Positions 1-64,000 of a stretch of 64,000 nt of DNA are shown in pieces. The translations under genes and the position numbers were made by a program. Source of the stretch: Candidatus Eiseniibacteriota bacterium (GTDB taxonomy: Bacteria > Orphanbacterota > Orphanbacteria > Orphanbacterales > Orphanbacteraceae); assembly GCA_029262235.1 (NCBI GenBank), contig JAJCZU010000002.1:186001-250000 (forward strand), in the 5' to 3' direction. The notes beneath the pieces are model-generated. The model saw only the letters and a list, made by a program, of their open reading frames with translations. It did no database searches and had not been told where the DNA came from. Numbering within the stretch: the first letter of the stretch is position 1; every line of letters begins with the position of its first letter.

Positions 1-1
1 G

Positions 2-469
2 GAGGAATACTGGAACGGATTTCCGCCTCTCAAGCCATCCATGTGCGCCGCGAGTATTCGCGACTGGAAGAAACTCCCCGACGGCCGCTATCTGATCGTG
101 CTGCTCGGACTCTGCCGCGTGCGCCTTCTGAAGGAAGAGCCCAACGAACCGTATCGCCGCGCGTTTTTCGAGCCGACAGAACCGGATCCCGTCGACCAGT
201 CGCTGCTTGCGATGGAGCGCGCCGAGTTGCTGCAGCTCCTTTCCGATCCCTATCTGCGCGGCATCGAAGATGTGCGCGAGCTCAGGTCCGACGCCGATGC
301 GGGGGCGGAGACGACGGCCCTGATCGATCGAAGCATCATGGTGTTCGCCCCTGACGCGGCGCTTCGCTATCAGATGCTGGAAGAAGTCAATCCGCGCAAG
401 CGCGCGACCTTTCTGGTCAAGCAGATCGAGACCGTGCGGGAGCTGATTCAGAGACGTTCACAGAATTGA
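2..469 (+). CDS. Lon substrate-binding (LON_substr_bdg) domain protein, 5' truncated by window edge
   Basis: The reading frame is open from the first bases, so the gene starts before the window. The visible 155 residues contain a segment of the type 'LPDGRYLIVLLGLCRVRLLKEE', split here as LPDGRYLIVL and LGLCRVRLLKEE, which matches the conserved core of the Lon N-terminal domain (usually LPDGRYNILLEGxxRFRI). The protein ends about 120 residues later without an AAA+ or Ser-Lys protease domain, so this is the short stand-alone LON-domain type rather than Lon itself. Its role in bacteria is not settled. A Met at position 41 could be taken as a start but it lies inside the domain, so I regard it as internal. 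Confidence 0.75.
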   Translation, partial: EEYWNGFPPLKPSMCAASIRDWKKLPDGRYLIVLLGLCRVRLLKEEPNEPYRRAFFEPTEPDPVDQSLLAMERAELLQLLSDPYLRGIEDVRELRSDADAGAETTALIDRSIMVFAPDAALRYQMLEEVNPRKRATFLVKQIETVRELIQRRSQN

Positions 470-537
470 ACCGAGCCGCAAGCGCACCCCGGCCATTCAA
501 TGGAATTTGATCATTCAAGTAATGACAGGAGGATAGT

Positions 538-3500
538 ATGCGTCGATTGGTCGTTTGCGGCCTGCTCGCTCTGGGAATCGTAACCGGCGGAGCCACGGCC
601 CTTGCCGCGGAGCCGCACGGCGGAATGCTTCGCTTCCCCGATGTAAGCAAGACCCACATCGTATTTCTGTATGCCAACGATCTCTGGAAGGTGCCGAAGA
701 CGGGCGGGACGGCCACGCTGGTGGCATCGCCCCCCGGCATGGAACTGTTCCCCCGGTTCGACAGAACGGGCACGAAGATCGCGTTTGCCGGTAACTACGA
801 CGGCGACCAGGACCTCTACGTGGTCGCGGCTGACGGCGGCGTGCCTCGCCGTGTGACGCATCATCCGGCAAACGAACTCTTCTCCGACTGGACCGCCGAC
901 GGGCGCCTGATCTTTTCGACGTTCGGTTTCGGTGTCTATCCGCGCGCGGTGGAACTATACGCGGTATCAGCCGAAGGAGGGCTTCCTGCTCGTCTCCCTG
1001 TCCCGTACGGCGCGAACGGCACGATCTCCGACGACGGCGAATGGCTCGCCTATATGCCGAACACGCGCGACACGCGAACCTGGAAAAGGTATCGGGGCGG
1101 TCTCGCAAGTGATATCTGGCTCTTCAATCTTAAAAATCTTACATCCAAAAAGATTACCGACTGGGAAGGTACCGATACGTTCCCGATGTGGCACGGAAAG
1201 AAGGTCTATTATCTTTCCGACAACGGCCCGGCGCACCGCCTGAACATCTGGGTCTACGATATGGCAACCGGCAGCCGCAGCCAGATCACGAAACACACCG
1301 AGTACGATGCCAAGTGGCCCGCCATCGGGCCGGGTTCGAACGGCGAAGGGGAGATCGTCTACCAGCTCGGCCCGGAACTCCGCCTTCTGAATCTCGGTAC
1401 GAATGCTTCCGTGCCGGTCAATGTGTCGATTCCGGGCGCTCGCCCGAAACTCCGCGAGCAGCGGAAGAGCACGAACGATCTCGTGTACAACGCGCGCATT
1501 TCGTCGACGGGCAAGCGCGCCGTGGTAGAAGCGCGCGGCGACATCTGGACGCTCCCCGCGAAAGAGGGGAACCCGCTGAACCTGACGCGCACGTCGGGCG
1601 TGGCCGAACGCGACCCCGCGTGGAGCCCGGACGGACGCTGGATCGCGTACTTCTCTGACGCTTCCGGCGGCTACGAGCTCTATACCGTGCAGTCCGACGG
1701 CGCGGGGGAGCGGAAGAAGCGCACGAGCCTGGGCAAGGGCTTTCTCTATACGCCGACGTGGTCGCCCGACTCGAAGCGCATCGCGTTTTACGACGAAGCG
1801 CGCAATCTCTACATCCTGAACCTTGCGGATGGTAAAACGACGATTGTCGATCAGTACGGGGACAACGCAAACCCGCGCGTGAGCTGGTCGCACGACTCGA
1901 ACTGGATCACGTACAGAAATCTACCTGACGAGTACGCGCCGGCGTCGATCTGGATCTACGACGTGAAGCGGAACAAGAAGCACCAGGTCACCAGCGGCAT
2001 GTTCTTCGACTCGTGGCCGACGTTCGACCGTGAAGGGAAGTACCTCTACTTTGCCAGCCAGCGCGATTTCTCGACGCCTTTGTACGAAGACTACGGAACG
2101 ACATGGGTCTACAGAAACACGGACCAGCTCTTCGTCGTGCCGCTTCGCGATGACATTGCGTCCCCGTTCGCGCCGGAGTCCGACAGCGAAGAGTGGGGCG
2201 ACAAGAAGGGCAAGGAGGATGACGAGGATAAGGACGACGAGGACGACGACAAAGACAAGAAAGACAAGGAAGACAAAAAGGTCGAGGACCTTGTGATCGA
2301 TCTGGCCGGGTTCGAACGGCGCGCGGTGCGCATTCCGGTCGAGTCCGGCGGCTTCTCTCGTCTCGTCGTGAGCGATGACGATCGTCTGATCTATACACGC
2401 AACGGGGCGAATCCCGGGGACGATCCTGCGATCCACATTCTCGATCTCAAGGACGACGAGGAAATCGAAAAGACGGTTCTGGACGGGCAGGGGAACTTCA
2501 GAATCTCCGCAGACGGAAAGAAACTGCTCGTCTGGCAGAACGGCCGCAACGCGAAACTCGCAATCATCAAGGCGGACGAAGACCAGAAGATGGAAGATTT
2601 CGTCTCGACATCGGGCATGGCCGCAATGATCGATCCGCGGGCGGAATGGAAGCAGCTCTTCACGGACGCGTGGCGTTTCCATCGCGACTACTTCTATGAT
2701 GAGAACATGCACGGTGTCGACTGGCCGGCCGTGCGCATGCGCTACGAAGCGATGCTGGCCGACTGCGCGAGCCGGCTGGACGTGAGCTACGTGATCGGCG
2801 AAATGATTGCCGAGCTGAACGTGGGACACGCGTATTACTTCGGAGGCGACACCGAAAGCACGCCGAGCATTTCCGTCGGCATGCTGGGGTGTGATTTCGA
2901 ACGCGGCGACGGCGCCTACCGCATCGTGAACATCCTCGAGGGGGGCGCGTGGGACGTCGACGATCGCGGCCCCCTCTCGCAGCCTGGCGTCGATGTGTCG
3001 AACGGCGATTACCTGCTGGCCGTGAACGGCGTTCCGCTCGACATGACGAAGGATCCGTGGGCCGCGTTCCAGGGAATGGCGGGGAACACAGTTACGATCA
3101 CGGTGAGCGACAAACCGAAGATGACCGATGATGCTCGCAAGGTCGTGGTCGAACTGCTGTCTTCGGACTACGGGCTCCGCTATCGTGCCTGGGTCGAGAA
3201 AAACCGCAAGTATGTGGAAGAGAAAACGGGCGGTCGCGTCGGCTATATCTATGTGCCGAGCACCGGACGTGACGGGCAGAACGAACTCGTGCGCGCGTTC
3301 GTCGGCCAGAAGGGCAAACCGGCGCTCATCATCGACGAGCGATGGAACGGGGGCGGGCAGGTTCCGACGCGCTTCGTCGAGCTGCTCGATCGACCGGTCG
3401 CGAATTACTGGGCCAGGCGATTCCGTGACAACGATCCCGCCTGGCCGCCGGACGGTCATCACGGTCCGAAGTGCATGCTGATCAACGGAAACGCCGGTTC

Positions 3501-3864
3501 GGGCGGCGACTACTTCCCGTACTGGTTCCGCGAACGCGGCCTCGGCAAGCTGATCGGAACGCGCACATGGGGCGGGCTCGTCGGTATCAGCGGAAACCCG
3601 GCGCTCATCGACGGCGGCTACACCAGCGTGCCGACCTTCGGCTTCTATGAAAAGGACGGCACATGGGGAATCGAAGGCCACGGCGTCGACCCTGACATCG
3701 TGGTGAACGACGATCCCGCAGAGATGGTGGGGGGGGAAGATCCGCAGCTCGACGCGGCCATCGCCCATATCCTGAGCGAACTCGAGACGAATCCGGTCGT
3801 GCATCCGAAACGGCCGCCGTTCCCGAATCGGAGCGGCATGGGGATCACCGACCAGGACAAGTAA
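538..3864 (+). CDS. tri: Tricorn protease homolog (S41 family), secreted
   Basis: 1108 residues, close to the roughly 1070 of archaeal tricorn. Start chosen by an AGGAGG 6 nt upstream and by an N-terminal signal peptide (hydrophobic stretch ending ATALAAEP), so it probably acts in the periplasm on peptides. Order: TolB/WD-like propeller repeats (about 30-550, with several 'SPDG' and 'SWSHDS' blades), an acidic-lysine linker (about 550-585), second propeller, tricorn C1 and PDZ regions (about 690-880), then the S41 core. Candidate catalytic residues are His764 (LNVGHAYYF), Ser988 (NAGSGGD) and Glu1046 (TWGIEGHG). The residue before the His is Gly where archaeal tricorn has Ser. Monocistronic, followed by a strong terminator. 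Confidence 0.93.
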   Translation: MRRLVVCGLLALGIVTGGATALAAEPHGGMLRFPDVSKTHIVFLYANDLWKVPKTGGTATLVASPPGMELFPRFDRTGTKIAFAGNYDGDQDLYVVAADGGVPRRVTHHPANELFSDWTADGRLIFSTFGFGVYPRAVELYAVSAEGGLPARLPVPYGANGTISDDGEWLAYMPNTRDTRTWKRYRGGLASDIWLFNLKNLTSKKITDWEGTDTFPMWHGKKVYYLSDNGPAHRLNIWVYDMATGSRSQITKHTEYDAKWPAIGPGSNGEGEIVYQLGPELRLLNLGTNASVPVNVSIPGARPKLREQRKSTNDLVYNARISSTGKRAVVEARGDIWTLPAKEGNPLNLTRTSGVAERDPAWSPDGRWIAYFSDASGGYELYTVQSDGAGERKKRTSLGKGFLYTPTWSPDSKRIAFYDEARNLYILNLADGKTTIVDQYGDNANPRVSWSHDSNWITYRNLPDEYAPASIWIYDVKRNKKHQVTSGMFFDSWPTFDREGKYLYFASQRDFSTPLYEDYGTTWVYRNTDQLFVVPLRDDIASPFAPESDSEEWGDKKGKEDDEDKDDEDDDKDKKDKEDKKVEDLVIDLAGFERRAVRIPVESGGFSRLVVSDDDRLIYTRNGANPGDDPAIHILDLKDDEEIEKTVLDGQGNFRISADGKKLLVWQNGRNAKLAIIKADEDQKMEDFVSTSGMAAMIDPRAEWKQLFTDAWRFHRDYFYDENMHGVDWPAVRMRYEAMLADCASRLDVSYVIGEMIAELNVGHAYYFGGDTESTPSISVGMLGCDFERGDGAYRIVNILEGGAWDVDDRGPLSQPGVDVSNGDYLLAVNGVPLDMTKDPWAAFQGMAGNTVTITVSDKPKMTDDARKVVVELLSSDYGLRYRAWVEKNRKYVEEKTGGRVGYIYVPSTGRDGQNELVRAFVGQKGKPALIIDERWNGGGQVPTRFVELLDRPVANYWARRFRDNDPAWPPDGHHGPKCMLINGNAGSGGDYFPYWFRERGLGKLIGTRTWGGLVGISGNPALIDGGYTSVPTFGFYEKDGTWGIEGHGVDPDIVVNDDPAEMVGGEDPQLDAAIAHILSELETNPVVHPKRPPFPNRSGMGITDQDK

Positions 3865-3887
3865 CAGGCGCGCAAAGGCTTGTCTTC

Positions 3888-3915
3888 GGGGGCGCCGCCG
3901 GGCGCCCCCTTTTTT
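3888..3915 (+). terminator. Intrinsic terminator after the tricorn gene
   Basis: Perfect 9-bp GC stem (GGGGGCGCC / GGCGCCCCC), 4-nt loop, then six T. Sits 24 nt after the tricorn stop codon, and separates it from the lipoprotein gene downstream. Confidence 0.9.
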
Positions 3916-3988
3916 CGTTTGGGCAATCCGCGTTCATTCGATAGTCTTTGCGTATCTCCCATTCTCGAGAGCAAGGAGTCGGAATCGT

Positions 3989-5101
3989 ATGAGAACCTTC
4001 GGAATGATCCTCCTGTGCGCGCTGCTGATCGTACCCGCCACCGGATGCAACCGTACGAAGTCGAAAAAGGGGACGGTGTCCCCGGTCTCGAAGCAGGAGG
4101 AGTCGCCGCTCTACGAGATTGTCGAAGTCGCGCGCTCCGAACACCAGTGGACCGGCGTTGCCGTTTCCCGCGACGGCCGCATCTTCGTCTGCTACCCGCG
4201 CTGGTCGGACTACGTGCCGATGTCGGTCGGCGAGGTCGTAAGCGAATCCGAAGTCGTTCCGTATCCAGACAAGAACCTGAACGCGTGGAACCTGACCGGC
4301 TCCGTGCGCGAGCAGTTCGTCTGCGTGCAGTCGGTTTACATCGACGCCGCCAACAACCTCTGGATCCTCGACGCGGGCAATCCGAAATTCGAAAAGCTGA
4401 TCGACGGCGCGCCGAAACTCATGCGCGTCGACGTACAGAAGAACAAGGTCGTGCATACGTACCGTTTCGAGCCCGGCGTCCTCGGGCCGAACTGCTACCT
4501 GAATGACGTGCGCGTCGACAACGCGAAGGAAGTCGCGTATCTCACGGACTCAGGCGAAGGCGCGATCTTCGTGCTCGATCTTCGCACGGGAGAGACGCGG
4601 AAGGTGCTCGGGGACCACAGTTCCACGAAATCGGAAGGCGCCAAAGTGCGCGTGCAGGGACACGAGTGGCGTCGGAACGGCGAGCGCCCGCAGGTGCATG
4701 TCGACGGGCTCGCGCTGACGCCGCGCGGCGACTGGCTCTACTACCAGGCGCTCACCGCCCGCACTCTTTACCGGGTGCCGACCTCCGCGCTCCTTGACAA
4801 GACGCTTTCGCCCGAAGCCGTGGGAGCCCAGGTCGAAAAAGTGCGCGAAGGGAGTGCCGTCGACGGCATGATCTTCAGCGACGACGGTTTTCTCTACCTC
4901 ACGAATATCGAAGCCAGCGCGATCAACCGCCTCACGCCCGGCGGCACCGTGCAGAACGTGGCCCAGGACTCGCGCATGAAATGGCCCGACAGTTTTTCGA
5001 TCGACGATCTCGGACATATTTACGTGACGACGTCGCAGGTTCATCTCGGCGAGAAGCGCTCGGAGCCGTACCGGCTCTTCCGCATACGTAATATTCCATA
5101 A
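3989..5101 (+). CDS. Major royal jelly protein / Yellow-family propeller lipoprotein
   Basis: 370 residues. The N-terminus is a lipoprotein signal (hydrophobic core, then PATGC with Cys20), so it is probably membrane anchored. The body matches the MRJP/Yellow family of six-bladed propellers: 'WTGVAVSRDGRIFVCYPRW', 'WILDAG', 'YLNDVRVD' followed by 'AYLTDSGEGAIFVLDL', and a late 'DGMIFSDDGFLYLTNIE'. Bacterial members resemble SMP-30-type lactonases, but the substrate is unknown. The stop codon overlaps the next start by one base (TAATG), which suggests coupling to the methyltransferase, although the functions look unrelated. Confidence 0.8.
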   Translation: MRTFGMILLCALLIVPATGCNRTKSKKGTVSPVSKQEESPLYEIVEVARSEHQWTGVAVSRDGRIFVCYPRWSDYVPMSVGEVVSESEVVPYPDKNLNAWNLTGSVREQFVCVQSVYIDAANNLWILDAGNPKFEKLIDGAPKLMRVDVQKNKVVHTYRFEPGVLGPNCYLNDVRVDNAKEVAYLTDSGEGAIFVLDLRTGETRKVLGDHSSTKSEGAKVRVQGHEWRRNGERPQVHVDGLALTPRGDWLYYQALTARTLYRVPTSALLDKTLSPEAVGAQVEKVREGSAVDGMIFSDDGFLYLTNIEASAINRLTPGGTVQNVAQDSRMKWPDSFSIDDLGHIYVTTSQVHLGEKRSEPYRLFRIRNIP

Positions 5102-6237
5102 TGTTCGTATATCAGGAAGAAGGTCGCTTCGCCGCGCAGGTTGCCGGCGGGGTGGAGGAAATCGCCGCCGATGAGATTTTCGCTCTCGGCGGCGAATCCG
5201 TTCAGCAGGGATTTCGTGTGGTCACGTTTGCCGCGTCGCCCGAGGCGCTCATGCGCATCGTGTATCGCGCTGCGCTGCCGGCGCGCATCCTCGCGCCGCT
5301 CGCGCGTTTCGGTTGTCACGACGGCGACTATCTTCGCCGCCGGGCGAACGATGTCGACTGGACCTCACTCATGACGGTCGACGAGACCTTTGCCGTGCGC
5401 GCGAATGTTTCCAACAGCAATCTCAGCCACTCGCAGTTCGCGGCGCTCTGCGTGAAGGATGCCCTGGTCGATCAGTTCCGCGCGAAGATGAAGCGACGTC
5501 CTTCGGTCGAGAAGATCGATCCCGACGTCTGGATTCACGTGCACGTCGACAACGACCGTGCGACGCTCGCGCTCGACCTCGGCTGCGGCGCGCTCCATCG
5601 CCGCGGCTACCGCAGGCAGGCGCTCGAAGCGCCCCTGACCGAAACGCTGGCGGCGGCGATGCTCCGTCTTTCTGACTGGAAGGGGGAGCGCCCGCTGCTC
5701 GACCCGATGTGCGGCGCCGGGACTATTCTCGCCGAAGCACTCATGCTCGCCGGTGAAATTCCGTCCGCGTTTCTTCGCAAGCGCTTCGGCTTTCCGCGCC
5801 TGCCCGAGTTCAGCGAGGAAGAATGGACGCGCGTTCGCGGGGAAGAAGACGCACGTATCAAGCGCGTCGATCAGGGGCTCATCACGGGCAGCGACAGAGA
5901 TCCCGAAGCGATCAAGGCGTCCGAACGGAACCTCGCGCACCTGCCCGGCTCCGTGCGGGTCGATCTGAAAGCGCAGCCGTTCCAGAGCATCGAAGCGTTC
6001 GAAGGCGTGATCGTTACGAACCCGCCGTACGGCGTACGCCTCGGAGACCGCGATCAGGCCGCGAAGCTGCTCAAGGAATTCGGAGATTTTCTCAAGCAGA
6101 AATGCCGGGGCTCCGAAGCGTACATATATGTAGGGGACAAGGAGCTCGTGAAGTCGATCGGCCTCAAGACGAGCTGGAAGAAGCCGCTTCGAAACGGCGC
6201 GCTCGACGGCCGTTTGATGAAGCTCGAGCTTTACTGA
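5101..6237 (+). CDS. THUMP-domain class I rRNA (guanine-N2) methyltransferase, RlmL N-half/YpsC-like
   Basis: 378 residues. A THUMP domain occupies about residues 45-160 and a Rossmann SAM-methyltransferase domain the rest. Visible motifs are motif I (LLDPMCGAGTILAEA), a 'GSDRDPEAI' acidic loop and the N2-guanine/adenine motif IV (TNPPYG). Family members with this size and order methylate a guanine in 23S rRNA (E. coli RlmL does G2445); exact target is inference. Starts at the stop of the preceding gene. The 3' end lies inside a 20-bp tandem duplication that repeats its last seven codons out of frame after the stop. Confidence 0.85.
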   Translation: MFVYQEEGRFAAQVAGGVEEIAADEIFALGGESVQQGFRVVTFAASPEALMRIVYRAALPARILAPLARFGCHDGDYLRRRANDVDWTSLMTVDETFAVRANVSNSNLSHSQFAALCVKDALVDQFRAKMKRRPSVEKIDPDVWIHVHVDNDRATLALDLGCGALHRRGYRRQALEAPLTETLAAAMLRLSDWKGERPLLDPMCGAGTILAEALMLAGEIPSAFLRKRFGFPRLPEFSEEEWTRVRGEEDARIKRVDQGLITGSDRDPEAIKASERNLAHLPGSVRVDLKAQPFQSIEAFEGVIVTNPPYGVRLGDRDQAAKLLKEFGDFLKQKCRGSEAYIYVGDKELVKSIGLKTSWKKPLRNGALDGRLMKLELY

Positions 6238-6254
6238 TGAAGCTCGAGGTGTAC
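6215..6254 (+). repeat. 20-bp tandem duplication at the methyltransferase stop
   Basis: Two adjacent copies of TGATGAAGCTCGAGcTtTAC (18 of 20 identical). The in-frame stop of the methyltransferase is the first three bases of the second copy, so the second copy lies in the 29-nt intergenic gap. Confidence 0.9.
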
Positions 6255-6266
6255 TGAGGAAGGTCC

Positions 6267-6842
6267 ATGCCGGCAGCGTATTGCAGCGTTTGCGGAAAAC
6301 CGACTGCCAGGGAAGTGCCGGCGGGCGATAACTTGCTGCGCGACGTGTGCACGATATGCGGCGAGATCCATTACGATAATCCGAGAATCCTGACGGGCAC
6401 GCTCCCCGTTCACGACGGCCGCATTCTGCTTTGCGAACGCGCCATCGAACCGCGCGCCGGCTTCTGGACGCTCCCCTGCGGGTTTCTGGAAGAGGGAGAA
6501 AGCGCCGAAGAGGGTGCCGCGCGGGAAACGATGGAAGAAGCCGGGGCGATCGTCACGATCGAGCGGCTCTTCAGCGTGTTCAGTCTGCCGCACGTCAATC
6601 AGGTCTACCTGCTCTATTTGAGCTCGCTCGAAACCGACGCGCTCGATCCCGGCCCCGAAAGCTCCGACGCGCGCTTTTTCCGGCCGGACGAGATTCCGTG
6701 GGCGCGCATTGCGTTCCGGGCGATCGAGTTCGCGCTCGAACAGTATGTAAACGGGGATCGGACCGCCTTGCACGAGGGCGTCTATCGACGTCGCAAAGGC
6801 GATCCCTGGATCCTTTATGATGAAACGAAAGGACTCGCATGA
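6267..6842 (+). CDS. Nudix hydrolase with N-terminal zinc ribbon
   Basis: 191 residues. Two CxxC pairs near the N-terminus (CSVC at 6-9, CTIC at about 30-33) form a zinc ribbon of the NudC/NADH-pyrophosphatase kind. The Nudix box follows, G(5)E(7)RExxEExG, seen as GFLEEGE, then RETMEEAG. The substrate cannot be read off; NudC-type NAD(H) or ADP-ribose hydrolysis is likely from the architecture. The start has GGAAGG 4 nt upstream. It overlaps the next gene by 4 nt (ATGA), and both neighbours act on phosphate-containing nucleotides. Confidence 0.85.
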   Translation: MPAAYCSVCGKPTAREVPAGDNLLRDVCTICGEIHYDNPRILTGTLPVHDGRILLCERAIEPRAGFWTLPCGFLEEGESAEEGAARETMEEAGAIVTIERLFSVFSLPHVNQVYLLYLSSLETDALDPGPESSDARFFRPDEIPWARIAFRAIEFALEQYVNGDRTALHEGVYRRRKGDPWILYDETKGLA

Positions 6843-7831
6843 ACTGGCAACGTGAAACGGAAGTGGCGCTCGCCGCCGTGACGAAAGCCGCGGCGCTCTG
6901 CACCGATGTGCAAACCACGCTCGTCTCCTCGGACTCGATTGAAAAGAACGATCGCTCTCCCGTTACCATCGCCGACCTCGGAAGTCAGGCGCTCATCTGC
7001 GCGATTCTGAAAGACGCGTTCCCCGGCGACCCGATCGTCGGCGAAGAGGACACTGACCAGCTTCGCGCAAACGACGCCCTGCGCGCGAAGGTGTCCGCGC
7101 TCGTCTCGAAACACGAGCCCGCCATGGACGAAGGCGCCATGATGCGCGCCATCGAAGCCGGCGGCGGCAGCGCCGTAAAGGACGGACGCTTCTGGACGCT
7201 CGATCCGATTGACGGCACCAAGGGCTTTCTTCGCGGCGATCAGTACGCGATTGCGCTCGCGCTGATCGAAAACGGCGAAGTCGTAGTCGGCGTTCTAGGA
7301 TGCCCGAATCTCACGGCACAGGGAAACGGCGATGCCGGCTCCCAGGGCGCGCTCTTCGAAGCCGCCCGCGGCGAAGGGACTCGCGTACGTTCGATCGGGG
7401 CACCCGAAGCACGCACCGTGACGGTCAGCACCGACAAGGACATCAGCAAGGCACGATTCTGCGAGTCCGTCGAAAGCGCCCACGCTGCCCATGGCAAGCA
7501 CGCCGCGATCTCCACGATCCTCGGCATCGAATCCGAACCGTTCCGCATCGACAGCCAGTGCAAGTACGCGTCCGTGTCGCGCGGTGACGCCGCGATCTAT
7601 CTGCGCCTCCCGAGCAAAAAGGGCTACCAGGAGAAAATCTGGGATCATGCCGCCGGCGTGATCGTCGTCGAAGAAGCGGGGGGGCGCGTGAGCGACGTAA
7701 ACGGCAGGCCGCTCGACTTCCGCGCCGGCGAAACGCTCGCGAACAATACCGGCGTCATCGTAACGAACGGCCTTTTCCACGATCGTGTGCTTCGGGCCGT
7801 CCGCGAAGTCGGCGCCGCACCCGACGCATGA
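6839..7831 (+). CDS. cysQ: 3'(2'),5'-bisphosphate nucleotidase (CysQ/HAL2 family)
   Basis: 330 residues of the inositol-monophosphatase superfamily. Metal-binding motifs are visible: 'PIVGEED', 'LDPIDGTKGF', and 'WDHAAGVIVVEEAGG' near the C-terminus. The DPIDGTKGFLRG variant and length are typical of the HAL2-like branch that dephosphorylates PAP to AMP, preventing inhibition in sulfate assimilation; inositol-phosphatase activity is the alternative. Overlaps both neighbours by ATGA, so it is translated in the Nudix-cysQ-dehydratase unit. Confidence 0.85.
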   Translation: MNWQRETEVALAAVTKAAALCTDVQTTLVSSDSIEKNDRSPVTIADLGSQALICAILKDAFPGDPIVGEEDTDQLRANDALRAKVSALVSKHEPAMDEGAMMRAIEAGGGSAVKDGRFWTLDPIDGTKGFLRGDQYAIALALIENGEVVVGVLGCPNLTAQGNGDAGSQGALFEAARGEGTRVRSIGAPEARTVTVSTDKDISKARFCESVESAHAAHGKHAAISTILGIESEPFRIDSQCKYASVSRGDAAIYLRLPSKKGYQEKIWDHAAGVIVVEEAGGRVSDVNGRPLDFRAGETLANNTGVIVTNGLFHDRVLRAVREVGAAPDA

Positions 7832-8844
7832 TCACGCTGCGCGACATCGCTGAGGCCCGTCTGCGTATCGTGCCCATCCTGAACGACACGCCCGTTCATA
7901 CCTCGCGCACGCTCGACGAACGCGCAGGCGTTCCCGTTTTTCTCAAGTGTGAGAACTTCCAGCGCGTCGGCGCGTTCAAGGTGCGCGGTGCGTACAATGC
8001 CCTCGCGCAGCTTACGTCCGCCGAGAGAAGGCGGGGCGTGCTCACGTTCTCTTCCGGCAATCACGCCCAGGCGATCGCGCTCGCCGGCAGCCTTCTTCAT
8101 ATCGAAACAACGATCGTGATGCCCCAGACCGCCCCCGAGAGCAAACGCCGCGCGACCGAAGGATACGGCGCTCGCGTCGTGTTGTTCGATCCCGAGCAGA
8201 CCACGCGCGAAGAAGTCGCCCGCCCGATTGCCGAAGAGCAGGGCGCCGTGCTCATTCCGCCCTACGATCATGAGCACGTGATCGCGGGCCAGGGAACCGT
8301 GGCGCTCGAAATCCGTGATCAGGCGCCCGACGCAGTCGAACTCATGACACCCTGCGGCGGTGGCGGGCTTCTCGGCGGATCCGCGCTCGCCTGGAAGGGA
8401 ACGCATGACGCATCGAAATCCGACGCGCATCCTGTCGTTGTCGGAGTCGAACCCGCCCTTGCCGACGATGCGAAACGATCGTTCGATACCGGCACGATCC
8501 ACACGATCCGCAATCCCCCCACGATTGCCGACGGAACACGCACACCGTTCGTCGGGGACCTCACGTTCCCCCTGATCCAGGCGCACGTCGATGCCATGGT
8601 CACGGTCTCGGAAGAGGCCATCGCCGACGCCGTCCGCTTTCTCTTCGAACGTATGAAGCTCGTAGTCGAGCCGTCCGGCGCGCTCGGCGTGGCCGCGCTC
8701 CTCTCCGGCGCGCACAGGCCCCGCGGGCCGGTCGCCGTCGTTCTTTCCGGCGGCAACGTAGATCCCGCCACCTTCGCTTCGATCCTCGACCGCACGATCC
8801 GCTTCCGTGACAGCGAATACCAACCGCCGGTTCCCCGATCCTGA
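7828..8844 (+). CDS. PLP-dependent threonine/serine dehydratase (fold type II)
   Basis: 338 residues. The PLP lysine is Lys51 in 'FQRVGAFKVRGAYNAL'; the phosphate loop is 'CGGGGLLGG', and 'SSGNHAQAIALA' is the substrate loop. There is no C-terminal ACT domain, so this is the short unregulated type (TdcB-like catabolic threonine dehydratase, or serine racemase/dehydratase), converting threonine to 2-oxobutyrate. Start overlaps the upstream stop (ATGA). Last gene of the coupled run before the repeat-flanked cassette. Confidence 0.88.
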   Translation: MITLRDIAEARLRIVPILNDTPVHTSRTLDERAGVPVFLKCENFQRVGAFKVRGAYNALAQLTSAERRRGVLTFSSGNHAQAIALAGSLLHIETTIVMPQTAPESKRRATEGYGARVVLFDPEQTTREEVARPIAEEQGAVLIPPYDHEHVIAGQGTVALEIRDQAPDAVELMTPCGGGGLLGGSALAWKGTHDASKSDAHPVVVGVEPALADDAKRSFDTGTIHTIRNPPTIADGTRTPFVGDLTFPLIQAHVDAMVTVSEEAIADAVRFLFERMKLVVEPSGALGVAALLSGAHRPRGPVAVVLSGGNVDPATFASILDRTIRFRDSEYQPPVPRS

Positions 8845-8891
8845 AGCTGACTCGGAAGAGCGCTGTTTGGGCGCGGTGTGCGGTCATGCCG

Positions 8892-9034
8892 TGTGGCGAC
8901 TTGCCGGTCCTGGCCGCCCGCCTTTGATGCAGGGCGGTGGCGGGTGGCGTGGTTGCTCACATCTGTTGCCGGGAGACGGGATCTGCCGGTGCGCCGAAGG
9001 CGGCCGGCTCAATGGGACCGGCTGCGTCCCACAC
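8892..9034 (+). repeat. Left copy of a 143-bp inverted repeat flanking a lone gene
   Basis: Aligns with the reverse complement of 9865-10008 at about 88-90% by eye, including uninterrupted shared blocks such as GCCTTTGATGCAGGGCGGTG, TGTTGCCGGGAGACGGG and GGCGGCCGGCTCAATGGG. It has an internal hairpin (CCGCC, loop, GGCGG). The frames open through it on either strand are not conserved between copies, so I read it as non-coding. Confidence 0.9.
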
Positions 9035-9124
9035 GGCACGACCGCACACCGCGAGCCCGCGCGCACTCCCGTCGCTTCATGACCGGCCTTTGCGAAGTGA
9101 AGAATTTGGAGAGAGAGTGGTACT

Positions 9125-9709
9125 GTGAAGCTGGAAAGTAGGGATCCAGTGATATTCGCAATGCAATTCTGCCCAGGTAGATGTGCAATCGCATTCGTCT
9201 TGTGTTGGTCGATCGCGATTACTTTTGATTTCGCAAAGGCAGATACAGGTCCAGTTCTAGAGCTCGACCTGGATGGAGTTCTCGATGGCCCTGACACGTC
9301 GCATGTTGCGGTTGGGGATACAGTCCGTCTCGACGCATGGCTAACGTGGTCCAGCCCGTTGTGGTCGTGGAGCTTCGTGCTCTGTCATTCGGAGATCGGC
9401 CTTGAATATGTAGATGCCAGCTTTCATCCGAATACTGAGTTCCCAAGTGATCCAGACGTGACCCCTGATTGCGTCGGACTTGCCGGTGGTAGCACGCAGT
9501 ACCCAAACCCGCTCAAGGCAGTATCGGTCCGCTATGTGGCGATCGGGGCAGGATCGATTCATATCGATGCACTTCACGGCGAGTGGCTTGATGGCGACTT
9601 TCAAGACGGTGGAATTTCTACCATCATTTTCGCCCGTATGGTTGTTCACGACCCGGCGACGTCAGTTGAGACATCCACCTGGACTCGTGTTAAGGGCCTC
9701 TTCCGATAG
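9125..9709 (+). CDS. Secreted protein of unknown function with STWxxxKxLFR C-terminal tail
   Basis: 194 residues, not recognised. GTG start with GGAGAG 11 nt upstream; the N-terminus holds a hydrophobic segment (about 20-38, ending FAKADTG) compatible with a signal peptide. After it, 'GPVLELDLDGVL', 'VAVGDTVRLDAWLTW' and later beta-rich stretches resemble the cohesin/Ig-like sandwich seen in secreted proteins of such bacteria, but this is only a resemblance. It ends in TSTWTRVKGLFR, almost the same tail as the unrelated protein at 22507-23331. Base composition is clearly lower in GC than its neighbours, and it is bracketed by an inverted repeat, both signs of a separately acquired cassette. 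Confidence 0.72.
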   Translation: MKLESRDPVIFAMQFCPGRCAIAFVLCWSIAITFDFAKADTGPVLELDLDGVLDGPDTSHVAVGDTVRLDAWLTWSSPLWSWSFVLCHSEIGLEYVDASFHPNTEFPSDPDVTPDCVGLAGGSTQYPNPLKAVSVRYVAIGAGSIHIDALHGEWLDGDFQDGGISTIIFARMVVHDPATSVETSTWTRVKGLFR

Positions 9710-9788
9710 TCAAGCCTCTCTAGCCCTTTGACAGGGGGCACCGCAATCCCGCGGTTCTTCTGCGAAAGCGCATGAAACTGATCTCCCG

Positions 9789-9831
9789 CCCCTTTCTCTT
9801 TTCTCTCCTTCCCCTCTTTCCCCCTTTTCTC
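9789..9831 (+). other. 43-nt uninterrupted pyrimidine tract
   Basis: Only C and T for 43 nt on the plus strand, in the 415-bp gene-free stretch 9710-10124. The rest of that stretch holds the right inverted repeat (9865-10008) and a second C-rich patch (about 10021-10076). No gene seen in it. Confidence 0.85.
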
Positions 9832-9864
9832 GCGGGGTGATGTGCGGGAGAGTGGGGTTGGGGT

Positions 9865-10008
9865 GTGTGCGACGCCGCGGGCCCCATTGAGCCGGCCGCC
9901 TTCGGCGCACCCCCATCACCCGTCTCCCGGCAACAGAAGTGAGCAACCACGCTACCCCGCCACCGCCCTGCATCAAAGGCGGTCGGCCAGGGCCCGCAAG
10001 TCGCCACA
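9865..10008 (-). repeat. Right copy of the inverted repeat
   Basis: Reverse complement of 8892-9034 with about 15 mismatches and one 1-nt indel by eye. Differences cluster in a 7-nt patch next to the shared GTGCGCCGAAGGCGG block. No target-site duplication could be seen outside the two copies. Confidence 0.9.
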
Positions 10009-10124
10009 TACCCCAACCCCACCACTCCCCGGCCACCTCCCCACGCCACCCCCCTCTGGCCTTTCCCTCCCTTCCTGTGCTATGACAGTACCCGTCTGTC
10101 TAACAACGAAACGGGAGGGATCGC

Positions 10125-10430
10125 ATGGCAAGCACAGTCGACGAACTGTCAATCGAGTGGGAAGAGGACGGGGTAGTCACCGTCAAGGAACTGGACAAGG
10201 TCGTTCTTACGAAGGGCGCCTGGGCGACGCTGATCTTCCGGTACCAGGACTGGGACCGCACGAAGAAGGAATACGGCCCCGACAAGTACACGATCCGTCG
10301 CTACCAGAAACGGGACGGCGAGTACGCGCCGCGTTCGAAGTTCAATATCTCGAGTATGGACCAGGGAAAGAAGATCATCGACGCACTCCAGAACTGGATC
10401 GACGAATCAGAAGCGAAGGCGGGCGCATGA
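10125..10430 (+). CDS. Conserved hypothetical protein, possible PC4-like fold
   Basis: 101 residues, ATG with GGGAGGG upstream. Not firmly recognised. The segment '[18 protein letters not shown]' followed by KFNIS looks like the strand-turn-strand of transcriptional coactivator PC4/YdbC-type single-stranded nucleic acid binding proteins, and the C-terminus is an amphipathic helix (IIDALQNWI). That comparison is weak. The last codons overlap the start of the pterin dehydratase gene (ATGA). Confidence 0.75.
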
Positions 10431-10714
10431 CCCCGCGGAAGCTTGACGATGTGGCGATCGCGAAGCACCTGGCGGACATGCCGGACTGGAAACGTGATGG
10501 CGACGCGATCAAGCGCAAGCTGACGTTCGATGATTTTGTCACGGCGTTCGGCTTCATGGCGAGCGTTGCGCTGGTGGCCGAAAAGATGAACCATCATCCT
10601 GAGTGGTCGAATGTTTACAATCGGGTCTCGATCGCCCTTTCTACGCATGACGCCGGCGGTATTTCCGAAAGCGATTTCGAACTGGCACGCGCCATCGACC
10701 AGCTCGCCGGCTGA
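10427..10714 (+). CDS. phhB: 4a-hydroxytetrahydrobiopterin dehydratase (pterin carbinolamine dehydratase)
   Basis: 95 residues, typical length. The family signature is plain: '[20 protein letters not shown]' followed by HDAGG, with the pterin-binding His pair. It recycles the carbinolamine product of aromatic amino-acid hydroxylases; no hydroxylase gene is in the window, so a role in Moco or other pterin metabolism is also possible. The start chosen overlaps the upstream stop by 4 nt (ATGA). A longer open frame extends back to 9842 through the inverted repeat but is non-coding. Confidence 0.93.
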
Positions 10715-10717
10715 TCG

Positions 10718-10906
10718 ATGATCGACACGGCGAGCTACCAGTGTCCGCACTGCGGTGAAACCATTACGATCGCCCTCGACTGGGGCGGGGGGAGTCGGCA
10801 GGAATATGTCGAGGATTGTCAGGTGTGCTGCCGGCCGAACGTGCTCCGGGTCACACTTGACGGTTCCGGCGACGCGTCCGTTTCCGCCGAGCCTGAAGAC
10901 AGCTGA
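10718..10906 (+). CDS. CPXCG-motif cysteine-rich small protein
   Basis: 62 residues. Two cysteine knuckles, CPHCG (Cys9, Cys12) and CQVCC (Cys34, Cys37, Cys38), separated by about 20 residues, are the hallmark of the CPXCG small zinc-ribbon family of unknown function. Starts 3 nt after the pterin dehydratase stop and is probably co-transcribed. Confidence 0.85.
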   Translation: MIDTASYQCPHCGETITIALDWGGGSRQEYVEDCQVCCRPNVLRVTLDGSGDASVSAEPEDS

Positions 10907-10918
10907 TCGGCGCCGCGT

Positions 10919-11821
10919 ATGAGCGCCGGTTTCCTGGCGGGCCTCGGCGCCTATGTGCTCTGGGGCCTGTTTCCGATCTACTGGAAGTGGCTCGCGGATT
11001 ATTCGTCGCAGGAAATTCTCGGACAGCGCATCGTCTGGTCCTTCGTCTGCCTTGTTCCGCTGCTGCTTCTGCGCGGCAGCGGGCGCAGCGTGCTGGTGGC
11101 CTTCCGTTCCCCGCGCCTCGTGCTCTGGTCTACCCTCAGCGCTTCGATCCTGGCCGTCAACTGGTATGTGTTCGTCTACGCCGTCAATCATGGCCGCGTA
11201 GTCGAAGCGTCGCTCGGTTACTTCATCAATCCATTATTGAATGTGGCGCTCGGGGGTATTTTCCTCGGCGAGCGAGTGCGTCCCTGGCAGGGAGTGGCGA
11301 TCGCGATCGCTCTATCGGCTGTGGGATATCTGGCGTGGTCGCTCGGTGAAGTGCCGTGGATCGCGCTTACGCTCGCGTTCAGCTTCGCCTTCTACGGTCT
11401 CCTTCGCAAGACCTCCGCGCTTTCCTCCCTGCAGGGCCTCGCTCTCGAAACCGCGCTTCTGTTTCTGCCTGCCATGGGGTATCTGTTCTGGCTCGCGTCG
11501 CACGGCGAGTCGCACTTCGCGGATACGGACGCCGCCGGTCGACTCCTGGCGGTCACGACCGGGATCGTGACCACGCTCCCGCTTCTGCTCTTCGCGAAAG
11601 CGGCCCGCTCGCTTCGCCTCGCCACGATCGGCATGATGCAGTACGTCGCGCCCTCGCTGCAGTTCCTGCTCGGAGTCCTGGTATATGGGGAACCCCTCGA
11701 AACGACGCGTATGGTAGTATTCAGCCTGATCTGGGTGGCACTCGCAGTGTTTTCGTGGGACGAACTGGTACAGGCGCGTCTCAGGCGCCGCGCCCGTCGG
11801 CGCGCGCAGGCGGAGGGATAA
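10919..11821 (+). CDS. rarD: EamA-family transporter, RarD type
   Basis: 300 residues with about ten hydrophobic segments, the DMT/EamA architecture. 'GLGAYVLWGLFPIYWK' at the N-terminus and 'QRIVWSF' are characteristic of the RarD subfamily (named for chloramphenicol sensitivity; natural substrate unknown). The protein ends in an Arg-rich cytoplasmic tail. Its stop overlaps the next start by one base (ATAATG). Confidence 0.88.
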   Translation: MSAGFLAGLGAYVLWGLFPIYWKWLADYSSQEILGQRIVWSFVCLVPLLLLRGSGRSVLVAFRSPRLVLWSTLSASILAVNWYVFVYAVNHGRVVEASLGYFINPLLNVALGGIFLGERVRPWQGVAIAIALSAVGYLAWSLGEVPWIALTLAFSFAFYGLLRKTSALSSLQGLALETALLFLPAMGYLFWLASHGESHFADTDAAGRLLAVTTGIVTTLPLLLFAKAARSLRLATIGMMQYVAPSLQFLLGVLVYGEPLETTRMVVFSLIWVALAVFSWDELVQARLRRRARRRAQAEG

Positions 11822-12102
11822 TGGCACGCATCATTGCGCGGCATCGCGTTCGCAATTTTCCGGAATGGAAGAAGGCATTCGGCGAGGCGAAACCGCTTCG
11901 GGCCGAAGCCGGCGAAACGGCGGCTGCAATTTATCATACGGTGGACGATCCGAATCACGTCGTCGTGGTTTTCGACTGGGACAAGATGGAGCGTGCGAAG
12001 GAGTATCTGACGTCGCTCGATTTTCGCATGATGATGCGTGACGCCGGGATCGCGGAGGTTCCCGACTTTCTCTACCTGGAAGCCGTGCCTGAATCGGATT
12101 AG
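11821..12102 (+). CDS. Small dimeric alpha/beta-barrel (ABM-like) protein
   Basis: 93 residues. 'HRVRNFPEWKKAF' at the N-terminus, 'VVVVFDWDKMERAKEYL' in the middle and a C-terminal strand give the ferredoxin-like fold of the antibiotic-biosynthesis-monooxygenase/EthD/Dabb superfamily. No catalytic residue can be assigned. ATG placed on the rarD stop; a longer open frame upstream only shadows rarD. Confidence 0.78.
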   Translation: MARIIARHRVRNFPEWKKAFGEAKPLRAEAGETAAAIYHTVDDPNHVVVVFDWDKMERAKEYLTSLDFRMMMRDAGIAEVPDFLYLEAVPESD

Positions 12103-12116
12103 CGGGAGGTTCTGCC

Positions 12117-12347
12117 ATGACCGAGCTGGAAAAGACAAGCGTAACGATTTATACGCACACGTTTCGGATCGAAGGGAAGATCAATCTCGCGAAGGGGGAA
12201 CGTCTGACCGACTACATACACGCCGCGAAGGAATTCATGGCCGTTACGGATGCCACGGTTTCCACGATCGACGATCGCGTCGTCTACAAAACCCACTTTC
12301 TCGCCGTGCAGAGAGACCAGATCGAAATGATCGCGCCCCACGAATAA
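12117..12347 (+). CDS. Small conserved hypothetical protein
   Basis: 76 residues with a GGGAGG 7 nt upstream of the ATG. Predicted beta-rich: 'VTIYTHTFRIEGKINLAKGE' then 'RLTDYIH', later 'VVYKTHFLAVQRDQIEMI'. The pattern of a strand, a 'GKINL..GERLTDYI' turn and a membrane-distal strand occurs in small bacterial proteins of the DUF6812 kind; function unknown. Lies in the same transcription direction just ahead of lhr. Confidence 0.75.
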   Translation: MTELEKTSVTIYTHTFRIEGKINLAKGERLTDYIHAAKEFMAVTDATVSTIDDRVVYKTHFLAVQRDQIEMIAPHE

Positions 12348-12368
12348 TAGAGAAGGAACGTTAGCCCA

Positions 12369-15300
12369 GTGTCCGTGCTCGCCCGCTTTCATCCCATCGT
12401 GCAGGAGTGGTTCGCGAGTCACTTCGACGATCCCACGGACTCGCAGCACGCCGCCTGGCCGCGGATCGCGGAGGGAAGCGACGTACTGCTCGCCGCCCCG
12501 ACCGGCTCGGGGAAAACGTTCGCCGCGTTTCTCGTGTGCCTCGATCGCCTGATCCGTCAGGCGGAAAAGGGCGCGCTGGAAGAGGGCGTGCAGGTCGTCT
12601 ACGTTTCGCCGCTCAAGGCCCTCAGTAATGATATCGAACGCAACCTCTCCACACCGCTCGAAGAACTGAACGAGCTCGCGAAGGCGCGCGGGATGGGCGA
12701 TCTCGGGATTCGCGTGATGACGCGGACCGGGGACACGCCGCAGCACCTGCGTCGCGAAATGATCAAGCACCCGCCGCATATTCTCGTCACCACGCCCGAG
12801 TCGCTCTATATCGTGCTCACGACGAAGTACGGGCGCGGCATTCTGACCGGCGTCAATACACTCATCGTCGACGAAATTCATACCATGCTGCGTGACAAGC
12901 GCGGGTGTCACCTCGCCCTTACGATGGCGCGGCTCGACCATGTTTCGGATACGAGGCCGCAGCGGATCGGACTTTCGGCGACGCAGCGCCCGATCGAACT
13001 GACGGCCCGCTTTCTTGCGGGCGCCGATCGCACGAAGCCCGACGGCACGCCCGACTGCGTGATTCTGGACGGCGGCCACCAGCGCGACCTCGAACTCGCA
13101 ATCGAACTCCCGGCAACAGAGATGATGGCGGTCATGGACAACGACCAGTGGTCGGACATCTACGATCGTCTCGTCGAACTTATTCTCGAGCACAAGACGA
13201 CGCTGATTTTCGTCAACACGCGCAAGATGGCCGAGCGCCTCGCACATCGCGTGCGGGAGCGGCTGGGAGAGGACGAGGTGGGCGCGCATCACGGGTCGCT
13301 TTCGCGCGAACGGCGGGAACGGCTCGAGAAGCGCCTGAAAGAAGGCAAACTGCGCGCGCTTGTAGCTACGGCATCGCTCGAACTCGGTATCGATATCGGA
13401 AGCATCGACCTCGTCTGCCAGATCGAATCACCGCGAAGCATCGCGACGTTTCTGCAGCGCATCGGGCGTTCCGGGCATGCGCTCGGACTGCGCCCGCAAG
13501 GCCGCATCTTTCCGACAACGCGCGACGGGTTGCTCGAGTGCGCGGCGCTCGTGCGCGCGGTGAGGCTCGGCCGTCTGGACGCGCTGGAACCCGTGATCGC
13601 GCCGCTCGACATCCTCGTGCAGCAGATCGTGGCCGAAGCCGCGTGCGAAGAGTGGCAGGAAGACGACCTCTACGCGTGCTTCCGGACCGCCGCGCCTTAC
13701 GCCGACCTCGAGCGAAGCATCTTCGACGAGGCGCTGGAACTGGCGTGCGCCGGCGTGCCGGCCGGATCGCCGCGCGGGAACGCCTACGTCTATCGCGACA
13801 GGATTCAGGGCCGCGTGCGTGGCCGGCGCATGGCGCGCCAGGCGGGAATCGAAGGCGGCGGCGCGATTCCCGACACGGCCGATTTCCGCGTGCTCGCGCA
13901 TCCCGGCGATACCTATGTCGGCACGCTGAACGAAGACTTCGCAATCGAAAGCAACGCAGGCGACATCTTTCTGCTCGGTTCGACATCGTGGCGCATTTTG
14001 AAAGTGGAAACGGGCATCGTGCGCGTGGTGGACGCGGAAGGCGCGCCGCCGACGATTCCGTTCTGGTTCGGAGAGGCGCCGTCGCGCACGGTGGAGCTTT
14101 CGCGCGAAGTATCGGACCTGCGCGTGGAGATCGAATCGCGGCTCGACGATCAGGAAGACGCGCGCGCCTGGCTGATGGAAACGTGTTCCGTGCCGGAAGC
14201 CGGTGCGGAAGAGATGGTGCGCTACATCGCGGCGCAGAAGGAGTCGATGGGGATCGTGCCGACGACGGACGACATCGTTTTCGAACGCTTCTTCGATGAC
14301 GGCGGCGGCATGCAGCTCATCGTACACGCGCCGTACGGCGGCCGGATCAATCGCGCCTGGGGACTGGCGCTGCGCAAGAAGTTCTGCCGCAACTTCGACT
14401 TCGAACTGCAGGCGGCGGCCGACGAGAACGCGTTTCTTCTTTCACTCAGCGCCGATCAGAGTTTCGCGATCGAGGAACTGTTCACGTTCGTCAAATCGAC
14501 CAACGTGCGAGAAGCGGTGGAGCAGGCGATTCTGCCCACGCCGCTCTTCGCGACGCGCTGGCGCTGGAACGCCACGCGCTCTCTCGCCCTGCTGCGCCAG
14601 CGATTCGGGAAGCGCGTGGCGCCGCAGATCCTGCGGCTCAAATCAGACGACCTGCTCGCGTCCACGTTTCCGGCGGCGGTGCAGTGTCAGGAGCATCTGT
14701 CGGGACCGATCGAGATTCCGGATCATCCTCTCGTGCGGCAAACGGTGAAGGACTGTCTGCAGGAGGCGATGGACCTGGTTCGTCTGCAGGCGCTTCTGGA
14801 GCGTGTGGAGGCAGGCGAGGTCCGTCTGCATGCGCGTGACACGACCGAGCCGTCGCCGTTCGCGCACGAGATCCTGAACTCCGCGCCGTACACGTATCTC
14901 GACGACGCGCCGCTGGAAGAACGACGCGCGCGCGCGGTCACGCTTCGCCGATCGCTCCCCGCAAAGGGCCGCGATCTCGGGGAACTCGACCCCGACGCGA
15001 TCGCGCAGGTTTGTCATGACGCCTGGCCCGACCCGCGGCACCGCGACGAAGTACACGACGCCCTCGACCAGCTCGTGGCGCTTGCCGATCCCGACGCGAA
15101 GCCCTGGCTGTCGCATCTCGAGAAGCTGCGCGCGGAGGGGCGCGCCTCGCAGGCCGTCCTCGAAACGGGCACGCGCTACTGGTTCGTCACCGAAAACCTG
15201 CGCGCGATCGAAGCGGTGTATCCGGGCGCGCACGTCGAGCCTGCTGTCGCGATCCCGGTGGCCATCGACCCCGGCGCGATGAGCGAAGATGATGCCACGC

Positions 15301-16616
15301 TGCTCATGATGCGCGGCCACATTGCCGCGCGCGGGCCGCTTACGGCCGGTGACCTCATGCGCGCGACGGGACTGCGGGAGACGCGCGTGCGCTTCGGAAT
15401 CGCGGCGCTCGAAGCGGAGGGGCACCTCCTGCGCGGGCGGTTCCGGCCCGGCGCCGAGGAAGAAGAAGTGTGCGACCGACGACTTCTTGCGCGTATTCAC
15501 CGCATGACGCTCGACCGGCTTCGGAGTGAGATCAAGCCGGTTTCGCCCCGGGACTTCGGGCGCTTTCTGCTCAAGTGGCAGCATGTGTCGCCCGGCACCG
15601 AGCTTCGCGGGAAACGCGGGTTGCTGAAAGTACTGCAGCAGCTGCAGGGCTTCGAGGCGCCGGCGCTTTCCTGGGAACGCTCGATTCTTCCGGCGCGTGT
15701 GCGCGGGTACGCGCCGTCGTGGCTCGACGAACTCTGTCTCACGGGGGAGCTTTCGTGGGGACGGCTGTCCGTGAAACATCGCGATCCTGACGGGCCGGCG
15801 GCGGGTCCGCCTGCGAGTACGACTCTGATTACGCTGGCCGCGCGCGCGGATCTTTCATGGCTCATGGCCGGCATTCGAACCGATCAGGCACATTCGGCGC
15901 CCCGCGGCGAAGCGGCGCGCAAGATTCTGGCGCTTCTCGAATCGCAGGGCGCGCTTTTCTACGGTGATATCGAGAACGCCGATGTCGGACTTCCGACCCA
16001 GATCGAAGACGGCCTGTGGGAGCTCGTGTCGCTCGGCATCATCAGCGCGGACAGTTTTCAGGCTTTACGCGAGCGCATGCGCCCCTCGAGCAGACGCCGC
16101 CGCCGACGTCCCGGCGGCTCGCGGTTTCGTTCGCGGTTCGGCATTGCCGCGTCGCGCGCGCTTCTTCCGTCGGGGCGCTGGACATTGCTCCCCGCGTCTC
16201 CGTGGAGTGATGTGAAGCGCGATCAGATCGCCGAAGCGTGGGCCGAGCAATTGCTCGAACGTTACGGCGTCGTCTTTCGCGATGTCGTGAAGCGGGAACG
16301 CGTCGGGATTCCGTGGCGCGAACTGCTGCAGGCGTATCGGCGCATGGAAGCACGCGGCACGACGCGGGGCGGCCGGTTCGTGACCGGCTATTATGGTGAA
16401 CAGTACGCGAAGCCGGAAGCGGTAGAAGCACTGCGACGCGTTCGCAAGCAGGAGTTGCAGGGGGAGCGTGTCCGCGTGAGTGCGGTGGATCCGCTGAACC
16501 TGGTCGGCATCCTGACAGAGGGCGCGCGCATCCCGTCGATTCACACAAACCACGTTCTTTTCGTCGACGGGCAGGCGGAGCTGCCGTCCGCCGCGGAGCG
16601 CCATGCGGACGAATGA
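12369..16616 (+). CDS. lhr: Lhr-family large superfamily 2 ATP-dependent helicase
   Basis: 1415 residues (E. coli Lhr has 1538). GTG start 21 nt after the preceding stop. Helicase motifs in order: Walker A APTGSGKT (43-50), 'VDEIHTMLRDKRG' (DEIH box), SATQRP (motif III), 'TLIFVNTRKMAERL', 'ATASLELGIDIG' and 'FLQRIGRSGHA' (motifs IV-VI). A DEAD-associated/winged-helix section follows (about 520-720) and a long Lhr C-terminal region fills the rest. Lhr is a 3'-5' ssDNA translocase and RNA:DNA helicase associated with DNA repair. The 3' end overlaps the following membrane-protein gene by 14 nt. Confidence 0.95.
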   Translation: MSVLARFHPIVQEWFASHFDDPTDSQHAAWPRIAEGSDVLLAAPTGSGKTFAAFLVCLDRLIRQAEKGALEEGVQVVYVSPLKALSNDIERNLSTPLEELNELAKARGMGDLGIRVMTRTGDTPQHLRREMIKHPPHILVTTPESLYIVLTTKYGRGILTGVNTLIVDEIHTMLRDKRGCHLALTMARLDHVSDTRPQRIGLSATQRPIELTARFLAGADRTKPDGTPDCVILDGGHQRDLELAIELPATEMMAVMDNDQWSDIYDRLVELILEHKTTLIFVNTRKMAERLAHRVRERLGEDEVGAHHGSLSRERRERLEKRLKEGKLRALVATASLELGIDIGSIDLVCQIESPRSIATFLQRIGRSGHALGLRPQGRIFPTTRDGLLECAALVRAVRLGRLDALEPVIAPLDILVQQIVAEAACEEWQEDDLYACFRTAAPYADLERSIFDEALELACAGVPAGSPRGNAYVYRDRIQGRVRGRRMARQAGIEGGGAIPDTADFRVLAHPGDTYVGTLNEDFAIESNAGDIFLLGSTSWRILKVETGIVRVVDAEGAPPTIPFWFGEAPSRTVELSREVSDLRVEIESRLDDQEDARAWLMETCSVPEAGAEEMVRYIAAQKESMGIVPTTDDIVFERFFDDGGGMQLIVHAPYGGRINRAWGLALRKKFCRNFDFELQAAADENAFLLSLSADQSFAIEELFTFVKSTNVREAVEQAILPTPLFATRWRWNATRSLALLRQRFGKRVAPQILRLKSDDLLASTFPAAVQCQEHLSGPIEIPDHPLVRQTVKDCLQEAMDLVRLQALLERVEAGEVRLHARDTTEPSPFAHEILNSAPYTYLDDAPLEERRARAVTLRRSLPAKGRDLGELDPDAIAQVCHDAWPDPRHRDEVHDALDQLVALADPDAKPWLSHLEKLRAEGRASQAVLETGTRYWFVTENLRAIEAVYPGAHVEPAVAIPVAIDPGAMSEDDATLLMMRGHIAARGPLTAGDLMRATGLRETRVRFGIAALEAEGHLLRGRFRPGAEEEEVCDRRLLARIHRMTLDRLRSEIKPVSPRDFGRFLLKWQHVSPGTELRGKRGLLKVLQQLQGFEAPALSWERSILPARVRGYAPSWLDELCLTGELSWGRLSVKHRDPDGPAAGPPASTTLITLAARADLSWLMAGIRTDQAHSAPRGEAARKILALLESQGALFYGDIENADVGLPTQIEDGLWELVSLGIISADSFQALRERMRPSSRRRRRRPGGSRFRSRFGIAASRALLPSGRWTLLPASPWSDVKRDQIAEAWAEQLLERYGVVFRDVVKRERVGIPWRELLQAYRRMEARGTTRGGRFVTGYYGEQYAKPEAVEALRRVRKQELQGERVRVSAVDPLNLVGILTEGARIPSIHTNHVLFVDGQAELPSAAERHADE

Positions 16617-18516
16617 TCCGCCGTATCCCCTGATCGCCGCGTTCCTTCTATTCGGCGCCGGCCATCTGCTCGCCTCGTTCCCCGAGCCTACCCGCATCTG
16701 GGGCTGGAACGCGCTCGCGTTCGTCCCCCGCCCGTTCCTCGTGCTCTGGATCGTGGTCGCGCTCGCGATGCTGATCCCCGTCATCGCGCGCGCCGTCGGC
16801 ACGCTCTCTTCGCGCATTCTCGAGGGAGCGGCGCAGTCTCCGCTTCGCATGATTCCGCTCGCGGTCGCCGCGCTCGGCCTCGCCCTCGTCTTTCGCAATC
16901 GCAACGTTTTCTTCGGGGACAGCGCTCTCATTCCGTCAATGCTGGTCGACAGTGGCGCGGTCGTCTGGGGAACAGCGGGAGGCGGCTCGTTTTTCGTGCA
17001 CCGCGTATTGCACGGCGCCCTGAAGGGCGCCGGAGTCACGAGCGGCGATACGGTGTTCGTCATCACGAGCCTCGCCGCAGGCGTCGCCATGCTTTATGTC
17101 TGGCGCACGCTGACGGCCGGCCGGCCGCCGTGGGAACGTACCGCCGCGTTCGCGCTTCTCGCCGGAAGCGGCGCCATGCTGTTCTTCTTCGGCACCGTCG
17201 AGCACTATCCGGTGATGCAGCTTTTCGTGGCACTCGCCCTTCTCGCCGCGCTTCGCGCTCGATCGCTTCGCGGGCAGGCCGGCGCGCTCCTGCTGCTGCT
17301 CGCGGCATCGTTCTTCCATCTTTCGGCCCTTGTTCTCGCGCCGGCGTGGATCGCGTTCTTCTGGATGCGGCTCCCCGGCAGGGGGGCGCGGGCTGCGCTG
17401 GTTGCCGGGTCGGCTTGCACGGCGGCGGCTCTCGGTATACTGCTGTTTCGCTACGGGCAGGCCTACGAGGGATGGGACGCGTTTGTCCCGCTTCTCAGCA
17501 AAGGGAGGCACGCGTATTCGATTTCTTCGCTCGAGCACGGGCGCTTCGTGTTGAATGAACTCCTGCTGATCGCGGGGCCGCTTCCGCTGGTTTTCCTTCT
17601 GCCGCGCATACCCGGGCCGAAGGAAACCGAAGATCCCGATGCGGAGGAGGCGACGATGCACGCCGCGCGCAATCTGTTCGTTCTGTTCGCGGTCGGACTC
17701 GGTCTTCTTTTTCTGATCGCGATCGAACCGTGGCTCGGTCCGCGCGACTGGGATCTCATGGCGCTCCCGGCGATTCCGATCCTGATCGGGGGCGTGCGTG
17801 CGCTGCTTAGTCGCCGCACCGTAACACCGCAGACGGCGGGCCTTCTTCTCGCGGCGGCGTTTCTGCACGTTGCGCCGTGGGTCGTCGCGAACGCGAACGA
17901 GGAGCGCGCGGCGGAGCTCACGATCGCGTGGGTGAGTGCGGATCCGCACTACGAGAACCCCGTGGCGCGTGCGCCGAAATCGCTTGGAGTGCTGCTTTCC
18001 CGCTATGGTCACGACGCGGCGGCCGGGGCTCTCTTCGCGCGTGCCACGCAGATTCGCGAGGATGCGCAGGACTACTACAACATGGGGACGAATCTCGCGA
18101 AGCGGGGCGAATACGATGAGGCTGCGGAGTGGCTGCTTCGCGCCGTGGAGCTCGAGCCCGGATACGTCGAGGCCCGCTACAATCTCGCGCGCGCCGAATG
18201 GAAACGGGGCAACGCCGCCGCAGCGGAAACGGGCCTTCGCCTGCTGCTCACGATCGAACCACGCCACGCGAAGGCCGAACAGCTGCTCGGTACCGTGCTC
18301 GGCGAAGTGGGCGACACGAAAGGCGCGATCGAAGCCCTGCGCCGTTCCACGGCCATCGATTCGACGTCGTGGGAAACGTGGGCGAACCTCGGCGTGCTGC
18401 TCGCGCAGTCCGGGCAGGAAGTCGAGGCGCGCGACGCGTTCGCCCGCTCGCTTGCCATCAACGGTGAGAACGAAGTCGTGCGGCGCTACTACGATCGCCT
18501 GGAGTCCGTCCGTTGA
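16603..18516 (+). CDS. Multi-pass membrane protein with C-terminal TPR repeats, glycosyltransferase-like
   Basis: 637 residues. About ten to eleven hydrophobic segments up to residue 430, then a soluble tail with TPR units, for example 'DYYNMGTNLAKRGEYDEAAE', 'EARYNLARAEWKRGNAAAAE', 'WANLGVLLAQSGQEVEARDA'. The architecture matches the membrane-embedded GT-C/DUF2723-like proteins with appended TPRs, but I see no certain catalytic DxD motif, so enzymatic function is inference. Starts inside the lhr 3' end, and its stop overlaps the TTG start of the next, similarly built protein. Confidence 0.8.
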   Translation: MRTNDPPYPLIAAFLLFGAGHLLASFPEPTRIWGWNALAFVPRPFLVLWIVVALAMLIPVIARAVGTLSSRILEGAAQSPLRMIPLAVAALGLALVFRNRNVFFGDSALIPSMLVDSGAVVWGTAGGGSFFVHRVLHGALKGAGVTSGDTVFVITSLAAGVAMLYVWRTLTAGRPPWERTAAFALLAGSGAMLFFFGTVEHYPVMQLFVALALLAALRARSLRGQAGALLLLLAASFFHLSALVLAPAWIAFFWMRLPGRGARAALVAGSACTAAALGILLFRYGQAYEGWDAFVPLLSKGRHAYSISSLEHGRFVLNELLLIAGPLPLVFLLPRIPGPKETEDPDAEEATMHAARNLFVLFAVGLGLLFLIAIEPWLGPRDWDLMALPAIPILIGGVRALLSRRTVTPQTAGLLLAAAFLHVAPWVVANANEERAAELTIAWVSADPHYENPVARAPKSLGVLLSRYGHDAAAGALFARATQIREDAQDYYNMGTNLAKRGEYDEAAEWLLRAVELEPGYVEARYNLARAEWKRGNAAAAETGLRLLLTIEPRHAKAEQLLGTVLGEVGDTKGAIEALRRSTAIDSTSWETWANLGVLLAQSGQEVEARDAFARSLAINGENEVVRRYYDRLESVR

Positions 18517-20534
18517 CTCGAACCTCACGCATTCTTCTGATCATTCTGCTCGTCGCCGCCTGCATTCGCATCGGCTACTGGATCTCGTACCGCGACCATC
18601 CCGAGTTCGACACCCCCATGCTCGACGCCGGCTGGTTCCACGAGCAGGCGCTTGCCGTGCGCGAAGGGAAGTGGGAGGGAGACGAGTCGGTGTTCCGGGC
18701 CCCGGGATACGTATGGTGGCTCGCGGGACTGTACGGCGTGGTCGGGAATTCGCCATCGTCCGTTCGCCTGATTCAGCTCCTTCTCGGCGTCGCCACCGTG
18801 TTCCTCACCTTTCGTATCGGGCAGCGCGTTTTCGGGGAGCGCGCGGGGCTTTTCGCCGCCGGGCTCCTCGCGCTCGCGAGTCCGGTCTTCTATTTCGAAG
18901 GGGAACTGTTGATCGCGTCCGTGCTGCCGTTGCTGACCGCGGCGCTCATACTTTCTCTGCTGGTGGCTCGTTCCAGTGCGACCGTGCGGCCCACGATTCT
19001 GGCAGGCATCGTGGCGGGGGTGATGGCCGTCTCGCGCCCGAACGTGCTCCTGTTCCTGCCCGCGGCCTTCGTCTGGCTGTATCTCTGCGATCGAAAGCGC
19101 GCGCTACTGTTCGCCGCATGCGCGGCGGTTCTGATCGGGGTCGTTACGGTGCGGAATCATACGCGTTCGGGTGAGTGGATTCTGATTTCGTCGCAGGCCG
19201 GTCTCAATTTCTATCTCGGCAACAACGCGTCCGCCGACGGACGGCACGCGATCTTCCCGGCGTTCCCGGCCTGGGACAACGCCGACATCGCACGCATCAC
19301 GGCGGAACGGATCGGGCGGCCCGCCACACCACAGGAGATCTCGCGCTACTGGGCGGCGCAGGCGCGCGAGGAGATGCTGGCAGCGCCGGGCGCGGCCACA
19401 GTCCGCATGCTGAAGAAAGTCGCGTACTTGGGCAGCGCCCGCATGATCGGCAACAACCGCGATCTCGCGCTGACATTCTCGTCTCATCCGATGCTCCGGC
19501 TTCCGTTCGTCACGTTCTCGCTGTTGATTCCTCTCGCGCTCGTCGGCATCGTGTTCGGCCGTCCGCCCGCGGCAAAACAAGCGCACCCCGAAAGACCGGA
19601 CCTGAACGCGGGGGGGATCGGACTCCTGATCACGTTCGGTGCGCTTTACGGGCTTTCGATTATTCTATTCTTCGTGTGTGAACGTTTTCGCGTTCCGCTT
19701 GCCGTTCCGTTCGCAGTATTCGCGGGGGCGGGTATGGAATCTCTCGGGACTGCTTTGAACGCGTGGCGCCGCTCCATTCCCGCCTGGCGTCGCACTCTTC
19801 CCGCCTGGCTCCTGCTCGTGGCCGCGCTCTTTCTCGTGCGTGCGAACCTGTTTCAGGGAGAGGCCGTTTCCATGAGCGGGCAGGAAGCGTTTCACAGAGG
19901 GAACGTGCATGCGCGCCGGGGCGAAACGCAGGAAGCGATCGCGGCGTACCGCGATGCGATCGCGCGCATTCCGAGCGTGGCCGGGCCGTACTATCATCTG
20001 GCGTCCGTGCTGCAGGGTGAGGGGAACGCGGGCGAGTCGGAGGAACTGCTTCGCAAAGCGTGGTCACTGGCGCCCGACGATCCGGAAATCGGAAACGCGC
20101 TCGCGAATCTGCTGCGAGGTACGGGCCGTGCTGACGAGGCGCTTGCCGTTTATCGTGAGGTGCAGTCCCGGGCGCCGGCGGATCCCTGGGCGTGGCTCGG
20201 TGCGGGCTTCCTGCTCATGGAAAGGCAGGATCCCGAGGCGCGCGACGCGTTTCGCACGGCAACAACCGTGGCGCCGGAACTCGCCGCGGCCTGGTTCGAA
20301 CGCGGCAATCACGAAGTGTCCATCGGCGACCTGACCGGGGCGAAGAACAGCTACGAACGCGTGATCGCGCTCGACCCGGACGGGCTCACTCCGCGCATGA
20401 ACTACGCGCTCGTTCTCTATCGCATGGAGGATCGTGACGGGGCCGTTGCCGCGCTGCGCGAAGTGCTCGCGCGCGATCCGCAGAACGCGGCCGCGATGGC
20501 GCGCCTGCAGTCGATTCTGCCCGGCATGCAATGA
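18513..20534 (+). CDS. GT39-like (PMT/ArnT superfamily) membrane glycosyltransferase with TPR tail
   Basis: 673 residues. TTG start overlapping the upstream stop (TTGA). The N-terminal GT-C domain has the expected first periplasmic loop ('DTPMLDAGWFHEQAL') and 'FRAPGYVWWLAGLY', typical of PMT_2/ArnT-like enzymes using polyprenyl-phosphate sugars. About ten transmembrane segments reach residue 440; from 455 on there are at least five TPR units ('GNVHARRGETQEAIAAYRDA', 'YYHLASVLQGEGNAGESEEL'). With the preceding gene it forms a pair of GT-C/TPR fusions, probably for protein or envelope glycosylation. Confidence 0.83.
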   Translation: MTRTSRILLIILLVAACIRIGYWISYRDHPEFDTPMLDAGWFHEQALAVREGKWEGDESVFRAPGYVWWLAGLYGVVGNSPSSVRLIQLLLGVATVFLTFRIGQRVFGERAGLFAAGLLALASPVFYFEGELLIASVLPLLTAALILSLLVARSSATVRPTILAGIVAGVMAVSRPNVLLFLPAAFVWLYLCDRKRALLFAACAAVLIGVVTVRNHTRSGEWILISSQAGLNFYLGNNASADGRHAIFPAFPAWDNADIARITAERIGRPATPQEISRYWAAQAREEMLAAPGAATVRMLKKVAYLGSARMIGNNRDLALTFSSHPMLRLPFVTFSLLIPLALVGIVFGRPPAAKQAHPERPDLNAGGIGLLITFGALYGLSIILFFVCERFRVPLAVPFAVFAGAGMESLGTALNAWRRSIPAWRRTLPAWLLLVAALFLVRANLFQGEAVSMSGQEAFHRGNVHARRGETQEAIAAYRDAIARIPSVAGPYYHLASVLQGEGNAGESEELLRKAWSLAPDDPEIGNALANLLRGTGRADEALAVYREVQSRAPADPWAWLGAGFLLMERQDPEARDAFRTATTVAPELAAAWFERGNHEVSIGDLTGAKNSYERVIALDPDGLTPRMNYALVLYRMEDRDGAVAALREVLARDPQNAAAMARLQSILPGMQ

Positions 20535-20632
20535 GGGATGGGAAAGACAGGGGAGGGCTACCTTGAGCTACTTGCCTGATGGAAGGACACCCGTTCAGAT
20601 CGCAAGACACTCGATGAGGAGATCGGGTACGT

Positions 20633-21448
20633 TCAGCGCGGCGAACCACGAAGAATGAAATCCGTCAGCTCCGTCCGGTAGCTCCTCCCGTCGTCCAGAA
20701 CCACTTCGACCCACCAGGACAGCGTTTCTCCATCGGGAAGATCGCGCGCGGGAATCGACACCCACGGTTCTTTCGTGTTTACGCGGAAAAGCGGGGAGCC
20801 GTCGGTCAACACGATCTGCACGCGGTATTGAATCGCGCTCATATCCGGGGTCCAGCGGATCGTGATCGACTCCGTGTTCAGGGAAACGGCGCCTTCGGGG
20901 CTCTCCGGTGTCGACATTCCCGCGTCCCGCGCGGAATCGCCTTCATCGCGAACGTGCGAAGAACGCATTCCCTGATCTATGAACAGATATCCGGTGAAGA
21001 GAAGAACAGCGACGGCCACAGCGATGGTTCCTGCCCGAACTACACGTCTTTTCCGGGGACGCAACGAGTGCGATCCGGTCGACGCCCGCTGGGCCGCCGC
21101 CAAACGATATTGCTTGGCTTGTTCCACCCATGCGCGCGGCGCTTCCTGCTCCGTCCCGGTCGCCATCGACTCGAGAAGAGCGAGCGCGTCACGCAGCTCC
21201 GGGTGGTTCTTGATTTCGTCTTCCAGAAGTTCCGCCTGCTTCGGCGCAAGCGTCCCGTCCAGGTAATCCGTGAGCAGCTCCGGATGCGGCGCGGGCTCCC
21301 GCAGCTGCAGCGCGAGGTTCAGTACTTCGCGCATGAAAGCGCTGTGCTCCGGGGAGGTGCGAATGAGCCCTTCGACGTCTTTCCGTTCCGAAGCGGTCAG
21401 ATCGCCGTCGAGGTAGCGCAGTATTTTTTCCTGATCGATCGTTGGCAT
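20633..21448 (-). CDS. Membrane anti-sigma-like protein with tandem zf-HC2-like modules
   Basis: 271 residues. Start at ATG 21448 has GGAG 6 nt upstream and lies 13 nt after the sigma-factor stop; a longer frame to 21511 would overlap the sigma gene. The N-terminus has two consecutive anti-sigma-like helical units, 'ILRYLDGDLTASERKDVEGL' and 'LTDYLDGTLAPKQAELLEDE', without the zinc-binding His and Cys residues. A single membrane span follows (about 135-155), then a periplasmic beta domain resembling fibronectin III ('WTPDMSAIQYRVQI', 'LSWWVEVVLDDGRSY'). Probably binds the sigma factor encoded just upstream. Same architecture as 48786-49490. Confidence 0.78.
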   Translation of the reverse strand: MPTIDQEKILRYLDGDLTASERKDVEGLIRTSPEHSAFMREVLNLALQLREPAPHPELLTDYLDGTLAPKQAELLEDEIKNHPELRDALALLESMATGTEQEAPRAWVEQAKQYRLAAAQRASTGSHSLRPRKRRVVRAGTIAVAVAVLLFTGYLFIDQGMRSSHVRDEGDSARDAGMSTPESPEGAVSLNTESITIRWTPDMSAIQYRVQIVLTDGSPLFRVNTKEPWVSIPARDLPDGETLSWWVEVVLDDGRSYRTELTDFILRGSPR

Positions 21449-21461
21449 TGCGTGTCTCCGG

Positions 21462-22310
21462 TTATCCGGCGGAAAGCGTCTCCGGGTCATCGGAGTGCGG
21501 TTTCCAGTCATTCAGTTCGTTGCGCAGAAAGCGGGTCAGTCGAACGAGTCTCGGGTAGAGCGATCGATAATCTTCGATGCCCAGTTCCTCCGCGATCTCT
21601 TTCGCCGTCCATTCCTGCTGAAAGCGAAGCCGCGAAATACGCGCCTCCTCTTCGTCCAGCTTGGCTACCGCCTGCCGGAAGCCCCGGCGCACTTCGGCCC
21701 GTTCGAGCCATTCCTGCGGATGCGGCCACGTCGCTTTCGCGTCCGGCCCGCTCCCGGCCTGCTGGAGCACCGAGTCCTCGTCGAGCGAGAGGGGAGTCCC
21801 CCTGCGCACGTTTTCTTCGTTCACGAGATTCCCCATGAACGATGCGGGGAGCCGGCCCTCGATCCGCTGCAGGCGCCGCCCCAGTTCCGTAATCGTGAGG
21901 TCGAGGCCGCTCGTCATCCGTACGTCTTCGACAATCTCGGATCGCGTTCGCTTCTCCCAGAACGCGAGCCGGAAGATTTCGCGATCCAGCGGCTCCATCG
22001 AAGCAATCGATCGTGGAATCACGCGTCTCCCCTGCTGCGCCCGGATCCAGTCGACTGTCAGGTTCCGCGCGACTACTTTGAGCCAGGCGTGGAACCGACG
22101 GCCGCTGTCGTCGGGCCCGCCGTCGTACGTGCGAAGTTTGCGGGCGCCGTTGGCGGAAAGTCGCTCCATGATGAAGAGATAGGTCTCCATCCGCGCGTCT
22201 TCGTCGTCCAGCATCCGGCGCACGACCGCGAGGACGGCGCCCGAGTACTCTTCGACGAACGCATCCCAGGCGGCCTCGGGATTCTTTCGCCAGTCGTCTG
22301 TAAAAGTCAT
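21462..22310 (-). CDS. ECF-like sigma-70 factor with two candidate region-4 modules
   Basis: 282 residues, longer than usual ECF factors (about 180-200). Region 2 is near the N-terminus ('AWDAFVEEYSGAVLAVVRRM', 'RRFHAWLKVVARNLTVDWIR'). A first possible region 4 follows directly ('MEPLDREIFRLAFWEKRTRS' then EIVEDV), and a second lies at the C-terminus ('KLDEEEARISRLRFQQEWTA' then KEIAEELGI). Shares this layout with 49582-50460, and both are followed by a matching anti-sigma gene. Transcribed divergently from the secreted protein gene at 22507. Confidence 0.82.
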   Translation of the reverse strand: MTFTDDWRKNPEAAWDAFVEEYSGAVLAVVRRMLDDEDARMETYLFIMERLSANGARKLRTYDGGPDDSGRRFHAWLKVVARNLTVDWIRAQQGRRVIPRSIASMEPLDREIFRLAFWEKRTRSEIVEDVRMTSGLDLTITELGRRLQRIEGRLPASFMGNLVNEENVRRGTPLSLDEDSVLQQAGSGPDAKATWPHPQEWLERAEVRRGFRQAVAKLDEEEARISRLRFQQEWTAKEIAEELGIEDYRSLYPRLVRLTRFLRNELNDWKPHSDDPETLSAG

Positions 22311-22409
22311 AACGATCGTCGGGGAGTACCCGGGTCGTTCCCGGGGCTCTCGCCCTTATCCTACCTATACGGTAAATCGCGCCCGCTGTTTTGATGCTGC
22401 GCCGCCGGA

Positions 22410-22439
22410 TTGACAAATTCGGCCCCGCGCTGCTATCCT
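22410..22439 (+). promoter_or_regulatory. Sigma-70-type promoter for the secreted protein gene
   Basis: TTGACA, 18-nt spacer, TATCCT preceded by TG at the extended -10 position. Predicted start about 22446, giving a 60-nt leader to ATG 22507. Confidence 0.6.
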
Positions 22440-22506
22440 GATCATTGCCGAACCAGACAAATGAATGGAATCGAGTCCCTTCACGTTCCCCCCCCGAAGG
22501 TTTCTC

Positions 22507-23331
22507 ATGGCTCTGACGCCGCACATCACGACACTTCTGCTGGCTGCACTGTTCGCGAGTTTGCCGATGGCAGGGAATTCCCTTGCCGACCAGCCTTCCG
22601 TCCTCGGCGGGGGCGCCTCCGCCACGATCTGGGAAGGGGAGACGACTGAACTGCGCTATCTCGTGCGGAGCAACCGCAACCAGCCGGGTTCGTTCCGGTA
22701 CACGATCAACGGCCCTTCCATGACTGCCGCCGGCTACGTCGATGTCGACGCGAAGGATCAGACCTCGATTTCGATTCAGACTCCCGTTCTGCCGCTCGGC
22801 CGGCACGATTATCAAATCACGCTGATGGACACGGCCGCAAGTCCGGACTCGATGCTCTGGATGGCGATGTCCACTGTGCATGTCGTCGATTCCACGACCA
22901 GCCCGGCCATCGAGCCCGTCTTCGATCCCGAAGTACTCTCGAGTCCGTTTTCGCTCACGTATCCGCCGCTGCCGAAACCGACGGTGCTTCGCATTCCGAA
23001 GAACCCGGACAAGTCGTTCGTTACGTTTTCCTGGTGGGTCCGCATCACGAACGTGAATCCGAACAACGCGGGCAAGGTCTTCGAAGCGCTTCCCGATTCG
23101 GGGCGCGTGTCGGGATCGTCCGGCGAGGAAGTGACGGCTTCGGTCGACATCTTCAATAGCAATGCCGTTCCGTTCGGTGAGATCAACCAGTTCGAGTTGA
23201 TCGTGATTTCGCCTTCGGGGGACACGCTCGGCATCGCGGGCTCGGCGATTGCCACCGACTCGCTCGGGACGCCGATGGTAACGAGCACCGAAGAGAGTAC
23301 GTGGTCCGAGCTGAAGAGCCTCTTCCGCTAA
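22507..23331 (+). CDS. Secreted beta-rich protein of unknown function with STWxxxKxLFR tail
   Basis: 274 residues, not recognised. ATG 22507 gives a clean signal peptide (ALTPHITTLLLAALFASLPM, cleavage near NSLADQ) with GAAGG 6 nt upstream; an in-frame ATG at 22465 would add 14 residues. The mature part looks like two Ig-like sandwiches ('ATIWEGETTELRYLVRSNRN', 'FSWWVRITNVNPNNAGKVFE'). It ends STEESTWSELKSLFR, nearly the tail of the protein at 9125-9709. Divergent from the sigma/anti-sigma operon. Its stop codon overlaps that of the convergent CHAT gene by 4 nt. Confidence 0.75.
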   Translation: MALTPHITTLLLAALFASLPMAGNSLADQPSVLGGGASATIWEGETTELRYLVRSNRNQPGSFRYTINGPSMTAAGYVDVDAKDQTSISIQTPVLPLGRHDYQITLMDTAASPDSMLWMAMSTVHVVDSTTSPAIEPVFDPEVLSSPFSLTYPPLPKPTVLRIPKNPDKSFVTFSWWVRITNVNPNNAGKVFEALPDSGRVSGSSGEEVTASVDIFNSNAVPFGEINQFELIVISPSGDTLGIAGSAIATDSLGTPMVTSTEESTWSELKSLFR

Positions 23332-26300
23332 TTCCGACCGTAGTAAACGAATCCTGCCCAGTAATACGGATGTGCGAGGTCATCGCGCAGAACCGCGAGC
23401 CGCCGGAACGGGCGTTCGAGGAATCGCTTCCGTGCAGCCGTGAGTGCGGCCGGAATCGTGTGCCCGTCCGTAAACCCCGCATAGAAAGTGTCGACGAAAC
23501 GTGACGTCGCGTAGTCGTCCACCTTCCAGAGTGTGACGATCATCGCGTCGGCCCCGGCCGCAAACAATCCCCGCGCCAGCCCGAATCGTTCGTATCCCCT
23601 TCCTGCACCGCCGAACTCCCGTTCGCCGCCCGTCTCGCACGCGCTCAGAAACAGAAACGGTGTCGTGCCTCGCAGCGCGAACAGCTCGTGAACGGCAAGG
23701 CGTCCGTCGTTCTCGCCGTCGGGGGCCAGGCGAACATACGAGTACAGCGGATGGAGCGGGTCGAGCGAACCGTGGGCGGCCACGTGAACCGGCCTGCCTG
23801 CGCTCAGCGCGTGCCGAAACGCGCTCTCGGTGGCCGCGTCCCTCTGCAGCAGCTCGGCCCCGCGCCCGAGGTGTCGCCTCACGAGAGCGCCCTCCGCGCG
23901 GGCGAACGGGAGCGCCGCGCGCGGGGAGGCGGGGTCCGCAAGGATCAGCCACGGCGCGTCATGAGCCGCGGCTTCGTAAGCACGGGCATCGTAAGCGCGG
24001 GCTTCCTGTCGTGTGGTAAGCAGCGCGGACGAGGGAAGAATGCTGAGCCGCTTTCGGTCGCCCAGATACGTGAGTTCGTCCCAGCGGTCGGGCGCGGCTT
24101 CTTCCTTCGCAACAAGCGCATGAAACGGCAGATCGAAAAGCGGGCCTTCCGGCACGACGTACCATGTGTCACGGGCAAGCGCGTCGACCGTCTTCGGAAT
24201 CAGGATTTCGTGCAGCGCACGGAGCACCGGATAGACGCGGCCCGGCGGCTTCTCCGGATTGCGGATCAACGAAAGCGCCACCTGCACCCGTCCGCGCAGT
24301 TCTTCCTCCGTAATCGCAATCTCGTGCGCCGCCAGCGTGTCGCCGGTTACGACGAAGAGAACGAGAGTCGAGTCGAGCGGCCAGTACTCGAGAAGCGCGG
24401 CATCGTCGTTCGCGAGTGACGCGCGCAGGAGTTCGATGTCGAAGGGGCCCCCGTTCGGGAACGCGTCGCCACCGCTCCGGGCCGCGATCTCCTCCCAGGC
24501 GTCGGCGTGTTCCGCAAGGGCGCGGTCGTACGCTTCCGCCAGGTTCTGCGCCTCGACCGCGAGCCCCGCATTCTCGGCCGCGATCCACTGCTCTTCGAGA
24601 TGCGCGATCTTGCGCTCCATGACACCGAGCGCATCCTGCTGCGCATCGTCGGCCGGCGAAGCGTTCGTCGCCGGAGGGGACGCCTGCAGCAGATCGCGGA
24701 ACGTGCGCCCCTTCGCGCGCTGCATGACGGCAAAGGCCTGCACCGGCTCACCCTTCGCGAGAAGGCGCTTCACGTAGTGGCGGTAGAGCGGGATCTTGTT
24801 GTCGAGAAACGATCCCCGATTCGTGACCACCGTGACCGTGCCGCGCAGTGTCTCGATCCGGTCGACGGCACGGCCGAGCTCTTCGAGCGCGGCATCATCG
24901 CGCCCCTGCATCGCGAGCGCCCGCGCGCGCAGATCCGCAAAGCGCCACTCCCACGGTGAGGGAAGAGAGGCGTGCGCACTGCCGGGGGCCCGCTGAGCCA
25001 GCAGCGCCAGGCATTCGTCCGGATGCGCTGTTTCGACGGCAAGCAGCGCGCGCGCGTACAGGCGTTCGGGCCGACCGGAATCGTCTTCCGCGAGGAGTGC
25101 GCCAGCCTCGTCATGGCGCCCGTCGCGCAGCAGGGCCATCGCGCATTCCAGTACGGCTTCTTCACGCGCGGCGATCTGCTCCCAGCTGTCGAAGAGCGCG
25201 ATGGCGGTATGGAAGTCGTCGATAGCCTCGGGCTCGCCGATCTCGGAACGAATGCGCGCCAGCGCAAGCAGGTTCTCCGCTTCGGACACGACCTCACCCG
25301 AACGGCGCGCGATCGCGAGCGCTTCTTCGAACGCGTTCTTCGCCTGCGGGATATCATTCATTCGTAAAGCGAAGCGGCCGATCGTTTCCCACGCGAGGCG
25401 CTCCACCGACGGCATGCCGGACTCGCGCGCCCACGCCCTCACTTCGTGAGCAAGCGGGAGGGCGCGATCGTAGGCGCCGGTTTCGAGCAGGGAGATCGCC
25501 TGGCCGATGCGGGCGTAGGCGAGGCTCGGAAGATTGCCGAGCGCGCTGTCGGCTGCCGCGGCCTCTGCGTAGCAGCGCGCGGCGTTCTCATGGTCGCCCC
25601 TCGTGCCGGCCAGAATGCCGCGCGCGTGCAGCAGCTCGCTCCGCAGCGGCGCCAGATCGTGCTCTTCGATCGTGCGCAGCGCGCGTTCATAGCGCTCGGA
25701 AGCCACGTCGAAATCGCCGAACCGCACCGCGAGATTGCCCAGCGCGATTTCGGCCTGCGAACTTCCGACGGGGTTGCCGAGCGAATCGTGAAGCGCCAGC
25801 GCTTCTTCGAGATAGCGCTCTGCGCGTTCGTGATGCGCCTGGATCGCGAGGATGTGCGCGGCCGCCTGCAGCGTTTCCGCCATGTCCTGCCACGAGCCGA
25901 GCGCGCGGAAGATCGCGAGGGACTGCTCCTGCTGCGCGAGCGCGCCTTCGTAGTCGCCGAACGCTTCCTGAATCTGAGCTCGATACGAGAGCGTAGCGGC
26001 CCGATGCACACTGTCGCCCGCGCGTTCCTGCACGGAGTCGGCCGTCGCGAGCGAGGTCATCGCGAGATTCCAGTCGCCGCGGTTCAGGCCCGAGAGCCCG
26101 AGGTAGCTGAGCGCGAGACCGAGGCGGTAGTCGTCACCCACTTCACGAAAACATTGGATAGCGTCATGCAGCGCGGCTTCGGCCTCTTCGTACGAGAGGC
26201 TCTGCAGTGCGCGTGCTCCCGTGCGGTACGACTCTTCGCCCGCCCGCCATCTGTTTTTCGTCGACTCGTCCCACGCGAGAAAACGGCTGTGAATCGTGCC

Positions 26301-26627
26301 GGGAAGAACGTCGCCCCGCATTCGCCAGGACTCGCACCAGGCAGCGGCCGAGGCAATCGCGTCCTGGCGGCGTTCCGGTTCGTCGAGTGCGATGCGGTGC
26401 AGAATCACGACCACATCCGCGTTGTAAGTCGGGTAGAGGGGGAGAAGGGAATCGACGAGCGCGTGCCTGTCCGCGCGCGCCTCGATCAGGGCGTTGGCGA
26501 TATCGGTACGGGAGAGGTCCGCCGCGGACGCCGGCGTGATGCCGGCCGCCGGCGCGATCAGGACCATGAGCGGGAGTGCGAACAGGAACGCGATGAGAGG
26601 TGCGTGGAGTCGCGGGAAGGCGCTCAT
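23328..26627 (-). CDS. CHAT-domain cysteine protease with TPR array, secreted
   Basis: 1099 residues. Start ATG 26627 overlaps the upstream dehydrogenase stop by ATGA and encodes a signal peptide (APLIAFLFALPLMVLIAPAA), so it should be exported. About residues 100-600 are TPR repeats with Tetratricopeptide_2-like spacing ('ALSYLGLSGLNRGDWNLAMT', 'ALGNLAVRFGDFDVASERYE'). The C-terminal CHAT domain has both catalytic residues: His952 (VHVAAHGS) and Cys997 (FLSACETGG). CHAT proteins are caspase/separase-like proteases; TPR-CHAT members include the type III-E CRISPR protease, but no CRISPR component is here. Substrate unknown. Confidence 0.9.
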   Translation of the reverse strand: MSAFPRLHAPLIAFLFALPLMVLIAPAAGITPASAADLSRTDIANALIEARADRHALVDSLLPLYPTYNADVVVILHRIALDEPERRQDAIASAAAWCESWRMRGDVLPGTIHSRFLAWDESTKNRWRAGEESYRTGARALQSLSYEEAEAALHDAIQCFREVGDDYRLGLALSYLGLSGLNRGDWNLAMTSLATADSVQERAGDSVHRAATLSYRAQIQEAFGDYEGALAQQEQSLAIFRALGSWQDMAETLQAAAHILAIQAHHERAERYLEEALALHDSLGNPVGSSQAEIALGNLAVRFGDFDVASERYERALRTIEEHDLAPLRSELLHARGILAGTRGDHENAARCYAEAAAADSALGNLPSLAYARIGQAISLLETGAYDRALPLAHEVRAWARESGMPSVERLAWETIGRFALRMNDIPQAKNAFEEALAIARRSGEVVSEAENLLALARIRSEIGEPEAIDDFHTAIALFDSWEQIAAREEAVLECAMALLRDGRHDEAGALLAEDDSGRPERLYARALLAVETAHPDECLALLAQRAPGSAHASLPSPWEWRFADLRARALAMQGRDDAALEELGRAVDRIETLRGTVTVVTNRGSFLDNKIPLYRHYVKRLLAKGEPVQAFAVMQRAKGRTFRDLLQASPPATNASPADDAQQDALGVMERKIAHLEEQWIAAENAGLAVEAQNLAEAYDRALAEHADAWEEIAARSGGDAFPNGGPFDIELLRASLANDDAALLEYWPLDSTLVLFVVTGDTLAAHEIAITEEELRGRVQVALSLIRNPEKPPGRVYPVLRALHEILIPKTVDALARDTWYVVPEGPLFDLPFHALVAKEEAAPDRWDELTYLGDRKRLSILPSSALLTTRQEARAYDARAYEAAAHDAPWLILADPASPRAALPFARAEGALVRRHLGRGAELLQRDAATESAFRHALSAGRPVHVAAHGSLDPLHPLYSYVRLAPDGENDGRLAVHELFALRGTTPFLFLSACETGGEREFGGAGRGYERFGLARGLFAAGADAMIVTLWKVDDYATSRFVDTFYAGFTDGHTIPAALTAARKRFLERPFRRLAVLRDDLAHPYYWAGFVYYGRN

Positions 26628-29554
26628 CGATCGCGGGCTCCGGCATCGCGACGCGCCGCATCGTCCTCTCGCCTTCGCGGAACCAGAAGCGAAGCGAGAT
26701 GCCGCGCGCTGCCCCCGGTTCCGTCCGCGATCTGATGGCGGCAGCTGAAACCGTTGGCCAGCAGTTGCGTCTCCGCGCGCATCGCTCGGATCGCGGGGTA
26801 CAGACGGTCTTCGGCAATCTTTTGTGAGATCGCGTAGTGCTTCGCCTCGTACCCGAAAGATCCCGCCATTCCGCAGCAGCCGGTGTCGAGCGTGGCGACG
26901 TCGTCGATGCCGAGCGCGCGCACCGATTTCTCGATGGCGCTGCCGGGCCAGAGCGCTTTCTGATGGCAGTGACCGTGGATCCGAACGGAACGCACGTCCG
27001 GCGGCGCGATGAGTCGTTCGCGCACGCGTTCTTCGCGCGCCGCCAGAAACTCTTCGAGCGGCATGATCTGACGGAACCAGTCGAGTGGAAATTCGTCTTC
27101 GACGAGATCGGGAAGGTCGTCGCGGAGCGCCGAAGCGCAGCTCGGCTCGCAGACGACGACGGGAATCCCCGCGGTCACGATCGGAAGAAGCGCCCGCACG
27201 GTTTCGCGACCGTCGCGTTTGGCCGCGCCGAGCAGGCCGCTGCTGATGCGGGAACGCTGGCAGCATCCGGCGTCCGCGCGCTGCACCGCGTACCCCATCG
27301 CTTCGATCGCTTCCGTTGTACGAATGCCGATTGCGGGATCGTATCCGTGCAGAAAGCAATCGTCGAACAGCACGACACGCTCGCGCGGCGTCTTGTCGGT
27401 CGCGCGCCTGCGTTCCTCGTCACCCGGAGTGCGCGCGTCGAACCATTGCGCGAACGATCGCGCGGCGGGGCGGGGAAGGCGGCGTCCGGCATGGATGCCG
27501 AGTACGCGTTTCGCAATCGACTCGGTAAGCGTGTTCATGAGCAGTCCGCGCGACCAGTGCCCCGTGAGCGCACGGTTTCGAACGGGCGCGTCGGCCAGCA
27601 TCTTCTTCCGCCAGCCGAGTTTGCCTGCGAGGTCGAGCTGGTGCAGATATTCGGCTTTCAGTTTGGCGAGGTCGACGTTGCTCGGGCACTCCGATTTGCA
27701 GGCTTTGCACGAAAGACAAAGGTCGAGCGCGTCCTGCAGGTCGCGGTTCTCGAGCCCGCCGGGAATGCGTCCCGTAAGTGCGAGCCGAAGCGCGTTCGCA
27801 CGGCCGCGCGTCGAATGCTCCTCGTCGCGCGTCGCGCGATACGAAGGACACATCGTTCCCCCGATCGTTTTCCGGCACGCCCCGACGCCCGTACACATTT
27901 CGATCGCGCCGAGAAACGAGCGATCTTCTCTGTAGTTGAATGCCTCGTCCAGCGGAGCGGCCGTGTACGTCGTGCCGAACCGCAGATGATCCTCGATCGG
28001 CCCGGCGTCCACGATCTTGCCCGGGTTCATGATTCCCGCGGGGTCGAACAGCGTCTTCACTTCACGAAGGGTTTCATAGATGCGGTCGCCGAAGAATTCC
28101 CGGAGCCACGGGCTGCGCACGAGCCCGTCTCCGTGCTCGCCCGACCACGATCCGCCGTACTGCTTGACGAGCGCGAATGTGCGGTCGGCGATGCGCTTCA
28201 TGCGATCGATGTCCTGCTGCACCTTGAGATCGAGAATGGGGCGGACATGCAGCAGGCCGACACTCGCGTGCGCGTAGAGCGCGACTTTCGTCTCGTTCTC
28301 TTCGCAGATCGCGAGGACCTGCTCGATGTATTCCGGAAGCACCGCGATCGGCACGGCCGCGTCTTCGATGAACGGAATCGGTTTCTTGTCGCCCTTGATG
28401 CCGAGCATGAGCCCGAGACCGTGCTTCCGTACTTCCCATACGCGCGCCATCGCGTCGGCATCGAGCCGGATCGGACACGACGTCGCGATCCCCTGCATGA
28501 TGAGTTCCTTCGCGAGGCCCCGTGCCCGCTCTTCCGCGTCCTCCTGCGAACTTCCGAAGAACTCGACGATCAGCGCGGCGGGGGGGCTGCCGTCGAGAAA
28601 GTCGACGAGGGGCGCGGTCGTCAGGTTTTCGTGCGCGAGCCGGATCACGACCTCGTCCAGAATTTCGACGCACGACGGTTCGTGGCGCAGGATGCCTTCG
28701 ACCGCGCGAATCGCGTCCATCAGCGAGCGAAACTGCGGCACGCACATCGAAGGAAAGCGTGGCACGGGCTCGAGGTTGAGTTCCGCTTCGAGCAGCAGGC
28801 CGAGCGTGCCTTCGCTTCCGACGAAGAGCTTCGCGGGATTCCAGTCGTCGGGGTCGAGCAATTCGTCAAGGTTGTACCCCTGCACGCGCCGCATGACTTT
28901 CGGGAAACGCGCGATGATTTCGTCGCGGTCCCGTTCCACGATGCGCTTCAGGGCGCCGAGAAGTTCCGCCCGTCTGTCCGCCCCGGGTGCCCCGACAGGC
29001 AGCGCGTCGTACTCCGCCCGCGCGATGCGACCCAGGTCGAGCACCGTGCCGTCCGCGAGCGCGATCTTCGTTCCGAGAACATGGTCGACGGTCTTGCCGA
29101 AAACGATGCTGCGGGTTCCCGCGCTGTTGTTTCCGATCATGCCGCCGATGTTCGCGCGGTTCGCGGTGGCGGGGTCCGGGGCGAAATGCAGGCCGTATGG
29201 CTGGAGCGCGAGGTTCAATTCGTCGCGGACGATGCCGGGCTGCACGCGAGCGGTGCGGCGTTCGGGGTCGATGCTGAGAACCTTGTTCAGGTGCTTGCTG
29301 AAATCGATTACGATTCCGTCGCCCGTGGTCTGTCCGGCAAGCGACGTACCGCCGCCGCGCGGGATGAGGGGGACGTTTTCGTTGCGCGCGATCGTAAGAA
29401 TGCGCAGCACGTCGGCGATGTTCACCGGGATCGCGACCGCACGCGGGAAGATTTCGTAGTTGCTGGCGTCCGTGGCGTAAATGCCGCGACTTACGACGTC
29501 CGTCAGGATCTCGCCCTGGATCTCTTTCCCGAGAATCGTCGCAAGATCGCTCAT
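26624..29554 (-). CDS. FAD-linked D-2-hydroxyacid dehydrogenase fused to Fe-S/CCG half (YdiJ/GlcD-GlcF type)
   Basis: 976 residues. N-terminal FAD_binding_4 domain ('NVPLIPRGGGTSLAGQTTGD', 'GGMIGNNSAGTRSIVFGKTV'), FAD-oxidase C domain with the 'GEHGDG' motif, then an Fe-S module ('CLSCKACKSECPSNVDL') and two CCG-type repeats ('AGCCQRS', 'HCHQKALW', 'TGCCGMAGSFGYE'). The architecture equals E. coli YdiJ, a D-2-hydroxyglutarate dehydrogenase; glycolate or lactate are other possible substrates. Start 29554 places the FAD domain at residue 20; a TTG-type extension to 29659 lacks homology. First gene of an operon with the CHAT protease. Confidence 0.92.
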   Translation of the reverse strand: MSDLATILGKEIQGEILTDVVSRGIYATDASNYEIFPRAVAIPVNIADVLRILTIARNENVPLIPRGGGTSLAGQTTGDGIVIDFSKHLNKVLSIDPERRTARVQPGIVRDELNLALQPYGLHFAPDPATANRANIGGMIGNNSAGTRSIVFGKTVDHVLGTKIALADGTVLDLGRIARAEYDALPVGAPGADRRAELLGALKRIVERDRDEIIARFPKVMRRVQGYNLDELLDPDDWNPAKLFVGSEGTLGLLLEAELNLEPVPRFPSMCVPQFRSLMDAIRAVEGILRHEPSCVEILDEVVIRLAHENLTTAPLVDFLDGSPPAALIVEFFGSSQEDAEERARGLAKELIMQGIATSCPIRLDADAMARVWEVRKHGLGLMLGIKGDKKPIPFIEDAAVPIAVLPEYIEQVLAICEENETKVALYAHASVGLLHVRPILDLKVQQDIDRMKRIADRTFALVKQYGGSWSGEHGDGLVRSPWLREFFGDRIYETLREVKTLFDPAGIMNPGKIVDAGPIEDHLRFGTTYTAAPLDEAFNYREDRSFLGAIEMCTGVGACRKTIGGTMCPSYRATRDEEHSTRGRANALRLALTGRIPGGLENRDLQDALDLCLSCKACKSECPSNVDLAKLKAEYLHQLDLAGKLGWRKKMLADAPVRNRALTGHWSRGLLMNTLTESIAKRVLGIHAGRRLPRPAARSFAQWFDARTPGDEERRRATDKTPRERVVLFDDCFLHGYDPAIGIRTTEAIEAMGYAVQRADAGCCQRSRISSGLLGAAKRDGRETVRALLPIVTAGIPVVVCEPSCASALRDDLPDLVEDEFPLDWFRQIMPLEEFLAAREERVRERLIAPPDVRSVRIHGHCHQKALWPGSAIEKSVRALGIDDVATLDTGCCGMAGSFGYEAKHYAISQKIAEDRLYPAIRAMRAETQLLANGFSCRHQIADGTGGSARHLASLLVPRRREDDAARRDAGARDR

Positions 29555-29594
29555 GGGCCGGATTCTAACAGATTCGCACGAACGACTTATCCTT

Positions 29595-29623
29595 TTGACA
29601 GGTATGGTACCCGTTGTTAGCAT
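29595..29623 (+). promoter_or_regulatory. Sigma-70-type promoter for the EIIA-tryptophanase operon
   Basis: Perfect TTGACA, 17-nt spacer, TAGCAT, in the 107-bp gap between the divergent dehydrogenase and EIIA genes. Predicted start about 29630. Confidence 0.6.
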
Positions 29624-29661
29624 CATTTGTTGGGCCCGAATCCAGATTGGAACGAGCACTC

Positions 29662-30120
29662 ATGAGTGGGCAGCTTGCGCGATTGATCAGCAGGGACGCG
29701 ATCCTCTATCCCCTCGTCGGGGAGGTGAAGGACGACCTGCTTGCAACGATGACTGATTTTCTGGTGAACCGCTATGCCCTCGAAACGGGCTCCGATCGGA
29801 TCCTCGAGCGCGTGCGGAAGCGCGAGGCGCAGTTCTCGACCGGCATCGGCCGCGGAATCGCGATTCCGCACGCCGAAATCGAAGAGGTCACCGAGCCGCG
29901 GCTCGTCATCGGATTCCACCCCGCCGGCGCCGACTTCGAGTCGGTCGACGATGAACCGGTATTCCTCGTGTTTCTCCTCGTGTTTTCGCCGGAGAACCGT
30001 GAGGATCGCCTGGCGATCCTCAGCGAGATCTCGCAACTGTTGCGCAACTTCGCCCTTCTGGAGACGCTGCGCGAGGCGAAGAACGCGGATGAGCTGGTCG
30101 AGATTCTAACGGAGAAATGA
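29662..30120 (+). CDS. PTS EIIA domain protein, fructose/PtsN type
   Basis: 152 residues, single EIIA-2 domain. The phosphorylatable His is His70 in 'STGIGRGIAIPHAEI', matching PtsN His73. Start ATG 29662 has GGAACGAG upstream; a TTG at 29614 would extend it into the promoter. No EI, HPr or EIIBC gene is in the window, so a regulatory phospho-relay role like PtsN is more likely than sugar uptake. Located 7 nt upstream of tryptophanase, suggesting co-expression. Confidence 0.9.
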   Translation: MSGQLARLISRDAILYPLVGEVKDDLLATMTDFLVNRYALETGSDRILERVRKREAQFSTGIGRGIAIPHAEIEEVTEPRLVIGFHPAGADFESVDDEPVFLVFLLVFSPENREDRLAILSEISQLLRNFALLETLREAKNADELVEILTEK

Positions 30121-30127
30121 GAACACA

Positions 30128-31528
30128 GTGCGCTACCCCATGGAACCCTTCAAGATCAAGGTCGTCGAGACGATTCCGCGGACGACAAGAAGTGAACGCC
30201 GCCAGATTCTCGAGGAGGCGGGGTACAACCTCTTCGCGATTTCGGCTGACAAGGTCACGATCGATCTGCTGACCGACTCCGGCACGTCCGCCATGAGCGA
30301 TCGCCAGTGGGCCGGGATCATGCTCGGCGACGAGTCGTACGCGGGCAGCAAGAACTACTATCACTTCGAAGAGACCGTCCGCGAAATCTTCGGCTACAAG
30401 TACGTGATCCCGACCCATCAGGGACGCGTGGCGGAGAACCTGCTGTTCAGCGTTCTCGTCAAGAAGGGGACGGCGGTTCCGAACAACATTCATTTCGATA
30501 CGACCCGCGCGAACGTCGAGTTCAACGACGGCCTCGCTCTCGACTGCGTGATCGACGCGGGCCTCGACCCGGACGCGGATCTGCCCTTTAAAGGGAACAT
30601 GGACCTGAAGAAGCTCGAGGGCGTCATCCGCCAGACGGGCGCTGCGAACATCCCCCTCTGCATGATGACGATTACGAACAACTCCGGAGGCGGCCAGCCC
30701 GTTTCGATGGAGAACATCCGCAAGACCCGGAAGCTCCTGGATCAGTACGGCATCCCTCTCTATTTCGACGCGTGCCGTTTCGCCGAGAACAGCTTCTTTA
30801 TTAAAGAGCGCGAGACCGACTATCGTGAGCGTTCGATTCTTTCGATCGCGCGCGAAATCTTTTCGTACGGCGACGGGTGCACGATGAGCGCGAAGAAGGA
30901 CGGCCTCGTCAACATGGGCGGGTTCCTCTGCACGAACGATCGCGCACTTTCGCAGAGCATTACGAATCTGCTGATTCTGCACGAGGGATTTCCGACTTAC
31001 GGCGGACTCGCCGGGCGCGACCTCGAGGCGATGGCCATCGGGCTCCGTGAAGTGCTCGACGAAAATTATCTGTCGTTCCGCATACGCCAGGTGCAGTCGC
31101 TCGGCGACATGCTTCATAAACGCGGCGTGCCGATTCTGCGCCCGACAGGCGGGCACGCGATCTACGTGAATGCCGGCGCATTCCTGCCGCACATTCCGCG
31201 CCAGGCTTTCCCCGCCCAGGCGCTTGCATGCGCGTTCTTTGAAGAAGGGGGCGTGCGCGGCGTCGAAATCGGAAGCCTCATGTTCGGCGGGAATGACAAG
31301 GCAACGGGCGAAGCCAAACATCCGGAACTCGAAATGGTGCGGCTGGCGGTCCCGCGGCGCGTGTACACGACGCGCCACATGCAGTACGTGGCGGAAACGA
31401 TCGCCGCCGTTTACGAAAGAAGAGAGTCGATCCAGGGCCTTGAAATCGTGTACGAAGCCCCGGTGCTGCGTCACTTTACTGCGCGGCTCCGTCCGCTGGA
31501 GGAACAGAATGCCAAGATTCGCAATTAA
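30128..31528 (+). CDS. tnaA: Tryptophanase (L-tryptophan indole-lyase)
   Basis: 466 residues, fold-type I PLP beta-eliminating lyase, GTG start. Schiff-base Lys257 lies in 'CTMSAKKDGLVN'. Tryptophanase and tyrosine phenol-lyase are close, so I compared the specificity positions: Asp124 (FDTTR; Thr in phenol-lyases), Val379 and Ile381 (GVEIGS; Met and Arg in phenol-lyases) and His449 (VLRHFTA; Phe in phenol-lyases). All four match tryptophanase. It should cleave tryptophan to indole, pyruvate and ammonia in the cytoplasm. No tnaB permease or tnaC-type leader peptide was seen. Its 3' end overlaps the M48 gene by 20 nt. Confidence 0.94.
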   Translation: MRYPMEPFKIKVVETIPRTTRSERRQILEEAGYNLFAISADKVTIDLLTDSGTSAMSDRQWAGIMLGDESYAGSKNYYHFEETVREIFGYKYVIPTHQGRVAENLLFSVLVKKGTAVPNNIHFDTTRANVEFNDGLALDCVIDAGLDPDADLPFKGNMDLKKLEGVIRQTGAANIPLCMMTITNNSGGGQPVSMENIRKTRKLLDQYGIPLYFDACRFAENSFFIKERETDYRERSILSIAREIFSYGDGCTMSAKKDGLVNMGGFLCTNDRALSQSITNLLILHEGFPTYGGLAGRDLEAMAIGLREVLDENYLSFRIRQVQSLGDMLHKRGVPILRPTGGHAIYVNAGAFLPHIPRQAFPAQALACAFFEEGGVRGVEIGSLMFGGNDKATGEAKHPELEMVRLAVPRRVYTTRHMQYVAETIAAVYERRESIQGLEIVYEAPVLRHFTARLRPLEEQNAKIRN

Positions 31529-32315
31529 GATAGCAGTCGCGTTCGTTGTGCTCACAGGGATGCAGTGCGCCACTCTTTCGCAGGTCAACCTGCTTTCCAC
31601 GCAGGAAGAAGTGGAACTCGGCCGACAGTTTTCACAGGAGATCGAAGCCGAGCTCAAGATGTACGACGACCCGGCTGTGAACGCGTACGTCGACAGCCTC
31701 GGCCAGCTTCTCGCCTCGCATTCCGACAGAACCGACCTCGAGTATCACATCAAGGTGGTCGACACCGACGAAGTCAACGCATTCGCGATCCCGGGCGGGT
31801 GGCTCTATGTGAACCGCGGTCTGATCTCGGTGGCCGAGACGGAGTCGGAACTGACGGCGGTCATGGGGCACGAAATCGGACACATCGTCGGGCGTCACAG
31901 CGCGCGTCAGATTTCGAGCCAGTACGGGCTTTCGATCATCGCGCAGATGGCGCTCGGGCAGGATCCGGGGCTGCTTCGCCAGATGGTAACGGGCCTGCTC
32001 GCGCAGGGCGCCATGATGAAATACAGCCGCGACATGGAACGCGAAGCGGACAAGTTCGGGATCGAAGAGAACTACAGAGCCGGGATCGATCCGAGCGGCA
32101 TGCAGGAATTCTTCAAGAAGCTACGCGCGCTCGAGGGGGGCGGGGGCACCTCGGATCTGGAGAGGTTTTTTTCGACCCATCCGCCCACGCAGGAGCGGAT
32201 CGACGAATCCGCGCGCATGGTCGCTTCTCTCCCCAAAAAGCCGAACCTGACGGTCAACACTCCTCGTTTTCAGCAGATCAAGAACCGGCTTCCGGCGCGG
32301 GCATCGGGCTCCTAG
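31509..32315 (+). CDS. M48-family zinc metalloprotease, exported
   Basis: 268 residues. GGAGGA lies 5 nt upstream of ATG 31509, inside the end of tnaA; a longer in-frame reading only shadows tnaA. Short hydrophobic N-terminus ending MQCATL could be a lipoprotein signal with an atypical -1 residue. Zinc site HEIGH (121-125) with the third ligand in 'DMEREADKFG' (Glu179), and 'STHPPTQERI' near the C-terminus, all as in the BepA/LoiP/Oma1-like M48C group that deals with misfolded envelope proteins. Confidence 0.92.
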   Translation: MPRFAIKIAVAFVVLTGMQCATLSQVNLLSTQEEVELGRQFSQEIEAELKMYDDPAVNAYVDSLGQLLASHSDRTDLEYHIKVVDTDEVNAFAIPGGWLYVNRGLISVAETESELTAVMGHEIGHIVGRHSARQISSQYGLSIIAQMALGQDPGLLRQMVTGLLAQGAMMKYSRDMEREADKFGIEENYRAGIDPSGMQEFFKKLRALEGGGGTSDLERFFSTHPPTQERIDESARMVASLPKKPNLTVNTPRFQQIKNRLPARASGS

Positions 32316-32425
32316 ACGCCGGGCGGGCACGACTGGGAGCGCTCCAGGAACTGGGGGCGCGGATACGGTGTGATCTTGAGACCGCCCGGATCCGGGAATA
32401 CGCCGATCGACACGGGGCGGTCGCG

Positions 32426-32450
32426 AATCAGGCATCAATCAGGCATCAAT
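32426..32450 (+). repeat. 11-bp direct repeat just upstream of dsbD
   Basis: AATCAGGCATC occurs twice in a row plus AAT (2.3 copies), ending right before the AAGGAG ribosome site of dsbD. The 11-bp period equals one helical turn. Confidence 0.8.
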
Positions 32451-32461
32451 AAGGAGATCGA

Positions 32462-34330
32462 GTGGTGAGGAATCGCCTCGCATGGATGATATTTCTCTGT
32501 TTTCCCTTTCTGCTGTCGTTCGCGACGGAAGCGGGGGCGCAGGCGAGCCCGTTCTCGGTAAGCTTCGAGGCCGCGCGCCCGAACGAGGAAGGCGTCGCGC
32601 GCTTTCGCGCTACGATCGACGTACCATCGGGGCACTATCTCTATCAGGAACAGATGGACTTCTTCCTCGTCGACACGCTCGCCGTCTCGATCGAGGAAGT
32701 GAACTGGCCGCCCGGCAAAGTGAAGTTCGACCCGTTTCTGGAAGCGAAGACCGAGATTCATGAGAAGTCCCCGACCGTAGAGGTCCTCGTGACCGTGCAG
32801 GAGGGAGCATCGCTCCCCGACAGCGCGCGCGCGTATGTTCTGTTTCAGGGATGCACCGCGGAATTCTGCTATTTTCCCGAGGAAGTGTACGTCGCGGCGG
32901 CCTGGTCCGACGAACTTGCACCGGGCGGCGGCAAAGGCGCAACCGGCGCGAAGCCGGGGGCCGCGGCTGAGGGTGCAGGCGCGGCGACGGCCGGGGCGGG
33001 GACCGGAGCTGCGGCGGGAGCCGGAAGCAATACCGCAGGCGGCGGTTCCGGCGGCGCGGGCGGGTTCGATGTCGCGCACAAGATCGCGTCCCAGGGGCTC
33101 TTCGTAACGTACCTCGCCGTGTTTCTTTCCGGTATTCTGCTCTCGTTTACTCCGTGCGTCTTTCCGATGATTCCGATCACGCTCTCCGTAATCGGCGCGC
33201 GCGGGGAGAAATCGCCGCTCAAGGGATTCATGCTCTCGCTCGTCTACGTGTTCGGCATGGCACTCACCTACGCCGTGCTCGGACTTGTGGCAGCCAGTAC
33301 GGGCGCGTTGTTCGGCTCGCTCTTCCAGAGCCCCGTGTTCGTCTTCAGCATGGTCACGATCTTCGTGGTACTGGCGCTCGGCATGTTCGGCCTCTATGAA
33401 CTGCAGATTCCGTCTTCGATCGCGGTACGCCTGCAGGGGGTCGGCGGCGGCGGGGGATTCGTAGGCATCTTCCTGATGGGAATCGTGGCCGGGCTCGTTG
33501 CCTCTCCGTGCGTAGGCCCGGTACTCGTCGGCCTGCTCGTCTATATCGCGCAGACAGGCAACGGACTGCTCGGCTTCACGCTGCTCTTCACGCTCGCATT
33601 CGGCATCGGCGTCATCTTTCTCGCGCTCGGCACGTTTTCCGGGCTGCTCACGGCCATGCCCGGGGCCGGCACATGGATGGAAGCCGTCAAGCAGTTCTTC
33701 GGCTACATGCTTCTCGGTGTCGCCCTTTACTATGCGCGCCCGTTTCTTCCCGACGAGGCATTCTGGTGCGGGACGGGGGCGCTGATGTTTCTCATGGCGA
33801 GCACGCTCTTCGGCCTGTTCGATCCGCTGCCCGAACACGCGCACGCCACGCATCGCATTCGAAAGGCGGTCGGCGTCCTGGTCGGCGCGACGGGTGTGCT
33901 CTTCTTTCTCGCGCCGCTCGCGGGACTTTTTCTCACGTTTCCCGTGGCCGCCGGGTCAGGCGAAACGGGCTCCGCCGGGGCATCGATCGTCTGGATCGAC
34001 GACTACGATGCGGGATACGAGATGGCCCGCTCGAACGGCATGCCGATGATGATCGACTTCACGGCCGAGTGGTGCGCGGCGTGCAAGGAGCTCGAGCACT
34101 ACACGTACACCGCGCCGGCCGTCGTGAAAGAGGCGGAGCGTTTCGTTTCGATTCAGGTCGACTGTACGCGGTCGACGCCGAACGTCGATCGTTTAAAGGA
34201 GAAATATTCCGTGTACGGTCTGCCCACTATCATATGGATCGACTCGAATGGCGAAGTGATGGAAGATCTGACAGTAACGGGATTCGTCGAAGCCGAGCCG
34301 TACGCTGCAATCATGCGGGCCGTGCACTGA
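32462..34330 (+). CDS. dsbD: Thiol:disulfide interchange protein DsbD
   Basis: 622 residues. Signal peptide, then N-terminal periplasmic alpha domain with 'LFQGCTAEFCYFPE' cysteines, a Gly/Ala-rich linker (about 160-205), eight transmembrane segments of the beta domain with 'FTPCVFPMIPIT' and 'ASPCVGPVL', and a C-terminal thioredoxin-like gamma domain with WCAACK (Cys538, Cys541). It passes reducing power from cytoplasmic thioredoxin to periplasmic proteins. GTG start (two adjacent GTGs are possible) after AAGGAG. The long Gly/Ala linker is unusual. Confidence 0.95.
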   Translation: MVRNRLAWMIFLCFPFLLSFATEAGAQASPFSVSFEAARPNEEGVARFRATIDVPSGHYLYQEQMDFFLVDTLAVSIEEVNWPPGKVKFDPFLEAKTEIHEKSPTVEVLVTVQEGASLPDSARAYVLFQGCTAEFCYFPEEVYVAAAWSDELAPGGGKGATGAKPGAAAEGAGAATAGAGTGAAAGAGSNTAGGGSGGAGGFDVAHKIASQGLFVTYLAVFLSGILLSFTPCVFPMIPITLSVIGARGEKSPLKGFMLSLVYVFGMALTYAVLGLVAASTGALFGSLFQSPVFVFSMVTIFVVLALGMFGLYELQIPSSIAVRLQGVGGGGGFVGIFLMGIVAGLVASPCVGPVLVGLLVYIAQTGNGLLGFTLLFTLAFGIGVIFLALGTFSGLLTAMPGAGTWMEAVKQFFGYMLLGVALYYARPFLPDEAFWCGTGALMFLMASTLFGLFDPLPEHAHATHRIRKAVGVLVGATGVLFFLAPLAGLFLTFPVAAGSGETGSAGASIVWIDDYDAGYEMARSNGMPMMIDFTAEWCAACKELEHYTYTAPAVVKEAERFVSIQVDCTRSTPNVDRLKEKYSVYGLPTIIWIDSNGEVMEDLTVTGFVEAEPYAAIMRAVH

Positions 34331-34333
34331 CCG

Positions 34334-35905
34334 TCAGCGCCTTCTCCCGCCCTCGTCTGTTTCCTGCCTCACGAGAATTCCCACTTCCGCTTCTGTAAAC
34401 AGCGCAGGGAATCGCGCCGACGTCGCGCGTACGACAAGGCGCCCCGTCCCCGCTCGATTCGGATGAAAGACGCCGGTTGCGCGATCGAATGTGCCGAGAT
34501 CGGACGGGAGAACCGTTCCCTCGAAGCGAACTTCGTCGAGCGGAACGGAGATCCCGTTCATGGTCGTCACGACCGGTCGGAGGGGAACGGCCTGCCCGAC
34601 CGTTGTCACGATATTGCGTGGCATGATCTCGAGCGTGATGTGCTCGTCGATGACACGAATCTCGACAGGCGCCGATCCCGCGATCACGCGCCCGTTCGGC
34701 AGAGTGATGCGCGCTTCCACCCGCACCGCGAGACTCTGATTCGGCGCGTTTCCGTCCTGCGGGCCGACCCACGAGAGCCACGTGCGGGGGCCGAACCGGG
34801 GCTGCACGTCAAAAGCGCCTTCCGGCACCACGCGCCACTCGGCCGGCAGTTCGGATGTGATGCTCGCGTTCTCGACGAGAAGGCGAAAACGGATCGGCTG
34901 CGGCGAAAAATCGCTCAGCGGAGAAACGACGGCGCGAAACGCGGGCGGGTCGATTTCGATGCGGGCAGGAAGGTCTGACGTGCCGATCACGACGCGCGCG
35001 TGCAGTTCGTGCATGCGATCACCGGCCGGCACGCTGGCAACAATCGTCCCTTCCTGGCGATAGATTTCGTCGAGCGCGAGTCCCTGGTGCGGGTGGGAAC
35101 GGAAGACCCCGTCTGGCGTGATCATGCCGATGCCCGGCGGAACGACCGACCAGATCACCTGGACGCCGGGATTAAGTCCCGGGATCGTGAATCGCACTTC
35201 TTCGCCGACCGGAACGGTGGCAACCGGCGGGACGATGCGGACATCCGCGACCGTACCTTCTCCATCGCCGCCCAGCACACGGATCGATGCTGTGACGCGC
35301 CCCGCGGGATCGTCGGGCAGGAAAGCAAACACGCGCCCGTCGCCCGGGCGATTGCCGGCACGAAACAGGCCCCGCCCCGTGATACGCCCGAGGGAGGGCG
35401 GGTCGACGACCCATTGGTATGATTGCGCTGTGTTCGCTTCGCCGACGAGTGCGAAATCAATCTCTTCGCCCGCGTGCAGTGTGGCGGTTTCGGGAAGAAT
35501 CGCAACGGGAGCGATGGCGTCGTTCGGCGAAACGACGATGACCGCGTGCCCGATGCGTCGTTCTGTACCGGCCTCCCAGAGTACGCGCACGATTCCTTTG
35601 CCCGGCAACTTCCCGGCGACGAATGAGCCCGTGCCGTCCACGAATCCGAGGCCCGGCGGAATGACCTCCCAGCGTGCTTCGCCGTCAGGGACCGTGCCGG
35701 TCTCGAACCGGCAAGTCCCGCCCGCCATGACCTCGGCGCGCGGAGGGTGCACGGCAATGCGCCCGCCGGCCTGCGAGGCGACAGGAGCGAGCAGACACAG
35801 CACGACCGCGGCCGCCAGCATCGTTTCGATGCGTGCAGTCAGACGCTCGTGGGACTTCGTCATGCGCTCCGTGCGCGCTTCCAATGTCTGTTTCCGATCT
35901 CTCAT
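34334..35905 (-). CDS. Secreted multi-Ig-like-domain protein
   Basis: About 523 residues. Start at ATG 35905 follows GGGAG by 6 nt; two further start codons lie up to 18 nt upstream. Signal peptide around residues 28-48 (TMLAAAVVLCLLAPVASQAG). The remainder is about five Ig/BIG2-like units with recurring 'PP.LG.I/V....G.F.AG' turns such as 'IPPGLGFVDGTGSFVAG', 'DPPSLGRITGRGLFRAG' and 'VPPGIGMITPDGVFRSH'. No enzyme motif. It lies 24 nt after the stop of the outer-membrane barrel gene and is probably its partner in one operon. Confidence 0.8.
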   Translation of the reverse strand: MRDRKQTLEARTERMTKSHERLTARIETMLAAAVVLCLLAPVASQAGGRIAVHPPRAEVMAGGTCRFETGTVPDGEARWEVIPPGLGFVDGTGSFVAGKLPGKGIVRVLWEAGTERRIGHAVIVVSPNDAIAPVAILPETATLHAGEEIDFALVGEANTAQSYQWVVDPPSLGRITGRGLFRAGNRPGDGRVFAFLPDDPAGRVTASIRVLGGDGEGTVADVRIVPPVATVPVGEEVRFTIPGLNPGVQVIWSVVPPGIGMITPDGVFRSHPHQGLALDEIYRQEGTIVASVPAGDRMHELHARVVIGTSDLPARIEIDPPAFRAVVSPLSDFSPQPIRFRLLVENASITSELPAEWRVVPEGAFDVQPRFGPRTWLSWVGPQDGNAPNQSLAVRVEARITLPNGRVIAGSAPVEIRVIDEHITLEIMPRNIVTTVGQAVPLRPVVTTMNGISVPLDEVRFEGTVLPSDLGTFDRATGVFHPNRAGTGRLVVRATSARFPALFTEAEVGILVRQETDEGGRRR

Positions 35906-35929
35906 GGCGCTCCCTGTCATCAATTTACA

Positions 35930-38011
35930 TCAAAAGCGATAGCCCAGTATCCACGAGACCAGATCCTGCGAATACGATTCGCCCGCAACGGGATCCTCTT
36001 CGCGCACTCTTTCGTACTCGGCGCGCGTTTCCCAGGGGCCGACGCGCACGGTAATCTCCGCGTTGGTGGTCCAGCGATCCTGATCCGAAAGCTCGCTTGT
36101 CGTGGCGGCGTCTCCGGTCGGACTTTCGTCGAGCGGATCGATCCCCTCCGTCTTCGTTCGCGAAAACCGCCGGCCCGCCTCCCATGAAAAGTGTTTGCGG
36201 ACCGTGCCCTGCAACGTCCCGGAAAGCGACCACGATTCGCTGTCGGACGAAGACTCCGTGCGCGAAACCGACGCGTTCAGCGACGCGCGCGCTTCCCCTT
36301 TCTGCGCGTAGAGACCACCGGCGCCGTACCGGCTCACATACGCGTCCGAGACGTAGGGGATTTCGTAGTAGCGGCCGAGGCCGTAAAGATTCCACGCCAG
36401 TTTCCACGCGTTCCAGACAGCGTCGGCGCGCCCGTAGATCTGCACGATTTCGGCCCCGTCTCTGATCTCCTGCACCGACTCCCGGTCGCGGTAGAACTCG
36501 GCCTTGAACGACGGCCGGAACCAGCCCGCGATGCGGAACGACGCGTCGACCAGAAAGCCGTACTCGCCGCCGTCGAGAGTCGGATTGCCGAGGGAGTAGT
36601 AGCCGGGATCGTACGAGTGAAATTCGATGTCGAGATTGCGGTCGATGCCGTCGAGAATCGTCAGCACCGCGCGTCCGCCCCCGGCTTCCGTCGTGTCGTT
36701 CCCTGTCGTATGCGAACGGCCCGCCTCGAGGTCGACACGAACAGGCCCGCGAATCGGGATGCCGAGGGAGAGAGTGGTTACGAGGTTTTCGAGCGGATCG
36801 AGAAAGCGAAGCGATTCGGGAACGGACGATTCGTTCTCCCACCCGTAGGCGGCGTTCACTGCCGCGATCCAGCGCGAACGGCGAAACTCGAGGCGATTCC
36901 CCGCGACGTACTGCGCGAAGATTCCGAAGCCCCCGGTCGTGTCTGCCGGCACCGTGCGCGCCGCAAACAGATGATTCGACCAGTCGCCCGTTTCGAAGCG
37001 AACGCGCCCCCCGTCTCCCGAGAGCCAGGCCGCGGTGAGCTCGCTCAGACTCGGAAAGATATCGCCCCCTTCGAGTTCCCAGCGGTCCGTTCGCACGCGC
37101 GCGGTCGCCCGCACCTCGCTGTCGTAAACGGGATCGCGCGACGCGGACAACGAAAGCGTGCCGCCCGACCAGTCGCCGTACGCGTACGCGTCGAACCGAA
37201 CCGACGAGGTCTCGTCGAACGGCAGAAACGGATCTCCCTCGACGTCGCGATCGGCAACATACGCCCATCCGGCTTCGGCGCGTCCCCGAAGCGAAAAGCG
37301 AGAACGCGCAACCACGTTTTCCGGCTCGCCCGCGCGAAAGCTCCATTGTGTCTGCTCGATCACGGCCCCGGCTGCGAGCACCCGGACCGTCACATGATGC
37401 CGTCCTTTCGCGAGAGGAGTCGCGAGAGTGATCAGAACATAATCGGGGGTGCGATCGATCGCGCTTGTCGCGGGCGAGGGATCCAGCGGCTTTCCGTCGA
37501 TTTGAACGGCCAGGCTTTCGCCGGCCGTGAGCGGAGGGTCGAACAGAACAGAGATCATCGTACCGGCGCCGGGTGGGACCGTGCCGTTCGGCTCGGGTGT
37601 CAGGACGACGAGCCGGCTCGCGCCGGGGGCTCCCGCAATGGAGACCCAGTGCGGATTGACCGCGGGACCGCGCGCGGGGGACGTGTACTCTTCGCCCGAT
37701 TCCGTTCGCACGAGAAGATAATAACCGAAGCCGGGCGCCCTCGCCGTTTCCCCCGGGAGCGTGATGCGGAACAGACCGCCACGCTGCTCGAGCGGGATCG
37801 CACGAAACGACGATTCGCCTGCCGCCAGCAGATAGAGGTCGGCCCCGATCGCTTTCTCGTCGCTTTCGAACTGGACCGGAATCTCGACGGGACGGCCCGC
37901 GGGGGCGCTTTCGATCGGCGTGTGAATCAGGCGGCCGGAGGCCCCGAACGCACAGCAGGGAGCCCCTGCGAGCAGTAGAAACAAGAGCGCGGGTATCGTG
38001 CGATAAGGCAA
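35930..38011 (-). CDS. Outer-membrane beta-barrel protein with N-terminal Ig-like region
   Basis: About 693 residues. I place the start at TTG 38011, giving a signal peptide (PYRTIPALLFLLLAGAPCCA), because a longer frame to 38143 would include the likely promoter at 38062-38067 and has no hydrophobic start. After an Ig-like N-terminal part (about 30-260), alternating amphipathic strands run to the end ('RFSLRGRAEAGWAYVADRD', 'WTTNAEITVRVGPWETRAEY'), finishing in 'SWILGYRF' with the terminal Phe that BamA recognises. Probably a surface or assembly barrel; specific role unknown. Confidence 0.75.
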   Translation of the reverse strand: MPYRTIPALLFLLLAGAPCCAFGASGRLIHTPIESAPAGRPVEIPVQFESDEKAIGADLYLLAAGESSFRAIPLEQRGGLFRITLPGETARAPGFGYYLLVRTESGEEYTSPARGPAVNPHWVSIAGAPGASRLVVLTPEPNGTVPPGAGTMISVLFDPPLTAGESLAVQIDGKPLDPSPATSAIDRTPDYVLITLATPLAKGRHHVTVRVLAAGAVIEQTQWSFRAGEPENVVARSRFSLRGRAEAGWAYVADRDVEGDPFLPFDETSSVRFDAYAYGDWSGGTLSLSASRDPVYDSEVRATARVRTDRWELEGGDIFPSLSELTAAWLSGDGGRVRFETGDWSNHLFAARTVPADTTGGFGIFAQYVAGNRLEFRRSRWIAAVNAAYGWENESSVPESLRFLDPLENLVTTLSLGIPIRGPVRVDLEAGRSHTTGNDTTEAGGGRAVLTILDGIDRNLDIEFHSYDPGYYSLGNPTLDGGEYGFLVDASFRIAGWFRPSFKAEFYRDRESVQEIRDGAEIVQIYGRADAVWNAWKLAWNLYGLGRYYEIPYVSDAYVSRYGAGGLYAQKGEARASLNASVSRTESSSDSESWSLSGTLQGTVRKHFSWEAGRRFSRTKTEGIDPLDESPTGDAATTSELSDQDRWTTNAEITVRVGPWETRAEYERVREEDPVAGESYSQDLVSWILGYRF

Positions 38012-38061
38012 GGTTCGGCGATTCTCCGTCGATAGCGGGGCCGAGCAACCCCGTTCGGCCC

Positions 38062-38067
38062 AATATA
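38062..38067 (-). promoter_or_regulatory. Possible -10 element for the barrel/Ig operon
   Basis: TATATT on the minus strand, 51 nt before the TTG start used here. No convincing -35 hexamer 17 nt upstream, so support is weak. Confidence 0.3.
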
Positions 38068-38167
38068 GCCCAACTGAGCGATTCGTGTGAAAAAAGTGGT
38101 CAAGCGTGGTCGGTCGGGGGTCGATTGAGGTAATGTAAACCAAAGCCTTTGAAGGAGTCCTGGATTC

Positions 38168-39355
38168 ATGTGCAAGAAGCTACTCGTGATCGCCCTCATT
38201 CTTCAGCTGACGCTTCCCACGATCTCGCGTGCGGAAGGGGAAGAGACCGCGCCGGCGACAGACAATCGCACGACGGAAAAGCTGATCTGGGGGGCGCTGT
38301 CCGTTCTGAACTTCGCGCTCGTGACATCCTCGTTCGTAAACCTTCAGTTCTACGGAGACCGCGCGAACGAGCTCGAAGAGGTCGGCCTCGACGCGGGCCC
38401 GTTCTGGGATGCTTCGAATCGTGAGAAGATGGTGCTCGGCGTTTCGGCGCTGTCGTTCGTGTTCACGCTTGCGGCGTGGAAGAAGTCGTTCGATTCTCCG
38501 GGCATCGCGACGACGCCCGTGATTCGGCAGCCTCAGAACCCGCGCTTTCTCGATGAAGAGAAGGAGCCGGAACCGAAGGGCGAGAACACCGCGTTTCTGG
38601 CATTCGATTCCCAGGTTCGCTATGACACACTCTTCAGCGGAAGCGGCCAGCCCGATCCGGCGGACGCGACGCAGGACCAGGTACTCGATCTTTCCGTAAC
38701 GACGCGCGTGGACACGGTTTTCGAGGACGATGCCATCACGGAATCCGAATGGCCCGTTGCATCGCAGGAGGCGCCGGTTTCCGAGCCGCTCATGGAAGCC
38801 GCCGCTCCGGGAACGACGACAGAAGAAGACATGGAGTTGCCGGTCGACGAGATCCCGGCACCGAAAGATGACAATCTTGCGGCGCTCGCGGAAGTTGCCG
38901 CCGCCGCTGAGGAAGACCAGTCCGCGCCTGAGGATGACCAGTCCGCGCTCGCGGAAGATCCGGTCGCCCAACTGCTTGCTTCGAGGCAGAAGCAGGACGT
39001 CGAATTCGCCGATGAGTCGATTGCCGCGATCACGCTCCCGCCGGAGACGCTCGTCACGACACTGGCCCTTCCCGAACCGGCGGGCGACACGGTTTCGTAT
39101 CCGTTCGAAGTCATGCCGTATGCGGTGCACGTCAGTTCGTTTCGCTCGATAGAACAGGCGGAAGTGGACGAAGCCCGCTGGGTGAAGCGCGGCTATCTCG
39201 TGTTGATCGAAGATGCGGAAGTGAAGGGGGCGACCTGGTACCGCGTTCACGTCGGAAACTTCCCGAGCCGGAACGAGGCGCGTGCGGAAGCGGCGAACAT
39301 TCAGGAACGGTACCGTCACGACTTTGCGCGCGTAACGAAACGCGATGGGTTCTAG
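38168..39355 (+). CDS. SPOR-domain envelope protein
   Basis: 395 residues. GAAGGAG 10 nt before the ATG and a short signal sequence. A second hydrophobic stretch (about 95-105) may span the membrane. A long acidic, low-complexity region (about 130-300, rich in E, D, A and P) follows and ends in a SPOR domain of about 75 residues ('YAVHVSSFRSIEQAEVDEAR', 'GATWYRVHVGNFPSRNEARA'). SPOR domains bind denuded septal peptidoglycan, so a role at the division site or cell wall is likely. Divergent from the barrel operon. Confidence 0.82.
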   Translation: MCKKLLVIALILQLTLPTISRAEGEETAPATDNRTTEKLIWGALSVLNFALVTSSFVNLQFYGDRANELEEVGLDAGPFWDASNREKMVLGVSALSFVFTLAAWKKSFDSPGIATTPVIRQPQNPRFLDEEKEPEPKGENTAFLAFDSQVRYDTLFSGSGQPDPADATQDQVLDLSVTTRVDTVFEDDAITESEWPVASQEAPVSEPLMEAAAPGTTTEEDMELPVDEIPAPKDDNLAALAEVAAAAEEDQSAPEDDQSALAEDPVAQLLASRQKQDVEFADESIAAITLPPETLVTTLALPEPAGDTVSYPFEVMPYAVHVSSFRSIEQAEVDEARWVKRGYLVLIEDAEVKGATWYRVHVGNFPSRNEARAEAANIQERYRHDFARVTKRDGF

Positions 39356-39394
39356 GAATACGTTCTGCCGCGTCCCGATCCGGACCGCGCCCGA

Positions 39395-41386
39395 CTACTT
39401 GCTCGCGATCTCCCGGTAGATGGCGGCCGTCTCGTCCGCAATCCGATCCCAGTCATAGCGCTGCCGCAGCCACTCCCGGCCCTTGGGCCGCATGATATCG
39501 ACGGCCGCCGGGTCGCCGAGCAGTGTCTCGATCATCTCCTGCAAATGAGCGATGTCGCCCTGGCGATGAACGAATCCGACCGGAGGGCCGTCCCCGGGCG
39601 GGATCGCATTCCAGTCGCCCGCGGGCGTGTTCTCCTCGGACAGCACCTCGAGATTTTCCGGGATGTCGGAGGCCAGGACAGCCGCGCCGAATGACAGCGC
39701 CTCGAGCAGCGCGATCGAAAGCCCTTCGAGATCAGACGGCTGCACGTAGAGGTATGAGTGCGCGTACAGTTCGTCGAGCGCCTCCCCGTACACGTAGCCG
39801 AGAAAGACGATGCGCGGATCATCGCCCGCGAGTCTGCGAAGTGATGCGAAGTATTCATCGGAGTGGCTCGAGCCTCCCGCGATCACGAGTTTCTTCTTCG
39901 TGTCGATTGCGCGGAACGCTTCGATCAGATAATGGCATCCCTTTTCGGGTACGAGCCGGCCGACGAACAGCAGGTAGTCGTGCGGTTCGAGTCCGTGCTT
40001 CTCGCGAATTTCCTGCGAACCGGGCAGCTCTTTCAGATCGATCCCGTTCGGCACGTAATGCACGGGCCGTCCGTACTGCTTTTCGTAATAGGCCTTGAGC
40101 GTCCGCGAAACCGCAATCGTGCGGGTCGGAAACCGGGCCGATGCGTACTCGCCGAACTGCAGGCAGCGCTTCGCGAACGCGCCCCATTTTTCGCGCTTCC
40201 AGTCGAGCCCGTGCACTGTCGTGACCGTCCGTATGCCGAAGAGACGCGGGAGCAGCGCGAAAATCGAAGGGCCCTGCGCGTGGTAGTGCGCGACGTCGAC
40301 CGGCTGCAGCATCATGTGCAGCGTGGCAAGCGCCGTATGACTGATCGCGTCGAGGTGCTTCGTATACACGCTGGGAAGCCGGATGATCTCGAGGCCCTGG
40401 TAGCGTCCTTCGATCTGCGTGTAGTACGAACGCGCGTACACCTTGATGCGGAATCCCTGGCCCGCGAGCCGGTGCGCCAGGTGCGAAACATGGTGCTCGA
40501 TTCCGCCGAACGTCGGCGGGATTCCCTTCGACCCCAGAATCGCGATCGTGGCGAGGTCGAGCGCGAAATGCGAGTCGACCACCTGGTACACTTCATAGAT
40601 CAAGTCTTCTTTCGTACGGTTCGGTACCGCCACGCTTTCCGAAAGAAGAAGGTGGCTGATCAGAAGCTGCAGATGGTCCGGCACCATGCGCACCTTGATG
40701 TGCTCCGCGCGGCACGTGTCGAGCACCGCGAAAATCTGGGCGAAGTCGTCCGGATTCGTCGCGAGAAAAACTTCGCTGATCCGTTTTTCGCTCAGATGCG
40801 CGCGCAGCGTCTCGGACCCTTCTTCGGCCGGCGCGACCGTGATGGTTTCGACAACGCGCGCTCCAAACCACCGGTTGAACTTGATGCGCGTCTCGAGGTC
40901 GTGCCGCAGGCGTCCCTCCCCGATCACGATCACGGGCCGCTGCATGAACCCGCGATCGAAGAGCCAGAGCTGCCAGATCCCGAAGACGAATCGGCCGGCC
41001 GATAAGTAGAAGAACGACAGGATCCAGAACGCGATCAGCGTCGGCCGTGAGAAATGAAAGACCTGGTGGCTCCTCGAGAGCCCTTTCGAGAGAAAGATGA
41101 TCAAAACGGACGCGAGCAGCGTGATCAGAACGATCCGCCCGATCCGGGGGAGAACGTAAGTCGGTTTGAATCGCCGGGGGAACTGGATCTCCTTGAAGTA
41201 GAGGAGCAGAACCACGTGAATGAGATTCACGGCGATCAGAAGGTACGTATACGAGTACAGAAACGAGGGCGCCCACGACGAGAAATTGTAGTCGTGGAAA
41301 CGCAGATAGAGCGCGGTCACGAACGACGCATTCAGCGCGAAGAGGTCGACGAGGACCAACGCAATAGGAAGTATGAAGCGCCGCAA
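39395..41386 (-). CDS. Fusion: polyprenyl-P sugar transferase-type N-terminus with GT4 glycosyltransferase
   Basis: 663 residues, TTG start. Residues 1-150 contain four to five transmembrane segments, and 150-270 look like the CoA_binding_3/nucleotide-binding region of WcaJ-type undecaprenyl-phosphate sugar transferases ('RPVIVIGEGRLRHDLETRI', 'ISEVFLATNPDDFAQIF'). The catalytic transferase domain expected next is absent. Instead a complete GT-B glycosyltransferase of family GT4 starts at about 275 ('ILGSKGIPPTFGGIEHHVSH', 'FVGRLVPEKGCHYLIEAF', 'PSDLEGLSIALLEALSFGAA', with the E-x7-E retaining motif). Probably a membrane-anchored polysaccharide glycosyltransferase. Confidence 0.85.
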   Translation of the reverse strand: MRRFILPIALVLVDLFALNASFVTALYLRFHDYNFSSWAPSFLYSYTYLLIAVNLIHVVLLLYFKEIQFPRRFKPTYVLPRIGRIVLITLLASVLIIFLSKGLSRSHQVFHFSRPTLIAFWILSFFYLSAGRFVFGIWQLWLFDRGFMQRPVIVIGEGRLRHDLETRIKFNRWFGARVVETITVAPAEEGSETLRAHLSEKRISEVFLATNPDDFAQIFAVLDTCRAEHIKVRMVPDHLQLLISHLLLSESVAVPNRTKEDLIYEVYQVVDSHFALDLATIAILGSKGIPPTFGGIEHHVSHLAHRLAGQGFRIKVYARSYYTQIEGRYQGLEIIRLPSVYTKHLDAISHTALATLHMMLQPVDVAHYHAQGPSIFALLPRLFGIRTVTTVHGLDWKREKWGAFAKRCLQFGEYASARFPTRTIAVSRTLKAYYEKQYGRPVHYVPNGIDLKELPGSQEIREKHGLEPHDYLLFVGRLVPEKGCHYLIEAFRAIDTKKKLVIAGGSSHSDEYFASLRRLAGDDPRIVFLGYVYGEALDELYAHSYLYVQPSDLEGLSIALLEALSFGAAVLASDIPENLEVLSEENTPAGDWNAIPPGDGPPVGFVHRQGDIAHLQEMIETLLGDPAAVDIMRPKGREWLRQRYDWDRIADETAAIYREIASK

Positions 41387-41534
41387 GAAGATTGCACCAC
41401 CGATTGAAAGGGCCGTTCGAACGAAAAGCTGCCCTTATTGTATCGGAGCGAAGCGGAAAGTTCTCCATATTCCGGTTGCGCTCCCAGCGGTGCGCCTCCT
41501 AAAGTGAGAAACGCTTCAGGCCGGGAGAGAATCT

Positions 41535-42587
41535 ATGAGCGAAGAGCTCAGCAAATCCGAACTCAGACATGACCCGATCCAGAAACGATGGGTGATCATT
41601 GCGGCCACGCGAAGCGGTCGCCCTGACAACTTCTCGATGGCGTCGGAGGAACTGACCGACGACGCGGAATGTCCGTTCTGCGACGGCAACGAGTCGCAGA
41701 CGCCGCCTGAGATCATTGCCGTCCGCGAGAACGGAGGGGCGAACGAGCCGGGGTGGAGCGTCCGGGTCGTCCCGAACAAATTCCCCGCGCTCCGCATCGA
41801 AGGCACCGTCCAGCGCCGTGGAATCGGGATCTACGACCGGATCTCGGGGATCGGGGCTCACGAAGTGGTCATCGAGAGCCCGGAACACGACACCCCGTTC
41901 GACGGCCTTGCGCCGGAGAACGCCACGCTGCTCTACCGTGTACTGCAGGAACGCCTCGTCGATCTCATGCGCGACGAGCGCTTCAAATACGTGATCCTGT
42001 TCAAGAACAAGGGCGGGCCGGCGGGCGCGACGCTCAAACACCCGCATCATCAGGTCATCGCGACGCCGATCACGCCGAAGACGGTTGCGATGGAACTCGT
42101 GGCGGCGCGTGAGCATTTTCGCGACAAAGAACGCTGCATCTTCTGCGACATCATCGAGCAGGAGATCCAGTCGGGGGAACGCATCGTCGAGATAACGGAC
42201 CGTTTCGTAGCGTTCACGCCGTACGCGAGCCGTTCGCCCTATGAAATCTTCGTCGGGCCGCGCTATCATGAACACTCGATGACGGAAACGACCGAAGACG
42301 ATCTGGCCGGCCTCGCGGACATCATGCAGCGCGTGCTGCGTCGCCTTCGGCTCGCGCTGAACGATCCGCCTTACAATTATGTGATCCACAACGCCCCGAA
42401 TACGAGCGTCAAACCGAAGCGGGCGTCGTACTGGTCGACCATCGTGCACGACTTTCACTGGCACATCGAAATTCTTCCCCGGACCACGCGCGTGGCGGGC
42501 TTCGAGTGGGGAACCGGGTTCTACATCAATCCGAAGCCGCCCGAAGAGGCCGCCGAGCAGCTTCGTTCCGTTGACGAGGGCGACTGA
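41535..42587 (+). CDS. galT: Galactose-1-phosphate uridylyltransferase
   Basis: 350 residues, HIT superfamily. Catalytic His171 lies in the HPHHQ motif (169-173, family HPHxQ). Zinc ligands include CPFC (46-49) and a second 'CIFCDII'; 'FHWHIEILPR' near the C-terminus is the second His site. Start follows GGGAGAG. Leloir-pathway enzyme exchanging UMP between glucose-1-P and galactose-1-P, supplying UDP-galactose for polysaccharide; no galK or galE in the window. Confidence 0.93.
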   Translation: MSEELSKSELRHDPIQKRWVIIAATRSGRPDNFSMASEELTDDAECPFCDGNESQTPPEIIAVRENGGANEPGWSVRVVPNKFPALRIEGTVQRRGIGIYDRISGIGAHEVVIESPEHDTPFDGLAPENATLLYRVLQERLVDLMRDERFKYVILFKNKGGPAGATLKHPHHQVIATPITPKTVAMELVAAREHFRDKERCIFCDIIEQEIQSGERIVEITDRFVAFTPYASRSPYEIFVGPRYHEHSMTETTEDDLAGLADIMQRVLRRLRLALNDPPYNYVIHNAPNTSVKPKRASYWSTIVHDFHWHIEILPRTTRVAGFEWGTGFYINPKPPEEAAEQLRSVDEGD

Positions 42588-42625
42588 CGGCGTCGACCCC
42601 CGATCGCCACTACCGATCGCATTCG

Positions 42626-42654
42626 TTGACCCGGGAGATTTCCGCGATTACATT
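42626..42654 (+). promoter_or_regulatory. Sigma-70-type promoter, possibly giving a leaderless mRNA
   Basis: TTGACC, 17-nt spacer, TACATT. The expected start point (about 42661) coincides with the ATG at 42662, and no Shine-Dalgarno precedes that ATG. Confidence 0.5.
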
Positions 42655-42661
42655 GGACACC

Positions 42662-45565
42662 ATGCGACTTTCTCTCATCAGTCTCGGTGTCCTGCTGGCG
42701 CTCGGCACCGCCCCTTCGCCCTCGTTCGCCCATCGCGGCGATGACGCTGCCTCCAAAGATGCCATGACCCTTGCTCCGTCGATGACCGCCGGGATCGAAG
42801 CCGGCTGGAAAGTACTGCGCGAAGACGGGAGCGGGATCCCGCGCTGGGCGTACCCGACCCGCGTTGCTTCGCGCAAGTTCGAGGGCGGGAACGTGCAGTC
42901 CATCGCGAATGCGGCGCTCCGCGACTGGGCGGCCTCGCTCGGTTTTGCGAAATCGGCGTCCGCGTTCCAGGTGCGTGAGGTGCGCGAAGGGCTCGGCTCC
43001 ACACACGTTCGCTATGACCGCGTGATCGACGGAACGCCCGTTTCGCCCGGGGGCGTATCCGTTCATATGACGAAAGCGGGGGGCGTACTCTCGATTTCGT
43101 GCGGGCTCGACCCGGCGGCTGTTCTCTCGCCCGCGAAACGCGTGATCGACCGGGCGGCCGCCGAAGGCTCGCACTTCGGCGCATCGAAACGTCCCGACGA
43201 TTTCACGACACGCGCGATTCTGGTCGACCGTGAGGGAGCGCTCGTTCCTGTCTGGGAGATCCGCTATTTCACGCAGGAGCCTCTCGGCGACTGGGAAATC
43301 TGGGTCGACGGGATCACGGGAGAAGAGATTCGCCGGCACGATCGGAGATGGCGCGCGACCGGGACAGGCCGGGTCTGGACCCCGAACCCGATCGTGGCGC
43401 TGCAGGACCTCGTGATCGACGACGACAACGACCTCGACGGCCCGCAGTTCAACGGCGCGTACCGCGAGGTGGATCTTTTCGGGCTCGATACGCCGGGGAG
43501 CGGCCAGCCGTGGCGGCTTGCGGGGGAGTTCCTGCAGATCGTGGACGATGAAGCCCCCGCAACGGGCGTGCCCACGCGCGCCGGCGCCGACGACTGGATG
43601 ACGACGCGTGCCGACGGCGATTTCGAAGCCGTCATGTGCTACTACCATATCGACACCGTGCAGCGCTATCTGCGCTCACTCGGTTTCACGAACGTCGTCA
43701 ATTTCCCCATTCGCGTGGATCCGCACGGCCTGAACGGAGCGGACAATTCGCATTACGTGCCGAGCGGGCCACGGCTCGCGTTCGGTGACGGCTGCGTGGA
43801 CGACGCGGAAGAGGCCGATGTCATCGTGCATGAATACGGGCACGCGATTCAGGACAACCAGTCGCCGAACTGGCTGAACAGCGGCGAGATGGGCGCGCTG
43901 GGCGAGGGCTTCGGCGACTACTGGTCGGAAGCGCACACCGATCGCATGGGCTTCACGTTCAATCGCGGCAAAGTGTTCGACTGGGATGCGGGCGGATTGA
44001 ACAACGGATCTCCCTGCTGGTCGGGGCGCCGGGTCGACACCGCGAAAAAGTATCCGCAGGACGTTTCGGGCAGCATCCATCTGACAGGCGAAATCTGGTC
44101 GGGCGCGCTCTGGGATCTGCGCGAAGCGATCGGCGGCGATGCGGCCGACAGCGTGATCATCGAAAGCCATTTCTTCGTCGAACCGAGCGCCGGTTTCGGT
44201 TTCGAAGACGCGGGTCTCGCGCTCATTCAGGCAGATTCGGCGCTCACGAACGGGCATTACGAGGCCGCGATCCGGTCGGTCCTGATCGCGCGCGGCATTC
44301 TCGAGGGGAGCCTGCTGGCGCCGGCGCTTTCCGAAGCCGTGGCGCCGCCCACGCTGAGCCAGGGCGATTCACTCGGGCTCGCCATCCGCGCCATCGGCAC
44401 GAATCCGGTGTCACGCGTGGAAGTCGTGTACGGCATGCCCGCTTTCACCGAAACGCTCTCCCTGGCAGAAAGCGCCGCGGACATCTGGAGCGGCACGCTC
44501 GTGTTCCCGCTCGACACGGACACGCTCCGCTACTACTACCGTGCGGTCGATGCGGCCGGTAACGTGGCGGTCGAACCGCCTGGCGCGCCGGGTCAGATAT
44601 TCACGACCGCCATTCTGCCCGACGGGGTCGCGCCGACGGTCGCACACGATGCGGTCGGCGACAGGCTCGACAGTCAGTTTCCCCTTACGATCAGCGCCGT
44701 CATTTCCGATAATTTATCTCTCAACGAAGATTCGCTTTTCGTCGAGTACACGTTCGAACCCGCGAAGGGCGGAGCCGCGCCCACCGGGATCTTCGCTCTT
44801 GCCGCGACCGGAGGCGCAGACGCGTTTGCGGGGCTCTGGCCGGATCACGGCGATCGTGGCGGCCGCTATGAGTATCGGATCGTCGCCGTCGACAACTCGA
44901 TCGTGCCGAACCGGACAACGAGCCCTTCGAAGGGTGTGTATGAGTTCGAGGTCACGACCGACAGTGTGCCGCCCGTCATCGTGCACGAGGCGATCGCCGA
45001 GCGGGAGGCGGGCCTCGAAGACATTGCCGTCGAAGCGATCATTCGGGATCAGGGCAACCTGACGGGCGATTCGGTGCTCGTGGAATTCCAGTTCGTGGGA
45101 ACAAGCGACACGTCAGGCACGATCGTCATGACCGCGGAGAGCGATTCCCTCTTTTCCGCAAAACTTCCCGCCGGACTCACGAGGATCGGAACGTACTCGT
45201 ACCGCCTTTCGGCCATGGATGCGGCGTTTGTACCAAACCGGTCCCGCTTCCCTTCGGACGGCAGTTTCCTCTCGTTCGATGTCGTGCCAGGCGGATCGGA
45301 CCTCCGGCTGATCGGGCCGAACCCGTTCGGGGAGAGCGTGGCGTTCAGCGTGTTTCTCGAGGAAGCGGCTGAGATCCGCTTCGAGATCTACGACATTGCA
45401 GGACGCCGCGTTGCCGAAGTCGCCACCGGCAACCGAAGCGGAGCGCAGGTCTTCTCGTGGGACGGCAAAAACGACGGGGGAGAAGAAGCAGGTCCCGGAA
45501 TCTACCTCTATCGTTTCGAAAGAAACGGCCGCGAGGAATCGGGCCGGATCGTACGACTGCGCTGA
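42662..45565 (+). CDS. Secreted M36/fungalysin-like zinc metallopeptidase with sorting-type C-terminal domain
   Basis: 967 residues. ATG 42662 gives a signal peptide (LSLISLGVLLALGTAPSPSF); an alternative TTG at 42626 is part of the promoter. Propeptide of FTP/PepSY type to about 235, then the catalytic domain with HEYGHAIQD (His390, His394) and the downstream Glu in 'ALGEGFGDYWSEA'. Two or three Ig-like repeats (about 560-870) follow, and a C-terminal FlgD-Ig-like domain ('LIGPNPFGESVAFSVF', 'FSWDGKNDGGEEAGPGIYLY', ending GRIVRLR) that likely directs export or surface attachment. Directly abuts the stop of the convergent ligase gene. Confidence 0.88.
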   Translation: MRLSLISLGVLLALGTAPSPSFAHRGDDAASKDAMTLAPSMTAGIEAGWKVLREDGSGIPRWAYPTRVASRKFEGGNVQSIANAALRDWAASLGFAKSASAFQVREVREGLGSTHVRYDRVIDGTPVSPGGVSVHMTKAGGVLSISCGLDPAAVLSPAKRVIDRAAAEGSHFGASKRPDDFTTRAILVDREGALVPVWEIRYFTQEPLGDWEIWVDGITGEEIRRHDRRWRATGTGRVWTPNPIVALQDLVIDDDNDLDGPQFNGAYREVDLFGLDTPGSGQPWRLAGEFLQIVDDEAPATGVPTRAGADDWMTTRADGDFEAVMCYYHIDTVQRYLRSLGFTNVVNFPIRVDPHGLNGADNSHYVPSGPRLAFGDGCVDDAEEADVIVHEYGHAIQDNQSPNWLNSGEMGALGEGFGDYWSEAHTDRMGFTFNRGKVFDWDAGGLNNGSPCWSGRRVDTAKKYPQDVSGSIHLTGEIWSGALWDLREAIGGDAADSVIIESHFFVEPSAGFGFEDAGLALIQADSALTNGHYEAAIRSVLIARGILEGSLLAPALSEAVAPPTLSQGDSLGLAIRAIGTNPVSRVEVVYGMPAFTETLSLAESAADIWSGTLVFPLDTDTLRYYYRAVDAAGNVAVEPPGAPGQIFTTAILPDGVAPTVAHDAVGDRLDSQFPLTISAVISDNLSLNEDSLFVEYTFEPAKGGAAPTGIFALAATGGADAFAGLWPDHGDRGGRYEYRIVAVDNSIVPNRTTSPSKGVYEFEVTTDSVPPVIVHEAIAEREAGLEDIAVEAIIRDQGNLTGDSVLVEFQFVGTSDTSGTIVMTAESDSLFSAKLPAGLTRIGTYSYRLSAMDAAFVPNRSRFPSDGSFLSFDVVPGGSDLRLIGPNPFGESVAFSVFLEEAAEIRFEIYDIAGRRVAEVATGNRSGAQVFSWDGKNDGGEEAGPGIYLYRFERNGREESGRIVRLR

Positions 45566-46753
45566 TCACGCCTCCCCGCTGTCCGGGCCTTCATCATCCC
45601 TGCGAGCAATACCGGCCAGAGCCAGTCCCGTAATCGTGTAGAGCGTCGTAATCACTTCCGAATCACCCAGGTTCCACTCCAGCGTTCCGTGCAGCAGAAA
45701 TCCCGTCAGGGCCGCGATCGCGGCGATCGAAAGCGCGCGGGGCGCCCCCCCGCCGCGTTTCGTACGCGTGCCGAGCGCCCTGTAGAGACGCACGATCCAG
45801 TGCAGAAGCGCCACGAGGCCGATTGCGCCCATGGCGGCCGCCGTCTGCAGCCAGTTAGAATGAAGATGCGTGAGGCGCTCTTTCGCTTCGGGCGCGCGGT
45901 GCGAAGCGATGACGGGCTCGAGATTCTGCAGGCCCCATCCGAACACGGGTTTCTCCCGCACGAGCGCGACGCCCGCCTCCCACAAGTACGTCCGCTCGAC
46001 ATTGAGCGCGTACCCCGTATCCCACGACGTGATGAGCCGTTCGCGAACCGGCGCATATGCGAGAAGCGCCCCCGCGAACAGGGCGAGGGCGACCACCCCC
46101 GCGCGCGAGCGCATCAGAACGATTGCAATTGCCACCGCCCCGATCCACGCGAACCACGCCGCGCGCGTGTAGGTGAGTACGAGCGCGGCCGTAGTCGCGA
46201 GAAACGCGGCCACGTGCAAAGGGCGAAGCGAGATCCTGCGAAGCGCAAGCACGAGGCAGACGAGGCTCGCCTGCAGAAAGACACCGGTCGATGTCATGTA
46301 GAACCCGATCGGACCGTCGAGGCGGTCGGGGTGATCGCCGAGCCCGCGCGCCTGTTCCCAGAGCCCTGCCATAGCCGCGAGCAGAAACGCGAGTGCGAAG
46401 ACGACGAGCGCCGTGCGCTCGCGCGCTTTCGTCGTGATCACCGCGATCGGGAGAACCGTGAGCAGCATGAGGGGAAACTTGCGGAGTTCGCGCACACCGG
46501 AGCCTGCGTCGCCCGCGAACAGCGCGATCAGGAGTGCGCCCGCCCAGACCAGTATGCCGTAAACGATGCCGCGAAGCCACGCGCTCGTTCGCCACTCTTC
46601 GATCAGCCGTGCGCGCGCGGACGGGTTGCACGCAACAAGCAGTAACGTGGCGCCGCATCCGAGCTGCTGCCCCGCGATCCCGAACGGTAGAAATGCGATG
46701 AGAGCGAGCAGCGTGAAGAAAGCGGCGCGATCGAGCCCCGTACGCAACGTCAC
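45566..46753 (-). CDS. O-antigen ligase / polymerase family membrane protein
   Basis: 395 residues with about ten transmembrane segments and one large periplasmic loop between about 270 and 310 ('RTYLWEAGVALVREKPVFGW', 'LTHLHSNWLQTAAAMGAIG'), containing the WaaL signature 'P..GWG' and H-x-x-x-L. GTG start overlaps the stop of the upstream GT4 gene (GTGA), so the two are translationally coupled. A longer open frame upstream only shadows the GT4 gene. Joins O-polysaccharide to its acceptor or polymerises exopolysaccharide. Confidence 0.87.
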   Translation of the reverse strand: MTLRTGLDRAAFFTLLALIAFLPFGIAGQQLGCGATLLLVACNPSARARLIEEWRTSAWLRGIVYGILVWAGALLIALFAGDAGSGVRELRKFPLMLLTVLPIAVITTKARERTALVVFALAFLLAAMAGLWEQARGLGDHPDRLDGPIGFYMTSTGVFLQASLVCLVLALRRISLRPLHVAAFLATTAALVLTYTRAAWFAWIGAVAIAIVLMRSRAGVVALALFAGALLAYAPVRERLITSWDTGYALNVERTYLWEAGVALVREKPVFGWGLQNLEPVIASHRAPEAKERLTHLHSNWLQTAAAMGAIGLVALLHWIVRLYRALGTRTKRGGGAPRALSIAAIAALTGFLLHGTLEWNLGDSEVITTLYTITGLALAGIARRDDEGPDSGEA

Positions 46754-47850
46754 GCGTCCGGGATCAGCGAGCGGTAAACGGCTTCGGCGTTGCGAATCGT
46801 GTTCTCGACAGAGAAGCGGGCGTGCACTTTCTCGCGATTGTTCTGACGAAACCGCGCGCGGAGCGCCCCGTCTTCGAGCAGCGTCTTGAGCGCTTCGTGA
46901 ATCCGCGGCACGTCGCCGGGTTCGAACAGAAAGCCGTTCTCGCCGTCTTCGATCGCCTCGGGGTTGCCGCCCGCGTTCGTGCAGACGACGGGAAGGGAGC
47001 GCGCCATCGCTTCCAGAATCGAAAGCGAGAATCCTTCGATGATCGAAGGGAGCACGTACACCGTGAGCAGCTCGTACCACGGAAGCACATCCATCTGAAA
47101 CCCGGCATAGATCACGCGGTGGGGGAGACCGAGCTCCGTGCGCAGACGCTCCAGTTCCTCGTCGTGGTCGATCCCGAGAAAGAGCAGCACGACGTCGTCC
47201 GGAATGCCTGTCATGGCGCGCATCAGTTCTTCCTGGCTCTTCTTGCGCGCTACGACACCAACGACGCGCGTTCCCTCGGGAAGCTCGAGTCGCGCGCGGA
47301 TCGCGCTCACCTTTGCCGCGTCCACATGTTCGTAGCGCGCGAGCGGGATGCCGTTGTGCACTACCGCAACATGACTCGCCGGCACGCCGCCCGCGACCAT
47401 GCCGTCGGCCACCGCCTGGCTCACGGCGATGATGCGATCCGTGCCCGCGGCATAGTAGCGGCCCTGCAGCTTACCGCCGGAGGAGAGCGGCACGTTTCTT
47501 CGTGTGTGAACGAGCTGGAACGAGCCGCGAAAGAGCCGCCGCGCCTGAATCGAAAGATGCCGGTCGACCGAAGCGTGCGCGTTCAGAATATCGATCGAGC
47601 GTTCCTCCGCGATGTCGCGGATCGCGCGCGACTTCCGCACGTCGAGCGGCGAATGGCCGAACTGAAACGGAACGAGCGTGACGCGCGCGTGATTCTGAAA
47701 GCGCTCCCAGAGAAGCGATTCTTCGCGCACGCAGAGATACACTTCGTGGCCCCTGTCCGCGAGGCCCCCCGTGAGATAGGTGATGGAGTTCGTGGACCCG
47801 CCGAAGTCGCCCTGGTGCGTCATCTGCAGAATGCGAAGGGGCCGGCTCAT
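46750..47850 (-). CDS. GT4-family glycosyltransferase
   Basis: 366 residues, cytoplasmic GT-B fold. N-terminal 'RILQMTHQGDFGGSTNSITY' glycine-rich acceptor side; C-terminal donor side with 'LPSIIEGFSLSILEAMARSL' and 'PVVCTNAGGNPEAIEDGENG', including E-x7-E. The start at 47850 lies 7 nt after the stop of the deacetylase gene; a longer frame would lie within it. With the O-antigen ligase-like gene it forms a polysaccharide-assembly pair. Confidence 0.88.
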   Translation of the reverse strand: MSRPLRILQMTHQGDFGGSTNSITYLTGGLADRGHEVYLCVREESLLWERFQNHARVTLVPFQFGHSPLDVRKSRAIRDIAEERSIDILNAHASVDRHLSIQARRLFRGSFQLVHTRRNVPLSSGGKLQGRYYAAGTDRIIAVSQAVADGMVAGGVPASHVAVVHNGIPLARYEHVDAAKVSAIRARLELPEGTRVVGVVARKKSQEELMRAMTGIPDDVVLLFLGIDHDEELERLRTELGLPHRVIYAGFQMDVLPWYELLTVYVLPSIIEGFSLSILEAMARSLPVVCTNAGGNPEAIEDGENGFLFEPGDVPRIHEALKTLLEDGALRARFRQNNREKVHARFSVENTIRNAEAVYRSLIPDA

Positions 47851-47857
47851 TGCGGGA

Positions 47858-48775
47858 TCATGCTTCCGTTTCACGCTTGCGAGAGACGGCGATCGCCTCC
47901 AGGCACGTCTGATAATGAATGTGTACGGTGTCGTCGAGACGCCGAGCATAGCCACCGGCGAAGACTACGACAACGGGAATCCTGCGGTCTCCGTAGCGAT
48001 GCAGCACGAGCGCGTCGCGCTTCCGCAGTCCCTCGAGGGTAAGGCGCAGCCCGCCGAGTTGATCTTCGCGATACGGATCCGCGCCGGCGACATAGATCAT
48101 GAGGTCGGGTTCGAACCGCGCGTCGATCGTGTCGAGCCCGCCGCGGAGCGCGTCCAGATAGGCGGTGTCTTCGATTCCGTCGGGGAGGCCGATGTCGAGA
48201 TCCGAGCGCTGCTTCAGGGGGTAGTTGTTTTCCTGATGAATGGAGAACGTGAAAACCGAGTCGTCGTTTTCGAAGATGCGCGCGGTGCCGTTTCCCTGGT
48301 GCACGTCGGTGTCGATGATGAGAACGCGTGCGGGACCGTTTTCTTCCATCTGCATCGCGCGCGCGGCGATTGCAATGTCGTTCACGTAGCAGAAGCCTTC
48401 CGCGTGCCCCGCGAATGCGTGATGAAGCCCGCCGCCGAGGTGCGCTGCGGCGCCGTCTTCCCACGCGCACTCCGCAGCCAGAATGCTCCCGCCGGCCGCG
48501 AGGCGGAAAGCGCCGATGACCTCCGGGTTGACGGGGAGCTCGGACATGGCCGTGCGCTCCGTGTGCGCGGCGCTCTCGAGGTCGTCGATGTAATCGGATG
48601 TGTGCGCGAGGATCAGTTCCGCGCGCGTGATGTCAGGAGGTTCGAGAAACTGAGAGGGAAGGGCGTCGCCGTTTGCGATGAGCTTTTCGCGCACGAGCCG
48701 GTACTTGCTCGTGGGAAACACGTGCGCGCCGATATCCGCTTCGTAACGATGGGAGTAGACGAACCGGACCGGCAA
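47858..48775 (-). CDS. Histone deacetylase-family (AcuC/HDAC-like) amidohydrolase
   Basis: 305 residues, TTG start with AGGGAA 5 nt upstream; its N-terminus (PVRFVYSHRYEADIGAHVFP) matches the family start. Active-site signatures: 'GGGLHHAFAGHAEGFCYVND' (His118, His119), 'LIIDTDVHQGNGT' (zinc ligands Asp157, His159) and 'GADPYREDQLGG' (third zinc Asp). Bacterial members deacetylate proteins such as acetyl-CoA synthetase, or small acetylated amines. The gene lies 10 nt after the anti-sigma gene and just before the polysaccharide genes; whether it acts on acetylated sugars is open. Confidence 0.9.
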   Translation of the reverse strand: MPVRFVYSHRYEADIGAHVFPTSKYRLVREKLIANGDALPSQFLEPPDITRAELILAHTSDYIDDLESAAHTERTAMSELPVNPEVIGAFRLAAGGSILAAECAWEDGAAAHLGGGLHHAFAGHAEGFCYVNDIAIAARAMQMEENGPARVLIIDTDVHQGNGTARIFENDDSVFTFSIHQENNYPLKQRSDLDIGLPDGIEDTAYLDALRGGLDTIDARFEPDLMIYVAGADPYREDQLGGLRLTLEGLRKRDALVLHRYGDRRIPVVVVFAGGYARRLDDTVHIHYQTCLEAIAVSRKRETEA

Positions 48776-48785
48776 ACGCGTTCCC

Positions 48786-49490
48786 TCATTCTGCGATGAT
48801 CAGTTTGGCCACCGGGAAGCGTTCGTTTCCGTCGAACGGACGAATCGCTTCGACTTCGATCGTGTATTCCGCGCCGGCCGTCAGGCCGTCGAGCGTTGTC
48901 TGTGGAATCGTAACCGATGCTTCGGCCACTTCCGTGCGATACGCGATCATACCTTCGACATCGTAAACGCGCACCACGTAGCGCCCTGTCGATTCCATCG
49001 GCGCCCAGGCAATGGTTCCCGCGGCGCCGCGCGCGAGATCGATCGTCTGCACGGCGCGCGTTTCGGTTCCGCCGCGCACCACTTCGCCGTTGTCGGTGAC
49101 CGGGCCGCCTCGAAGCAGGAAGAGCGCGAACACGGCCGTCATGACGGCGCCCGCCATCACGAGGCGGGGGCCGCGGAACAGTGCTGCGAGCTTTTCGAAA
49201 ATACTCGACTGCGCCCGGCTGTCTTCCGGCTGAATCTTGAACCCGACTTTGGCCAGGTTCTTCGCCCGCACCTTCGCATAGGCGGGCGCCTCGACCGGGT
49301 CGCGCGCGATTTCCGCGAGCAGGTGCCTGGCCGAAACCAGGCCGCGCAGCGCCTCGTCGTCTTCCGCGAGGACGGCTTCCACACGGGAGCGCTTCGCGTC
49401 GCTGAGCGTTCCTTCTATATAGGCGGCGAGAGTCTGTTCGTCGAGTTCCCGTTTCCCGCTGCCTGACCGATGGTCGAATTTCGCGTTCAT
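48786..49490 (-). CDS. Membrane anti-sigma-like protein (single helical module)
   Basis: 234 residues. ATG with GAGGAAGGG upstream. N-terminal unit 'LAAYIEGTLSDAKRSRVEAV' resembles the anti-sigma zf-HC2 helices but lacks the metal ligands; a membrane span follows (about 108-126), then a periplasmic fibronectin-like domain ('IAWAPMESTGRYVVRVYDVE', 'GLTAGAEYTIEVEAI'). Same plan as 20633-21448, with one helical module rather than two. It follows its presumed partner sigma gene by 91 nt. Confidence 0.75.
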   Translation of the reverse strand: MNAKFDHRSGSGKRELDEQTLAAYIEGTLSDAKRSRVEAVLAEDDEALRGLVSARHLLAEIARDPVEAPAYAKVRAKNLAKVGFKIQPEDSRAQSSIFEKLAALFRGPRLVMAGAVMTAVFALFLLRGGPVTDNGEVVRGGTETRAVQTIDLARGAAGTIAWAPMESTGRYVVRVYDVEGMIAYRTEVAEASVTIPQTTLDGLTAGAEYTIEVEAIRPFDGNERFPVAKLIIAE

Positions 49491-49581
49491 TTCCCTTCCT
49501 CTCTCTTCCCGTCCCCGGGCCTGTCGTTATGGGCAGGTCACTTCTATCTCATCGATACGGACGAGTGAGCGGAATTTGACA

Positions 49582-50460
49582 TCACGAGAGAGCGGCCTCC
49601 CACTTCATGCGAAAACCTGCGGGCATGCTGCCTGCATGGATCTCGCGGGCCGCGAGCGACTTTCCGATCTCGCCCGTGACCCGTTTCAACTCCCGATAGA
49701 TCGTGTGCTCCGGCTTTTGCACCGTCTCGGCGATCTCCTTCACCGACAACTGCATCATATAATAGGACTTCAGGATCAGTTTCGACTGCGGTTCGAGCGC
49801 GGCCAGCGTCTCGCGAAACGCGATCTCGACCTCCCGCGCCGCCGCGTCCTCGTCGGGGCCCGGCACGTCGGCCGGAAGCTCGAGAGGCCTCCCCTCGCCG
49901 TCGGGGCTTACAGGAGCGTCGAGCGAAAGGGCGGGCACCATGCGCATCAGGTCGTGGGCCAGATTCCAGAGGTTGTGGCTCGTAAGAACCCCGTTGATCG
50001 TGCGGACGGCATCGTGCACCTCCCCGAACGTCGTTTCCAGCCCGTGGCGCGCGCGCAACGTCTCGTACGCCTCCGCGAAGCTCATCCCCTCCCAATAGCA
50101 GTACTGGAAGACGAGTTGCTCGCGTTCGGGGAGCTTCTTGATCGGCTCGTTCAGCCGTTTCCGGCCCTGTTTCCCCCGAATAAAGTCGATGCAGAGGTTG
50201 CGCGAGACCGTCACGAGCCAGGTCGAGAGCTTGCAGGAGCCGCCCACCCGGTCCGGGTCGAACTTCAGCAGACGCCGCATGCCGTTTTCGTGGAGCTTCT
50301 CGCAGATATGCAGGTAGAGGTCGACACGACCGTCCTCGTCACGACGGAACTTCGCGGCGACCGAGAAGATCAGATTGGTGTATTCGTCCAGAAACTGGTC
50401 CCAGGCCTCTTCCGGGCTCTCGTGGAGCAGTCTGATGAGAGCGGCGTCGGGAATCGCCAT
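49582..50460 (-). CDS. ECF-like sigma-70 factor with two candidate region-4 modules
   Basis: 292 residues. ATG 50460 follows a GGGAGGGGG by 6 nt; a longer frame to 50619 would overlap the divergent promoter. Region 2 is 'EEAWDQFLDEYTNLIFSVAA' and 'KLSTWLVTVSRNLCIDFIRG'; a first helix-turn-helix candidate comes right after ('LPEREQLVFQYCYWEGMSFA'), and a second at the C-terminus ('LEPQSKLILKSYYMMQLSVK' then EIAETVQKPEHTIYREL). Paralogous to 21462-22310. Transcribed divergently from the lasso-leader peptide gene at 50645. Confidence 0.83.
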   Translation of the reverse strand: MAIPDAALIRLLHESPEEAWDQFLDEYTNLIFSVAAKFRRDEDGRVDLYLHICEKLHENGMRRLLKFDPDRVGGSCKLSTWLVTVSRNLCIDFIRGKQGRKRLNEPIKKLPEREQLVFQYCYWEGMSFAEAYETLRARHGLETTFGEVHDAVRTINGVLTSHNLWNLAHDLMRMVPALSLDAPVSPDGEGRPLELPADVPGPDEDAAAREVEIAFRETLAALEPQSKLILKSYYMMQLSVKEIAETVQKPEHTIYRELKRVTGEIGKSLAAREIHAGSMPAGFRMKWEAALS

Positions 50461-50559
50461 GGGCACCCCCTCCCGTTGCCTCACTATAGAGGGGCCGCGG
50501 AGCGGGTGCAAGAGAGGTCGAATGGGGCGCGCCTGCTCCTGACCGGCCCGAATCGGGAG

Positions 50560-50587
50560 TTGACTCCGTTGATCCCTCTGGTAGAAT
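50560..50587 (+). promoter_or_regulatory. Sigma-70-type promoter for the first leader-peptide gene
   Basis: TTGACT, 16-nt spacer, TAGAAT. Predicted start about 50594, giving a 50-nt leader to ATG 50645. Lies between the divergent sigma-factor gene and the peptide gene. Confidence 0.65.
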
Positions 50588-50644
50588 GCGGGCAGCAAGG
50601 CAACAGGGAAACACTCCAATATTCAGAATTGCGGGATAAGTACA

Positions 50645-50761
50645 ATGGATAGAAAGTCTTACGAAAAACCTTCGGTGACGAAGCACGGATCCTTGAAAGA
50701 AATCACGCTGACTTCCTTCAGCCGGGCGGACGACGCGCAGAGCGTGGAGGAGTCCTCCTGA
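50645..50761 (+). CDS. Lasso-type leader peptide-containing RiPP precursor (copy 1)
   Basis: 38 residues. Residues 6-24 read YEKPSVTKHGSLKEITLTS, which fits the lasso-peptide leader pattern Y-x2-P-x-[LV]-x3-G-x5-T recognised by RRE (PqqD-like) proteins. The tail after TSF (SRADDAQSVEESS) is acidic and unrelated to that of the second copy, as expected for a core peptide. If the core starts two residues after Thr21, Asp lies at positions 7 and 8, where lasso rings close, but the first residue is not the usual Gly/Ala/Ser/Cys. Own promoter upstream and a strong terminator downstream. No maturation enzyme in the window. Confidence 0.75.
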   Translation: MDRKSYEKPSVTKHGSLKEITLTSFSRADDAQSVEESS

Positions 50762-50804
50762 TCGGGTGAGTGGACGATTCGTGTACGTCAGTAGAAATAA
50801 GAAG

Positions 50805-50833
50805 AGGGAGAGGCTCGGCCCTCTCCCTTTTTC
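50805..50833 (+). terminator. Bidirectional intrinsic terminator after peptide gene 1
   Basis: 9-bp stem AGGGAGAGG / CCTCTCCCT with 6-nt loop followed by TTTTTC on the plus strand. On the minus strand it could also end transcription coming from the tiny gene at 50883-50963. Confidence 0.88.
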
Positions 50834-50882
50834 TGTTCTTGAGATAGCAGGCGGCCCCTCCGGACCCCGCGAGGCGCTCGTT

Positions 50883-50963
50883 CTAGACTGCCGCCAGTGC
50901 GAAGCAGGTGAATCCGAGCAGGTAGATCATGTAAATGAGGCCGTGTCCCGTGCGCGTTTCCAT
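50883..50963 (-). CDS. Putative 26-residue membrane peptide
   Basis: Perfect AGGAGG (50970-50975) 6 nt upstream of an ATG, then 26 codons and TAG. After a short polar start (METRTGHG) the peptide is almost wholly hydrophobic (LIYMIYLLGFTCFALAAV), enough for one membrane span. Convergent with the first leader-peptide gene, with the bidirectional terminator between. No homolog recalled. The ribosome site is among the best in the window, which is why I call it; it remains a short ORF without other proof. Confidence 0.5.
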   Translation of the reverse strand: METRTGHGLIYMIYLLGFTCFALAAV

Positions 50964-51063
50964 TGAAATCCTCCTGAAAAAGTGGCGTCCTGAATGACTG
51001 ATGTCGCCTTATCGGAGGGGGGCGGAGAGAAGTTGCGCGAGGTTTTCAGGCACGCGCAAATCC

Positions 51064-51093
51064 TTGCCTGATAACGCAATCCTGTGGTATAGT
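51064..51093 (+). promoter_or_regulatory. Promoter for the large Ig-repeat protein gene
   Basis: TTGCCT, 18-nt spacer, TATAGT. Predicted start about 51100, 43 nt before the ATG at 51143, which has GGAGG 6 nt upstream. Confidence 0.5.
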
Positions 51094-51142
51094 TCAGCCA
51101 ATCGGAATTCTTGCCCAAATCTAATAAATCTCGGAGGTTACT

Positions 51143-54100
51143 ATGCGATCTTGGATAGAGAAGGGGATCGGTCTCCTGTTCCTGACTATGTTCCTGGGAA
51201 TGTCTGTGGTCCCGGCCCTCGGGCAGTCAGTTGGGATGGACCAGAACGGCAATTTGACTTGTGAGGTTGGAGAATCGGGCATCGTGAACGCGGTGCAAGG
51301 TCAGCAATACTCGATCGACTTCGTTCTCGAGAACTTCCCGGACCCGCTTTACAGTGTTGGTCTCTTCTTCGGTACGCCCGACGCGAGTGCAGTCTCGAAT
51401 GTGAGTTTCGCGTTCAATACCGGTTACTCCAGCTGGACTTTGACTGCGATAAAAACACCCCTGGACACAGAAATGACGGCCGGATTCCTTGCATACCGCA
51501 CGGCCAATGGTGCGGCTTATACGACGGCAGCGACGGACTTCAGCTTCAATTCTCCACAATCGGACCCGTTGGTGGGGACGCTGACTTTCACAGCGGAAAT
51601 CACCGGTTGTATTAGCTGGGGAATCGATCCCGGCGACGGTCTTTCTCTTGGTTCCGCGTTCTTCGACACGAACTTCAACCAATTCGCGGTGCCCGCATGC
51701 GCGCCGAACGTCTGCACCGGCGGCGATCCGCTCGCGATCGACGACACCGACCCGGCGTGTCCGATCGGCAACGCGAAGAACGGCGACTCGTACAGCGGCG
51801 CGACCTTCCTCGCGACCGGCGGCGTTCCGCCTTATTCGTGGTCGCAGACCGGCCTGCCGAGCGGCATGGATATCAACAGCGGAACGGGCGCGATCGAAGG
51901 AACGCCGAGCGATACGCCCGGCAATTTCCCGTTCACCGTTACAGTGACGGATGACGAAGGAAACACGAAGGCTTCGGAGCAGCGTTCGTGCTCGCTCACA
52001 CTCGATCCGGCCGATCTCGCCGTCAGCACCAACGCCCCGACCTGCCCGCTTCCGAACGGGAAAGTCGGCGTGTTCTATGACGGCCCGGCTTTCACGGCGA
52101 CAGGCGGCGTTCCGCCATACACGTGGGACATCTCTTCGAACAACGCGCACCCGGGCCTCGCCATGGGCGGCGCGACGGGCAAAATCACGGGAACGCCGAC
52201 CGTGTTCGGTTCGCGCACGTATACCATTCGCGTGACGGATGACAACCAGAACACGGCAACGCGCCAGTGCGGCCTCGAGATCGATCCCGCGGATCTGGTT
52301 CTCGGCGGCGGCGACTGCCCGTTCAAGCTCGAAATCAATCAGGCGATGTCGTCGAGCCAGTTCACGGCTTCGGGCGGAATACCGCCATACAGCTGGGACG
52401 CCAACGGGCTTCCGAACGGTGTTTCGATCAACGGCACCGGTGTCCTTTCCGGCACGCCTTCACAGTCGGGCAGCTTCCCGGCCGAAATCATCGTAAGCGA
52501 CAGCGACAATCCGACGGTGTCGGACACTCTGACGTGCCAGATCGACGTCAACGTTGCGCCGCTTGTGATCAATACGCAGGACCCGATATGCCCGCTTCCG
52601 GATGGTGATGTCGATGAGTTGTACTCGCCCACGCAGAAGGGTGGGCTCGGCACAGGTATCACGTTCATGGCGACGGGCGGGATACCGCCTTACGAGTGGT
52701 CGGCGTCCGGGCTTCCGCAGGGCATGGGCATCGACATCAATTCGGGTGAAATCGGTGGAACGCCGACGCAGAGCGGCGGATTCGCGTTCACGGTCTTCGT
52801 TGATGACTCCGAGGTTGCCACCGGAAAAGCGCAGGCTTCGCGCCAGTGCTCGCTCTATGTTAACCCGGCTGATGGTGGCGTCTCGGTTGGCGATGACGAC
52901 AAGCTCAGCGGCGCACCCGGCGACACGGTTTACTTCCACTTCCTCGTCGAGAGCTCCTCGGGCGCGGCGACTTCATACAATATGAGCGCGTTCACGTCGA
53001 ACGGCTTCAGCGCGACGATCACCGGCGGAACGACACTGAACCTCGGTGCGTCAGGTGACTCGTTGATCGAGGTCTGCGTCGCCATTCCTGGTGGCGTAAG
53101 CTGCGACGACGCAAACGATGTCGTGACGCTCGTCGTCACGCGCGCCGACGACGACAACATTTCGGATCAGGGAACCGCGCAGCTCAACATCGACTTCGAA
53201 AAAGGCGTCGATGTTGTCGTGCAGAAGAACGGGCTCTGTGCTTTCCCTGGCCAGGTGAAGAGCGAGTTCTACAAGATTTACAACACCGGGGACTGCGAGC
53301 AGACGTACAGTCTCTCTTCGTCGAACTCCGCGGGCTGGCCGCAGGATGCGCCGAAATCGGTGACGATTCCGGGCATGGACAGCGCGCAGGTCCAGGTGGA
53401 CGTGACGCCGCCGTCGAATACGGAGTGCACGGATACGAGTGTGGTGCGGCTGACAGCGACATGCAATACGGAATCTGATGTTACGGACAGCGATTCCATT
53501 ACGGCCTTCATCTGTGCCGTGCTCGGCGTGGATGTCACCGGGCCCGCCAATCAGAACGCGGCGCCGGGCGATACGGTCGAGTACTGCTTCACGGTCTCGA
53601 ATACCGGAAACTGTGACGCCACATTCGAGGTCGATCTTGACCTCGGCCTGTGGCAGGTAATCAATGATCTGACGGATCCGTCGAAGTCCCTCTTCGTCGA
53701 GATTCCGGCGTTCGGCGACACGACCTTCTGTGTGGAGCACATCGTTCCGGAGGATGCCCAGGAAGGCGACGACGACAGCTTCTGCCTTGTCGCGCAGCTT
53801 GGTGTGTCGAATGCTTCCAAGGGGATCCCCTCCGACTCCGCATGCGTAACGACGACGGTATCGGGTGCGGCATGCGTTGCCGATTTCTCGCTCGAGTTCA
53901 TCGGGTACACGGCCGCGCAGCCGGACGACTTCGAACTGAAGAGCAGTCTCGGCATCCCGAGCTTCGACCCGGGCGAAACGTTCGGCATGCTCTTCAGTCT
54001 GACCAACAACAGCGGCACTCCGGACTCGTACGATATTTCGTACGACACGGAGCTCGGCTGGGATGTCCAGCTTCCGTTCACGGAAACGGGCAAGTTCACG

Positions 54101-55312
54101 GGCAAGCAGCAGATCGAAGTTCTGGTCACGGTACCGGAAGACGCCGAGTGCTCGGACACCGAAATCCTGCCACGTGGAGGTACCGGATTCCCGGGCGTTG
54201 AGACGGTGACACTCGCCGCCACGTCCCGGAACTGCGATACGCAGGCGACAGAAATGGCGAGCGCCGACGCCGGCGTGAACGCGTTCTGCATCATGGACAT
54301 CGAGTTCCTGACGTCCGACCAGATCGGGGCTCCGGGCGATACGCTCGTGTACAGCTTCGAGGTTACGAACATCGGAAACTGTGCCGGCTTCTTCAACGGC
54401 GAGGTCTTCTCGACATGGGACGTTTCGCAGTCTGTCGTTCCCGTCAAACTGGGTCCGGGCGAGTCGGCGAAGTACAACATCGGACATATCGTGCCGAAGA
54501 ACGCCGTTACCGGGGATGAGGACAACCTGGAGATCTGCGTATACTGTGACGAGGACGACGACAACGATATCGATCCTCCACTCAAGGCCAGTCGTAAAGG
54601 TGACCCGACGGGATTCTTCGACAGCTGTGACGACGTGACCTCGCGCGTCTCGACCGATTGCGCGCAGGGACAGCCGGTGCTGCAGCTGGGCGGCTTCCAG
54701 ACTCTGAATTACGACGGCCGCTTCTGGGAAGTGCAGGTCGCGATGACGAACAACGGTCCGGGTACGGCGAAGAATGTGAACGCCATGATGGACAGCGACA
54801 TCGAATGGCTGATCATCAGTGACGCGGATTGCTCCTACGGCGATCTCGGCGATGGCGCGACGAGCTACGGCGTTGACAGCTATACGTTCGACCTGCTGAA
54901 CTACCCGGGTGGATCGTTCAACGTCTGGTTCGACGTAACATACACGGACACGTGCGAATCGCAGCAGTACACGGTGCGCCTCGATCCGGAGTTCGTCGAT
55001 CCGACGGCGGATACGGAGACCAGGTCCGTGCCGTCGCGCATGGTGCTGCATCAGAACGTGCCGAACCCGTTCAACCCGCTCACGAAGATCACGTTCGATC
55101 TTCCCGAGGGGGGCCGGGCTCATCTCGCGATCTACAACGCGGCCGGACAGCAGATCAAGACCATCGTGAACGGGCATCTGTCGGCTGGCACCCATTCCTT
55201 CGAATGGAGAGGTAAAGACAGTCGCGGCAAGGATATGCCTTCGGGGACCTACTTCTACAGCCTTTCGGCTGAGGGGCGGGACGAGACCCGGCGCATGGTC
55301 CTGATCCGTTAA
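51143..55312 (+). CDS. Giant secreted protein with putative-Ig repeats and sorting-type C-terminal domain
   Basis: 1389 residues. Signal peptide (LLFLTMFLGMSVVPALGQ). An N-terminal cohesin-like region (30-190) is followed by four He_PIG/putative-Ig repeats of about 95 residues, each with 'ATGGVPPYSW..GLP.G' and 'G.I.GTP...G...FTV.V.D' and a conserved Cys pair. About five beta-sandwich units come next, marked by turns such as 'VSNTGNCDATFEVDL' and 'VTNIGNCAGFFNGEV'. The C-terminus is FlgD-Ig/type IX-like ('QNVPNPFNPLTKITFDLP', 'GTYFYSLSAEGRDETRRMVL'). No catalytic motif, so probably a surface adhesin or matrix protein. The first 100 codons are richer in A and T than the rest. Confidence 0.87.
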   Translation: MRSWIEKGIGLLFLTMFLGMSVVPALGQSVGMDQNGNLTCEVGESGIVNAVQGQQYSIDFVLENFPDPLYSVGLFFGTPDASAVSNVSFAFNTGYSSWTLTAIKTPLDTEMTAGFLAYRTANGAAYTTAATDFSFNSPQSDPLVGTLTFTAEITGCISWGIDPGDGLSLGSAFFDTNFNQFAVPACAPNVCTGGDPLAIDDTDPACPIGNAKNGDSYSGATFLATGGVPPYSWSQTGLPSGMDINSGTGAIEGTPSDTPGNFPFTVTVTDDEGNTKASEQRSCSLTLDPADLAVSTNAPTCPLPNGKVGVFYDGPAFTATGGVPPYTWDISSNNAHPGLAMGGATGKITGTPTVFGSRTYTIRVTDDNQNTATRQCGLEIDPADLVLGGGDCPFKLEINQAMSSSQFTASGGIPPYSWDANGLPNGVSINGTGVLSGTPSQSGSFPAEIIVSDSDNPTVSDTLTCQIDVNVAPLVINTQDPICPLPDGDVDELYSPTQKGGLGTGITFMATGGIPPYEWSASGLPQGMGIDINSGEIGGTPTQSGGFAFTVFVDDSEVATGKAQASRQCSLYVNPADGGVSVGDDDKLSGAPGDTVYFHFLVESSSGAATSYNMSAFTSNGFSATITGGTTLNLGASGDSLIEVCVAIPGGVSCDDANDVVTLVVTRADDDNISDQGTAQLNIDFEKGVDVVVQKNGLCAFPGQVKSEFYKIYNTGDCEQTYSLSSSNSAGWPQDAPKSVTIPGMDSAQVQVDVTPPSNTECTDTSVVRLTATCNTESDVTDSDSITAFICAVLGVDVTGPANQNAAPGDTVEYCFTVSNTGNCDATFEVDLDLGLWQVINDLTDPSKSLFVEIPAFGDTTFCVEHIVPEDAQEGDDDSFCLVAQLGVSNASKGIPSDSACVTTTVSGAACVADFSLEFIGYTAAQPDDFELKSSLGIPSFDPGETFGMLFSLTNNSGTPDSYDISYDTELGWDVQLPFTETGKFTGKQQIEVLVTVPEDAECSDTEILPRGGTGFPGVETVTLAATSRNCDTQATEMASADAGVNAFCIMDIEFLTSDQIGAPGDTLVYSFEVTNIGNCAGFFNGEVFSTWDVSQSVVPVKLGPGESAKYNIGHIVPKNAVTGDEDNLEICVYCDEDDDNDIDPPLKASRKGDPTGFFDSCDDVTSRVSTDCAQGQPVLQLGGFQTLNYDGRFWEVQVAMTNNGPGTAKNVNAMMDSDIEWLIISDADCSYGDLGDGATSYGVDSYTFDLLNYPGGSFNVWFDVTYTDTCESQQYTVRLDPEFVDPTADTETRSVPSRMVLHQNVPNPFNPLTKITFDLPEGGRAHLAIYNAAGQQIKTIVNGHLSAGTHSFEWRGKDSRGKDMPSGTYFYSLSAEGRDETRRMVLIR

Positions 55313-55326
55313 CATTAGAATGTGAG

Positions 55327-55355
55327 TTGACGGGATAATTGCGATATGCTAAAAT
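55327..55355 (+). promoter_or_regulatory. Sigma-70-type promoter for the second leader-peptide gene
   Basis: TTGACG, 17-nt spacer, TAAAAT, with TGC before the -10 (extended -10). Predicted start about 55362, 25 nt before the ATG at 55387. Confidence 0.7.
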
Positions 55356-55386
55356 TCTTACAACTCATGAATCGGGGGAAGAGCGC

Positions 55387-55482
55387 ATGAAAAAGAAAAC
55401 GTACGAGAAGCCCCGTGTTGAGAAGCACGGTACTCTCAAGGAAATCACGCTGACGTCATTTCAGCCGCCGCCGCCTAAATAG
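55387..55482 (+). CDS. Lasso-type leader peptide-containing RiPP precursor (copy 2)
   Basis: 31 residues, ATG with GGGGAAG 6 nt upstream. Residues 6-24, YEKPRVEKHGTLKEITLTS, are nearly the same as in copy 1 (15 of 19 identical) and fit the lasso leader pattern with Tyr6, Pro9, Val11, Gly15 and Thr21. The remainder is only FQPPPPK: proline-rich, with no Asp or Glu for a lasso ring. So either the product is not a lasso, or the conserved block itself is the functional part. Own promoter upstream, hairpin downstream. Confidence 0.75.
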   Translation: MKKKTYEKPRVEKHGTLKEITLTSFQPPPPK

Positions 55483-55523
55483 GCACGGCAGCTGGTCAGC
55501 AAGCTTCATTGCGAAGCCGAAGA

Positions 55524-55553
55524 GAAACGGGGGGGCGCATGCCTCCCCGTTTC
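55524..55553 (+). terminator. Hairpin after peptide gene 2, weak terminator
   Basis: 12-bp stem (GAAACGGGG paired with CCCCGTTTC, extended by GGG/CCT with one G-T pair), 6-nt loop. No T-run follows, so termination is uncertain. Confidence 0.5.
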
Positions 55554-55556
55554 GTG

Positions 55557-55562
55557 TATAAT
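55557..55562 (+). promoter_or_regulatory. Consensus -10 element ahead of the propeller protein gene
   Basis: Perfect TATAAT, 43 nt before ATG 55605, immediately after the hairpin. No clear -35; the hairpin occupies that position. Confidence 0.4.
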
Positions 55563-55604
55563 GGTAGACAGGTTACGAACACCCCCATTTCCGATACAAA
55601 GAAC

Positions 55605-57794
55605 ATGAAAAAATTCACGTTTTCCTATCTGCTGGCTGTTCTGCTGCTCGGACCGGTTGCCGGTCATGCCGGGTATTCCTCGTGGACCGTCGAAGGCGGG
55701 CCGTTCGGCGCGCGCGTGCACGACTTCTTCGAGATGCCCGATGACGCGCGTACGATCTATATCGGGACGGAGCGCGCGGGCGTTCTCGTATCCCGCGGCG
55801 ACGGCAAGGGGTGGGTGCCGCGCAACAACGGCTTTGCGACCACGGACGTTCTCACGATCACGGCCGATCCCACCGACCTCGACTCGATGTTCGCAGGCAC
55901 GGGCGGCGGCGGCGTGTATCGGAGCGCGAACCGGGGCGACAGCTGGTTCCCGGCAAACACCGGCCTCCCGAGCCTGAACGTGCGTGACCTTACGTTCGAC
56001 GCGGCGGGATTCGCGCTGTACGCAGCTACAGGGGGCGCCGGCGTCTACAAGAGCGTCAACCGCGGCGCCAGCTGGGTTTCCGCCAGCAGCGGCCTCTTCG
56101 AAACTTCGATTTACAGTATTACTTATGCCCCAAGCGACCCGACGCGCTGGTACGCCGGTACAGCGCAGGGCGTCTTTCGTTCGACAAACGGCGCGGCCTC
56201 CTGGTCGCTCGTTTCTGCCGGGCTTACAACCACGCCGATCGCGGACGTCATCGTCGATCCCGCAAACAGAGACCTCGTGTACGCCGCCTCGGCGGGCGGG
56301 GGCGTGTTCCGGTCGACGAACGGCGGCTTGAACTGGGCGCCGTACAACACCGGCATGGGCAGCGTGTACGTGGAAGAGATCGAAGCGAACCCCGGGAACT
56401 CCAGCGAACTGTGGGCCGCCTCGCGAGTGGGCGTATTCGGCAGCCCGGACGGGGGCGCGAACTGGACGCTTCAGAATGCCGGGATCGCCGACACCGTCAG
56501 CTATGCGCTGCACGTAACGGCCGACACGCTCTTCGCCGGATCGTACTGGGAGGGCGTTCACTGCACGCCGAACGCGGGTACCCCGTCGTGGACTCCGCTC
56601 GTGTCCGGGCTTTCGAATCGCTTCGTCTGGGAAATCACACCTTCGCCCCACAACCCGGCTGTCGTATGGGCGGCTTCGTACGGCGGCGTTTCGGTTTCGA
56701 CCGACACGGGCTGGACCTGGACTGAGTCTTCTACCGGGATCGGCGTTTTCGATCTCCGCACTGTGCAGTTCGATCCGAACGATGCGAATGTCATGCTCGC
56801 CGGAGCTTTCTACGGGGGCGTGCGTCGCTCGACGAACGGCGGCGCGAACTGGACCGTATCGTCCGGGCTCGGCGCGGGCACGGTGACCGACATCCTGTAC
56901 AAGCAGGGCTCGAGCACCGTGGCAATCGCGGCTACGTACAACGGGCCGTATCGCAGCGTGAACGGCGGCGTCACGTGGACGCCTTCGTCGTCGGGCATGG
57001 GGAACCTGAAAGTGTGGGGCCTCGCGCGGACGCCGGCCGACACGGATCTGCTGATGGCAGGCACGTACGGCGACGGCGTATTCCGATCCGACAATTTCGG
57101 CCAGACCTGGACGTCGGTTCCGATGCCGGATGATTTCGTGCGTGCGCTCGCGATCGATCCCCTGAACGCCGACGTGATGTACGCCGGCGGCTACTATCAG
57201 GACTCGGGGCTCGGCGGCGTCTACCGTTCGACGGACGGCGGCGCGAGCTGGACACCGAAGAACAGCGGTCTCGGCAACTTCAGCATCTGGGGATTGACGA
57301 TCGATCCCGTGAACTCCGCGCACCTCCTTGCGGCAACGGCCGACGGCATCTACGAAACCTACGACTCCGGTGACTCGTGGACCGACTTCTCGGTCGGCCT
57401 GTTCGCACGCGACGTGCGCTCGATCGGTTACGTCGCCGATCGACTGGTGGCGGGAACGTACGGAGGGTCCGCTCCCTGGTACGAAGAGGCCACGGTCGCA
57501 GTAGGCGAAGGCACGCCCCGGATCGCGTTCGGACTGCAGAATGCGCCGAATCCTTTCAATCCGTTCACGACTTTTCACGCGGATGTCGCGGCCGGCCCCG
57601 TGCGCCTCGACGTATTCGACGTACGAGGCCGTCTTGTCCGCACGCTCGTGGCAGGAAACCGCCCCGGCGGCCTGCTGCGCGTCGACTGGGACGGAACCGA
57701 CGAGCGCGGACGCTCCCTGCCGAGCGGCGTCTATTTCGGCCGCCTCGAAACCACGGCGGGCACAGAGTCCCGCACCCTTCATCTGATCCGCTGA
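55605..57794 (+). CDS. Secreted BNR/sortilin-like beta-propeller protein with sorting-type C-terminal domain
   Basis: 729 residues. ATG 55605 gives the signal peptide (KKFTFSYLLAVLLLGPVAG); a TTG-led frame from 55509 would run through the hairpin. Residues 30-640 are about a dozen blades with 'G..VYRS.D.G.SW...N.GL' patterns ('GGVYRSANRGDSWFPANTGL', 'GVFRSDNFGQTWTSVP'), as in VPS10/photosystem-stability/BNR propellers. A FlgD-Ig-like domain closes it ('QNAPNPFNPFTTFHADV', 'SGVYFGRLETTAGTESRT'). No sialidase Arg triad identified, so binding rather than catalysis is likely. Confidence 0.86.
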   Translation: MKKFTFSYLLAVLLLGPVAGHAGYSSWTVEGGPFGARVHDFFEMPDDARTIYIGTERAGVLVSRGDGKGWVPRNNGFATTDVLTITADPTDLDSMFAGTGGGGVYRSANRGDSWFPANTGLPSLNVRDLTFDAAGFALYAATGGAGVYKSVNRGASWVSASSGLFETSIYSITYAPSDPTRWYAGTAQGVFRSTNGAASWSLVSAGLTTTPIADVIVDPANRDLVYAASAGGGVFRSTNGGLNWAPYNTGMGSVYVEEIEANPGNSSELWAASRVGVFGSPDGGANWTLQNAGIADTVSYALHVTADTLFAGSYWEGVHCTPNAGTPSWTPLVSGLSNRFVWEITPSPHNPAVVWAASYGGVSVSTDTGWTWTESSTGIGVFDLRTVQFDPNDANVMLAGAFYGGVRRSTNGGANWTVSSGLGAGTVTDILYKQGSSTVAIAATYNGPYRSVNGGVTWTPSSSGMGNLKVWGLARTPADTDLLMAGTYGDGVFRSDNFGQTWTSVPMPDDFVRALAIDPLNADVMYAGGYYQDSGLGGVYRSTDGGASWTPKNSGLGNFSIWGLTIDPVNSAHLLAATADGIYETYDSGDSWTDFSVGLFARDVRSIGYVADRLVAGTYGGSAPWYEEATVAVGEGTPRIAFGLQNAPNPFNPFTTFHADVAAGPVRLDVFDVRGRLVRTLVAGNRPGGLLRVDWDGTDERGRSLPSGVYFGRLETTAGTESRTLHLIR

Positions 57795-57805
57795 CCGAAG
57801 ACGGT

Positions 57806-57834
57806 TGACCCCCACTTCTGCAAATCGTACTTTG
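57806..57834 (+). promoter_or_regulatory. Sigma-70-type promoter for the nucleotide transporter gene
   Basis: TTGACC, 17-nt spacer, TACTTT. Predicted start about 57841, only about 11 nt before the GTG at 57852. Confidence 0.5.
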
Positions 57835-57851
57835 AGCGCCGGGGGTAGTAC

Positions 57852-59177
57852 GTGGCCGATGTGAAGCAGAAAAGCCTGTTCGAGAAGGCACTCAGCCTGT
57901 TTGCCGATGTCCGTGCGAACGAAGGTCCCACGGCTCTTCTATTATGTTTCAATGTCTTCGTTCTACTGACTACCTATTACATCGTAAAGCCGGTACGGGA
58001 AGCGCTGATCCTCGCGGGAGGGGGCGCCGAAGTGAAGAGCTACGCTTCGGCGGGGCAGGCGATTCTGCTGCTGCTCGTCGTGCCGCTCTACGCGAAGCTC
58101 GCGGAGTCGATGCCACGCAAACGGCTCATCAACTTCGTGACGCTTTTCTTCGCGGCATGTCTCGTTCTCTTTTATGTGCTTGCGAGAGCCGATGTCCCGA
58201 TCGGCGTGATCTTCTTCCTGTGGGTCGGTATCTTCAATCTGATGGTCATCGCGCAGTTCTGGTCGTTTGCGAACGACATCTACACACCCGAAGAGGGGAA
58301 GCGCCTTTTCGCCATCGTGGCTTTCGGCGCGAGCGCGGGTGCCGTCTTCGGATCGTGGATTTCGGGGCGGCTGATCGCGCCGCTCGGCGTGTATCAGCTC
58401 CTTCTGCTCGCGGCTGCGCTCCTCGGTCTCAGCCTGATCGTCACGAACATCGTCGACGGGAGGGAGCGGCGGCTGGCGCGTGGCGAATCCTCCGGGAAGG
58501 CGGCCGTTGCCGAAGAACCGATCGGCAAGGGGGGCGCCTTCCAGCTCGTTCTCCAGAACCGTTATCTGCTTCTCATCGCTTTCCTGCTGCTCGTCCTGAA
58601 CTGGGTGAACACGACGGGGGAATACCTGCTGGGTCGCACCGTGGCCGCAGCCGCGTCCGAGGCAATCGCGAACGGAACGGCCGACGGTCTCACGAAGGGT
58701 GAGTATATCGGCCGCTTCTATTCCGATTTCTTCACGATCGTGAACATCGTGGGCCTTTCGGTGCAGCTCTTTTTCGTGTCGCGCATTCTGAAGTACCTGG
58801 GCGTGCGCGCTGCGCTTCTCTTCCTGCCCGTGATCGCGCTCGGCGGTTATATGCTCCTCGCGTTCTACCCCGTTCTGTCGGTCGTGCGATGGGCCAAGAC
58901 CGCCGAGAACGCCACGGACTATTCACTGCAGAACACGGTACGCAACGCGCTCTTTCTCCCGACGACGCGCGAGCAGAAGTACAAGGCCAAGCAGGCGATC
59001 GACACGTTCTTCGTGCGCGCCGGCGACGTCCTTTCCGCCGCTCTCGTGTTTGCCGGTACGACCTGGCTCGGCTGGTCGGTCACGAACTTCGCGATCGCGA
59101 ACATCGTGCTCGTTGCCGTATGGATCGCGCTCGCGCTCGCCATCGGCCGCCACTACGTTCGCATGACGGAGCAGTAG
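57852..59177 (+). CDS. NTP/NDP exchange transporter-like (TLC/Npt family) membrane protein
   Basis: 441 residues, GTG start, about twelve transmembrane segments. 'VFVLLTTYYIVKPVREALIL' near the N-terminus is the family signature (YYILKPVRES/ALIL), and 'FWSFANDIYTPEEGKRLFAI' is the second conserved loop. The family was defined by ATP/ADP exchangers of chlamydiae, rickettsiae and plastids, but free-living bacteria carry divergent copies whose substrate is unknown. Actual nucleotide exchange is therefore not established here. Confidence 0.85.
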   Translation: MADVKQKSLFEKALSLFADVRANEGPTALLLCFNVFVLLTTYYIVKPVREALILAGGGAEVKSYASAGQAILLLLVVPLYAKLAESMPRKRLINFVTLFFAACLVLFYVLARADVPIGVIFFLWVGIFNLMVIAQFWSFANDIYTPEEGKRLFAIVAFGASAGAVFGSWISGRLIAPLGVYQLLLLAAALLGLSLIVTNIVDGRERRLARGESSGKAAVAEEPIGKGGAFQLVLQNRYLLLIAFLLLVLNWVNTTGEYLLGRTVAAAASEAIANGTADGLTKGEYIGRFYSDFFTIVNIVGLSVQLFFVSRILKYLGVRAALLFLPVIALGGYMLLAFYPVLSVVRWAKTAENATDYSLQNTVRNALFLPTTREQKYKAKQAIDTFFVRAGDVLSAALVFAGTTWLGWSVTNFAIANIVLVAVWIALALAIGRHYVRMTEQ

Positions 59178-59180
59178 TCG

Positions 59181-60194
59181 ATGCGCCGGATCGCAGCGAA
59201 CCTCACGATCCTCGTGGTTACGGGCATTCTGTTCTTCGCGGGGGCGGAAATCGTTCTCCGCATGATGGGATACTACGGAAGCCCGACCCTCGACCTCAGT
59301 GATGAGATCATGGACGTGGAAGACGATGTGCTCAGCTGGCGCTACATTCCAAACGTCATGCGCGTCAAGGGGAGTGTCGAGTACAGGATCAACAGCATCG
59401 GTTTCCGCGATTCGGAGCACGACCTCGCGAAGCCTGTCGGCGTCACCCGGATCGTCGTTCTCGGCGACTCGGTTACTGACGGATACGAGGTGCGGTGGGA
59501 GGAGACGTTCACGAATCGTCTGCAGAGGGCATTGCCCGCATGCGACGTGATGAACGTGGCCCAGGGGGGGCTCAATTCGCCTCAGGAAGTGCGCCTGCTC
59601 GAAGCCGATATCCTTCCGTACGAGCCGGACATCGTGGTGCTTAATTTCATTCTGAACGATTGCGACTTCTACTCGAACACGAAAGGGATGCGCCGGTTTC
59701 GCGGCGAGAAGGATTCGGAGATCGGACTCCTCGGGATCAAGGTCGACCCGCGGTTCAAGAAAGCGCTCAAATCGTCCGCATTCATTTATTACGTAAAGGA
59801 CCGCGTCGAGAATCTCGTCGAGCGAATGAAGGGAACGGACGAAGGCGATTATTTCCAGAAGCTCTGGGCGAACCGGGCGAACAAGCGCAAGGTGGAAGAT
59901 GCGTTTCAGCGCCTGGCCGAGCTCGCGGATGAGAACGGGTTCACGGTCTACGTTCTGGTCTGGCCGCTGATCGTCGCGTTCGAAGAGTATGCCTACGGCG
60001 ACATTCATGACTGGGTGGGCGAAACGGCGCGCCGGCACGGGTTTCTCGTCATCGATCTCCTCGAGGATTTTCGGCCGTTCGAATATCGTTCGCTGCAGGT
60101 CAACGCGGCCGACTTCGTCCATCCGAACGGGCGGGGCCACGAAATCAGCGCCGCGCGCTTTCTCGCGGAGTACGCAGCCGCGGCGTCCCGGTAG
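59181..60194 (+). CDS. SGNH/GDSL-family hydrolase, membrane-anchored
   Basis: 337 residues. N-terminal transmembrane anchor (LTILVVTGILFFAGAEIVL). SGNH blocks: 'VVLGDSVTDGY' (catalytic Ser), 'NVAQGGLNSPQ' (Gly), 'NFILNDCDF' (Asn) and 'DFVHPNGRGH' (catalytic Asp and His). Probably an esterase or acetyl-hydrolase acting outside the cytoplasmic membrane, for instance on polysaccharide acetyl groups. Begins 3 nt after the transporter stop, so likely co-transcribed with it. Confidence 0.88.
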   Translation: MRRIAANLTILVVTGILFFAGAEIVLRMMGYYGSPTLDLSDEIMDVEDDVLSWRYIPNVMRVKGSVEYRINSIGFRDSEHDLAKPVGVTRIVVLGDSVTDGYEVRWEETFTNRLQRALPACDVMNVAQGGLNSPQEVRLLEADILPYEPDIVVLNFILNDCDFYSNTKGMRRFRGEKDSEIGLLGIKVDPRFKKALKSSAFIYYVKDRVENLVERMKGTDEGDYFQKLWANRANKRKVEDAFQRLAELADENGFTVYVLVWPLIVAFEEYAYGDIHDWVGETARRHGFLVIDLLEDFRPFEYRSLQVNAADFVHPNGRGHEISAARFLAEYAAAASR

Positions 60195-60264
60195 GCGCGC
60201 GGCGCGCAATGGAAACGACTCTCCTGATCCGCGCCGGGCAAACACCCGGGGCAAAGGACTACGC

Positions 60265-61434
60265 ATGAAACAAAGGGATTTGAATACGCGGCTCGTGCAT
60301 GCGGGCGAGCGCACGGGCGACCAGAACGGCGCCATCGTAACGCCTGTCTATCAGACGGCGATGTACGAGTACGCGGCGTCGGAGGTTTACGACGACGTGC
60401 GCTACATCCGCATGGGCAATTCGCCGAACCACGCGGCTGTCGAGGCGAAGCTCGCGGATATCGAGGAGGGCGAGGCTGCCCTGGTGGCGGCATCGGGGAT
60501 GGCGGCGTCTGTTGCGGCCGTGCTGAACGCGCTCGGAACCGGCGGGCATGTTCTCGCACAGAAGAGCCTGTACGGCGGAACGCACACGTTCCTGACCGAA
60601 GATCTGCAGAAGATGGGGCACGACTGCACGCTGATCGACCCGGCGCATCCGGAAACGTGGGATGCCGCGCTGAGGCCGAATACACGTGTGCTCTATTGCG
60701 AAACGATCAGCAATCCGCTCATGGGAGTGGGTGACATGAAAGCGCTCGTCGCGTTCGCCCGGGCGCAGGGACTCGTTTCGATTATCGACAACACATTCGC
60801 GTCGCCCGTCAACTTCCGACCGATCCCGTTCGGCTTCGACATCAGCATGCACAGCGCTACGAAGTATCTGAACGGCCATTCCGACCTGGTCGCGGGCGCG
60901 CTGATCGGTTCGAAGGAGAGGATCGACTCGATTCGGAAAACGCTTGTCCATCTCGGTGGATCGATCGATCCGCACACGTGCTACCTGCTGCAGCGCGGGA
61001 TGAAGACTCTCGCTCTGCGCGTCCATCGGCAGACCGAAACAGCCGGCGCGCTCGCCGATTTTCTGACATCGCATAAGAAGGTGAAGCGTGTACTCTATCC
61101 GGGGCTCCCGTCTTCGCAGGGACATGCGTGGGCGAACGAGGCGCTGTTCGGATACGGCGGCATGCTCGCGTTCGAGCTCGAGGGCGACGTGAGCGATGCC
61201 GAGGCGTTTCTGGGGCGGACGACGATTCCCGTGATCGCGCCGAGCCTGGGCGGTGTGGAAACACTGCTTACGAGGCCGGCGGCCACTTCGCACCTCGGCG
61301 TGCCGCCGGAGGCGCGCGCGGCCGTCGGGATCACGGACACGCTGATCCGCTGCTCGGTCGGGATCGAAGGGCGCGACGATCTGCTCACGGATTTTGCCCG
61401 CGCGCTGGACGGATCGCTTCAGGAGTACGCATGA
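60265..61434 (+). CDS. Cys/Met-metabolism PLP enzyme (cystathionine gamma-synthase/lyase or methionine gamma-lyase)
   Basis: 389 residues, typical of the family. PLP Lys200 in 'MHSATKYLNGHSD', Asp175 in 'IIDNTFASP', phosphate site 'ASGMAASVAAVLNAL'. The segment 'GDQNGAIVTPVYQTAMYEY' fits the synthase/lyase group; exact reaction cannot be fixed by eye. An in-frame extension upstream to 59989 only shadows the hydrolase gene; ATG 60265 matches family N-termini (LNTRLVHAGE). Overlaps the next gene by ATGA. Confidence 0.87.
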   Translation: MKQRDLNTRLVHAGERTGDQNGAIVTPVYQTAMYEYAASEVYDDVRYIRMGNSPNHAAVEAKLADIEEGEAALVAASGMAASVAAVLNALGTGGHVLAQKSLYGGTHTFLTEDLQKMGHDCTLIDPAHPETWDAALRPNTRVLYCETISNPLMGVGDMKALVAFARAQGLVSIIDNTFASPVNFRPIPFGFDISMHSATKYLNGHSDLVAGALIGSKERIDSIRKTLVHLGGSIDPHTCYLLQRGMKTLALRVHRQTETAGALADFLTSHKKVKRVLYPGLPSSQGHAWANEALFGYGGMLAFELEGDVSDAEAFLGRTTIPVIAPSLGGVETLLTRPAATSHLGVPPEARAAVGITDTLIRCSVGIEGRDDLLTDFARALDGSLQEYA

Positions 61435-61628
61435 GCGAGTTTCAGACATGCCCGCACTGCGGAAAACCGGCGCCCGAAGAGAATCTGCGGTGTATTTACT
61501 GCGGGGAACGGCTGCCGGTCGACTCCGGCGTAATCGGCGGTCTTCGTTTCGGTCGCGGCCGCGTTCTCTTTCTGATCGTGACCGCCCTCGTACTCTTCGG
61601 TTTCTTCGCGTTGTACCGGCTTTTCTAA
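61431..61628 (+). CDS. Small zinc-ribbon single-pass membrane protein
   Basis: 65 residues. Two CxxC knuckles, CPHCG (Cys7, Cys10) and CIYCG (Cys21, Cys24), form a zinc ribbon; residues 45-62 are a membrane span (VLFLIVTALVLFGFFALY). Start overlaps the preceding stop by ATGA. Function unknown; such proteins often sit in operons as membrane adaptors. Confidence 0.8.
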   Translation: MSEFQTCPHCGKPAPEENLRCIYCGERLPVDSGVIGGLRFGRGRVLFLIVTALVLFGFFALYRLF

Positions 61629-61639
61629 GGAGAACTTCC

Positions 61640-62605
61640 GTGCGCCTGATCACCACACTGCTACTCATCATCATGGGGACCTCCGGGTGCTCGCTACCGG
61701 GCCGCGGGGGCGGACGGATCGACGCGAACGACGCGACGGCGCGCGGCTTCACGCTGCTCGAAGAGGGCCAGTACTCGTATGCGATGGGCGCGTTCCATGA
61801 TGCGCTCGAAAAGAAGCCGGATCATGCGCGGGCGCGCTACGGACTCGGTCTCGTGTTCATCGAAACGGGCTATATCGACGGCGCGGAGAAGGAGTTCAAG
61901 GAGGCCATCGCGATCGATCCGTCGTTCGGCGACGCGTATCTCGGGCTCGGGCGTCTCTACTACAAGCTCGGGCGACCGACAGAGTCCGAGGAGAACATTC
62001 TTCTGGCCTCCCGCCATGGAGCGGGCGAATCGCCGCAGGCGCACTATCTGCTCGGGCTGTTCGCCCGGGAGCGTGAATCCGAATGGGAGGCCGAAACTCA
62101 CTTTCGCAGCGCCCTTCGTGAGGAGCCTGACAACGCCGAGTTCCGTCTCGTGCTGGTCGACCTGCTTCGCGAACGGGGCCGCTACGACGAGGCGCTGGCC
62201 GAACTCGAGCGCGAGAAATTCGTGCGCGGAAATGACACGGAACTGCGCATGCGGTTCGCCGATTGTCGTCTTCACGTCGGGCAGGATCTCGAAGCGGAAA
62301 GATTGTTTCGAGAGATCATGCAGCGGAACCGCGATCGGATCGAACCGGTGTGGGGGCTCAGCATACTGGCACTGCGTCGAAGCGACTTCGAAGAGGCGGG
62401 GAAACTGCTTGCGAATTATGCCGCGAAGCTGACAGACGCCCGTGAAGCCGAGCTGTTTCGCGCACTTTCGTCCTCGCTTCTGACGCCCGACGCCTCGTTC
62501 GTTTTTACCGACCTCTGTCGGGAGGCCCGCGAGGACGCGGACGATGAGCTTGCGGCGCGACTCGAGCAGTTGATTGTCGCGGTCGAGAGCGAGGATGTGG
62601 AATGA
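61640..62605 (+). CDS. TPR-repeat lipoprotein
   Basis: 321 residues. GTG start 6 nt after AAGGAG, lipoprotein signal with TSGC (Cys17). Five to six TPR units ('ATARGFTLLEEGQYSYAMGA', 'ARYGLGLVFIETGYIDGAEK', 'AYLGLGRLYYKLGRPTESEE', 'YDEALAELEREKFVRGND'). Likely an envelope scaffold protein; partner unknown. Overlaps the next gene by ATGA. Frames open upstream of 61640 belong to other genes. Confidence 0.85.
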   Translation: MRLITTLLLIIMGTSGCSLPGRGGGRIDANDATARGFTLLEEGQYSYAMGAFHDALEKKPDHARARYGLGLVFIETGYIDGAEKEFKEAIAIDPSFGDAYLGLGRLYYKLGRPTESEENILLASRHGAGESPQAHYLLGLFARERESEWEAETHFRSALREEPDNAEFRLVLVDLLRERGRYDEALAELEREKFVRGNDTELRMRFADCRLHVGQDLEAERLFREIMQRNRDRIEPVWGLSILALRRSDFEEAGKLLANYAAKLTDAREAELFRALSSSLLTPDASFVFTDLCREAREDADDELAARLEQLIVAVESEDVE

Positions 62606-63879
62606 CCTTCTGCGTGCTGGCGGCGCTTCTCGGCGCGGCCCTGTTCGGCCCGTACATTCAGAACGTGACCGAGACAGGCGGTCTCGTGATCTGGGAGGGT
62701 GAGGACCTGAGTCCGGTCGTCCGGGCCGTCGTCGGCCCGGCGGGCGAGTTCGCGCTCGCGGCCGATACGTTGCTGGTGGACGGCGACCCGCGCGTACGCG
62801 TGAGGCTCGCGATTCGTGACGTCGAACCGGGCAGCCGCATACACGGGTACCTGATCGATACCGACAGCACGATCGTCCCGCTCTCGTCATTCTCTTTCAC
62901 GACACCGGCCCCGGACGCCGCCGTCCGCTTCCTCTACTTCGGCGATTCGGGATCGTGTTCGGGTACGCAGCGCACGCTTTCGCGACTCATCAATCGGCTC
63001 GACGCCGATTTCGCCGCGCATGCCGGGGACGTGATCTATCCGAGTGGAGAACGCAAGCGTTACGACGAATGTTTTCTCGCCATGTACCGGCCGCTGCTCT
63101 CTCGCACTCCGTTTTTCCCCGTGATCGGAAACCACGACATCCGTACGGACGACGGCGCGCCGTATCTCGAAATCTTCGATCTGCCCGTTGTCGAAGGCGT
63201 CCCGGTCGGCCATCGGGAACGCTACTACTCGTTCCGCTGGGGGCCGCTCTTCTGGATCGGGCTTGACAGCAACGACGCGCTCGAGATGAGGGACAGCGAG
63301 TGCAGCAAGGGACGTGAGGTGAGCGACAAAAATCGCTACGAAACCGTGAAGAATATCTCGCTCGAACTGCGCGAAGAGTCGCATCAGTACCGCTGGCTCG
63401 TGAAGGAGCTCGCCGCGGCGCCCGCGGAATGCTGGGTCGTGCTCAATCTGCATGCCCCGCCGCTCAGCACGACCTATCACGAATCATACTGCGGCCTCTA
63501 CAAGGCCCTGCAGGCGGCTTCCCGGGAGGCCGGGCGCAAGATCGATATCGTCATGAGCGGCCACGAACACGACTACCAGAGGAGCTGGCCGATCCGCATG
63601 GACGTGCCGGGCGATCAGACCGATCCCGCAAGCAGAAAGGGGCGTGGCGAGTCCTGGCCGATGGAATTCGAAGCGGCCGAAGGCACGTTCTTCATCGTTT
63701 CGGGCGGCGGCGGCGGGCGCAAGATGTTCCGCCCGTCACCGAACGAGGACGTGGCCTGGATCGCCCGCGGCGAGAAGAAGAATCACGTCATGCAGTTCTT
63801 CGTCGACGATCGATCCATTCTGTTTCAGTCGATCGATTCCCGCGAAGTGCTGCTCGACCAGGTTCGCATCGTACGGTGA
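62602..63879 (+). CDS. Secreted calcineurin-like metallophosphoesterase (purple acid phosphatase-like)
   Basis: 425 residues. Signal-like N-terminus (TFCVLAALLGAALFG), a fibronectin-like N-domain to about 110, then metallophosphatase motifs in order: 'FLYFGDSGSCSG', 'AGDVIYPSG', 'VIGNHDIRT', 'VVLNLHAPPLS' and 'VMSGHEHDYQRSW'. This arrangement resembles purple acid phosphatases and acts on phosphomonoesters or related substrates outside the cytoplasm. Starts on the TPR lipoprotein stop and overlaps the next gene start (GTGA). Confidence 0.9.
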   Translation: MTFCVLAALLGAALFGPYIQNVTETGGLVIWEGEDLSPVVRAVVGPAGEFALAADTLLVDGDPRVRVRLAIRDVEPGSRIHGYLIDTDSTIVPLSSFSFTTPAPDAAVRFLYFGDSGSCSGTQRTLSRLINRLDADFAAHAGDVIYPSGERKRYDECFLAMYRPLLSRTPFFPVIGNHDIRTDDGAPYLEIFDLPVVEGVPVGHRERYYSFRWGPLFWIGLDSNDALEMRDSECSKGREVSDKNRYETVKNISLELREESHQYRWLVKELAAAPAECWVVLNLHAPPLSTTYHESYCGLYKALQAASREAGRKIDIVMSGHEHDYQRSWPIRMDVPGDQTDPASRKGRGESWPMEFEAAEGTFFIVSGGGGGRKMFRPSPNEDVAWIARGEKKNHVMQFFVDDRSILFQSIDSREVLLDQVRIVR

Positions 63880-64000
63880 ACCGGTCGCATCCTGTATACG
63901 CCTGGGCGATTCCGATCGGGCTGGCCGTACTGGCGCGCCTGGTCGCGTTTCTCGCGCTGCAGGACAATCCTTTCGCGGCGCATCTCTTTTCCGATTCTCA
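63876..64000 (+). CDS. Membrane protein, 3' truncated by window edge
   Basis: GTG start overlapping the phosphatase stop (GTGA). The 41 visible residues begin with a hydrophobic segment (AWAIPIGLAVLARLVAFLAL) followed by 'DNPFAAHLFSDS', which resembles the start of GT39/PMT-type proteins with an acidic first periplasmic loop, compare 18513-20534. Too little is visible for certainty. Confidence 0.6.
   Translation, partial: MNRSHPVYAWAIPIGLAVLARLVAFLALQDNPFAAHLFSDS

Follow-up and report, generated by a model that had tools for sequence, protein, structure and literature searches.

A GT4 glycosyltransferase on the scaffold of large initiating transferases in one small bacterial phylum

Introduction

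Large monotopic PGTs (WbaP, WcaJ, CpsE) carry a PF13727 domain followed by the catalytic domain PF02397. For WbaP, the passages that concern the PF13727 domain report a dimer interface formed through a beta-hairpin and a response to uridine nucleotides, and for EpsZ the corresponding passages report the lack of the hairpin and activation by a partner protein. The same scaffold is found in PglF/CapD-type dehydratases, where it precedes PF02719, and in the passage that discusses it the 2024 WbaP structure paper (PMC10942596) calls the N-terminal domains common to large PGTs and PglF-like dehydratases puzzling, as the enzyme classes are functionally unrelated. The second sugar of the chain is added by GT4 enzymes with a DUF1972 match, Cps2T/WchF and GacB; a title cited in PMC6802508 names Cps2T as adding the second sugar of a pneumococcal repeat unit, and the GacB literature, in the passages that bear on it, mentions the EX7E motif of GT4 enzymes and proposes that DUF1972 forms the acceptor site for GlcNAc-PP. 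Bifunctional PGTs and GT2-scaffold-PGT proteins hold a glycosyltransferase and an initiator scaffold in one chain.

Here we describe a gene that joins the initiator scaffold to a complete GT4 enzyme, found in a window of 64,000 nucleotides of a Candidatus Eiseniibacteriota genome (contig JAJCZU010000002.1, positions 186,001 to 250,000). With the large monotopic PGTs its product has in common the membrane bundle, the PF13727 domain, conserved residues and the predicted fold, whereas the GT4 enzyme stands where they have PF02397; in place of the dimerising beta-hairpin of WbaP the models predict two helices, nearer to EpsZ as there described. It resembles the PglF/CapD-type dehydratases in having a non-PGT enzyme C-terminal of the scaffold after a gap of 44-46 residues, but the catalytic domain is another one and their scaffold lies across a supported split from that of the fusion. 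The GT4 fold and matches to Cps2T and DUF1972 are common to it and the second-step enzymes, although Cps2T is matched only distantly (88.1 bits, cut-off 500). Like the GT2-scaffold-PGT proteins it combines glycosyltransferase and scaffold, but those (13 frames) keep at least part of the PGT domain and have the glycosyltransferase N-terminal, whereas the fusion has no PGT.

Results

Gene and domain layout

The coordinates of the fusion gene, its parts and its neighbours in the window are as follows.

39395..41386, minus strand: scaffold-GT4 fusion gene, 663 aa, TTG start (tentative start codon)
40955..41383, minus strand: four-helix membrane bundle, residues 2-144 in the AlphaFold2 model of the N-terminal half
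40679..41137, minus strand: CoA_binding_3 (PF13727) match, residues 84-236, overlapping the last membrane helices
40553..40678, minus strand: linker, residues 237-278, of equal length in all six family members
39398..40552, minus strand: complete GT4 (GT-B) enzyme, residues 279-663
40064..40213, minus strand: partial DUF1972 (PF09314) match, residues 392-441
41535..42587, plus strand: galactose-1-phosphate uridylyltransferase-like (galT-like) gene, divergent neighbour kept beside the fusion
38168..39355, plus strand: SPOR-domain protein gene, convergent neighbour kept beside the fusion

The helices of the bundle are predicted at residues 2-30, 35-63, 75-103 and 114-144 by the AlphaFold2 model of the N-terminal half, and the soluble domain takes up about residues 145-236. 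For the window protein as a single sequence the PF13727 match is near threshold (27.4 bits, cut-off 25), and all six family members are matched, with a best E of 3.2e-12; the relation to CoA_binding_3 claimed in the preliminary description is thereby upheld. Monomer models predict the linker mostly as two helices (236-248 and 259-269) without a beta-hairpin. In the C-terminal half PF13439 (293-452) and PF00534 (458-638) both exceed the Pfam cut-offs, and DUF1972 is matched in six of six members (33.4 bits in the window protein, cut-off 25).

Up to E 1, neither PF02397 (Bac_transf) nor PF02719, the catalytic domain of the dehydratases, was among the Pfam matches of the window protein, in agreement with the earlier claim that the catalytic transferase domain is missing. 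The matches to EPS_sugtrans (TIGR03025, residues 12-255, E 2.7e-19) and WcaJ (TIGR03023, residues 12-245, E 4e-18) end at the expected beginning of the catalytic domain, and their scores of 69.8 and 65.9 bits lie far below the whole-enzyme cut-offs (295.55 and 410.75), as expected because the catalytic half is missing.

No PGT gene adjoins the fusion; its neighbours are the galT-like and SPOR genes, then a GT4 and an O-antigen-ligase-like gene a few kb off. The latter two, a GT4 gene and then a Wzy_C gene, occupy 45569-47955 on the minus strand, and the pair is partly kept in one other locus (L056).

Occurrence across genomes

A search of 145 genomes gave full-length matches in six, the window's own genome and five more from its family. 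In the survey asked for by the preliminary description, an N-terminal profile search of 386 genomes, the fusion was found in six, all of this phylum. It is present at full length and in kept synteny in six of the seven genomes of the phylum that were searched, and the five orthologues are 57-63% identical to the window protein. Metagenome assemblies may be chimeric, and an assembly or annotation artefact that fuses two genes has to be considered; all six sequences run through the junction near residue 278 in frame and without a gap, the six assemblies represent five genera, and galT-like and SPOR-domain genes flank the fusion in all five other loci compared, which contradicts a misassembly and leaves such an artefact scarcely credible.

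The seventh genome (G001, same genus) lacks the fusion, and the galT-like and SPOR neighbours are missing as well. This genome is uninformative on loss because its neighbours are gone too and the assembly is 82% complete in about 830 contigs, so that loss and assembly gap are indistinguishable there. An apparent second fusion in G075 (L014, an open frame of 708 aa) was rejected, as its upstream part is arginine-rich and apparently an out-of-frame read-through; the A2 profile gave no match in G075, and L014 was therefore left out of the fusion count. Seven more loci from the phylum of G075 contained six GT2-scaffold-PGT frames, one scaffold-PGT and no GT4 combination. A scan of further contigs with two GT4 patterns yielded 27 loci, of which the three fusions come from the same assemblies as G005, G006 and G002 and are no independent evidence.

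Among what was searched, the scaffold-GT4 architecture is confined to one small, uncultured phylum, and no description of the combination was found in the open-licence literature. The fusion is real and lineage-specific, a known initiating-transferase scaffold with a new catalytic partner.

Descent and predicted fold of the N-terminal half

In the scaffold tree, 26 dehydratase/WecA rows are separated from 58 PGT-type rows by a split with SH-aLRT 100, and the six fusions group together as a single clade among the PGT-type rows. The branch to this clade is long (1.8), and the tree places it no finer than the PGT side. An origin from a dehydratase-type scaffold, hinted at by the gap of 44-46 residues, is rejected on this tree. 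When the fusions were aligned with large PGTs (13 sequences), R132 and G156 did not vary, and D14, R114 and P236 were almost invariant.

The model of the N-terminal half (AlphaFold2, mean pLDDT 81.8) had WbaP 8t53 as its sole PDB match at E<=0.001 (E 5.8e-6, Z 14.9, rmsd 4.4 over 227 residues); the alignment behind this model (A5) has PGT scaffolds in 9 of its 13 rows, so the model is not independent of the PGT family. The A5 profile, with the same rows, itself reaches WbaP in the PDB at 4.7e-10 as its best match, but when the profile was built from the six fusion scaffolds and nothing else, WbaP came up only at E 0.11. The full-length model, for which no PGT rows were used, gives the membrane helices low confidence (block-mean pLDDT 40-64, residues 1-140), and its list of PDB matches is taken up by the GT4 half. 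Judged by the tree and these comparisons, the N-terminal half is to be assigned to the large monotopic PGTs of WbaP/WcaJ type and not to the PglF-type dehydratases, which bears out the WcaJ-type assignment first made for it.

We then asked how the two halves are conserved. In the closest orthologue pair dN/dS was 0.109 for the scaffold and 0.112 for the GT4 half, and 0.133 for the nucleotide-binding-like domain. Identity between the window protein and L009 was 48.4% in the nucleotide-binding-like domain, 61.8% in the bundle and 67.5% in the GT4 half. The domain is whole in six of six sequences and its GxG (G156, G158) is invariant. A relic scaffold is not supported, since in the closest pair both halves are under similar purifying selection; from the near-equal ratios of scaffold and GT4 half we conclude that the scaffold is kept for something.

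The GT4 half and its stand-alone relatives

The GT4 halves of the fusions form one clade nested among stand-alone GT4s. The model of this half matched solved GT4 structures with Z 29.6-39.0 (50 solved entries listed), which together with the two Pfam domains confirms that a complete GT-B enzyme stands at this position; GlgM (6tvp) and sucrose-phosphate synthase (6kih) are among the best solved relatives. Of the NCBIfam models, glgA_Coryne (TIGR02149) of the glycogen-synthase family ranks first with 102.5 bits (cut-off 302.4), followed by the Cps2T match given above (NF046071, E 5.1e-25). In 20 of 20 aligned sequences the GG and HG positions, R477, K482, E554 and E562 are invariant; E554 and E562 form the EX7E motif, and R477 and K482 we take to be the basic donor-site residues of GT4. 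Because these positions are invariant, the GT4 half is probably active.

The surroundings of the nearest stand-alone relatives were compared with those of lower-ranked GT4s. The near set comprised 20 of the 22 non-fusion loci L014-L035, following the ranking in the search of 145 genomes; L026 and L035 were left out as their contigs are about 3.4 kb. A PGT gene lies within about 8 kb, always on the same strand, in 11 of these 20 loci, and the other nine have no PGT gene within the stretch examined. The controls were 20 of 28 lower rows, hand-picked from G084 (6.6e-18) to G107:C62 (5.1e-14); the eight rows skipped are in G000, G001, G007, G072, G041, G030, G118 and G049, that of G007 being a scaffold and not a GT4. 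None of the 20 control loci has a PGT above 40 bits, and one has a weak domain of 30.7 bits. The difference is significant by Fisher's test (p 1.5e-4, or 1.2e-3 when the 30.7-bit domain is counted as 1/20), in a comparison whose controls are lower-ranked GT4s of any context, and whose regions were retrieved when the proximity of some near relatives to PF13727 genes was already known. In the loci of the contig scan other than the fusions, a PGT is present in 9 of 24, all on the same strand, many of these contigs being short and L080 giving no GT4 frame. In nine loci of the two sets together, GT4 and PGT frames adjoin each other (gap <=133 bases), with L063 left out of the count since its frames overlap by read-through. 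This proximity on one strand ties the GT4 subfamily to initiation. The stand-alone relatives examined have no scaffold within the same frame.

As a side observation, in L069, L073, L074, L076 and L077, from Deltaproteobacteria or Desulfobacteraceae records, the GT4 comes first and a large PGT follows a few bases on.

Scaffold types in other proteins

The typed frames came from 30 loci of the N-terminal profile search, from frames picked by length (from about 547 aa upwards, with a single one of 502) and from some extra regions. Typing used locally built profiles, with 20 proteins checked by Pfam. Among the 84 different scaffold-bearing frames, a selective and partly length-picked sample whose counts are not frequencies, there were 37 scaffold-PGT, 22 scaffold-dehydratase, 13 GT2-scaffold-PGT, 6 scaffold-GT4, 4 WecA-scaffold, 1 WecA-scaffold-PGT and 1 WecG-scaffold; the only GT4-bearing frames were the six fusions. 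A distant fusion could have escaped this survey because weaker PF13727 matches, a range that includes the window protein's own score, were left out of typing. The gap between scaffold and enzyme is 44-46 residues in fusions and dehydratases and 35-38 in most PGTs.

The GT4 swap is one among several, as elsewhere the scaffold is joined to WecA-type or WecG/TagA-type transferases in chains that lack a PGT domain. WecA-type transferases with a C-terminal scaffold and no PGT domain are L126:2076-3965, called by Pfam (PF00953), and L137:824-2644, L146:841-2628 and L148:636-2579, called by a local profile; their four scaffolds cluster with those of dehydratases. In L129:1253-2893 a WecG/TagA-family transferase (PF03808) is followed by the scaffold, again without a PGT domain, and L121:2184-4676 has a WecA-type transferase, scaffold and PGT in one chain, that is, two kinds of initiating enzyme.

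Besides the fusion, the window's own genome encodes three PF13727 proteins: two match the PGT domain over its full length, and the third is a GT2-scaffold protein. The last, outside the window (L048:307-2574, C2:928847-931114), is a frame of 756 aa with GT2, PF13727 scaffold and PGT, of which only the second half is recognised (PF02397 positions 91-177). GT2-scaffold frames with weak PGT matches are also found in G004 and G006 (L155, L159). Large PGTs of the window's own genome lie at C2:50533-51708 and C2:1202850-1204100. We infer that the intact PGT domains of this genome would be able to supply an acceptor for the fusion, and, to judge from sequence, mixed dimers among its PF13727 proteins are possible.

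Discussion

PGT-linked relatives, together with DUF1972 as a suggested acceptor site, lead us to propose a second-step transferase acting on sugar-PP-undecaprenol. On balance we think it probable that the fusion is a membrane-tethered enzyme that adds to the initiator's product, may dimerise and perhaps senses uridine nucleotides. The PGT catalytic domain is missing, and the GT4 enzyme occupies the same joint on the initiator scaffold. The GT4 half would move the second sugar from a nucleotide sugar onto sugar-PP-undecaprenol made by a separate, intact PGT of the same cell, and the scaffold would keep it on the cytoplasmic side of the membrane. The scaffold would also dimerise, with the initiating PGT itself as a possible partner, and might respond to uridine nucleotides. 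Several results count against this proposal, namely the absence of an adjoining PGT gene, the partial DUF1972 match, the best match to a glycogen synthase family, the nine of 20 relatives without a PGT, and a predicted model that lacks the WbaP-type dimerising beta-hairpin.

The last of these also speaks for a scaffold that is a membrane anchor only, a spare four-helix bundle borrowed without sensing or partner binding. A GT4 acting on lipid-linked sugars needs membrane access, and of the three parts compared the nucleotide-binding-like domain varies most (48.4% identity against 61.8% for the bundle and 67.5% for GT4). A mere anchor, however, has no need of that domain, which is whole in all six proteins with an invariant GxG and a dN/dS of 0.133, and we regard this explanation as rather unlikely. 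It is quite unlikely that the GT4 half has no part in lipid-linked polysaccharide assembly and acts, say, on a storage glucan or glycolipid, with the scaffold serving for membrane placement. The glycogen-synthase subfamily as best match, GlgM and sucrose-phosphate synthase among the solved relatives, and the divergent galT-like gene would agree with such a role, but the PDB ranking spans GT4 generally and has little bearing on substrate, the DUF1972 and Cps2T matches indicate lipid-PP-sugar acceptors, and the stand-alone relatives, unlike the controls, cluster with PGT genes on one strand.

The fusion might also initiate by itself, GT4 chemistry replacing that of the PGT and placing a sugar directly on undecaprenyl phosphate. 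The initiator's scaffold and joint are kept, and the linker is of similar order to that of other scaffold enzymes; but several intact PGT domains remain in the genome, so there is no vacancy, and no GT4 is known to us that takes undecaprenyl phosphate as its acceptor, which makes this very improbable.

A broader version of the second-step proposal, speculative and in our estimate doubtful, is that the scaffold is a portable docking and nucleotide-sensing module whose carriers (initiating PGTs, sugar-nucleotide dehydratases, WecA-type and WecG-type transferases and the fusion GT4) pair with each other. In this picture the fusion would form a mixed dimer with the initiating PGT, add the second sugar there and be held back by the nucleotide signal that also acts on the PGT.

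The wider lead may be the scaffolds that, with no PGT domain in the chain, are joined to WecA-type or WecG-type transferases. A GT4 on the PGT version of the scaffold is a third enzyme type, and a natural test case for the role of the scaffold, since whatever it does in the fusion happens without PGT chemistry. If the scaffold tethers or senses, this would be measurable on a glycosyltransferase that can be assayed apart from it.

Follow-up and report, generated by a model that had tools for sequence, protein, structure and literature searches.

The closest described system to the one reported here is that of the linear polyphosphorylated peptides (LPPs), for which the lpp cluster of Paenibacillus alginolyticus codes for an RRE, an HprK-like kinase, an NTP transferase and an ABC exporter, with no cyclase (Popov et al. 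2026, PMC13381572). The LPP precursors have the consensus YxxPxVLxHQxIxFETxxS; the leader is cleaved after the Thr, the Ser carries several phosphates added by LppK, and residues D70 and N33 of LppB hold the leader Tyr and Pro (PMC13381572). LPPs are, according to the authors, restricted to Bacillota (PMC13381572). When we searched the literature for other cyclase-less lasso-like clusters, only this LPP paper (PMC13381572) was found. Two types of lasso peptide system are also close. In Bradymonas sediminis, the bsf lasso cluster (PMC10368454) contains B1, B2, kinase, nucleotidyltransferase and ABC genes together with the cyclase BsfC; its core has Gly1 and Asp8, with an Ile at -2, and its kinase targets an internal Ser near the core start, aided by B1. 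Phosphorylated lasso peptides of the paeninodin/pseudomycoidin type (reviewed in PMC8498205) have an HPr-kinase homologue and a nucleotidyltransferase adjoining B1 and B2, and a cyclase, and their kinase modifies the C-terminal Ser.

Results

The window analysed here, a stretch of 64,000 nucleotides on contig C2 of a 4.47-Mb genome (G000), contains two precursor genes with a lasso-type leader, both on the + strand and spaced by 4.74 kb. They and their surroundings have the following features:

50560..50587, + strand: promoter-like site of copy 1, TTGACT-16-TAGAAT, 10/12 matches to a sigma70-like consensus
50645..50761, + strand: precursor gene copy 1, 38 aa, MDRKSYEKPSVTKHGSLKEITLTSFSRADDAQSVEESS; leader YEKPSVTKHGSLKEIT, then LTSFSRADDAQSVEESS; above the NF033521 cut-off
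50801..50832, + strand: intrinsic-terminator-like hairpin 3' of copy 1, 13 pairs
51143..55312, + strand: secreted Ig-repeat protein (He_PIG) with a C-terminal FlgD_ig domain, next to the copy-2 site on the 5' side in 6 genomes
55327..55355, + strand: promoter-like site of copy 2, TTGACG-17-TAAAAT, 10/12 matches to a sigma70-like consensus
55387..55482, + strand: precursor gene copy 2, 31 aa, MKKKTYEKPRVEKHGTLKEITLTSFQPPPPK; leader YEKPRVEKHGTLKEIT, then LTSFQPPPPK; above the NF033521 cut-off
55529..55548, + strand: terminator-like hairpin 3' of copy 2
55605..57794, + strand: Sortilin-Vps10/BNR-repeat protein with a C-terminal FlgD_ig domain, next to the copy-2 site on the 3' side in 6 genomes

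An earlier, sequence-only reading of this DNA had described open reading frames of 38 and 31 codons about 4.7 kb apart, with a common lasso-type leader and a near-consensus promoter for each, and all of this was confirmed. The two peptides align over YEKPxVxKHGxLKEITLTSF and diverge beyond it. In the profile search that the reading had proposed, copies 1 and 2 scored 23.3 and 23.7 bits against NF033521 (lasso_leader_L3), for which the curated NCBIfam cut-off is 19, and genome-wide no third leader exceeded this cut-off. With copy 2 as the query against the whole genome, only copy 1 was matched besides copy 2 itself (E=1.3e-7), and no Pfam match was found for the window peptides. Shuffles of the promoter and terminator regions gave expectations of 0.2-0.3 promoters and 0.5-0.7 terminators. 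Since each copy has its own promoter match and hairpin, the two genes are probably each transcribed as a separate small mRNA.

Seven genomes of the phylum, from one family and five genera, were compared; all are draft assemblies and the named relatives are MAGs. Profile searches detected 11 leader-family members, spread over six of these genomes. G001, a congener of the window organism represented by a fragmented MAG, had none, but its contig C144 ends just upstream of the copy-1 position and the absence is uninformative. The synteny check showed a precursor at the copy-2 site, flanked by the Ig-repeat and Vps10/BNR genes, in six genomes (G000 with copy 2, G002, G003, G004, G005 and G006), and leader genes directly 5' of an RRE gene, between it and a NUDIX gene, for 4 of the 11 members (one in G002, one in G003 and two in G004). 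The distant-site leader is the sole leader gene found in G005 and G006, where the whole operon described below is kept. The two operon-linked genes of G004 are in tandem (L041:10518-10768, - strand), overlapping by ATGA directly 5' of the RRE gene, and their tails differ.

The residues Tyr, Pro(+3), Ile20, Thr(+15) and Ser(+18) are invariant in all 11 precursors, which have the Thr-x-x-Ser end in common, and His(+8) is present in 10 of them. Over the 19-codon leader, the comparison of copy 1 with copy 2 gave pS=0.78 and pN=0.14, and the 55 pairs among the 11 homologues gave pS=0.71 and pN=0.22. For the pair G005/G006, no nonsynonymous change was counted in the leader, against 9 nonsynonymous and 3 synonymous changes in the tail, where the per-site rates are equal. 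Judged from these substitution rates, the leader is under strong purifying selection and the core is free to vary, which bears out the RiPP-type leader with variable core of the sequence-only reading; both frames, kept in relatives with a constrained leader and a free tail, are real genes. Two operon-linked cores of different genera have the motif LYVG in common, DALYVGKEE in G002 (L030:8689-8832) and HELYVGDEL in G003 (L040:4617-4745), and the remainder of these two tails differs.

We found an operon on contig C6 of the window genome (about 339.7-344.5 kb; L002 about 11.74-16.50 kb), preceded by a NUDIX gene, with the order RRE, HprK-like kinase, B2 protease, PF14907 nucleotidyltransferase, ABC ATPase and ABC-2 permease. 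The single PqqD-domain (RRE) match of the genome (PF05402, 2e-18) and its single Transglut_core3 (B2) match are close together there. In the same genome-wide searches no PqqD, B2 or Asn-synthase match was obtained on contig C2, in agreement with the earlier remark that the window holds no RRE, cyclase or leader protease. The precursor genes, which had been called orphans, are so locally but not genome-wide, and the trans-acting maturase that had been thought possible elsewhere is most likely this RRE-kinase-B2 operon, kept with identical gene order in 7/7 genomes. An RRE is thus present in the genome and the frames are conserved in relatives, the reverse of what had been named as refuting the RiPP reading. 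A contig search based on the kinase returned four loci, all from MAGs of this lineage. In the window genome no leader gene is present in the C6 operon, the gap 5' of the RRE having been checked, and no LppS-like peptidase was seen in the operon or the flanks examined. No Asn-synthetase homologue was found on C6 or in the operon of any of the 7 genomes, and synteny accordingly gave no dedicated cyclase.

The RRE residues N42 and D79 are invariant in the seven RREs and correspond, as read from the printed alignment, to N33 and D70 of LppB; the RRE profile scored TbiB1 at 39.8, PbaB1 at 34.7, TfuB1 at 31.6 and LppB at 22.2 bits. The B2 protease of C6 is above the NF033537 cut-off with Cys86, His121 and Glu133 conserved, and a sequence search returned no solved relative of it. 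The kinases retain the Walker A motif GxSGxGKS, an upstream His and an Asp-Asp pair, the last two of which we take to be typical of HprK. Their sequence match to HprK is weak, and Foldseek with the AlphaFold kinase model gave PEPCK-like top matches that were not significant. Since leader genes of one family stand at the operon head and at the distant fixed site, we infer that the window peptides are substrates of the C6 operon.

The system has the lasso-type YxxPx[L/V/I]...Thr leader with a discrete PqqD-type RRE and a B2 transglutaminase-like leader protease. The cores depart from the lasso pattern, in which residue 1 is usually Gly or small and Asp/Glu is found at 7-9: they are predicted to begin with T, I, V or L, with Gly in 0/11, and Asp/Glu at core positions 7-9 is present in 6 of the 11, copy 1 included, and absent from the other 5, copy 2 included. 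The missing N-terminal Gly, and the missing ring acid of copy 2, had both been seen in the sequence-only reading, whose doubt about a lasso product is upheld: with non-Gly cores, 5/11 without the ring acid and an operon without cyclase, the product is probably not a lasso peptide. Three Cys-less Asn-synthetase paralogues with the motif MAG[LIV]FG, 36-40% identical pairwise, are scattered in G000 and conserved in some relatives:

C3:453882-455735 (L007): Cys-less Asn-synthetase homologue
C8:177475-179322 (L009): Cys-less Asn-synthetase homologue
C10:75778-77487 (L008): Cys-less Asn-synthetase homologue

For the one homologue tested, beta-lactam synthetase is the closest relative with a solved structure. 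Among the 7 genomes, this MAG[LIV]FG type was found only in G000, G001, G002 and G004, and different Cys-less types occur in G006. Only a glutamine-dependent Asn synthetase was found in G003, yet two leaders and the operon are present there; this counts against a trans cyclase, in a suggestive manner only since G003 is one 96%-complete MAG. A Cys-less homologue of SGIAG type is frame-broken in G005 (C1:116426, L095), and its G006 counterpart L092 is open.

Discussion

It seems to us fairly probable that the C6 machinery, encoded in trans to its precursors, makes a linear, Ser-phosphorylated RiPP and is LPP-like in action. For each biochemical step, above all the phosphorylation and the linearity of the product, we propose the following order. 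The precursor would be made from the small mRNA of each copy, and its YxxPx[V/L/I] motif would be bound by the RRE. The kinase would phosphorylate the invariant Ser (Tyr+18; S24 in both copies), a modification favoured by the spacing of Thr and Ser, which is that of the LPP consensus where the Ser is polyphosphorylated by LppK. B2 would then cleave at the invariant Thr (Tyr+15) or one residue beyond, the nucleotidyltransferase would possibly decorate the phosphate, and the linear peptide with its variable tail would be exported by the ABC transporter. A short linear phosphorylated peptide is a more likely product than a lasso peptide. Against this proposal stand the three Cys-less Asn-synthetase homologues, which could act as trans cyclases, the Asp/Glu of 6/11 cores, a B2 protease of the lasso kind with no LppS-like peptidase near the operon, a C6 operon that has no leader gene of its own in the window genome, and a kinase that resembles HprK weakly by sequence with an uninformative fold model.

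The new product class suggested in the sequence-only reading is too strong a claim, since the LPPs, published in 2026 (PMC13381572), already form a class that is centred on a kinase, has no cyclase and shows this same arrangement from leader to Ser; the novelty of the present system is that of a variant of the LPP class. Both combine an RRE, an HprK-like kinase, an NTP transferase and an ABC exporter in a cluster that lacks a cyclase, and both have precursors of similar size with a conserved leader and a variable tail, in which the Tyr, Pro, Val, His, Thr and Ser of the LPP consensus stand at identical spacing. The consensus residues L7, Q10, F14 and E15 are not shared (HG here for HQ, EIT for FET), a lasso-type B2 replaces the SpI-like LppS, the exporter is ABC-2 instead of MsbA-like, the RRE profile scores lasso RREs above LppB, the precursors are in trans, and the hosts are not Bacillota, the relatives being MAGs labelled Gemmatimonadetes, Candidatus Eisenbacteria or bacterium. 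Because of the B2 protease, the ABC-2 exporter, the non-Bacillota hosts and the RRE scores, we place the system as one that would act like an LPP system and do not class it as LPP. The bsf cluster has the same B1, B2, kinase, nucleotidyltransferase and ABC genes but differs by its cyclase and Gly1/Asp8 core, and, counted from the leader Tyr, its Ser3 lies one residue beyond the position of the Ser in the present precursors (PMC10368454). Compared with the C-terminal Ser modified in paeninodin and pseudomycoidin (PMC8498205), the invariant Ser is internal here, and only copy 1, G003_20 and G004_2 end in Ser.

A true lasso peptide, for which one of the enzymes at C3:453882, C8:177475 and C10:75778 would be a macrolactam synthetase acting in trans and closing the ring on Asp/Glu 7-9, with the kinase and nucleotidyltransferase tailoring the product as in paeninodin or bsf, is in our opinion unlikely. 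Its leader above the NF033521 cut-off, its RRE and B2 of lasso type, the ring acid in 6/11 cores including copy 1 and homologues that lack the glutaminase Cys and are nearest, among solved structures, to beta-lactam synthetase would all be accounted for; five cores, copy 2 among them, lack Asp/Glu at 7-9, no core begins with Gly, the operon is without cyclase in 7 genomes, and the homologue type is limited to G000, G001, G002 and G004, with G003 showing only the glutamine-dependent enzyme. Still less probable is that maturation of the window copies has ceased and that they serve as decoys or competitors which titrate the C6 RRE, the tail being irrelevant. A conserved leader with a free tail, the distance from the operon and tails of down to 7 residues after Ser24 are what such decoys would have, but the distant leader is the only known substrate in G005 and G006, where the operon is whole, and the invariant Ser lies outside the RRE-binding part. 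Chance open reading frames, suggested by the very short lengths and the absent Pfam match, are ruled out with near certainty by the own promoters and terminators and by frames conserved in 6/7 genomes, among which synonymous change is high and nonsynonymous change low.

Returning to the linear phosphorylated RiPP, we suggest more tentatively, as something that may well turn out otherwise, that these genomes hold a second, independently evolved lineage of such peptides outside Bacillota, in which the cyclase was lost and B2 kept, the Ser kinase and nucleotidyltransferase became defining, and precursors were relocated between secreted FlgD-tailed proteins, suggesting a cell-surface role. The cyclase may have been lost independently from a bsf-like lasso cluster, in which kinase, nucleotidyltransferase, B1 and B2 are likewise present. 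If this is true, the loss of the lasso cyclase with a switch to phosphorylated linear peptides occurred more than once, and lasso-leader frames reported as orphans can have their machinery in trans. Mining rules that require a cyclase, or a precursor adjoining the RRE, overlook such systems.

That the precursor gene keeps its place between the same two genes for secreted proteins offers a first handle on the biological role of the class. The FlgD_ig C-terminus is established in the window for both the Ig-repeat and the Vps10/BNR neighbour. The secreted neighbours may have a role in the pathway; the Ig-repeat protein (51143..55312) is not itself placed in it by any evidence. Copy 1 sits across the Ig-repeat gene from copy 2. 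Convergent with copy 1 is a 26-codon hydrophobic frame, METRTGHGLIYMIYLLGFTCFALAAV (50883-50963, - strand), with an AGGAGG ribosome-binding site and no relatives among the related loci examined, and divergent from copy 1 is a gene for a sigma-70 family factor (49582-50619, - strand).
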